DNA of 32,258 nucleotides from Candidatus Cloacimonadota bacterium (GTDB lineage: Bacteria; Cloacimonadota; Cloacimonadia; Cloacimonadales; JAMOQM01). The stretch covers positions 1 through 32,258 of the forward strand of contig JAMOQM010000124.1 of NCBI GenBank assembly GCA_027064005.1. Direction: 5' to 3'. The notes below the pieces were generated by a model that saw only the letters and a program-made list of their open reading frames with translations, did no database searches and was not told where the DNA came from. Made by a program: the position numbers and the translations under genes. Position 1 is the first letter of the stretch; each line of letters starts with the position of its first letter. Positions 1-32,258 of the stretch are shown here, in pieces.

Positions 1-382
1 TATAATGATTAAGGAAATACTTTATTGACGAAACAACTTTATCGGTAAAACTTTTTCTCCTAAATTCTTCAGTATTTATACTTGTGGTATTTATCCCGCT
101 AAAATCAAGCGACAAAAAATAATAACTCCCCTGTCCTTCCGTTGGGTGTTGACCAATATAAAGGTTGCCAAAAAGTTCTTGGAATCTATCTTTTGCCTTT
201 ATATCATAATACCATTTTAGCATTTCCGTAAATAAAGATTTTCCAAATCTGCGAGGTCTTAGAAAAACAGGTGTTGTCAATTTTTCAAGCTCAGCAATAT
301 ATTTTGTTTTATCTATAAAATAATATTTCTTTTTAATAATCGTCTCAAAGTTCGTCATTCCGTACGGTATTAATCTTTCCAT
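1..382 (-). CDS. AAA-ATPase-like protein (DUF1703-associated family), 5' part only; gene runs off the left edge
   Basis: An open frame of 127 codons starts at the ATG at 382 and runs without a stop through position 1, so only the N-terminal part is present. A GAGGTG ribosome binding site lies four bases before the ATG. The protein begins MERLIPYGMTNFE, followed by a YYFIDKTKYI segment and then LRPRRFGKSLF. That last segment is the Walker-A-like 'RPRRFGKS' block typical of the AAA-ATPase_like family (Pfam PF09820), which usually carries a C-terminal PD-(D/E)XK nuclease-like DUF1703 domain. The C-terminal domain would lie outside the window. Family members are often multi-copy accessory genes of unknown role in anaerobes. 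The family call is from recognised motifs; no function can be assigned. Confidence 0.85.
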   Translation of the reverse strand, partial: MERLIPYGMTNFETIIKKKYYFIDKTKYIAELEKLTTPVFLRPRRFGKSLFTEMLKWYYDIKAKDRFQELFGNLYIGQHPTEGQGSYYFLSLDFSGINTTSINTEEFRRKSFTDKVVSSIKYFLNHY

Positions 383-733
383 TTTCACCTCATTTATAAT
401 TTTTTACATTATCTTAGATATAATTATAGTTTTATAATTAAGCATAAATGATTAGTAAATCTGTCAAGTGGTTTGACGGCAGTTCGAATTCCACGGAAAT
501 TTTTAAAATTACTATCAACTGTCTAAAAAGATTTTAACAGGTTAGGAAATCTAAAAACAATCCGGTAGATTGTTCTACTCTCGCAATTTGCTTTTGTCTT
601 TTACTAATTTGCAAATAATCGGATGCTCATATTAATCAATTTTTTCTCGAAATTTAAACAATTTATTTCCCTTATTATAAACGTATTAGCTTATGCTGTT
701 CGAAAAATTTCCGGTCGCTCCAAGTATCACCTA
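383..733. other. gene-free stretch between the deacetylase and the AAA-ATPase-like gene
   Basis: About 350 AT-rich bases. They hold the candidate promoter above and a small hairpin at 461-478. I see no convincing terminator for the deacetylase gene, no tRNA fold and no credible coding frame. The longest plus-strand frame here runs into the deacetylase gene on the opposite strand and has no plausible ribosome binding site. Confidence 0.6.
439..467 (-). promoter_or_regulatory. possible promoter of the AAA-ATPase-like gene
   Basis: On the minus strand there is a perfect TTGACA (467 to 462), then 17 bases, then TGCTTA followed by AATTATAAAA. The -35 match is perfect but the -10 is poor. The same arrangement, TTGACA-N17-TGCTTA, occurs before moeA at 22901. 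The -35 also sits in a 7-bp imperfect hairpin at 461-478. Weak evidence. Confidence 0.3.
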
Positions 734-1468
734 TTAATAAGAAATAAGTTTATTACACATATCTTTAATTGTCATAACCTGAAACCGGTTTTTAAATACA
801 TATTGAACAATTTTCCTAAAATCATCAGGTTTGCAAAAATCTACGGAATTATTGTTTGTATTCTCAAATCTATGAAATCCTAAAATTAAGACATCATCTT
901 GAGCAATAACAGCATCGTTAATGCGTTCGATAACATCCTGATAATCAAAATCAGTTTGATAAAAAAAATAACCTAACATTTTTCTATCAATTGGCATTTT
1001 TAAATTTAAATCAATACTGGTACGAATATTTTTATAATATTTTTCAATTTGGCTAAAAGCATAATCATTTGCATGACCGGCAGGAAGTGCAAAAGTTTCA
1101 TGAGGCAATCCTCTATTTTTGAGATTCAGCCAATCCAAATAAATTTCTTTATGTATTAATGGTTTTGGAGAAGTTACCAAATCAATGTGATGTAAAGTAT
1201 GTCCGGCAGTTTCCCAACCATTTTCAAATACCATTTCATATATCTGGTCCCAAGTTAAAATATGAGGATAGTTATTCACAATTCCGGTATTAACAACTAA
1301 AGTTCCTTTAAAATCATATTCTTTCATTATTGGAAAGGCAATGTCATAAATTGTATGATTTTCATCATCAAAAGTGAAAACAATTATCGGCTTTTTCCTT
1401 TCATTAAATTGATTAGAACATGAAAACAAGGTTAATGCGAAAAATATTATTAGAATTTTATTTGCCAT
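734..1468 (-). CDS. polysaccharide deacetylase (NodB-type) lipoprotein
   Basis: A 244-residue protein with a hydrophobic signal (residues 3-16) ending in a lipobox, LFSC, with C17 as the lipidated cysteine. It is therefore probably anchored to a membrane and periplasm-facing. It has the NodB metal-site hallmarks: TFDD (D34, D35) and HTLHH (H90 and H94). The third motif reads FALPAGH (about 125-131), like the FAYPFG variant rather than classical RPPYG, so the catalytic arginine is absent at that place. The family removes N- or O-acetyl groups from peptidoglycan, chitin-like or exopolysaccharide substrates; the substrate here is unknown. Its start overlaps the last 19 bases of the upstream barrel gene, indicating translational coupling, with AGGAA 11 bases before the ATG. 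Confidence 0.85.
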   Translation of the reverse strand: MANKILIIFFALTLFSCSNQFNERKKPIIVFTFDDENHTIYDIAFPIMKEYDFKGTLVVNTGIVNNYPHILTWDQIYEMVFENGWETAGHTLHHIDLVTSPKPLIHKEIYLDWLNLKNRGLPHETFALPAGHANDYAFSQIEKYYKNIRTSIDLNLKMPIDRKMLGYFFYQTDFDYQDVIERINDAVIAQDDVLILGFHRFENTNNNSVDFCKPDDFRKIVQYVFKNRFQVMTIKDMCNKLISY

Positions 1469-2451
1469 TTGGATTGAATTCCTATTGTATAATAATTTCT
1501 TCCGATTGATGGTTTTACAAAAACAACTTCCGGAGCGATAAAAGTCTTTTCAAAAAATCCGTATTTTAAATTCAAAGTATAGCGAGTTTCATTAAAATCA
1601 GGATAATTTGTTCTCAAATAATATATTAAAGAAGAAAATTTCTTATTTATGATAAAATCAATTCTACCTCTAAATGAATTTTGATTTAGCTTCAGGATAT
1701 CTGTTTTTAAGTTTTTTTGTTCAAAGTATGATACATAAAAATGTAAAAATTTATAGAAGGCGGAAATCTCATGATATTGATAAATATCAGATATTCTAGA
1801 AACGTTTTTATTTTGTGGATAGCTACTTTCATATTCAAAGTTAGTATTAAAACTATATTTGTTAATTTTATAAAACCCCGAATAACCAATACTATACATT
1901 TTACCATTAAAATTTGCATCTCTACCGGTAAATAAAGAAAATAATTTGATGTTTTTGAAAAGTCGGTAATCTAAAGCAATCAATCCGGTATTGAAAACAT
2001 TTCCACCTATTTTAAAATTAATTTTTCTATTATCAAAACTAAGTCCATTGAATTGGTAATTTCCAAAAATATATTTTTGGTAAAACTCATCATGAATCAT
2101 ATCTTTTGTTATAGAATGTTTTTCTACGTATCCAATCTTTCCGCTTATAAATCCAACGGTAATTTCATTAAATTTATGGTGAAGATATAAAGAATCCAGA
2201 TAAACAATATTTTCTTTATAGCGTGGTTTATATTTAAAATTAATTTGAAAATAATCTTGGATTAGATTAAAATTCAAATCAATATTTTCTTGATATTTAT
2301 TTTTTTTTGTTTTGAATTTATAATTTAATTGAGAACCGTTATAGGAATTTAATTCTACTTTATATGATGGTACGGAACCAAAATCAAAAGCATAGTTTTC
2401 AGCAAACAAAAGTATAGTAAGAATTATTAAAACATTTTTTTTCATAATCAT
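1450..2451 (-). CDS. predicted outer-membrane beta-barrel protein, unknown family
   Basis: A 333-residue protein with an N-terminal signal sequence (MKKNVLIILTILLFAENYA) and then alternating hydrophobic/polar strands rich in Tyr, Phe, Asn and Lys. It ends in phenylalanine (WQIKF), as outer-membrane barrels do. I do not recognise the family. Two starts are possible, 2451 (MIMKK) or 2445 (MKK); neither has a Shine-Dalgarno sequence, because a terminator-like hairpin and its T-tract occupy the space immediately before them. It overlaps the downstream deacetylase lipoprotein gene by 19 bases, so the two are probably co-expressed and may act on the same envelope polysaccharide (inference). Confidence 0.75.
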   Translation of the reverse strand: MIMKKNVLIILTILLFAENYAFDFGSVPSYKVELNSYNGSQLNYKFKTKKNKYQENIDLNFNLIQDYFQINFKYKPRYKENIVYLDSLYLHHKFNEITVGFISGKIGYVEKHSITKDMIHDEFYQKYIFGNYQFNGLSFDNRKINFKIGGNVFNTGLIALDYRLFKNIKLFSLFTGRDANFNGKMYSIGYSGFYKINKYSFNTNFEYESSYPQNKNVSRISDIYQYHEISAFYKFLHFYVSYFEQKNLKTDILKLNQNSFRGRIDFIINKKFSSLIYYLRTNYPDFNETRYTLNLKYGFFEKTFIAPEVVFVKPSIGRNYYTIGIQSKWQIKF

Positions 2452-2456
2452 TATCT

Positions 2457-2479
2457 AAAAAAAGGTCGAATTAACGACC
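2457..2479 (-). terminator. intrinsic terminator after sppA, abutting the next start codon
   Basis: On the minus strand GGTCGTTAATTCGACC (2479 to 2464) forms a stem and is followed by seven T. It begins 6 bases after the sppA stop, and its T-tract ends 5 bases before the ATG of the barrel gene. It could act as a terminator or as an attenuator in the leader of the downstream pair. Confidence 0.8.
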
Positions 2480-2484
2480 TTATT

Positions 2485-4200
2485 TTATTTTATGTTAAAA
2501 GGTAAGATTTCTTGAACCGGATCAGCTTTCATCATTTCATAATAATTTAGAGCTTTATCAATTTCCAAATCTTTTACAACTTTATTTTTCAAAAGGATAT
2601 TTGCATTGGAAAGATTAAAATTTTCTTCCAAAATCACATCAAGAATATCTTTTTGCTTAGGATAATAAACTACCGAATAATCTTTAATGCCGGCAATTGA
2701 AGCAGCTTTTTTAATAGCTTTATTTAAGTCTCCCAAATCATCAACTAATTTATTTTTTAAAGCATCTTGTGAATTCCAAACCTGTCCTTGAGCAATTAAT
2801 TCCACATTGTTAAGGGAAATATTCCTGCCATTAGAAACTCTGGTTTTAAATTCCGTATAAGTTCGACCGATAGATTTTTTAAAGGCATTTATAGTTCCTT
2901 CATTAATTGGTTCCATTGGATCTAAAATGTTGGTATATTTACCACGCACAACCCCATCGCGATATAAACCAATTTTTTTAGTTAATTTCGAGACATTTGG
3001 GAAAACGGCAACAACCCCGATTGAACCGGTTATTGTAAATGGATCAGCAATAATGTAATCAGCACCTGAAGAAATATAATATCCGCCGGAAGCTGCAACA
3101 TCACCCATTGAAATGACAACCGGTTTTATTTTTTTTGCTTCTTGGATTTTTTTCCAAATTATGTCGGATTCCATCGCACTACCACCAGGACTATTTACTC
3201 TAATCACAATAGCTTTTATTGAAGAATCATTCATTAATTTATCAAGTTGCTTATTTAGTTTTTTGGAAGTAATTCTGTTTTGAGTAATTTTATCTACGCT
3301 TGTTATTTCTCCATTAGCATAAAGAACACCGATTTTAGACCCAGCAGCAATAGATTTTTTGGGGATATAATTTTTGATTGGAATTAAGTGTTTTTTATCA
3401 ATTTTAAGTTTTTTATAAAGGTCATCCCGATACATCAATTTATCAACAAGTTTTGTGTCGATAGCATTTTGACCACTTAGAAAAATATCATCGCGGAGAT
3501 TATAGATTTTTTGCATTTCTCCTAAACTAATGTTTCTGTTTCCGGCTATTGTCGATAGCATTTCATTATAAACACCATCAAATAATTGAGAGATGTTCTT
3601 TCTTACGGCAGGACTCATTGATTTGCGACTATAGTTTTCGCCATAACCTTTATATTTCCCGGCATGAACTACTTTCATCTCAACCCCGATTTTATCTAAA
3701 AGCTGTTTGTAATAAGTAGTTTTATGTCCTAATCCGGTCAGAAGAATAAATGATGATGATGATGGATTTAGAACAATTTCATCAGCAACAGAAGCTAAGA
3801 AATAATCACGATTTCCAGCCATATCAAAATAAGCGATAACCTTTTTACCTGATTTTTTGAAATCAGTTAAAGCTTCCATAATTTCATGAGAAGTTGCTAA
3901 ACCTACACTTATAAATTTAGGTTCAAGAATAATACCTTTAATTTTACTATCATTTTTAGCTGCTTCGATTCTATCGATAATATTCTTTGCTGAAATATTC
4001 CAATCACCGAAATTAGAATTTTTTAAAGGGAAAAACTCGGGAATCGAGCCCTTCAAATTCAAATATAAATACGATGATGATGAAACTGTTACTGTCTTTT
4101 CTGTTAACATTTTCTTGGTAGAATGAATTCCAAACCAAACAAACAAACCCAAAAGGATGATTGAAGTTAAACATCCTAAAGAAAACCATTTTTTTCTCAT
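2485..4200 (-). CDS. sppA: signal peptide peptidase SppA, 67K type
   Basis: A 571-residue serine protease with one N-terminal membrane anchor (residues 5-27) and two tandem SppA/ClpP-like domains, the arrangement of E. coli SppA rather than the short 36K form. The catalytic lysine is expected in GKYKGYGE (K184) of the first domain, and the nucleophile in GDVAASGGYYI (S371) of the second. The conserved VNSPGGSAMESD block precedes the serine domain. It should cut remnant signal peptides in the inner membrane from the periplasmic side. An AGAGG ribosome binding site stands before the ATG. It is divergent from the aminotransferase operon, and its promoter region contains a perfect 10-bp inverted repeat. 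All active-site elements are present. Confidence 0.95.
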   Translation of the reverse strand: MRKKWFSLGCLTSIILLGLFVWFGIHSTKKMLTEKTVTVSSSSYLYLNLKGSIPEFFPLKNSNFGDWNISAKNIIDRIEAAKNDSKIKGIILEPKFISVGLATSHEIMEALTDFKKSGKKVIAYFDMAGNRDYFLASVADEIVLNPSSSSFILLTGLGHKTTYYKQLLDKIGVEMKVVHAGKYKGYGENYSRKSMSPAVRKNISQLFDGVYNEMLSTIAGNRNISLGEMQKIYNLRDDIFLSGQNAIDTKLVDKLMYRDDLYKKLKIDKKHLIPIKNYIPKKSIAAGSKIGVLYANGEITSVDKITQNRITSKKLNKQLDKLMNDSSIKAIVIRVNSPGGSAMESDIIWKKIQEAKKIKPVVISMGDVAASGGYYISSGADYIIADPFTITGSIGVVAVFPNVSKLTKKIGLYRDGVVRGKYTNILDPMEPINEGTINAFKKSIGRTYTEFKTRVSNGRNISLNNVELIAQGQVWNSQDALKNKLVDDLGDLNKAIKKAASIAGIKDYSVVYYPKQKDILDVILEENFNLSNANILLKNKVVKDLEIDKALNYYEMMKADPVQEILPFNIK

Positions 4201-4245
4201 TTTTGCCTCTTTATTATTATTTTCGTTAACACAATTAATTTTGTT

Positions 4246-4293
4246 TTTAAGTGTTACATTTTACTAGAACACTTAAATGTTAAAAACTGTCAA
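4246..4293 (-). promoter_or_regulatory. sppA promoter region with a perfect 10-bp inverted repeat (possible operator)
   Basis: On the minus strand a perfect TTGACA (4293 to 4288) stands upstream of sppA. Directly downstream lies TTTAAGTGTT (4246-4255), 12 bases, then AACACTTAAA (4268-4277), a perfect inverted repeat centred near 4261. A repeat between a -35 box and the transcription start is the usual place for a repressor operator. No strong -10 is visible at ideal spacing (TCTAGT at 19). Confidence 0.45.
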
Positions 4294-4322
4294 ATATTTT
4301 ATGAAAAAACTTGGTATTCCGC

Positions 4323-4328
4323 TATAAT
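4323..4328 (+). promoter_or_regulatory. possible -10 box of the aminotransferase operon
   Basis: A perfect TATAAT on the plus strand, 161 bases before the aminotransferase ATG. There is no good -35 at 16-18 bases, so the call is weak. If it is real, the mRNA leader would be about 155 bases and would contain the palindrome at 4421-4440. Confidence 0.25.
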
Positions 4329-4420
4329 TTTGAAATAGTTTTATTGCACTTCCCAGAAAGTGATTATATGAATTGCTTCTAATTATGTGCTTAGAGACAA
4401 TTGAATTGCCGGCGAAAAAC

Positions 4421-4440
4421 CAATAAAAATATTTTTATTG
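4421..4440. repeat. perfect 20-bp palindrome upstream of the aminotransferase operon
   Basis: CAATAAAAATATTTTTATTG is its own exact reverse complement. It lies 49 bases before the aminotransferase ATG, in the divergent intergenic region. It may be a regulator binding site or simply an AT-rich chance palindrome. Confidence 0.5.
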
Positions 4441-4489
4441 CCAAGATTAATCCCTAAGAAAAAATGAAAAAAAAATTTAGGAGTTAAAA

Positions 4490-5707
4490 ATGAATTGGAA
4501 TAAATTATTTTCAGAATCAACAAATGGGATGAAAGAATCATTAATAAGAGAATTAGTTGCTTTAACAAAGGGAGTTAAAGGAATGATTTCTTTTGCCGGT
4601 GGTTTTCCGGCAGAAGCAACTTTACCATCAAAAGATTTATCCGAGATTTTTGCCGAATCAATAAAAGATTTTGGAAATGATATCCTTCAATATGGTCCAA
4701 GTGGCGGAGATAAATTTCTCAAAAAAGAAATAAAAAAATGGGAAGGTATTGAAGATTATTCTGACGACCAAATTCTCATTTCCACCGGCTCAACAAACGG
4801 AATCTACTATTTCACGAAAACATTTATTGATAAAGGAGATGTTATCATTTCTGAAGGTCCCAGCTTTTTAGGGACACTTGTTGCTTTTGAAGCGGAAGGA
4901 GCAATTGTTGAAGGTATTCCTATGGATTCAGAAGGTATGATAATGAATAAATTAAGGATGAAAATTGCATCATTAAAAAATGAAGGTAAAAAAATTAAAT
5001 TTATTTACACAATCCCTGAATTTCAAAATCCAACCGGAATTACAATGTCATTAAAACGACGCGAAGAATTAATCCAAATAGCAATCGAAAACGAGATTCC
5101 AATCTTAGAAGACAATCCTTATGAAGAATTAAGACTCACAGGCACAAAAATACCAGATATTTACAAAATTGCCAGAGATAAATTTGAGAATACGGATATC
5201 GTAACGACTGTAAAATCTTTTTCAAAAACTCTCGGACCGGGATTAAGATTAGCTTATGCTTTTGGTCCTGAAAAAGTCATTGGAGAAATGATTTCTTGGA
5301 CACAAAAAATAAATGTAAGTACCGATTGCGTAACGCAAAGAGCTGTCTCTAATTTCCTTAAAAAAGATATGTTCCGCCCTCACATCACCGGAATTAGAAA
5401 ATTCTATCAACCAAAATTAAATTTAATGTTGGAAGAATTAGAAAAAAATATGCCTGCCGAAATTAAATGGACTCACCCCGAAGGTGGAATGTTTGTTTGG
5501 GTTTATTTACCTGAAAAATTAAATGCGGACGAATTATTTAATAAAGCTATTAAGAACAAAGTTGCCTTCATCCCCGGAAGTAAATTTTATCCATCAAATC
5601 AAGAAGTCTATCATGAACTACGCTTAAATTTTTCATACCCAAGCTTAACGGATATTAAGGAAGGAGTTAAACGCCTTGCCGACATTATCAAACAAGAATT
5701 AAATTAG
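4490..5707 (+). CDS. PLP-dependent fold-type I aminotransferase (2-aminoadipate/aromatic type)
   Basis: A 405-residue class I/II aminotransferase. The PLP lysine is K246 in VKSFSKTLGPGLRLAY, with the supporting EFQNPTG (N180), EDNPYEEL (D208) and R253 in GLRLAY. Sequence style (SFAGGFPAEATLPSKDL at the N-terminus, LQYGPSGG, SFSKTLGPGLRLA) places it with the LysN/ARO8/MocR-catalytic-domain subgroup, which transfers amino groups of 2-aminoadipate, branched-chain or aromatic amino acids; the substrate cannot be read from sequence. AGGAG stands seven bases before the ATG. It is the first gene of a three-gene operon with a nucleoside phosphorylase and SerA. A role in the serine branch is conceivable, since no serC is seen nearby, but this is inference. 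Confidence 0.9.
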   Translation: MNWNKLFSESTNGMKESLIRELVALTKGVKGMISFAGGFPAEATLPSKDLSEIFAESIKDFGNDILQYGPSGGDKFLKKEIKKWEGIEDYSDDQILISTGSTNGIYYFTKTFIDKGDVIISEGPSFLGTLVAFEAEGAIVEGIPMDSEGMIMNKLRMKIASLKNEGKKIKFIYTIPEFQNPTGITMSLKRREELIQIAIENEIPILEDNPYEELRLTGTKIPDIYKIARDKFENTDIVTTVKSFSKTLGPGLRLAYAFGPEKVIGEMISWTQKINVSTDCVTQRAVSNFLKKDMFRPHITGIRKFYQPKLNLMLEELEKNMPAEIKWTHPEGGMFVWVYLPEKLNADELFNKAIKNKVAFIPGSKFYPSNQEVYHELRLNFSYPSLTDIKEGVKRLADIIKQELN

Positions 5708-5715
5708 GAGACGTT

Positions 5716-7017
5716 ATGAATGCTGTAGAATTAATTATTAAAAAACGATCGGGCTTAGGATTATCTAAAGATGAATTAACTTATTTTCTTTCATCATATT
5801 TGAATGGTAAAATATCGGAATACCAAATGTCCGCTTTATTAATGGCAATATTTTTCCAAGACATGAAAGATTCAGAAGTGCAAACTTTAACTGAATTGTA
5901 CATAAATTCGGGAGAGCATTTAACTTTCCCAAAAAATATGAAGACTGTTGACAAGCATTCAACCGGTGGTGTTGGCGATAAAATAACAGTCATGCTTGCC
6001 CCGATTGCAGCAGCCTGCGGAGCAACTATCCCGATGATTTCCGGAAGAGGATTAGGACACACAGGCGGAACTTTGGATAAATTGGAATCAATTCCCGGCT
6101 TACGAACAAATTATTCTTCCTCGGAATTCAAAAAGATTATAGATAAAGTTGGATTTTCCATTATCAGTCAATCTGAAAAAATGGTCCCGGCTGACAAAAG
6201 AATTTACGCATTGCGAGATGTAACAGGAACCGTGGAATCCTTACCTTTAATCACGGCAAGTATAATGAGTAAGAAAATAGCTGAAGGTGCTCAAAACCTT
6301 GTTATCGATTTAAAAATAGGTTCAGGTGCTTTTATTAAAAATATGAAAGATGGCAATCGGTTGGCAAATTTACTCAAAACAACCGGCGAAAATCTTGGTC
6401 AAAAAGTTTCAGTAATTTTCACAAATATGAATTCACCTCTCGGTCATTCAATTGGAAATGCGATGGAAATAGCCGAATCAATTAATTATCTAAAAGGTGA
6501 GAAAATTCACGATATTGACATCATTACTAAAGAGCTTGTTAGTGAAATGCTTATATTAACCGACAACGCTTCTGACAAACAAAATGCTGTTAAAAAAATT
6601 GATGAAGTTATTCAAAATGGAAAAGCTCTCGAAGTTTTCCAACAATTTATTGAAGCTCAAAATGGTAATCCTAAAGTTTGTGATGATTTAACTCTTTTAC
6701 CTTCGGCAAAATACAAAGTTCCAATTGTAGCAAATGAAGATGGTTATATCTCTGCAATAAATAGTCAACAAATCGGTTATTCATTAATTGAAATTGGGGC
6801 GGGACGGAAAACTCTCGACACAAAATTAGATTATGGTGCCGGTGCCGAACTTTATAAAAAAGTTGGTGATCAAATCAAAAAAGGTGAAACAATCGGTTAT
6901 TTACACACAAATATGACATCTAATACCGATAATGTTATTTCACGAATTATAGATTCTTACCAAATCTCTAAAGATGAAATTCAAAAAGAAAAATTAATAT
7001 TAAATAAATTAAATTAG
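5716..7017 (+). CDS. pdp: pyrimidine-nucleoside (thymidine/uridine) phosphorylase
   Basis: A 433-residue member of the DeoA/Pdp family, the normal length. It contains the phosphate-binding KHSTGGVGDK (80-89) and the full family signature SGRGLGHTGGTLDKLE (109-124). The enzyme splits uridine, thymidine or deoxyuridine with phosphate into base and (deoxy)ribose-1-phosphate in the cytoplasm, for salvage and carbon recovery. Sequence alone does not separate DeoA from the broad-specificity Pdp; the KHSTGGVGDK form and length fit either. It follows the aminotransferase stop by eight bases, with AGGAG inside the gap, so it belongs to the same operon. Confidence 0.95.
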   Translation: MNAVELIIKKRSGLGLSKDELTYFLSSYLNGKISEYQMSALLMAIFFQDMKDSEVQTLTELYINSGEHLTFPKNMKTVDKHSTGGVGDKITVMLAPIAAACGATIPMISGRGLGHTGGTLDKLESIPGLRTNYSSSEFKKIIDKVGFSIISQSEKMVPADKRIYALRDVTGTVESLPLITASIMSKKIAEGAQNLVIDLKIGSGAFIKNMKDGNRLANLLKTTGENLGQKVSVIFTNMNSPLGHSIGNAMEIAESINYLKGEKIHDIDIITKELVSEMLILTDNASDKQNAVKKIDEVIQNGKALEVFQQFIEAQNGNPKVCDDLTLLPSAKYKVPIVANEDGYISAINSQQIGYSLIEIGAGRKTLDTKLDYGAGAELYKKVGDQIKKGETIGYLHTNMTSNTDNVISRIIDSYQISKDEIQKEKLILNKLN

Positions 7018-7028
7018 GAGTTGTTGTT

Positions 7029-7949
7029 ATGAAAAAAGTTTTAGTTGCAACCGTAAAACCTTTTCACCCATTAGCGGTTAAAGGTATCAAAGAAATTTGT
7101 GAAAAAAGTAATTTAAAATTTTCACTTTTGGAAAAATACGGCGATAAATCAGAATTACTTAATGCTGTTACAGATGCTGACGCATTAATTATCCGAAGTG
7201 ACAAAATTACCGAGGAAGTTCTTGATGCTGCCAAAAACCTTAAAATCGTTGTAAGAGCCGGTGCCGGTTATGATAATGTCAATTGTGCAAAAGCTGCTGA
7301 AAATGACGTTGTAGTTATGAATACTCCCGGTCAAAACTCAAATGCAGTTGCAGAATTGGCTTTCGGAATGATGCTTTATTTGGCTCGTGGCAAATTCAAT
7401 GGCAAAGCAGGAATTGAATTAAAAGACAAAAAAATTGGTATTCATGCTTACGGTAATGTAGGTAAAAATGTTGCTCGCATTGCAAAAGGTTTGGGTATGA
7501 AAGTTTATGCTTTTGATCCATTTGTGTCTAAAGAAAATATCGAAGCTGACGGTGTTAAAGTTATGGATAAAGTTGAAGATTTATATTCTCAATGTGATTA
7601 TATTTCCCTCCACATTCCACTCCTTGATGCAACCAGAAATTTCGTAAATGAAAAATATTTTTCAATGATGAAAGAAGGTGCGTGCCTCGTTAATACCGCT
7701 CGTAAAGAAGTTGTTGATGAAGAAGCATTAGTTAAAATTTTTGCTGAAAGAAAAGATTTACGTTATATCTCTGATATTGCTCCCGATTGCAGAAAAGAAT
7801 TGGAAGAAAAATATCCGGAACGTACTTTATTTACACCTAAAAAAATGGGCGCTCAAACAATGGAAGCTAATGTTAATGCCGGTCTGGCAGCGATAAATCA
7901 AATTGTAAAATATTTTGAAAATGGCGATGTAACTTTCAAAGTAAATTAG
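7029..7949 (+). CDS. serA: D-3-phosphoglycerate dehydrogenase, Bacteroidota type
   Basis: A 306-residue D-isomer-specific 2-hydroxyacid dehydrogenase without the C-terminal ACT regulatory domain. Substrate-side motifs are IIRSD and VVRAGAGYDNV; the nucleotide fold reads GIHAYGNVGKNVARIA; the catalytic arginine lies in NTARKEVVDEEAL. The usual catalytic histidine position (TPHIG in most relatives) reads TPKKMGAQTMEAN. From memory, short SerA enzymes of Bacteroidota share both the HAYGNVG and the TPKKMGAQT blocks, so this is a subfamily feature rather than damage. Role: oxidation of 3-phosphoglycerate for serine synthesis. AGGAG precedes the ATG; last gene of the operon, followed by a terminator. 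Confidence 0.9.
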   Translation: MKKVLVATVKPFHPLAVKGIKEICEKSNLKFSLLEKYGDKSELLNAVTDADALIIRSDKITEEVLDAAKNLKIVVRAGAGYDNVNCAKAAENDVVVMNTPGQNSNAVAELAFGMMLYLARGKFNGKAGIELKDKKIGIHAYGNVGKNVARIAKGLGMKVYAFDPFVSKENIEADGVKVMDKVEDLYSQCDYISLHIPLLDATRNFVNEKYFSMMKEGACLVNTARKEVVDEEALVKIFAERKDLRYISDIAPDCRKELEEKYPERTLFTPKKMGAQTMEANVNAGLAAINQIVKYFENGDVTFKVN

Positions 7950-7954
7950 AAAAT

Positions 7955-7986
7955 AAAAAAGGCGGGAAATTCTCGCCTTTATTTTT
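7955..7986. terminator. bidirectional terminator between serA and fbp
   Basis: GGCGGGAAATTCTCGCC (7961-7977) is flanked by six A on the left and TTTATTTTT on the right. It serves the plus-strand serA operon and the converging minus-strand fbp gene, whose stop lies at 7985. Confidence 0.85.
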
Positions 7987-9952
7987 ATGATTGATTCGTA
8001 GGAATAATACCTCTTCTGAAAGCATTCAATAATTCAATCAAATCAGCTATATTCTCTTTAATTTTTTTACCCGGATCCGTATCACCAACATGTTTTCTTT
8101 TCTCGGCTTTTTTAACAAAAACCTTCTCGGACACCATATCTTCATCGTCAGTAATCGATTTCAAATAAGAGTCAAAAGGTTTATGCTCAACTAAAATTAG
8201 CCCATACGAATTATATATCAAAGTATATCCCGCAATTCCGGTAACATCCTGATAGGCTTTAGCAAATCCTCCGTCAATCACAATTAGTTTCCCTTTTGAT
8301 TTCACCGGGCTTTCACCTAACTTGGATTTCACGGGAACATGACCATTAATAATGTGAGATTTTTCAGGATTCAACCCAAATTCTTTCAAGATATTATTAC
8401 AAACTTTAACATCTTCTCGATATTTATAATAAGGATTTTTGACTTCTTTCATTAATTCCTTTTCATTAAGAAAATATCTTTCGAAAGTTGCCATTTTAGA
8501 TTTTCCAAAAAGAGGAGAATCAACCCCGGTCCACAGATACCACATAATATCTTTTCCATAATCTTTCGCTTCTTTTTCAATAGAAAAATATCCTTGCCTA
8601 ACAATTTGATCAAATTTATCCATTAATTTTTTTCCGGTATAATTCTTATTTTGGATAGATAATGTTTTAAAATTTCCATCTTCATTAAGAAGAATACAAC
8701 CATGAAAAAGTAAATTACTATTATAACACAAATACATACTTCCTTTTGTAAATAGCAATTTGATATGTTTTTGTAAGCGAGTATTTTGGATAAAAGCATT
8801 GTTTAAATAATTCACTAAATTTTGTTCATCTTCCGTTAATAAATATGGATCTTTGAAATCTATCGTGGGAAAATTAGTGTCTTTTAATTTATATTTTTTA
8901 CCTTCAATAGTAATATAGGTTTTGTCTTGAGAAATTTTGTCCAACAAAAGTCTATCATTCATTTCAAATTTTTTGCGATATTTTATAATTTGACCCTCTA
9001 ATTTAAATTGAATAATTGTGATAGCTTTGTGCATTCTGGCTATCTCAAGCTTCTCCTTCAAAGTCAATTCGTTTTCTTCACAACAAGTTTTTGGCATAAA
9101 CAAATCGCAAGGATCGTCTTTATAAGTTTCCATGGCAAAAGACAAAAGTGGTCTTAAACTTACCCCGTAACCATGTTCAAGTGTATCGAGATTATTGTAT
9201 CTCAGAGAGATGCGAATAACATTTGCAATGCAAGCATCTGAACCACTCGCCGCTCCCATCCAAAGAATATCGTGATTGCCCCATTGTACATCAAAAGAGT
9301 GGTATTCGGATAATTTATCCAAGATTTTGTCAGCACCATCTCCCCTATCGAAAATATCTCCTATAATATGAAGATGATCAATCGCCAATCTCTGAATCAA
9401 TTGAGACAAGGCAACGATAAAATCTTCAGCTTTCCCAATCTCAATAATGGTTTTTAATATTATATTATAATAATTTTCCTGATTATTGGGATGTTGGTGC
9501 AAAAGTTCTTCCAAAATATAAGCAAATTCTTTTGGTAAAGCTTTTCGCACTTTGGAGCGAGTATATTTAGAAGCAACAATCCGGGTCAATTTTATTAATT
9601 TTAAAAGCGTTACCTTATACCAAGATTCGTTCAAATTTCTTTCTTTTTTGAGAAGATTCAGCTTTTCATTGGGATAATATATTAAAGAAGCCAAACCCCG
9701 CATTTCCTCATCTGTCATTGAGTCTGAGAAAGAATCTATAATTTTTTGACGAATTACGCCTGAAGCATTTTTTAAAACGTGTAAAAACGAAGAAGCCTCT
9801 CCATGAATATCGCTAATAAAATGTTCCGTACCTTTTGGCAAACTTAGAATTGCCTGAAGATTTATTAACTCGGTGGAGACCTCATTAATATTTCTATATT
9901 TTGAAGAAAGTAACTTTAAATAATTTATTCTTTCAATTTTTTCTAATTTCAT
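7985..9952 (-). CDS. fbp: fructose-1,6-bisphosphatase, class III
   Basis: A 655-residue calcineurin-like phosphoesterase of the 'Firmicutes-type' FBPase family, whose members are about 640-670 residues. The metal motifs are in order: HFISDIHGE (D48, H50), IIGDIFDRGDGADK, QWGNHDILWMGAASG, and near the C-terminus IINGHVPVKSKLGESP and VIDGGFAKAYQ. It removes the 1-phosphate of fructose-1,6-bisphosphate for gluconeogenesis, opposing the pfkA product encoded further right at 16941. GAGGTG stands six bases before the ATG. A 78-base gap separates it from the membrane-protein gene upstream, so it may have its own promoter. No other FBPase class is in the window. Confidence 0.96.
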   Translation of the reverse strand: MKLEKIERINYLKLLSSKYRNINEVSTELINLQAILSLPKGTEHFISDIHGEASSFLHVLKNASGVIRQKIIDSFSDSMTDEEMRGLASLIYYPNEKLNLLKKERNLNESWYKVTLLKLIKLTRIVASKYTRSKVRKALPKEFAYILEELLHQHPNNQENYYNIILKTIIEIGKAEDFIVALSQLIQRLAIDHLHIIGDIFDRGDGADKILDKLSEYHSFDVQWGNHDILWMGAASGSDACIANVIRISLRYNNLDTLEHGYGVSLRPLLSFAMETYKDDPCDLFMPKTCCEENELTLKEKLEIARMHKAITIIQFKLEGQIIKYRKKFEMNDRLLLDKISQDKTYITIEGKKYKLKDTNFPTIDFKDPYLLTEDEQNLVNYLNNAFIQNTRLQKHIKLLFTKGSMYLCYNSNLLFHGCILLNEDGNFKTLSIQNKNYTGKKLMDKFDQIVRQGYFSIEKEAKDYGKDIMWYLWTGVDSPLFGKSKMATFERYFLNEKELMKEVKNPYYKYREDVKVCNNILKEFGLNPEKSHIINGHVPVKSKLGESPVKSKGKLIVIDGGFAKAYQDVTGIAGYTLIYNSYGLILVEHKPFDSYLKSITDDEDMVSEKVFVKKAEKRKHVGDTDPGKKIKENIADLIELLNAFRRGIIPTNQS

Positions 9953-10030
9953 TTTTCACCTCAAATCTATAAAAAAAAATTCAAATTATTTATCCAGTAA
10001 AAAATGCTTTATTTTAAAATTTAGCCTTAT

Positions 10031-10639
10031 TTAAAACTCTTCTTCCAATTCATCATCAACATCGTTTTCAGTTATCTTATTCTTATCAAATAAATTATAA
10101 ATAATCATTTCTCCCAAATAAACACCAAAAGATGAGATTAAAAAAATCGTAAGACTCTTGATAAATATTGGATAAAATTGTAAATTGTCAAAATGAAAAT
10201 CAGTAAATATTCTAAAGATAATTTTCAAAATTAATGAATAAGTTAAAGCGGAAATAAGCGTAAATGAAAGAATTTTCATATAATCAGGATTGAGTTTTAT
10301 CCAAAAGAAATAAAAAAAAGTTCCGATAAAATTAAAGATAATTACTGACAAAATGGTTGTTTGCCAGAAATTCATTCCAATAAAAAAAATCTGTGAATAG
10401 GAAAATAACACCGGAATTAATATACTAATTCCTATTTGAAATATAAAATAATAGCCTATTTTATAATTTCTAACTAAAGCAATTCCAATTGAAAATAAAA
10501 AAGAAAATAATACAATTTGTGATGACCAATGCAAAAAACTAAAAACGGGATATTTAAGAAATTTTCCTAAAACAAAATCTATTATTAATGAAAAAATTAA
10601 CAGAATTGAACTATCATAAAAGAATTGTTTTAAACGCAT
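10031..10639 (-). CDS. hypothetical integral membrane protein, about six helices
   Basis: A 202-residue protein I do not recognise. Hydrophobic segments at roughly 10-26, 34-56, 62-82, 88-112, 121-142 and 158-182 suggest six membrane helices. The soluble C-terminal tail is acidic (TENDVDDELEEEF). It has no Cys pairs, nucleotide motifs or His clusters that would hint at catalysis. It starts ten bases after the stop of the TonB-domain barrel gene, with an AGGAG in a good position, so it is surely co-transcribed with it. In that setting it could be an inner-membrane partner of an envelope system, but that is inference from position only. Confidence 0.7.
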   Translation of the reverse strand: MRLKQFFYDSSILLIFSLIIDFVLGKFLKYPVFSFLHWSSQIVLFSFLFSIGIALVRNYKIGYYFIFQIGISILIPVLFSYSQIFFIGMNFWQTTILSVIIFNFIGTFFYFFWIKLNPDYMKILSFTLISALTYSLILKIIFRIFTDFHFDNLQFYPIFIKSLTIFLISSFGVYLGEMIIYNLFDKNKITENDVDDELEEEF

Positions 10640-10649
10640 AATTTAACTC

Positions 10650-12416
10650 CTAATTATAAAATGACCATTGAATTTGTGAATTTACGTGAAAGCCGTTTAA
10701 GGGGAGATTTCCCACAAAATATTTATCTTCAAGATTCATCGCATTCACGATAAAATTGAATCTTTTCGTGATTGATAATTTAAGATAAGCATCAATTAAT
10801 TTTTCAGAATTAAGAGTATATTTATCATTTATTCGATAATCGGAAAAGGCGGAAAATTTAATCCCGCAAGTAATAGAATTATTAAATTTAAGATAATATT
10901 TAAACGCTAAATCTGTGAAATAAATATAATCAGGACGATAAATAATTTCATTATTGAAATATTTTTGGAAATTGTTTTTCATCATAAAACCAATATTTTT
11001 GATTCTATAATTTGAAACAGTTTCAAGTTTAACAAATTTTGTCTCGTCAATTTTCTCTGAATTTGATAAATATCCGGATGTCATTTTTAATTTAATTTTA
11101 TCAAAACCAAGTTTAATTTTGCAACCGGTTTTAATTTGTTTATTTACCAAACTGAATTGGTTGTCCGGCTCTATTTTATCATAAAAAAGCGAAAAGTTAT
11201 GTTTTCCAAAAAGATATTCTACAGAATTTTCAGAAACATATTTGTATTGATAGCCTTTAAAAAAATGCTTTTTAATTTTAAAATTTGATAAAAACCTATA
11301 CGTTAATTGAAATTCATTTGAGATTTTCCCTGAGCTTGATATTTCCTCCAAATACCTATTATGATGTACGTAACTTATTTTATACATAAGTTTTAGTTTA
11401 TGATAATTAAAGTCCTTTCTTAAAAAAGTTTTGTATTCTTCCCTATTATGATAATATAGCGGATTTTTTGTAAAATACTTTGAAAAACCGGCAGTTATCC
11501 CTTTTTTTGATAAAATTAAGGAATTAATGCTTGTTGCTGTTTTCAAATTATCATAATTCCCTGAATCTATAAAATTAATCGAGGAAAGCTCTTCATCAAT
11601 ATTAAGATAATTATAATTAAAATAAATATTTTTTATTTTTTTCGTTAAAGATAAATTCATATTAAAAGATTTTTCCGAATCAACCCAATTCCCTTTTTGT
11701 CCGAAAAAATGAAAAAGAATACTGCTATCTTCAATATTTAAAGGCTCGCCTTTTGCAAAAAAGAAATTACCGAAATTCATTTCATTGCTTCCAATTCCTG
11801 CATTTAAAGCAGAATAAGCGACAGGCAAATTATATTTTCTGGAAGAAAATTCATTATTAGAATTTAAAGAATCCATTATTGCAAAAGTTTCTATTTGTTT
11901 ACTTTGACTCAAAAAACCGCGCGGTAAAAGAAAATTGTCAATTTTGAAGATATTTTCATCTTCATAATAAGGAATAATATGCTGATTTTCACAATAAAGA
12001 TAATTTTGATCGAGAAAGTCATATCTGAAATTTTTATCATATTTTGTAATTTCAGTATAAAGTTTTTTTGTATCTATAATTTTGTTTTTCTTTCCAATAA
12101 AATCGATCGAAGTGGTTAAAGAATCTAAAATTGATTTACCATTTATATAAGTTGGAGAAAATTCCCACGTCCTAACGGCTTTTACCGCTAAACTATCATA
12201 AGGTGAAATTCCATAATCCACGCGAATTTTTCCGAGTGTAGAATCCGGTTTGATAAAAACGGTCAATATTACCGTTTCGGTATGACCTCGCGGTAACATT
12301 GATTTTCTATATTTTGGCTCAATTCGTTTTTTCACTTTGGCGAATCTTATTGTATTTTCAGCAAACAAAATAATTGCAACCATCATTAAGAGAACAGATA
12401 AAATATTTTTTTTCAT
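10650..12416 (-). CDS. TonB C-terminal domain fused to an outer-membrane beta-barrel
   Basis: About 588 residues from the ATG at 12416. That start overlaps the epimerase stop as ATGA and has AAGGA five bases ahead; a second ATG six bases earlier is less likely. Order of parts: signal peptide (1-20, ending FAENTI); a TonB-C-like domain (about 30-108) with the pattern ETVILTVFIKPDSTLGKIRV, DSLAVKAVRTWEFSPTYING and a closing TSIDF strand; a linker; then a long Tyr/Phe/Asn-rich beta-strand region. The C-terminus resembles TonB-dependent receptors: ITKRFNFIVNAMNLEDKYFVG, PLNGFHV, and a final IQWSF strand. No typical plug domain was seen between them. TonB-C normally belongs to an inner-membrane protein, so this is an odd architecture. 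Substrate unknown. Confidence 0.75.
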   Translation of the reverse strand: MKKNILSVLLMMVAIILFAENTIRFAKVKKRIEPKYRKSMLPRGHTETVILTVFIKPDSTLGKIRVDYGISPYDSLAVKAVRTWEFSPTYINGKSILDSLTTSIDFIGKKNKIIDTKKLYTEITKYDKNFRYDFLDQNYLYCENQHIIPYYEDENIFKIDNFLLPRGFLSQSKQIETFAIMDSLNSNNEFSSRKYNLPVAYSALNAGIGSNEMNFGNFFFAKGEPLNIEDSSILFHFFGQKGNWVDSEKSFNMNLSLTKKIKNIYFNYNYLNIDEELSSINFIDSGNYDNLKTATSINSLILSKKGITAGFSKYFTKNPLYYHNREEYKTFLRKDFNYHKLKLMYKISYVHHNRYLEEISSSGKISNEFQLTYRFLSNFKIKKHFFKGYQYKYVSENSVEYLFGKHNFSLFYDKIEPDNQFSLVNKQIKTGCKIKLGFDKIKLKMTSGYLSNSEKIDETKFVKLETVSNYRIKNIGFMMKNNFQKYFNNEIIYRPDYIYFTDLAFKYYLKFNNSITCGIKFSAFSDYRINDKYTLNSEKLIDAYLKLSITKRFNFIVNAMNLEDKYFVGNLPLNGFHVNSQIQWSFYN

Positions 12417-13384
12417 AACCATCCTTGTTTTTTATACCATTCGTAAGTAATTTTAGCTGCTTCATCAATATCATAATCAGAAGAAAAATTTAACATTTTC
12501 CTAATTTTTGAATTATCACAAATCCAAAATCTGCCAATCAGTTCAGGAATTTTTTGACGGTTTATAATACTGATTTTTCGCGTAAAAATTGATAGAAACT
12601 CCGAAATATAAGCAACAATTATTACAAGAAAAACCGGAATTGGAAGGTCTCTGACTTTTTCAATATTCATAACTTTTTTAAAACTGTTAGCAATATCTTG
12701 CGGTCGATATATTTTACCATCACTAATGAAGAATTTCTGATTAAAAGCATTTTTGTTAGCAACAGAAATTTGAATTGCTTTAACTAAATCCTCAACATAG
12801 ATTAGACTTAAATATTGTTCACGCTTCCAAATAGTTGTAACAAGCCCCAACTTAACTAATTTGAAATAGATTAAGAAATCCTTATCTCCGGGACCATAAA
12901 CTGATGCCGGACGTAAAATCGTATAATTCGTCTTTTTGCAATTTTTAATAACTGCGTTTTCAGCCATTAATTTGCTTTTGCCATAAAATGTAATTGGATT
13001 GCTTTCGTCTATTTCTCTTTTAGGAATTTTATTGTTAGACAATCCTGCAGCAGCTTGCGAACTAATAAAGATAAATTGTTTTACTGATTCACATTCCTCA
13101 GCAATTTGAGAGATTTTATCGGTTAATACGTAGTTTGCTTGATAGAAAGAATTCCAATTCTTGCCTTTGGTTGCTCCTGCCAAATGAATTACAATTTCAA
13201 AATCTTTTAAAATATTTTTTAAATCTGCCTTAGAATAATCTGAACGGATAATATTAGTTTTGCGATAAATTAAATCCACTTTAGATTTCTTTCTGACTAA
13301 CGCACTAACTTCATATTCATTCTTTAGCTTTGAAATTAGATTAGAACCGACAAATCCATTTGCCCCGGTAATTAATATTTTCAT
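12413..13384 (-). CDS. NAD-dependent epimerase/dehydratase-family (extended SDR) protein
   Basis: 323 residues from the ATG at 13384. A longer frame to 13414 only reads back through the argF terminator (MGALLPFF), so the internal MKILITGANGFVGS is the natural start. The Rossmann GxxGxxG is in residues 7-13, the SDR tyrosine and lysine in YGKSK, with HLAGATKGKNW and ILRPASVYGPGD as further extended-SDR blocks. The C-terminal part has a hydrophobic PIPVFLVIIVAYISEFLSIF segment and a FWICDNSKIRKML ending, reminiscent of 3-beta-HSD/dihydroflavonol-reductase-like SDRs that sit on membranes. Substrate not predictable. No Shine-Dalgarno precedes the ATG, only the terminator T-tract. Its stop overlaps the start of the TonB-C/barrel gene by four bases, so they form an operon. 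Confidence 0.85.
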   Translation of the reverse strand: MKILITGANGFVGSNLISKLKNEYEVSALVRKKSKVDLIYRKTNIIRSDYSKADLKNILKDFEIVIHLAGATKGKNWNSFYQANYVLTDKISQIAEECESVKQFIFISSQAAAGLSNNKIPKREIDESNPITFYGKSKLMAENAVIKNCKKTNYTILRPASVYGPGDKDFLIYFKLVKLGLVTTIWKREQYLSLIYVEDLVKAIQISVANKNAFNQKFFISDGKIYRPQDIANSFKKVMNIEKVRDLPIPVFLVIIVAYISEFLSIFTRKISIINRQKIPELIGRFWICDNSKIRKMLNFSSDYDIDEAAKITYEWYKKQGWL

Positions 13385-13387
13385 CAA

Positions 13388-13412
13388 ATAAAAAAAAGGG
13401 AGCAATGCTCCC
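13388..13412 (-). terminator. argF terminator, four bases before the epimerase start
   Basis: On the minus strand GGGAGCATTGCTCCC (13412 to 13398) is followed by eight T. It starts seven bases after the argF stop, and the T-tract ends just upstream of the epimerase ATG at 13384. It leaves no room for a separate promoter or a ribosome binding site. Confidence 0.85.
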
Positions 13413-13419
13413 AATAATT

Positions 13420-14421
13420 TTAGTTACCTAAAGTTGCTACCATTATAGCTTTTATAGTATGTAATCTATTTTCAGCTTCATCAAAAACAACTGAGTTTTC
13501 GCTTTCAAAAATTTCGTCAGTTACTTCCATTTCCGTAAGGCCGAATTTTTCAAAAATTTCTTTTCCGATTACTGTTTCCGTATTGTGGAAAGAAGGTAAA
13601 CAATGCATAAAGAGAGTTTCTTTTTTACCTGTTAAATCCATCATTTCTTTGTTAACTTGATATTTTTTCAACAATTCTATTCTTTCTTTCCAAACTGAAT
13701 CAGCTTCTCCCATTGAAACCCAAACATCTGTATAAATAACGTCAGAATTTTTTACACCTTCAGCGATATCTTCAGTTAAAGTAATTTTTGCACCGGTTGA
13801 TTTTGCAATTTCTAAGCATTGATCAACTAATTCTTGAGAAGGAAATAATTCTTTAGGAGCAATAATTCTGAAATCCATTCCTAATTTTGCTGCTCCAACC
13901 ATCAAAGAATTCCCCATATTATTTCTTCCATCACCGGCATAAGTAAAAATAACCTTGTTCAAAGGTTTATTAATATGTTCTTTAATTGTCAGAAAATCCG
14001 CCAAAATTTGAGTTGGATGAAATTCTGTAGTTAAACCGTTCCAAACAGGTACTCCGGCAAATTTTCCAAGAGTTTCTACTTTTTCCTGTCCGTAGCCACG
14101 ATATTCAATACCGTCATACATTCTGCCTAAAACTCTGGCAGTGTCTTTCATTGTTTCTTTTTTACCGATTTGACTTCCGGTTGGTCCGAGATAAGTAATT
14201 GTTGCACCTTGGTCATAAGCAGCAGTTTGGAAAGCACATCTTGTTCTGGTAGATGCTTTTTCAAAAATGAGGGCAATATTTTTACCTTTAAGAGTTTGTT
14301 GTTCTGTTCCTGAGTATTTAGCTTTTTTTAAGTCAAGTGCTAAATCTAATAAAAAATTGATTTCTTTTGGAGTAAAATCCAATAGTTTAAGAAAATTACG
14401 ATTTCTAAGATTAAAAGCCAT
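13420..14421 (-). CDS. argF: ornithine carbamoyltransferase
   Basis: A 333-residue enzyme of normal length. Carbamoyl-phosphate binding STRTR (57-61), the HPTQ block (135-138), the ornithine loop DVWVSMGE (232-239) and HCLP (273-276) are all intact. It makes citrulline from ornithine and carbamoyl phosphate in the cytoplasm for arginine synthesis. The catabolic ArcB form cannot be excluded: the protein resembles enterobacterial ArgF and clostridial ArcB alike, and no arcA, arcC, argG or argH is in the window. AGGAG stands before the ATG. It has its own terminator and appears to be transcribed alone from the divergent region shared with EF-G. Confidence 0.95.
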
Positions 14422-14800
14422 TATTCTCTCCTTTAGTATTTTTAAGCATATTTTTCAAGAAGCTGATTCTTATCAAGTTTTTTATTTAGCTTTTCATTTT
14501 TTTTTTATTTCAATGGTTTTTCAGGTGTTTTTTATATTTTTTTCATCAACTATTCCAATCTGATTTTCATGATTAAAATATATCTTTGTTTTAGAAATAA
14601 AATTCTTTACAAAATTAACGTAAAAAGTAACTTAAGATTATAATTTTTTTTTGGACTTAAGTACTGAAAAAAACACCTACAAATGTCAGTTAACAAAAAT
14701 TTTCGCTAATTTTTATCATGTAATAATTTATACTCTTGACACATAATGTCATTTAAAATTTTTTGCATTCTTAATATAATTATAAAAAAATGAGGTTTTA
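14422..14800. promoter_or_regulatory. divergent control region between argF and EF-G
   Basis: A 379-base AT-rich gap. For EF-G the best promoter is TTTAAA (14752-14757), 17 bases, then a perfect TATAAT (14775-14780), giving a leader of about 14 bases ending in GAGG. Just upstream is TTGACA (14736-14741), part of an inverted repeat TGACA-cataa-TGTCA (14737-14751). A second TATAAT lies at 14639-14644 with TTAACG 18 bases before it, between the arms of ACTTAAG (14630-14636) and CTTAAGT (14656-14662). No ARG-box-like pair was found for argF. Confidence 0.45.
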
Positions 14801-16882
14801 ATGAAATACGATATTAAAAATTTGAGAAATATTGGAATCAGTGCTCACATTGATTCAGGAAAGACTACTCTTACTGAAAGAATTTTATTCTATTGTGATA
14901 AAATACATGCCATTCACGAAGTTAGAGGTAAAGATGGTGTTGGTGCAACCATGGATTCCATGGAATTAGAAAAAGAAAGAGGAATTACAATTTCTTCAGC
15001 TGCTACAAATGTCGATTGGGCAGGGAAAACAATCAATATTATTGATACTCCCGGACACGTTGACTTTACGGTTGAAGTTGAGAATGCTCTTCGTGTTCTT
15101 GATGGTGCAGTTTTGGTTTTATGCTCTGTAGCCGGAGTGCAATCTCAAACCATAACAGTTGATAGACAATTGAAAAGATATAATGTTCCACGCATTGCAT
15201 TTGTAAATAAATGTGATCGTTCCGGAGCAAATCCTCTTAAAGTTGCAGAACAAATTCATGAAAAATTAGGACACACTCCTGTTGTTCTGGAATTACCAAT
15301 CGGCTTAGGTGAACAATTTGAAGGAATTATTGATATTGTAAAAATGAAAGCTGTTTACTTTGATGGTCCTAACGGTGAAAAGTTAAGATACGAAGAAATC
15401 CCTGAACAATATAAAGATGAAGCTGATGAAAAACGTGAAGAAATGCTTGATATCTTAGGTATGTTTAATGATGAATTAGCTGAAGCATTCCTTGAAGGAA
15501 ATGAAACTGAAGAAATGATTATTTCAACAATCAGATCAGCTACAATCGCTCAAGAAATTACTCCTGTACTTTTGGGATCAGCATATAAAAACAAAGGTGT
15601 TCAAATTCTTCTTGATGCTGTAATTGATTATCTCCCTGCTCCAACAGATGTTGAGAACACTGCTTTTGATCTTGATAATGATGAAAAAGAAATTGTTCTT
15701 TCTTCCGATTCAAAAGCTCCGACAGTGGCACTTGCTTTCAAACTTGACAATCAAACTTACGGACAATTGACTTACGTAAGAATCTATCAAGGTATGATTA
15801 GAAAAGGTGATGATCTTTATAACACCAGATCTAAAAAACGTTTCAAAGTAGGACGATTAGTAAGAATGCTTTCAGATGAAATGCAAGAGCTTGAAGTTGC
15901 ATATTCCGGTGATATCGTAGCACTATTTGGTGTTGATTGTGCATTGGGAGATACCTTCGTGCAAGAAGGTTTTAACATATCTTTAAAACCGACTTTTGTA
16001 CCAAATCCAATCATCTCTTTGGCTATCAAACCTTTAAATAAAAAATCTTCCGACAATATGTCAAAAGCTTTAAATAGATTTACTAAAGAAGATCCGACTT
16101 TTAAAACTTTTGTTGATGAAGAAACTAATGAAACAATTATTTCCGGAATGGGAGAACTTCATTTAGATGTTTATCTCGAAAGAATGAAAAGGGAATATAA
16201 ATGTGAAGTAGAAGTTGGACAACCTCAAGTTGCTTATCGAGAAACTATTTCCAAAGAAATTAATTTTAATTACACTCATAAAAAACAAAGTGGTGGTAGA
16301 GGTCAATACGCTAAAATTGCCGGTATTTACAGACCGATTGAATCAACAGAAGGAAAATTTGTTAATGAAATCAAAGGTGGAGCAATTCCGGGACAATTTA
16401 TCCCTGCTTGCGAAAAAGGGTTCTATAGAGCTATGCTTAAAGGTTCATTAATTGAAGCTCCAATCGTAGGTGTTGAAATGGTTGTTAATGATGGTAATTA
16501 CCATCCGGTAGATTCATCTGCTCAAGCTTTTGAAACCGCTTCATTGATGAGCTTTAGAAATAATTATTTTAAAGCCGCTCCGGTAATTCTTGAACCTATT
16601 ATGAAATTATCAATTGATTCACCTTCGGAATTTAGGGGAAATGTTTTAGGAAGTGTCAGTCAACGTCGAGGTCTGGTTATTTCAACTGATATTGAAGATG
16701 CTTTCACTAAAATCATTGCTGAAGTTCCTTTAAGCGAAGTATTCGGTTACGCAACAGTTCTTCGTTCTTTAACTCAAGGAAAAGCTGAATTTACACTTGA
16801 ATTCTTAAAATATTCAAAAGTACCAAAATCGATTGCTGAAGATATCGAAAAGAAAATTAAAGAAAATAAAGATAAAAAATAA
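14801..16882 (+). CDS. fusA: elongation factor G, mitochondrial EFG1 / spdEFG1 type
   Basis: A 693-residue translational GTPase with G1 AHIDSGKT (15-22), G2 RGITI (60-64), G3 DTPGH (82-86) and G4 NKCD (136-139), and complete domains II-V. The switch region reads [31 protein letters not shown], and further blocks ([40 protein letters not shown]) match mitochondrial EFG1 and the spdEFG1 group of spirochaetes, planctomycetes and deltaproteobacteria rather than canonical FusA. By family knowledge spdEFG1 does translocation, while a second paralogue handles ribosome recycling. It stands alone, away from rpsL, rpsG and tuf. GAGG precedes the ATG; its 3' end meets pfkA across a shared terminator. 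Confidence 0.96.
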
Positions 16883-16897
16883 TAATATCTATACAGT

Positions 16898-16929
16898 AAA
16901 AAAGCTCCATTTAATTGGAGCTTTTTTTT
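16898..16929. terminator. bidirectional terminator between EF-G and pfkA
   Basis: AAAGCTCCA (16901-16909) and TGGAGCTTT (16916-16924) form a strong stem. It is flanked by six A on the left and eight T on the right, so it works for both converging genes. Confidence 0.9.
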
Positions 16930-16940
16930 ACTTTATAATT

Positions 16941-18044
16941 TTATTTGTTTCCTAAACAAACACCAATTCCCCTCGCAGTTTTTACTAAAGATGAGTCTTT
17001 CCGAATAACATTGTATTTACTAATAGCTTCTTTAATAGAAACTGACACAATATCCGGATGTCTGTAAGAAACCATTTGTCCGAATTTCTTTTCCAATACC
17101 ATTTCAAAAGCTCTTACTCCAAATTGGGTTGCTAAAATTCTGTCAAAAGCGTTGGGAATTCCTCCTCTTTGAAGATGCCCTAAAATAGTTACTCGCATAT
17201 CTTGATCATAACCGGAATCTTTAAGTTCGTTCATCAACCGAATTCCAGCTCCACCGAGTCTTATATTTTGATATGAAATATCATCGCTTTTTTGACCAAT
17301 TACATCCCCGCCAACCGGAATTGCACCTTCTGCGATGACAATAATTGCAAAACCGCGACCACCAATAATTCTTTCATGTAATTTTTCTTTTACCAATTCA
17401 ATATCATAAGGAATTTCCGGAATTAAACAAATCTCTGCTCCTCCGGCGATGGCGGCATTCAAAGCAATCCAACCGGCATTTCTTCCCATAACTTCTAAAA
17501 TAATTACGCGGTTATGGCTTTCGGCTGTGCTTACTAATTTATCTACTGCATCCGTAGCTATATCCACAGCTGTTTCAAATCCGAAAGTAAAATCTGTTGC
17601 CGACAAATCGTTATCAATCGTCTTTGGAACACCGATAATATTCAAACCTTTTTCATATAATATCTGAGAAATTTTTTGAGAACCATCTCCCCCGATACTT
17701 ATTACAGCATCAAAATTTTGCAATTGCAGTTTTCGAATTAGTTCATCAGTTCTATCAACAGTCTCAATTTCACCGTTGGCTTTTTTTATTGGCCAAGCGA
17801 GAGGACCACCTTTATTTGTTGTTTTGATAATTGTTCCGCCTTTAACATGAATACCAGCCACAGCTTTGTTATCTAAAAGCATAAGTTCCATAGGTTCTCT
17901 CAAAACACCATTATAAGCTTCAATGCTTCCCAAAACTTCCCAATCGTTTTCTTGTTCTGATCTTTTTACAATTGCCCGAATTACTGCGTTCAACCCCGGA
18001 CAGTCTCCACCACCGGTTAAAACCAAAAGTCTTTTCTTTGCCAT
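16941..18044 (-). CDS. pfkA: 6-phosphofructokinase, group III type with Gly/Lys signature
   Basis: A 367-residue phosphofructokinase. It has the phosphoryl-donor GGGDCPGLN near the N-terminus, GGDGS (118-122), the catalytic PKTIDND (140-146), and EVMGRNAGWIA and LGHLQRGG downstream. At the two positions that separate ATP from pyrophosphate enzymes (E. coli 104 and 124) it has Gly (G121) and Lys (K141). From family knowledge this combination is typical of group III 'mixed' PFKs, in which Gly at the first site usually means ATP use; pyrophosphate use should be tested. It catalyses the committed glycolytic step opposing Fbp. It starts nine bases after the ArsC-like gene with AGGAG, so it is the last gene of that operon. 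Confidence 0.95.
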   Translation of the reverse strand: MAKKRLLVLTGGGDCPGLNAVIRAIVKRSEQENDWEVLGSIEAYNGVLREPMELMLLDNKAVAGIHVKGGTIIKTTNKGGPLAWPIKKANGEIETVDRTDELIRKLQLQNFDAVISIGGDGSQKISQILYEKGLNIIGVPKTIDNDLSATDFTFGFETAVDIATDAVDKLVSTAESHNRVIILEVMGRNAGWIALNAAIAGGAEICLIPEIPYDIELVKEKLHERIIGGRGFAIIVIAEGAIPVGGDVIGQKSDDISYQNIRLGGAGIRLMNELKDSGYDQDMRVTILGHLQRGGIPNAFDRILATQFGVRAFEMVLEKKFGQMVSYRHPDIVSVSIKEAISKYNVIRKDSSLVKTARGIGVCLGNK

Positions 18045-18053
18045 AAATATCTC

Positions 18054-18389
18054 CTAAATTAGCCAGTTTTTCCAAATTTCAATTTGAAGTCCCAAAGTCA
18101 TTTCTTTTCCGTTTCTAACAATGGGAGTTTTTAAAAGTAACGAATGTTCAAGTATTTTGTCTTGAATATCGTATCGCATATATTTCAAATTCTGCTTTTC
18201 AAATTCTTTTCCTTCTTTATTGATAAGATTTTCAAGACCGAATTTGTTTGCTATTTTCGTCAGTTCCCCTTTACTTAAATTTCTTTGTTTTAAATCTATG
18301 AATTGATATTTAATTTTTCTTTCTTTAAAAAATCTTTCGGCTTTTGCGGTATCTTTGCATTTTTTAGTTCCGATAATTTGAATATTCAT
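18054..18389 (-). CDS. ArsC/Spx-family thioredoxin-fold protein (arsenate-reductase-like)
   Basis: 111 residues from the ATG at 18389, chosen because GAGGTT lies just before it; an upstream ATG at 18413 would add MKKISEVK and consume that ribosome binding site. The protein begins NIQIIGTKKCKDTAKAERFF, with the single N-terminal cysteine of the glutaredoxin-fold ArsC/Spx/YffB family, and has the family's late cis-proline segment LKTPIVRNGKEMTLG. The family includes glutaredoxin-linked arsenate reductases and the Spx regulators. The lack of a CxxC and the short C-terminus do not settle which, so I call it a family member of unknown role. It sits between an LMW-PTP-type ArsC gene and pfkA on one strand. 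Confidence 0.8.
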   Translation of the reverse strand: MNIQIIGTKKCKDTAKAERFFKERKIKYQFIDLKQRNLSKGELTKIANKFGLENLINKEGKEFEKQNLKYMRYDIQDKILEHSLLLKTPIVRNGKEMTLGLQIEIWKNWLI

Positions 18390-18455
18390 TTTAACCTCAC
18401 TAATCTTTTTCATTTGGTTAAAATAATATTCGCTTTGAATTGTTCAAGTTTTTTT

Positions 18456-18881
18456 TTATGAGAGCGATTCTTCAATCCATTCTTTTATTTTATTTTCGAT
18501 TAAATTTCTTACTTCTCTGGCAAAATTTAATTTCTCGGATTCATCACCTTCATAAGAAGAAGGGTCAGGAAATCCCCAATGAATTCTCTTAGCTTTTCCC
18601 GGAAAAATCGGACATTTTTCAGCATTACTTTCATCACAAACAGTTATAACATAATCGTATAAGCGATTTTCTTTGTAAAAATCAAAAACACTATCCGTAG
18701 AATTTTTCGAAATATCAATCCCAATTTCTTTCATTACTTTAACCGCAAACTGATTCAAATTACCCGGTTTGAGTCCGGCACTTTCGGCAATAAAATTACC
18801 TTTCCCATAATGATTTAAAAAAGCTTCCGCCATTTGACTTCTTGCTGAATTATGGATACAAATAAATAGCACTTTTTTCAT
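18456..18881 (-). CDS. LMW-phosphatase-type arsenate reductase (ArsC) / protein-tyrosine phosphatase
   Basis: A 141-residue protein of the low-molecular-weight phosphotyrosine phosphatase fold. The P-loop CIHNSARSQMAEA has the C-x5-R-S signature (C8, R14). The later VCDESNAEKCPIFPGKAKRIHWGFPDPSS block, with additional cysteines and the WGFPDP acid loop, resembles the thioredoxin-coupled ArsC group more than plain phosphatases. It probably reduces arsenate to arsenite in the cytoplasm; a phosphatase role remains possible. No arsR, arsB or acr3 gene is in the window, although the next gene downstream is a second, unrelated ArsC fold. AGGAA lies before the ATG, and a terminator sits immediately upstream. 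Confidence 0.88.
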   Translation of the reverse strand: MKKVLFICIHNSARSQMAEAFLNHYGKGNFIAESAGLKPGNLNQFAVKVMKEIGIDISKNSTDSVFDFYKENRLYDYVITVCDESNAEKCPIFPGKAKRIHWGFPDPSSYEGDESEKLNFAREVRNLIENKIKEWIEESLS

Positions 18882-18892
18882 ATAAATTTCCT

Positions 18893-18921
18893 AAAAAAAA
18901 CGGAGAATAAACTCCGTTTTT
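18893..18921. terminator. tldE terminator directly before the LMW-PTP-type arsC gene
   Basis: ACGGAG (18900-18905) and CTCCGT (18912-18917) form the stem with a six-base loop. There are eight A on the left (T on the minus strand) and TTTT on the right. The minus-strand T-tract runs straight into the AGGAA ribosome binding site of the next gene. Confidence 0.85.
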
Positions 18922-18926
18922 ATAAT

Positions 18927-20210
18927 TTAAAAAGAGGTTGAATCTACAAAATTAAAATCTTTAATTAACATTGTCGGTACTTTAGAATCTGAACTTTTAA
19001 GAACACTTTGACCTAATGCTAAAATTCTTCTTGTTACATCTTGAATTACTTCGTTCCAACGAAGATTATTGATAGACTTCACAACTTTACCGTTTTCAAA
19101 ATAAAGAACACCATCGCGAGTCATTCCGGTAAGTTCACCTCTTTTTTTATCAATAAATCTAATGTACCAAAAATTATTTATTATCAAACCTCGATCAACC
19201 ATTTTCATCATTTCCTCTTCTGAGATTTCCCCACCGGAGATATAAACATTAACGGGCATAGCAGGTTCGATATTTTTTTCACGGGCATAAAATCTTGAGA
19301 CAGGCATATTTTTAATCACCCCGTCTTTAATCCAATCAATATTTCTATTTGGAATTCCTGCTTCGGAAAATCGTTGGAACACTAATGAATCGTCTTCAAA
19401 TGTTGAACTTAAATTAAATTTTTCACCAAAGAATTTTTTGTTTAATTGATTTGTAAATGGCGTTGTGCCTTCATCAGAATCTCTCATATTCATCATCCAA
19501 AAAAGGAAATTAAAGAGATTTTCTACAGCTGCCGGTCTAAGAATAACAGCAATCTTTTGAGCATCAAATTTATCAGGATTATGTAAAGAATCAAATTGAT
19601 TATTTAATTGATTTATCTCTTCTTTGATATCAAAGTCAGAATATTTTTTCACGCCTTTAGAAACTTTTGTTTCTACACCATCTTTTTTGATAGTCATAGA
19701 ATGTGAAAATTCCGAAAATCTATCAAATCCTTCAAACCCGTTTTTGGTGGCAATGTACCATTCCATAAGATGTTTGCTTGAAATTCCTGAAAGTTTAGCA
19801 TCTTTATCAACAGCATTTTTTACACATAATTTAATATTATCAATCATAACATTTTCTGATAGATCTTCAGTATCTTTAGAAGAATTATTCAGATTTTCAA
19901 TTTGTGATTTTCCGGGGGAAGAAATATATTCCGGATCAGATTCATTAATTTTTGCAATATTCTCAGCTTTTCTAACGAGCGATTTAAGAGAATTTTCATC
20001 AATTTGATTAGTAGAAGCCGAACCTGTTCTATCTCCAAAAGCAACATTCAAATTTATTGTAGTATTTGAACCTGAAATATGTTGAGTAATTCCATTTTGA
20101 GCAAAACGTATTTCGTGAGAATCTTTGGAGAAAATATTTAAAGTGTAATCATCAGCTTGGCAGATATCCTTTATTAATTTTGCCGCATTTTCAAAAATTG
20201 CTTTTTTCAT
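18927..20210 (-). CDS. tldE: TldE/PmbA-type metalloprotease subunit
   Basis: A 427-residue member of the TldD/PmbA family that lacks the HExxxH zinc motif and so corresponds to the non-catalytic TldE (PmbA) subunit. Features include the N-terminal SGSNTTINLNVAFGDRTGSAST core and the C-terminal RGELTGMTRDGVLYFENGKVVKSINNLRWNE segment typical of the family. In E. coli TldD and TldE form a heterodimer that hydrolyses unfolded peptides, matures microcin B17 and degrades the CcdA antitoxin. The ATG overlaps the tldD stop by four bases (ATGA) with AGGAGG upstream, so translation is coupled. No RiPP precursor-like small gene was seen nearby. Confidence 0.92.
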   Translation of the reverse strand: MKKAIFENAAKLIKDICQADDYTLNIFSKDSHEIRFAQNGITQHISGSNTTINLNVAFGDRTGSASTNQIDENSLKSLVRKAENIAKINESDPEYISSPGKSQIENLNNSSKDTEDLSENVMIDNIKLCVKNAVDKDAKLSGISSKHLMEWYIATKNGFEGFDRFSEFSHSMTIKKDGVETKVSKGVKKYSDFDIKEEINQLNNQFDSLHNPDKFDAQKIAVILRPAAVENLFNFLFWMMNMRDSDEGTTPFTNQLNKKFFGEKFNLSSTFEDDSLVFQRFSEAGIPNRNIDWIKDGVIKNMPVSRFYAREKNIEPAMPVNVYISGGEISEEEMMKMVDRGLIINNFWYIRFIDKKRGELTGMTRDGVLYFENGKVVKSINNLRWNEVIQDVTRRILALGQSVLKSSDSKVPTMLIKDFNFVDSTSF

Positions 20211-21649
20211 TTTGAACCTCCTACTCGAATATTTTTAAATCTTGTTAATGAAGCTCCGTGCGTCATTCTTCCTGCCTGCATCGGTTGACCTTTTCCGCAA
20301 TTTATCACTCCGAAAGATTTCCAATATCTTTCATCACAAATCGCATCAACACTATTCCAAAATTCGGGATTATTCGATCTGTAAATTACTTTTTTCAACA
20401 TTCTTGTTTTCTTGCCATTTTTAACTTCCCAGAAAAGATCTCCTCCAAATTGGAAATTAACGCGATGTTGGTCTATAGAAAATGAACCTTGACCTTCAAT
20501 CAAAATACCATCTTCAGTATCGGAAATTAAATCTTGAGGAGACAAAGGTTTTTTGCCCGGCTCGAGATATAAATTAGGAATTCTGTTGATCGGGAAATCA
20601 TAATAATTAGTAGCTCGATTACAACCTCTACTCATATTTTCACCAATAAAAGGAGCGGTATCACGTGTTGTACCATATTCGTTTAAGATTCCATCTTTAA
20701 TGATTGACCATTTTTGTCCCGGAACTCCGTCATCGTCAAAACCCGCAGTTGCCAATCCGTCAGTCAAAGTATTATCTCCGGAGAAATTAACTAATTTAGA
20801 TCCATAACGATAATTTTTTAACTTTTCCGGTGTGGCAAAAGAAATTCCGGCAAAATCGGCTTCCCAACCTAAAACTCTGTCTAATTCTGTTGGATGGCCT
20901 ACAGATTCGTGCATTGTTAAAGAAAGATGAATCGGATCAAGAAGTAAATCTCGACGTTTTTCATCGCCCAAATTTTCAGCTTTAACTTTCATAATTGCTT
21001 CTTCTGCGATAACAGGTGCTTTTTCCAAAAAATTATTTTCCAACACAAATTCCCAACCTTTTGCATGTCCGCCTAAATTAAAAGATCTTGATTGACTATC
21101 ATCATTAGTTACCGCTGTTGCCGTAATTACAGGCGTAACAAAAGTGGTTGTTAGGTCTAAATTCGTACCGAGAGTTGAAGCAAATAATTTATGATCTGTT
21201 TGAGAGACGATATAAAACATTGCCTGTTTGATATCATTATAATTAAGCATTGTTTTATTAACTTCCAACATCAAATCTACTTTTTCTTTTAAAGGGACAG
21301 AAAATGGATCAATAGCAATCGGAGTTTTATATTTTGCCTTATAACTTCTTTCATAAGCTAATTTCAGACCCTTTCCATTTTTAATTTGAGAAGACAAAAG
21401 AGCGGTATTAAAAGCCTTTTTAACAGTCGCAACAACTGCTTCTTTTGAAAATATATTATTATGGGCAAACCCCCAAGCTCCGTTTTTCATAATTCTGATT
21501 CCGTATCCGTAAATAACATTATCCGAAGTATTTTTTAAGCTTAGATTTCTCAAATAAATGGATTCTTTATGAGTGTTTTGAATCCTAATATCTGCATAAT
21601 CGGCACCTAAAAAAGTTGCTTCATTCATTGCAATATCTAAAAAGTTCAT
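20207..21649 (-). CDS. tldD: TldD zinc metalloprotease subunit
   Basis: A 480-residue protein with the catalytic HESVGH motif (H247, E248, H252) and the third zinc ligand expected at C451 in INCGKGQPMQAG, both hallmarks of active TldD. The following GWEADFAG and the HGASLTRFKNIRVG end are also conserved. It acts in the cytoplasm with TldE on unfolded or small peptides. AGGAGG stands before the ATG. The gene lies 16 bases after a regulator gene (21666-22751) and overlaps tldE by four bases, giving a three-gene operon in which expression of the protease is probably set by that regulator (inference). Confidence 0.95.
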   Translation of the reverse strand: MNFLDIAMNEATFLGADYADIRIQNTHKESIYLRNLSLKNTSDNVIYGYGIRIMKNGAWGFAHNNIFSKEAVVATVKKAFNTALLSSQIKNGKGLKLAYERSYKAKYKTPIAIDPFSVPLKEKVDLMLEVNKTMLNYNDIKQAMFYIVSQTDHKLFASTLGTNLDLTTTFVTPVITATAVTNDDSQSRSFNLGGHAKGWEFVLENNFLEKAPVIAEEAIMKVKAENLGDEKRRDLLLDPIHLSLTMHESVGHPTELDRVLGWEADFAGISFATPEKLKNYRYGSKLVNFSGDNTLTDGLATAGFDDDGVPGQKWSIIKDGILNEYGTTRDTAPFIGENMSRGCNRATNYYDFPINRIPNLYLEPGKKPLSPQDLISDTEDGILIEGQGSFSIDQHRVNFQFGGDLFWEVKNGKKTRMLKKVIYRSNNPEFWNSVDAICDERYWKSFGVINCGKGQPMQAGRMTHGASLTRFKNIRVGGSK

Positions 21650-21665
21650 ATCGACCTCCTATTTA

Positions 21666-22751
21666 TTAATCTGATATCATTTTGTTAAATGCCAATTTTA
21701 ATTGTTTTTCTAATTTATCTTTGTTGAGAGAAATAAAGCTTTTGTTATCAGTCCTTTTTACAGTTATAAATCCTTCCAGAAGTAAAAGACTTAAATGATA
21801 GGAAATGGTTGAATTCGACAGCCCCATTTCTTTTGCAAATTCATCTCCGTAATAATCTCTTTTGGTTAGCAATCTAATCATATTTTGACGAGTTTCATCT
21901 CCTAAAGCTTTGAAGAGATATACGTTAGACATTACGCGATGTTTTCTTTCCACAAATATTTCATTATATCTAAATCCCATGAAATAAACATCTTCTGAAG
22001 ATTCATCACGGTACAAATCTAAAATAACTAATTCTAAAAAATATGAAATAACTAAAACTATTTTTCGTCCTTTTTCCATCTTACTATAGTCTGTACCTGT
22101 GAGTAATTTAACATATTCAGAACCATAATTTTTGAGTTTTTTCCTAATATCTTTCTCAGTTTTTAAGATTACTTTTTCAACAGTAGATTCAATTTTCTCA
22201 AATATATTTTGATAATACCATTGAATTAAATCTATCAAATCATCTTTCATTTTTTTAGGATTAGAAAAAAATTGCAACATTTCCCATTTTCGATTTGCCG
22301 GAAGGTCCATTTCGTTTATTATCGACATCATATCAAAATCTAAATTCTTTATTTTTTCTTGTAAATCGGGAAAATTCTGTAATTTCTCACAATAGCTTTG
22401 AAGTTGTTTAAGATAATCAATTAGCATTTCATCTTCATTTTTATTTAGCAGAAAATCAAGAAATTCCGGAACAGTTTTTAGATTATTTTCCCTAACATAA
22501 TTTAGTAAAACAAGTCTAAAAAAATTATCCCTGTTAGCAAAAACATCTATTAGTTTTTTATATTTTTCAGGAATTTCCGGATATGTTTTATTTATCCATT
22601 TTAAAATTGTTTCGTCCATTTTTATTTTATCAGCAAGTTCTTTGTCATATTTATCAATAAACCCGCTTAAACTGTCGTTATGATTTAATCGAGCCATACT
22701 CAAAATGAAATCATAAACTATTGAATGACTAATTTCTATATTTTTCAGCAT
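21666..22751 (-). CDS. ArsR-type winged-helix regulator with a long N-terminal domain, first gene of the tldDE operon
   Basis: A 361-residue protein. The last 85 residues (about 276-360) form an ArsR-like winged helix: LFKALGDETRQNMIRLLTKRD, then the recognition helix MGLSNSTISYHLSLLLLEGF and a wing TVKRTDNKSFISL. The 270 residues before it are mostly helical and charged, and resemble the long sensory regions of DUF5937-like regulators; I cannot name the ligand. There is no Cys pair typical of metal-sensing ArsR proteins. Usual ArsR proteins are about 100 residues, so this is a large fused form. AGGAGA precedes the ATG. It probably controls its own operon with tldD and tldE, possibly through the inverted repeat just upstream. 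Confidence 0.82.
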   Translation of the reverse strand: MLKNIEISHSIVYDFILSMARLNHNDSLSGFIDKYDKELADKIKMDETILKWINKTYPEIPEKYKKLIDVFANRDNFFRLVLLNYVRENNLKTVPEFLDFLLNKNEDEMLIDYLKQLQSYCEKLQNFPDLQEKIKNLDFDMMSIINEMDLPANRKWEMLQFFSNPKKMKDDLIDLIQWYYQNIFEKIESTVEKVILKTEKDIRKKLKNYGSEYVKLLTGTDYSKMEKGRKIVLVISYFLELVILDLYRDESSEDVYFMGFRYNEIFVERKHRVMSNVYLFKALGDETRQNMIRLLTKRDYYGDEFAKEMGLSNSTISYHLSLLLLEGFITVKRTDNKSFISLNKDKLEKQLKLAFNKMISD

Positions 22752-22954
22752 ATCATCTCCTTTCTATAGTTATCGAAAAACCATTAATTATATATTGATA
22801 ATAAAAGTCAATTTAATAATTTAGTAGAGATAAAAATATTTTTTAAAGTCCAAAAAGAATTGCTTTCATTATTTCCTTAAATAAGATTTAATATTTTGAT
22901 TTGACAATTAAGAGGATATCTTTTGCTTATGTAAAAAAAATAAAGGATAATATT
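22752..22954. promoter_or_regulatory. divergent region between the tldDE regulator and moeA
   Basis: Toward moeA there is a perfect TTGACA at 22901-22906, followed 17 bases later by TGCTTATGT, a poor -10. A frame beginning at the TTG of this box is open into moeA, but the real start is the ATG at 22955. Toward the regulator the minus strand has TATAAT within ATATATAATTAATGG, and the arms TTATCGA and TTGATAA (one G-T mismatch), which could be an operator, flank it. No riboswitch-like fold was recognised. Confidence 0.4.
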
Positions 22955-24121
22955 ATGATTAAATTAGACGAAGCATTTAAGCTATTAAAAGACGTAAAAA
23001 TAAATCCTAAAATCGAAGAAATATCAATCCGCAATTCTTTGGGATTTGTTCTTTCCGAACCTGTAAAAGCAATTATCGATAATCCTCCTTTTACTAAAGC
23101 AGCGATGGACGGTTATGCAATAATTAGTTCCGATACCTCAGATCATTTTGAAATTATAGAAACCATTGGAGCCGGAGACGCACCCAAAAATAAAATCAGC
23201 TTAGGAAAATGTTCCAAAATTATGACGGGAGCAATGCTTCCGGAAGGAGCTGATAAAATTGTGAGAGTTGAATATACAAAAGAAGAAAATAATTTCATGA
23301 AAATTACTACTCCCGAACCGTATGAAAATATAATTCTCAAAGGTGAAAACTCCAAAAAGGATGATATTATTTTAGATAAATGTAAAATAAGACCTCAAGA
23401 AATTGCGATTCTCGCTTCTCAAGGTATTTCAAAAATCAAGGTTTCCAGACCACCTTTAGTTGGAATAATCAATACTGGATCAGAACTTAAAAATCCCGGC
23501 GAACAGTTGGGAAAAGGTCAAATATACAATAGTAACGGATTCCAATTGATTGGACAAATTACAAAAGAAAACTGGTTAACAAAATATTACGGTATTTTCT
23601 CTGACAATAAAGAAGAACTTCAAAAAGTTTTTGATTTAGCTCTAAAAGAATGCGATATTGTTTTGCTTTCAGGTGGAGTTTCAATGGGAGAATTCGATTT
23701 TGTACCGAAAATCGTCAAAGCAAGCGGAGCTGAAATTGTTTTTCACAAAGTAGAAATAAAGCCCGGCAAACCAACTTTGTTTGGTAAAAAAGGTGATAAA
23801 TATATTTTTGGAATGCCCGGTAATCCTGTTTCGACTTTTGTGATTTTTGATGTTTTTGTTAAACCTTTTATCTATCATTGGATGGGATTGAATTATCAAC
23901 AAACATTATTAAAAGGAATTTTAAATAAAAAAATAAAACGCCGTAAAATTGACAGAACCGAATATCGCCCGGTAAAATATAATAATGGAATTATTTCACC
24001 CTTAAGCTATCATGGTTCTTCTCACATTGATTCTCTCGCAGAAGCAAATGCCTTAATTAGAATCGATAAAGGCGTTAACATTTTAGAGGAAGGTAAAGAA
24101 TATTATGTTAGACAAATTTAA
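22955..24121 (+). CDS. moeA: molybdopterin molybdenumtransferase MoeA
   Basis: 388 residues from the ATG at 22955, chosen because AAAGGA lies seven bases upstream; the longer frame starts at a TTG that belongs to the promoter. Conserved blocks are PPFTKAAMDGYAI near residue 45, TGAMLPEGADKIVR, the GIINTGSEL and YNSNG segment, LLSGGVSMGEFDFV, and KPGKPTLFGK with FGMPGNPVS. It inserts molybdate (or tungstate) into adenylylated molybdopterin, the last cytoplasmic step of the pathway, working after MogA encoded in the same operon. Length is slightly below the usual 400. It heads the cofactor operon and overlaps moaA by 17 bases. Confidence 0.95.
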   Translation: MIKLDEAFKLLKDVKINPKIEEISIRNSLGFVLSEPVKAIIDNPPFTKAAMDGYAIISSDTSDHFEIIETIGAGDAPKNKISLGKCSKIMTGAMLPEGADKIVRVEYTKEENNFMKITTPEPYENIILKGENSKKDDIILDKCKIRPQEIAILASQGISKIKVSRPPLVGIINTGSELKNPGEQLGKGQIYNSNGFQLIGQITKENWLTKYYGIFSDNKEELQKVFDLALKECDIVLLSGGVSMGEFDFVPKIVKASGAEIVFHKVEIKPGKPTLFGKKGDKYIFGMPGNPVSTFVIFDVFVKPFIYHWMGLNYQQTLLKGILNKKIKRRKIDRTEYRPVKYNNGIISPLSYHGSSHIDSLAEANALIRIDKGVNILEEGKEYYVRQI

Positions 24122-24902
24122 TCGTGAAATTTCGTATATGCGAATCTCGGTAACTGACAAATGCAATCTGAGATGCGTCTATTGTATGCCGGAAGAAGGT
24201 GTAGAATTAAAACGTCATGAAGAACTTATCTCCTTTGAAAATATCGTCAAAGTTGTAGAAAATGCTGTCAAACTTGGATTTACAAAATTCCGTCTCACCG
24301 GAGGAGAACCTTTGGTCAGAAATGGAATCGTTGATTTGGTTAGAATGATTAGAAATGTCAAAGGTGTGGAGATTATCGGCATGACAACTAATGGCGTAAC
24401 TTTAGATAAATTTGCACATCAATTAAAAGAGGCAGGATTAACCTCGCTTAATATTTCTATGGATACTCTCATTCCGGAGCGTTACGCAAAAATGACCAGA
24501 ATTGGTAATATTAAATACGTGTTAAGAGGAATCGAATCTGCCATCGAAGCAGGATTTCCTATCAAAATAAATACGGTTGTTACAAATGAAACAACAGAAA
24601 AAGAAATCCAAGATTTACGAGATTTTTGTGATAAAAAGGGACTAACCTTGCAATTAATAAATCATTATGATTTGAAAGAAAATAAAAAGCAAAAATATGT
24701 TTTTGACAGACCACCTAAATGTGCTTTATGCAATCGAATCAGATTATTAGCTGACGGTACCTTAAAACCATGTTTGCATTCCGATCAAGAAATCAAAATA
24801 GATTGGGATAACGTTGAGAAATCCCTAATTAAAGCTGTGAAAGATAAACCGGCCGCCGGCAGTATTTGTTTGAACAGAAGTATGATTGAAATAGGAGGAT
24901 AA
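24105..24902 (+). CDS. moaA: GTP 3',8-cyclase MoaA, compact form
   Basis: A 265-residue radical SAM enzyme. The SAM cluster is C20-x3-C24-x2-C27 (TDKCNLRCVYC), with RLTGGEPLVR (63-72). The C-terminal cluster that binds GTP is C206-x2-C209-x13-C223, and the essential terminal GG is present (MIEIGG). The usual MoaA is 320-340 residues; here the stretch between the radical SAM core and the second cluster (about 185-205) is reduced to a short link, about 55 residues fewer. All catalytic parts remain, so it should convert GTP to 3',8-cyclo-dihydro-GTP, the first cofactor step. GAGGAAGG precedes the ATG, and it overlaps moeA. Its product goes to MoaC, encoded immediately after. Confidence 0.92.
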   Translation: MLDKFNREISYMRISVTDKCNLRCVYCMPEEGVELKRHEELISFENIVKVVENAVKLGFTKFRLTGGEPLVRNGIVDLVRMIRNVKGVEIIGMTTNGVTLDKFAHQLKEAGLTSLNISMDTLIPERYAKMTRIGNIKYVLRGIESAIEAGFPIKINTVVTNETTEKEIQDLRDFCDKKGLTLQLINHYDLKENKKQKYVFDRPPKCALCNRIRLLADGTLKPCLHSDQEIKIDWDNVEKSLIKAVKDKPAAGSICLNRSMIEIGG

Positions 24903-25352
24903 ATGAAATTTACCCATTTAGATGAAAATGGCAAAGCCACTATGGTTGATGTATCTAATAAACCGGTTGTAAAAAGAACTGCCTTGGCAGAAGGATATAT
25001 TTATCTTCAAGAAAATACAATCAAAATGATAGAAGATAATGTTATGAAAAAAGGCGACGTTCTTACTGTGGCTCAAATTGCCGGAATTATGGGTGGGAAA
25101 AAAGCTTCGGAATTGATTCCACTTTGTCATAATATTGAAATTGAAAATATTTCCGTAAATTGCGAAATTGAGAAAAATAGAATTAGAATTACAGGGAAAT
25201 CTGTTTGTACGGAAAAAACAGGTATTGAAATGGAAGCGTTAACCTCAGTCTCAATCGCAGCTTTAACTATTTGGGATATGTGTAAAGCGGTTGACAAAAA
25301 AATGAAAATCAGCGAAATAACACTTCTCAAAAAAACAAAGGAATTAAGATAA
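24903..25352 (+). CDS. moaC: cyclic pyranopterin monophosphate synthase MoaC
   Basis: 149 residues with the family core: MVDVSNKPVVKRTALAEG at the start, KKGDVLTVAQIAGIMGGKKASELIPLCHN with the catalytic lysines and histidine, GIEMEALTSVSIAALTIWDMCKAVDK, and KISEITLLKKT. The customary GGKSG-like tail is missing, so it is some ten residues shorter than E. coli MoaC. It converts the MoaA product to cPMP. The ATG directly follows the moaA stop, with AGGAGG inside the end of moaA, and its own stop overlaps the next start (TAATG). Fully embedded in the cofactor operon. Confidence 0.95.
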   Translation: MKFTHLDENGKATMVDVSNKPVVKRTALAEGYIYLQENTIKMIEDNVMKKGDVLTVAQIAGIMGGKKASELIPLCHNIEIENISVNCEIEKNRIRITGKSVCTEKTGIEMEALTSVSIAALTIWDMCKAVDKKMKISEITLLKKTKELR

Positions 25353-25792
25353 TGAAAAAAGATTTTACCATCGAATCTGTGAATATTTCGACAAAAAAAG
25401 GTGTCGTGAAATCACCTGTTTCGGAAATAAATTTAATAGAAAATTTCGGCATCGAGAATGATGCTCATGCCGGAAAATGGCATCGACAAATTTCACTTTT
25501 GGCTTTGGAGGAAATTCAAACCATGCAAAATAAAGGTTTGGTACTTAAACCTGGTGATTTTGCCGAAAACATCACTACAATTGGAATAAATTTACATTCT
25601 TTACCAATCGGAACAAAAGTTCAAATTGATGATGCGATTTTGGAAATCACGCAAATCGGGAAAAAATGTCACCATGATTGTGAAATTTATAAAACTATTG
25701 GTGATTGTGTAATGCCTAAAAAAGGTGTTTTTGCAAAAGTTATCAAAGCAGGAAAAATCTCCAAAACTTCAAAAGGTATTTTATTATCATGA
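25352..25792 (+). CDS. MOSC-domain protein, cysteine-bearing copy
   Basis: A 146-residue stand-alone MOSC domain (the C-terminal domain type of Moco sulfurases). Seen: ENFGIENDAHAGKWHRQISLLA (about 31-51), GDFAENITT, and GKKCHHDCEIYKTIGDCVMPKKGVFA, with cysteines C106, C110 and C119. This last block is conserved in the MOSC proteins of clostridial-type molybdenum operons. The fold is thought to bind the metal-pterin or carry sulfur on a cysteine; its precise task in such operons is unproven. Start and stop overlap moaC by one base and the second MOSC gene by four, giving strict coupling. The next gene is a clear paralogue without these cysteines. Confidence 0.88.
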   Translation: MKKDFTIESVNISTKKGVVKSPVSEINLIENFGIENDAHAGKWHRQISLLALEEIQTMQNKGLVLKPGDFAENITTIGINLHSLPIGTKVQIDDAILEITQIGKKCHHDCEIYKTIGDCVMPKKGVFAKVIKAGKISKTSKGILLS

Positions 25793-26235
25793 AAAAAGAA
25801 TTTAAAATAATCTCAATCAGTATCTCAGAAAAAAGAGGTGTACCTAAAAAGCCAATCAAAGAAGCAATTCTTAAAGAAAACTTTGGAATTATCGGGGACG
25901 GTCATGCCGGAAGTGAAATCAAACAGGTTTCTTTATTAGCAAGTGAAGATATCCTGATGTTAAAAAAAGATTTACCTCCGGAAATTACTTATGGTGATTT
26001 TGCCGAAAATATTGCAACGGAAGGCATTGATATTCAAAGCTTAAAAGTTGGGGATATCTTATATTTAGGCGACGCAATTTTAGAAATAACTCAAAAAGGA
26101 AAACACATTCCGCACGACTCTATTATATTTCAAACGGTCGGAGATGGCGGATTACCTAAACGCGGAGCATTTGCCAAAGTTATCAAAGGAGGAAAAATCA
26201 ACAATGAAAGTTACTGTTATTACAATATCGGATAG
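25789..26235 (+). CDS. second MOSC-domain protein, lacking the conserved cysteines
   Basis: 148 residues, plainly homologous over its whole length to the preceding protein (shared KENFGI, GDGHAG, QVSLLA, GDFAENI, GDAILEITQ, GAFAKVIKGGKI). At the three positions where its neighbour has C106, C110 and C119, it has Ile107, Ser111 and Gly120 (GKHIPHDSIIFQTVGDGGLPKRGAFA), and the KWHRQ segment is SEIKQ. The only cysteine is in the terminal tail. It may therefore have a binding or regulatory role rather than sulfur handling, or belong to a different MOSC subfamily. Its last 32 bases overlap mogA in another frame, and the NNESYCYYNIG tail is encoded there. Confidence 0.85.
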   Translation: MKKEFKIISISISEKRGVPKKPIKEAILKENFGIIGDGHAGSEIKQVSLLASEDILMLKKDLPPEITYGDFAENIATEGIDIQSLKVGDILYLGDAILEITQKGKHIPHDSIIFQTVGDGGLPKRGAFAKVIKGGKINNESYCYYNIG

Positions 26236-26677
26236 AGCTTTTAATAAAGTTTATGAAGATTTATCAGGAAAAGAAATTATCTCTATTTTGAAAGATTATG
26301 ACGAAAATATTGCGATAAATTATGTTTTAGTTCCTGATGAAAAAGATATGATTTTTACTGCTTTGAAGGAAAATACCGATTCAAATTATATTTTAACAAC
26401 AGGTGGAACCGGACTTTCAAAACGAGATGTTACTCCGGAAGTTACGGAAAAATTTTGTGAAAAAGAATTGCCGGGAATTTCTGAAACCTTGAGATTTGAG
26501 TCTCTAAAAGAAACAAAAAATGCTATGCTTTCACGCGGATACGCAGGAATAAAAGGTCAGACTATCGTGATAAATTTCCCCGGTTCTGTAAAAGCTGTCC
26601 GATTGTGTACAAAAGTTATTTTACCGATTCTCAAACACGGTATAATGATGATCAATGGTGAATCTCATCATAAATAA
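26204..26677 (+). CDS. mogA: molybdopterin adenylyltransferase MogA/MoaB
   Basis: 157 residues from the ATG at 26204, which has AAAGGAGG ahead; a longer frame back to 26144 only re-reads the MOSC gene. Family motifs: VITISDRAF at the N-terminus, TTGGTGLSKRDVTPEVTEK (molybdopterin-binding GGTG and D-x-TPE), AGIKGQTIVINFPGSVKAV, and a GIMMINGESHH tail. It adenylylates molybdopterin to prepare metal insertion by MoeA. The ATG lies 32 bases inside the second MOSC gene. MOSC and MogA are fused in some bacteria, so the overlap is consistent with close cooperation. MoaD, MoaE and MoeB are not in this window. Confidence 0.93.
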   Translation: MKVTVITISDRAFNKVYEDLSGKEIISILKDYDENIAINYVLVPDEKDMIFTALKENTDSNYILTTGGTGLSKRDVTPEVTEKFCEKELPGISETLRFESLKETKNAMLSRGYAGIKGQTIVINFPGSVKAVRLCTKVILPILKHGIMMINGESHHK

Positions 26678-26697
26678 TTGTAATTTTCGGGAGTTTT

Positions 26698-28170
26698 ATG
26701 TTAATAGACGTAGTTAAAATTCATGATAAATTTTCTTTTGAAATAAAATTAAATTACAAATTAGATGAAGATTTAAAAACAAATTTTTATGAAGTAAATA
26801 CTTATCTATTTTTACCTAAAAACTTGGATATTAATCGTCAAACTTATTCTAAATCCGATTTCTACTCAGATTTGAAAACCTATATAAGGCTTAAAACTCC
26901 CGAATTTTGTCTTAAAAATATTATCCAAAAAGAAAAATCTCCTTTTGAAAACTTAAAAAAAGCATCCCTTAATATTGCTAAAAATGCTTCTAAAGAAAAT
27001 TTTAATGATTTTGAATATCACTTAAAGATGTTTTGTTCAATAACAAAAAAATCAATAAAGCTCAGTTTAAATCATATTAATAAAAATTTTAATTCAACTA
27101 ACAACAAATTCCTCATTGATAGTTTCTTTGAGGATATTTCTAATATTTTAGCAAGATTTCGGGAACTTGAACAAATTATCAATATCCCGACAATTAAAGA
27201 TAAAAACTTCAAAATATATAAATATGGTGATGAATTTCTAAGTAATGTTGTAGAAATTGCTATGTTTGATTTTATAAAACTTATCGGCAAAAAACATTAT
27301 GCTGATTTTTCTAATCTAAAAAAGAATGGATTAGATTTTGTGAGACGAGAAATTGATTATCGAAAATCTCAAAATATGGATACAATACCTGATCCTTTAG
27401 GTACTAATGAAGGGCTTCTTTATCACCGAGCCGAATTAAAAAAAATGATGGATAATAAATTATTTTTAAACACCACGGCAACTAAAGACGGTTATGTAGC
27501 AGAACAATTGATTTTCAGTACGGCTGCCGGTTTGGCAATGCTTTTTGCTACACTTGTAGCTTTTATTTCAAAAGCAAAATATGGTAGTCTTTCCATGCAA
27601 TTTTTCTTTATTTTAATTGTAAGTTATATGTTAAAAGATCGCATTAAAGAACTTTTGAGATTATATTTTAATAACAAAATCAAACACGTATTTTTTGATT
27701 TTAAAACTAAAATATTTAATGATAACAAACAAGTTATTGGAATCAGTAAAGAAAGTTTTGACTTTGTTAAAGCAAAAAATATTCGAGCAAAAATTTTGAA
27801 ATTTAGAAGACAATCCCATAATTTTATCAAACCTAAAGAATTAATTAGAGAGAAAATAATTGTTCACCGAAAACAAATTAAAATATTCTCTAACAAATTT
27901 AATAATAATTATTATGATTATAATTTCAGCGGGATTACAGATATCACACGTTTTAATATTGAAAAATTCATCAGAAAAATGGATAATCCGTCAAAAAAGA
28001 TTTATGTTTTAGATGAAAATGATTTTCATAAAATCAAAGCAAACCGAGTCTATCATCTAAATATGATTATCCAATCTAAATTTAATAACAAATCATTTTA
28101 CAACAAATTCAGAATAATTCTAAACCGAGATGGAATAAAAAAAATTGAGCAAATTCCATTAACTTTATAA
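26698..28170 (+). CDS. uncharacterised 490-residue protein with a central two-helix membrane hairpin
   Basis: I recognise the type only as a conserved hypothetical with an N-terminal block YEVNTYLFLPKNLDINRQTYSKSDFYSDL followed by TYIRLKTP (31-68). Residues 80-250 are charged and helical. Two hydrophobic segments (about 270-290 and 298-312) make a membrane hairpin followed by basic residues (KDRIKELLR). A long basic C-terminal part has beta character (KKIYVLDENDFHKIKANRVYHLNMI). No nucleotide-binding, protease or metal motif is visible. GGGAG stands before the ATG, 20 bases after mogA, so it is probably the last gene of the cofactor operon, though similarity of position alone does not make it a molybdenum gene. 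Confidence 0.75.
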   Translation: MLIDVVKIHDKFSFEIKLNYKLDEDLKTNFYEVNTYLFLPKNLDINRQTYSKSDFYSDLKTYIRLKTPEFCLKNIIQKEKSPFENLKKASLNIAKNASKENFNDFEYHLKMFCSITKKSIKLSLNHINKNFNSTNNKFLIDSFFEDISNILARFRELEQIINIPTIKDKNFKIYKYGDEFLSNVVEIAMFDFIKLIGKKHYADFSNLKKNGLDFVRREIDYRKSQNMDTIPDPLGTNEGLLYHRAELKKMMDNKLFLNTTATKDGYVAEQLIFSTAAGLAMLFATLVAFISKAKYGSLSMQFFFILIVSYMLKDRIKELLRLYFNNKIKHVFFDFKTKIFNDNKQVIGISKESFDFVKAKNIRAKILKFRRQSHNFIKPKELIREKIIVHRKQIKIFSNKFNNNYYDYNFSGITDITRFNIEKFIRKMDNPSKKIYVLDENDFHKIKANRVYHLNMIIQSKFNNKSFYNKFRIILNRDGIKKIEQIPLTL

Positions 28171-28235
28171 TTTATTTTTTGAAATGATTCTCTGCAACAT
28201 CTTTGGAAAATATATGTAACAAAAATTCAGTCATC

Positions 28236-28263
28236 AAAAAAAAAACAGAGTTTTACGCTCTGC
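28236..28263 (-). terminator. rimO terminator
   Basis: On the minus strand GCAGAG, a seven-base loop and CTCTGT (28263 to 28245) are followed by ten T, about 17 bases after the rimO stop. On the plus strand the hairpin is followed by CTTTTCT only, so any help for the converging operon would be weak. Confidence 0.8.
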
Positions 28264-28279
28264 TTTTCTAAAATTTAAC

Positions 28280-29554
28280 TTATACTATTTCCCCAAATAA
28301 ATCGTATTCTCCTGAATCAATTATCTTTACTTTGATAATTTCTCCGATTTTTGCCTCACCTTTTTCGATAAAAACTACTCCATCGATTTCAGGTGCGTCA
28401 ATATAAGAGCGTCCTTCATATTTGAATCCATCTTCTTCACTTTCTTTATCAATTATTACTTCCAGAATTTTTCCGACAAATTTTTCTAAATAATTTTTGG
28501 ATATTTCCTGTTGAATTTCCATAATTTGATCTTTTCGCTTAATAGCAATTTCTTCAGGAATTTGATTTTCAAAATCAAAAGCAGGAGTTCCATCTTCCTG
28601 AGAATAAGTAAAAACACCCAAACGCCCGAATTTATATTCCTGAATAAAATCCAATATCTCTTTAAAATCTTTATCTGTCTCACCGGGGAATCCGGTAATA
28701 AAAGTCGTCCTGACAACAGCTTCCGGAATTTTTTCTTTGATTTCATTTAATTTATTTATGATATTTTCTTTATTGGTATGTCGGTTCATTTTTTTTAACA
28801 TATTGTCAGAAATATGTTGAAGCGGAATCTCAAAATATGGAAGTATTTTATTTGAGCCGGCAACAGTATCTATTATTTCAGTTGTAAGATGAGCAGGATG
28901 TAAATATAAAAGTCTAATCCATTTAATTCCTTTAATATTTTCCAATTTTTCCAGAAGTTCAGGAAGCAAAAATTTCCCGGTTAAATCATATCCGTATTGA
29001 GCTGTATCTTGAGCATTTACGATAATTTCCTTAACACCGCGTTCAGATAAATCCCTCGCTTCTTCAAGAATTTCTGACATTGGACGTGAAGCTAATTTAC
29101 CTCGAATTTTTGGAATAGCACAATAAGTACAATTGTTATTGCAACCATCACTTATTCTCAAATAAGCATAATGAGAAGGAGTTAAAAGTTTACGACCGTA
29201 AAAATATTGTTTCCCAAATAGTTTTGCGAAACTTGGAAAATCTTTTAATTCAATAATATTATCTATTTCCGGAATATTTTCAGCAATTTGATCTCCGTAT
29301 CTTTTTATAAGACAGCCGGTTGCAATTAATTTCTCGCATTTCCCCGAATGCTTCATTTCAGCCATATCTAAAATTGTATTAACAGACTCTTCTTTCGCAT
29401 CATTGATAAAACCACAAGTATTAACGATAATCCATTCTGCTTCCATCACATTTTCGGTATATTCAAAATTTGCTTTTTCCGCTAAAAAGGCAAATGTCTC
29501 ACTATCAACAAGATTTTTTGGACAACCCAAACTTATTAATGCATATTTTTTCAT
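28280..29554 (-). CDS. rimO: ribosomal protein S12 methylthiotransferase RimO
   Basis: A 424-residue methylthiotransferase with an N-terminal UPF0004 domain carrying the three auxiliary-cluster cysteines (C11 in SLGCPKN, C47 in NTCGFI, C81 in ATGCL), a radical SAM core with C138-x3-C142-x2-C145 (DGCNNNCTYCAIPKIRG), and a C-terminal TRAM domain. The ISLGCPKNLVDSE start and the SRPMSEILEEARDL segment separate RimO from MiaB. It adds a methylthio group to an aspartate of ribosomal protein S12. GGAGAT precedes the ATG, and the DUF1015 gene's terminator lies just upstream, so it is probably transcribed separately or by read-through. Confidence 0.96.
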   Translation of the reverse strand: MKKYALISLGCPKNLVDSETFAFLAEKANFEYTENVMEAEWIIVNTCGFINDAKEESVNTILDMAEMKHSGKCEKLIATGCLIKRYGDQIAENIPEIDNIIELKDFPSFAKLFGKQYFYGRKLLTPSHYAYLRISDGCNNNCTYCAIPKIRGKLASRPMSEILEEARDLSERGVKEIIVNAQDTAQYGYDLTGKFLLPELLEKLENIKGIKWIRLLYLHPAHLTTEIIDTVAGSNKILPYFEIPLQHISDNMLKKMNRHTNKENIINKLNEIKEKIPEAVVRTTFITGFPGETDKDFKEILDFIQEYKFGRLGVFTYSQEDGTPAFDFENQIPEEIAIKRKDQIMEIQQEISKNYLEKFVGKILEVIIDKESEEDGFKYEGRSYIDAPEIDGVVFIEKGEAKIGEIIKVKIIDSGEYDLFGEIV

Positions 29555-29578
29555 TGCTATCTCCGTTTGATTTTAAAT

Positions 29579-29600
29579 AAAAAGGGGCAATATCGCCCCT
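29579..29600 (-). terminator. terminator of the DUF1015 gene
   Basis: On the minus strand AGGGGCGATATTGCCCCT (29600 to 29583) is followed by TTTTTATTT. It sits 15 bases after the DUF1015 stop and 25 bases before the rimO ATG. Confidence 0.85.
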
Positions 29601-29615
29601 GAAAAATTGTCGTGA

Positions 29616-30860
29616 TTAGAAAAGGTGAACTATCATTCCGGAACGAAGTTTTGGTTCAAACCATGTTGATTTCGGAGGCATAACTTTACCTTGATCAGCA
29701 ATTCGCATTAATTCTTCGATAGAAGTCGGGTACATGGAAAATGCAACCGCTTCACCGGCATCAACACGTTTTGATAATTCTTCCAAACCTCTAATTCCAC
29801 CGACAAAATCTATGCGTTTATCTTTTCTTGGATCACCAATTCCTAAAATAGGATGAAGTAAATTTTCTTGAAGAATAGAGACATCTAATGATTTAACCGC
29901 ATCTTCAGAATCAAAAGATTCAGGTTTTGCTGTTATTTTGTACCATGTCTTATCTAAATACATTCCGAAAGTATGGATATTTTCAGGATGATATGGCAAA
30001 TCAGAAGAAAATTCTTCAATATCAAAATTCTCCGAAATATTCTTCAAAAAATCAGCTTTCGTCAAACCGTTTAAATCTTTAACAACTCGGTTATAATCCA
30101 TAATATATAATTCATCATGTGGAAAAATTACTGATAAAAAATAGTTATACTCTTCATTTCCGGTATGGTTTTTATTTTGAGCTCTTAATTTCTGACCTAC
30201 TTTTGTAGCTGAAGCTGATCTATGATGTCCATCGGCAACATACAAATAGTCAATATCAGCAAAAATTTCGGTTATTTCTGAAATAATTTTCTCGTTATCA
30301 ATTTTCCAGAATGAATGAGAAACTCCGTCTTCAGTAGTAAAATCATAAATTGGTGCAAATGTATTTTCTACATCGCTTATTAAATTTGATAAATCTTCTC
30401 TTGATTTGTAAGTCAAGAAAACCGGACCTGTATGAGCACTCAGAGTTTCGACATGTTTGGTGCGATCAGCTTCTTTATCAGCTCGAGTATGTTCGTGTTT
30501 TTTGATTACATCATTTTCATAATCTTCAATTGAAGCACCGGCAACAATACCGCTTTGAACAACATCTCCCATTTTTAATCTATAAACATAATAACAATCT
30601 TTTTTATCTTGAATTAACAACCCTTCATCGATAAATTTGTATAGATTTTCTTTCCCTTTTTGATAAACTTTTTCATCATAAAGAGATATATCTTCAGGTA
30701 AATCTATTTCAGGTTTTACTACGTGTAAAAAAGTAGTTTTGTCATCCTTAGCTAAAATTCTAGCTTCTTTTGAATTGAGAACATCATAAGGTGGTGATGC
30801 AATAAGTTGAACTTTATTCTCGATAGGTCTTACACCTTTAAATGGTTTAATTTTTGCCAT
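29616..30860 (-). CDS. DUF1015 family protein
   Basis: 414 residues from the ATG at 30860, which has AAGGAG ahead. The open frame continues 80 codons further up through repeat-rich non-coding DNA, but that part (MPSVAKFSLF...) is not protein-like. Family blocks: KPFKGVRP and ASPPYDVLNSKEAR at the start, the KHEHTRADKEADR segment, AHTGPVFLTY, the conserved YVADGHHRSASA, and IDFVGGIRG near the end. The family is cytoplasmic and of unproven biochemistry. From memory it is often next to serA and serC in Bacteroidota; here serA is in the same window but 22 kb away. It is not in an obvious operon with rimO because of the terminator between them. Confidence 0.9.
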   Translation of the reverse strand: MAKIKPFKGVRPIENKVQLIASPPYDVLNSKEARILAKDDKTTFLHVVKPEIDLPEDISLYDEKVYQKGKENLYKFIDEGLLIQDKKDCYYVYRLKMGDVVQSGIVAGASIEDYENDVIKKHEHTRADKEADRTKHVETLSAHTGPVFLTYKSREDLSNLISDVENTFAPIYDFTTEDGVSHSFWKIDNEKIISEITEIFADIDYLYVADGHHRSASATKVGQKLRAQNKNHTGNEEYNYFLSVIFPHDELYIMDYNRVVKDLNGLTKADFLKNISENFDIEEFSSDLPYHPENIHTFGMYLDKTWYKITAKPESFDSEDAVKSLDVSILQENLLHPILGIGDPRKDKRIDFVGGIRGLEELSKRVDAGEAVAFSMYPTSIEELMRIADQGKVMPPKSTWFEPKLRSGMIVHLF

Positions 30861-30951
30861 TTTTTGCTCCTTGATTTTTTTTTCAAACTCAAAATTACGG
30901 CAAATTGTGTCAATTAATTTAGCAACTAAACACAGAAATAAAAAGAAAATA

Positions 30952-31301
30952 TTTAGCCACTGATAACACAGATAAACACGAACGGAGTTGTAGCTCAAGC
31001 AGCCTGCTTGAGGTATTTTATTTTGTAATGCCAAATTACGCCTGGTATAACTCAAATAGAGGAAGTGGTTGAAAAGAGAAAATTTAGCCACCGATGGCAC
31101 GGATAAACACTGAAAAGAAAGATTCCCTGATACTCAATAATCGGGAAAGATAATAACCGGATGACTGTCATTCCTGTGAAAAAAAATGATTGTCATTCCC
31201 GTGAAAACGGGAATCTATTCTCTTATTCTTGAAAAACAACAATCAACATGAAAACAAAAAAAAATAAAATTTTAGCCATTGACAACACTGATAAACACGA
31301 G
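30952..31301 (+). repeat. repeat family A, three copies of a 31-bp unit
   Basis: Copies at 30952-30982, 31083-31114 and 31271-31301. Each begins TTTAGCCA, then a variable YGAYRRCAC segment, then GATAAACAC. Identity is high but the copies are diverged. A degenerate fragment (TTTAGCAACTAAACACAG) lies at 30919-30936. The reverse complement begins with TTCGTGTTTATC, akin to the ATTCGT array at 31697. Confidence 0.8.
31161..31219 (+). repeat. repeat family B, copy 1 (REP-like hairpin repeat)
   Basis: Two half-units: GTCATTCCTGTGAAAAAAA, then GTCATTCCCGTGAAAACGGG with AATCTATT following. The second half folds as ATTCCCGT-GAAA-ACGGGAAT, an 8-bp stem closed by a GNRA tetraloop. It resembles widespread REP-type 'GTCATTCCCG' intergenic repeats. 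Confidence 0.85.
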
Positions 31302-31460
31302 AAAAAATGTATTTTGAGTAAATCGATGCAGTCCAATTAAATATTAATTGCTTTTGAATATTTTTGCATTTTCAATTCTTTTTTCCATTCTTCCCGAACT
31401 CCCTGCCGTCAGTAACCGGCGAGGAAGTCCGGTCATTTTGACAGAAAAAATAATACATGA

Positions 31461-31520
31461 ATGATTGTCATTCCTGTGAAAAAAAAATAACTGTCATTCC
31501 CGTGAAAACGGGAATCTATT
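31461..31520 (+). repeat. repeat family B, copy 2
   Basis: Nearly identical to copy 1 over about 60 bases, same orientation, 300 bases further right. The GAAA-capped hairpin is perfectly kept, while the spacer between half-units differs by a few bases. Confidence 0.85.
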
Positions 31521-31696
31521 ATTTTATGCGGAAAAATTCGTGGTTGTTTTTCAAAGTCGAACAATCGGAAGAACTCCCTGCCGGTCGTACATTCCGATGT
31601 TCTTAGTTTTTGTTTGAAACGACTTGCAAAGTCGTTGTACTTCTTTATTCATTTTACTTTTTAGTTTTTTCTTTTTACTTTTCTTTTCTTTCTTAA

Positions 31697-31736
31697 ATTC
31701 GTGCTAATTCGTTTTCATTCGTGAACATTCGTGGTT
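31697..31736 (+). repeat. four-copy 10-bp tandem array, ATTCGTnnnn
   Basis: Four consecutive decamers, ATTCGTGCTA, ATTCGTTTTC, ATTCGTGAAC and ATTCGTGGTT, in exact 10-base register. The last unit with its flank, ATTCGTGGTTGTTTTTC (31727-31743), also occurs at 31536-31552. Confidence 0.8.
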
Positions 31737-31761
31737 GTTTTTCTTTTTACTTTCTTTTAAT

Positions 31762-32258
31762 CTAAAAATTTATAGAAACATTCAAATTTGATATTGATTT
31801 TTTTAGCCCGATATCCCAATAAATACGCCAATTATTTTGTTTTTTTATTGGAAAACTATATCCAAGTCCTAAAGCAACATATGGAAATAATTCTTCATAC
31901 TTATTTTTATTGTCATTATTCGGACCATTAATATTATAATAAAATAAACTTTCCCCTTTTGTATAATCAACCCCACCACTAACAAGATAGAAAATACCTT
32001 TTCTCTGTTTGTTTTTGAAAATATTAATTTGGCTGTAAATGCCGGTCGCATAAAAAAAATGGCAAGTATGATAATGAATATTAAAGGTATATTCTGTAGC
32101 AGATTTTTTATCATATTTAATTTTACCATATCCAACGGAAACACCATTTATTAACCCCAAAGACATATTGGCATTGTAAGTTGCTTCTTTTAGATCAGCA
32201 TTATTTTTAATTTCATTTCCAAATATTAATTGAAACAAAAAAGAGCTGATAATAATAA
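31762..32258 (-). CDS. small outer-membrane beta-barrel protein, 5' end outside the window
   Basis: An open frame runs from the right edge to a stop at 31762 (165 codons visible). No ATG is present; the frame reads IIIISSFLFQLIFGNEI at its upstream end, which looks like the hydrophobic core of a signal peptide, so the true start is probably a few codons beyond 32258 rather than at the TTG at 32238. The rest has alternating amphipathic strands (GLINGVSVGYGKIKY, FPYVALGLGYSFPI, WRIYWDIGLKKS) and ends in phenylalanine (NVSINF), as expected for an 8-strand-sized barrel. Family unknown. It may be the third barrel protein of this window; no function is assigned. Confidence 0.7.
   Translation of the reverse strand, partial: IIISSFLFQLIFGNEIKNNADLKEATYNANMSLGLINGVSVGYGKIKYDKKSATEYTFNIHYHTCHFFYATGIYSQINIFKNKQRKGIFYLVSGGVDYTKGESLFYYNINGPNNDNKNKYEELFPYVALGLGYSFPIKKQNNWRIYWDIGLKKSISNLNVSINF

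Follow-up and report, generated by a model that had tools for sequence, protein, structure and literature searches.

A plug-less, receptor-type barrel protein with an N-terminal TonB_C-like domain, encoded in an overlapping unit with a putative CerR-type SDR in Cloacimonadota

The systems closest to the locus described here are the TonB-dependent receptors and the bacterial ceramide gene sets. A survey of 34,893 receptors, which required both a plug and a PF00593 barrel, distinguished five N-terminal architectures, and TonB_C is not among them (PMC6434023). On the sphingolipid side, Caulobacter CerR is a periplasmic protein associated with the inner membrane and, according to one group, a flippase or transporter for bacterial sphingolipids has yet to be identified (PMC11087976); LptC2/F2/G2 have been proposed as sphingolipid carriers (PMC11324152). 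The 3-ketosphinganine reductase of Bacteroides, BT_0972 (about 31 kDa), was picked by its likeness to the yeast enzyme (PMC9278070) and was left out as a reference for the SDR sequences discussed below. A published study describes Spt-like genes from 33 MAGs of Cloacimonadota, with neither CerR nor bCerS present within 10 frames (PMC11334938).

The locus is part of a stretch of 32,258 nucleotides from a Candidatus Cloacimonadota bacterium, the whole of which is called the window here; its features are collected in Table 1. An earlier note had placed a gene for a TonB-C domain in front of an outer-membrane barrel at 10650-12416 and gave no strand. These coordinates are borne out, and the gene runs on the minus strand, where the frame is open for 588-590 amino acids; the plus-strand frame is full of stops. 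Translation may begin at the ATG at 12416 or at an alternative ATG at 12422, which gives 590 amino acids. We are highly confident of the general identity of the product: an outer-membrane protein specific to Cloacimonadota that has a 22-strand barrel of the TonB-dependent receptor type, no plug and a periplasmic N-terminus which in part of the phylum carries a TonB_C-like domain. Its gene lies behind that of a probable CerR-type SDR in an overlapping unit.

Table 1. Features of the barrel locus, with positions in the window and residue numbers in the 590-residue reading
Feature	Coordinates	Strand	Basis or remark
Polytopic membrane protein, about 6 helices, 202 aa	10031..10639	(-)	beside the barrel gene in 22 genomes
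Barrel protein with N-terminal TonB_C-like domain, plug-less	10650..12416	(-)	588 aa; open frame and junction; homologues in almost every genome of the order
Signal peptide MKKNILSVLLMMVAIILFA, likely cleavage before EN	12360..12416	(-)	translation read by eye; hydrophobic helix 2-19 in AlphaFold model
TonB C-terminal-like domain, residues 36-108 of 590	12099..12317	(-)	PF03544 E 0.0068; family-level profile E 3e-19
Helix, residues 118-141	12000..12071	(-)	AlphaFold model
Conserved segment, residues 142-200, family pattern YxENxH...NGF...YxLPV	11823..11999	(-)	alignment A1
Predicted 22-strand barrel, residues 202-589; last ~96 columns like TonB-dependent receptor C-termini	10656..11819	(-)	AlphaFold, Foldseek, profile
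Putative CerR-type SDR (Pfam: Epimerase)	12413..13384	(-)	stop overlaps barrel start; upstream of barrel gene

The AlphaFold2 model of the protein, based on an alignment of 19 relatives, has a mean pLDDT of 84.3 and contains 22 strands between residues 202 and 589, as counted with DSSP on the predicted structure. The best 50 Foldseek matches in the PDB are all TonB-dependent receptors, headed by BtuB (1nqe, E 5.3e-12), with TM-scores of about 0.5. In a profile comparison, the C-terminal 96 columns of the barrel match BtuB-type receptors of Cloacimonadota (E 2.3e-5). These results agree with the earlier reading of the remainder of the chain as a barrel, which is predicted here to be of the receptor type. 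The absence of a classic plug stands as well: the plug family PF07715 gave no Pfam match in 56 members, and comparison of the barrel family profile with the plugs of Cloacimonadota BtuB-type receptors gave an E value of 0.9. PF00593 did not match the barrel protein either, no TonB box was evident by eye in alignment A1, and a search of PDB sequences with the barrel profile returned two marginal TolA-domain matches only. A conserved GLGDxDMN...KG stretch was considered as a plug remnant and rejected, there being no profile support for it; the AlphaFold model places this stretch in the first barrel hairpin. Judged by its sequence, the conserved segment directly ahead of the barrel (residues 142-200) is possibly a lumen segment that replaces the plug.

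TonB_C (PF03544) is the sole Pfam match of the window protein and covers residues 36-108, with an E value of 0.0068 and 17.3 bits against a cut-off of 24.6. The N-terminal match proposed in the earlier note is therefore sub-threshold in this protein taken alone; at the level of the family it holds. PF03544 matched 8 of 19 homologues (best E 3.7e-9), and a profile of eight intact members aligned with canonical TonB C-termini over 83 columns at 33% identity, with a probability of 99.2 and an E value of 3e-19. The canonical set consisted of six sequences, four from Cloacimonadota (one of them from the window's genome) and two deltaproteobacterial ones. This comparison discriminates, since N-termini of members judged to be without TonB_C reached only E values of 0.1-0.6; four further member groups scored 0.0015-0.005 against the canonical TonB profile, consistent with eroded copies. 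In the AlphaFold model the TonB_C-like elements are strands 48-57 and 63-70, helix 75-84 and strand 100-109.

Signal peptide, TonB-C-like domain and receptor-type barrel thus occur in one chain, as had been proposed, and the same domain order recurs in relatives. The TonB_C domain begins about 15 residues past the signal peptide with the barrel behind it, and since the chain has both a signal peptide and a barrel, the domain would be periplasmic and tethered to the outer membrane, in line with the earlier suggestion. The translation and the AlphaFold model showed no inner-membrane anchor, proline-rich spacer or C-terminal position of TonB_C in the barrel protein, and ExbB/ExbD are absent from the neighbourhood of its gene. 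A normal TonB-ExbD operon lies elsewhere in the window's genome, together with its receptor, and in it ExbD-like genes adjoin the canonical TonB (contig C50). A third TonB_C-like domain of this genome (G000:C136:11959-12144, locus L052) forms the end of a 484-amino acid protein with one likely membrane helix.

Among 56 relatives the TonB_C domain is intact in 8, degenerate in 13 and not recognisable in 35, and the barrel is kept throughout. Because most relatives possess the barrel and no intact TonB_C, the domain is dispensable for the barrel and not an essential gate, and the idea that it serves as a plug substitute is not supported. Scored on a quick, unrooted tree of the barrel region, which has long branches and an unsure placement of the window's row, these states require five changes of TonB_C presence. 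The graded erosion of the domain favours repeated loss of an ancestral TonB_C as the simplest reading of these sequences. A lineage-specific gain was also considered; the unrooted tree gives no decision on it, and the erosion points to repeated loss.

The barrel profile found matches in 99 of the 107 genomes of the order, many of which are MAGs; a few of these matches were due solely to canonical TonB, and a barrel match is present in 94. The barrel is thus a near-universal protein of the little-studied phylum Cloacimonadota, one such barrel being encoded in nearly every genome. It was absent from all 26 SDR-carrying genomes of other phyla, in which only three short TonB_C-type matches appeared. 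A search of genome contigs that used the barrel protein alone as query gave no relatives, and no barrel was found on plasmids. Two loci titled Armatimonadota (L057 and L060) carry the SDR-barrel pair, group with Cloacimonadota in the tree and probably belong to misnamed MAGs.

The strongest and most informative part of the locus lies outside the coordinates of the barrel gene and is its conserved SDR partner. The end of the SDR gene (TGG TTA TGA) overlaps the start of the barrel gene (ATG GTT ATG A), with an ATGA at the ATG at 12416, and an overlapping junction is seen in many relatives. The SDR is present in 85 of 107 genomes, counting one divergent copy (G012). In 83 of these the barrel gene follows directly downstream on the same strand, and in the remaining two the contig stops no more than about 100 bases past the SDR. 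Candidatus Syntrophosphaera thermopropionivorans W5 (L099) is among the carriers of the pair. The other neighbours of the pair vary between genomes. Both SDR motifs, TGxxGFxG and YxxxK, are present in the window SDR (alignment A2). When an SDR taken from a deltaproteobacterial SPT operon is the query, this protein scores highest in its genome (213.8 bits, the next one listed having 69.5). In a tree that did not include Caulobacter CerR, the barrel-linked SDRs form one clade (99/97) inside the spt-linked group. Eight of ten paralogues fall outside that group; the other two are long-branched and their placement is unsettled. Sequence and context together make it probable, in our view with good confidence, that the upstream SDR is of the CerR type.

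Relatives of this SDR in deltaproteobacteria (many of them Syntrophaceae) and in some other phyla adjoin an SPT-like enzyme and a GNAT-family protein. This neighbouring SPT-like enzyme matches NF047600 with an E value of 2.7e-169, below the equivalog cut-off. The SDR, SPT and GNAT neighbourhood is also found on plasmids of Rubrobacter and Aureispira, and a Diaphorobacter plasmid carries an SDR relative together with spt, an acyl carrier protein, a fatty acyl-AMP ligase, a GNAT protein and an LptF/G permease. The latter set is similar to the ceramide genes of Caulobacter, namely aasR, cerR, acpR, spt and cerS with LptF2 and LptG2 nearby (PMC11324152). In Cloacimonadota the SPT and GNAT genes are located apart from the SDR-barrel pair. 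The SPT of the window's genome, which like the GNAT is assigned from its sequence and context, has a bacterial SPT as its best PDB match (449.7 bits versus 292.6 for the next class) and scores 590 bits with NF047600 (cut-off 640); the genome also encodes a ceramide-synthase-like GNAT beside a gene that is PlsY-like by eye. Several genomes of family f8 harbor two or three tandem copies of such GNAT genes (G103:C3:14732-18292, G105:C93 and G106:C304).

Co-occurrence was assessed in 63 genomes that are 90% complete or more, one of them with 6% contamination, with the SDR scored at 120 bits or more and the GNAT at E values up to 1e-3. Both proteins were present in 56 genomes, the GNAT only in two, the SDR only in none and neither in five (Fisher p 3e-6, an optimistic value because the genomes are related and the test ignores relatedness). 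The five genomes without SDR and GNAT span five families (f2, f4, f5, f9 and f11), and their best SPT-like match is 36-38% identical, where the SPT candidates of the other genomes reach 54-59%. G008 is an exception in that it encodes SDR and GNAT but no clear SPT. All five genomes without SDR and GNAT retain the barrel. In G004, one of these five, a clear SDR relic directly precedes the barrel gene (L035:215-442, E 1e-13), and a marginal one is located upstream of it in G003 (L046, E 0.004), which likewise has neither SPT nor the GNAT. Since the barrel is kept where the ceramide genes are lost, its role is either wider than sphingolipids or altered in these genomes, and there is no strict tie to ceramide.

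On the other side of the barrel gene, 22 genomes from several families, the window's genome included, have a gene for a polytopic protein of ~200 amino acids which belongs to no Pfam or NCBIfam family and which stays adjacent to the barrel gene in genomes without the SDR. A Foldseek search with its model gave ThiT among the top matches (probability 0.77, E about 1). A likeness to ECF S-components was rejected, as this E value is not significant. Two other window genes were noted. The 333-amino acid protein encoded at 1450-2451 on the minus strand has a signal peptide, a barrel-like composition and no NCBIfam match, and its gene adjoins a polysaccharide-deacetylase-like gene. The 490-amino acid protein encoded at 26698-28170 on the plus strand has a membrane stretch and no clear family, and its gene lies behind molybdopterin-type genes.

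The retention of a plug-less receptor barrel in almost every genome argues for an outer-membrane role without TonB gating, and the tight link to a ceramide-reductase-type SDR suggests that the barrel handles lipids. The best explanation overall appears to be an outer-membrane module for lipids in which TonB_C serves for docking on the periplasmic side; we put it forward tentatively, as somewhat less than an even prospect. At the outer membrane the barrel protein would handle envelope lipids. In genomes that have the ceramide pathway, the SDR would reduce the 3-oxo intermediate and the barrel would help to place or move the resulting sphingolipid; we infer both this substrate and the direction of transport. 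TonB_C would be a passive periplasmic dock that undergoes strand pairing with a partner peptide, and neither an energy transducer nor a gate. That the barrel acts on lipids is conceivable, if somewhat doubtful. The more specific proposal of an import barrel turned to lipid placement, fed by a CerR-type reductase, provided with a TonB-like dock and forming the outer-membrane part of a route dedicated to the delivery of sphingolipids, or possibly of lipids more widely, seems distinctly unlikely. A receptor-type barrel of 22 strands without a plug could also simply be a general pore, a receptor turned into a porin-like channel with TonB_C as a decaying cap and the SDR linked by operon history only. 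We consider such a pore unlikely on balance: the decay of TonB_C across the family and the survival of the barrel after SDR loss agree with it, but the SDR is linked in all 83 genomes that could be assessed, amid changing other neighbours, which is hard to explain without selection, and the conserved 60-residue segment ahead of the barrel suggests a specific lumen element.

Three further explanations are less probable. The barrel might take up a small nutrient with the polytopic protein as its inner-membrane partner, which would fit their persistence as neighbours in SDR-less genomes and the ThiT match. The lack of significance of that match, the absence of a plug and of any evident TonB box through which uptake could be energised, and the fact that most genomes do not have the polytopic protein beside the barrel make such an importer improbable. 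TonB binds TonB boxes via strand pairing. The TonB_C domain, homologous to TonB C-termini over its full length and with its final (edge) strand kept in the model, might accordingly work as TonB does, gripping either its own N-terminal segment or a second receptor's TonB box and regulating or replacing the plug. This is quite improbable, since an intact domain is missing in most members, there is no proline-rich spacer for an inner-membrane link and the genome has a normal TonB system elsewhere. Very improbable, finally, is a sugar or LPS module that consists of a nucleotide-sugar epimerase (the SDR) and a barrel working for LPS or capsule. The SDR has a generic Epimerase annotation and HpnA as its best, far sub-cut-off NCBIfam model, and LptD (PF04453) went undetected in 13 Cloacimonadota genomes, a Bacteroides control being negative with PF04453 too. 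However, the SDR co-occurs with the GNAT and falls among SPT/GNAT-linked SDRs, away from most of the epimerase paralogues, and the barrel fold is of the receptor type, not that of LptD.

Similar to the BtuB-type TonB-dependent receptors (PF07715 plus PF00593), the window protein has a 22-strand barrel, a matching fold (E 5e-12) and a similar C-terminus; unlike these, it has a TonB_C N-terminus, is unmatched by PF00593 and is without a plug. Its N-terminal domain is homologous to the C-terminal domains of TonB/TolA (PF03544; 83 columns, 33% identity), but it is located at the N-terminus of an outer-membrane protein, follows a cleavable-looking signal peptide and is often eroded or lost. The STN and CarboxypepD_reg domains of receptors are likewise small periplasmic domains ahead of a receptor barrel (PMC11658791, PMC6434023), whereas the domain found here has the TonB fold, no plug behind it and no anti-sigma partner gene nearby. 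A plug-less receptor-type barrel with a TonB-like domain at the chain end opposite to that of TonB would represent a re-use of TonB-system parts, and the barrel may fill a gap on the outer-membrane side of bacterial lipid handling. For Cloacimonadota, the SDR beside the barrel is a candidate CerR and the GNAT elsewhere in the genome a candidate CerS. The overlapping genes for a ceramide-reductase-type enzyme and for an outer-membrane barrel, a phylum-wide pair, provide a concrete candidate for a bacterial sphingolipid route to the outer membrane; in the known bacterial ceramide gene sets no barrel has been described. As in the Caulobacter spt, cerR and cerS sets, the putative operon partner is a CerR-type SDR and the genome encodes Spt and a CerS-like GNAT, but in Cloacimonadota the CerR-type SDR is paired with a barrel, away from spt.
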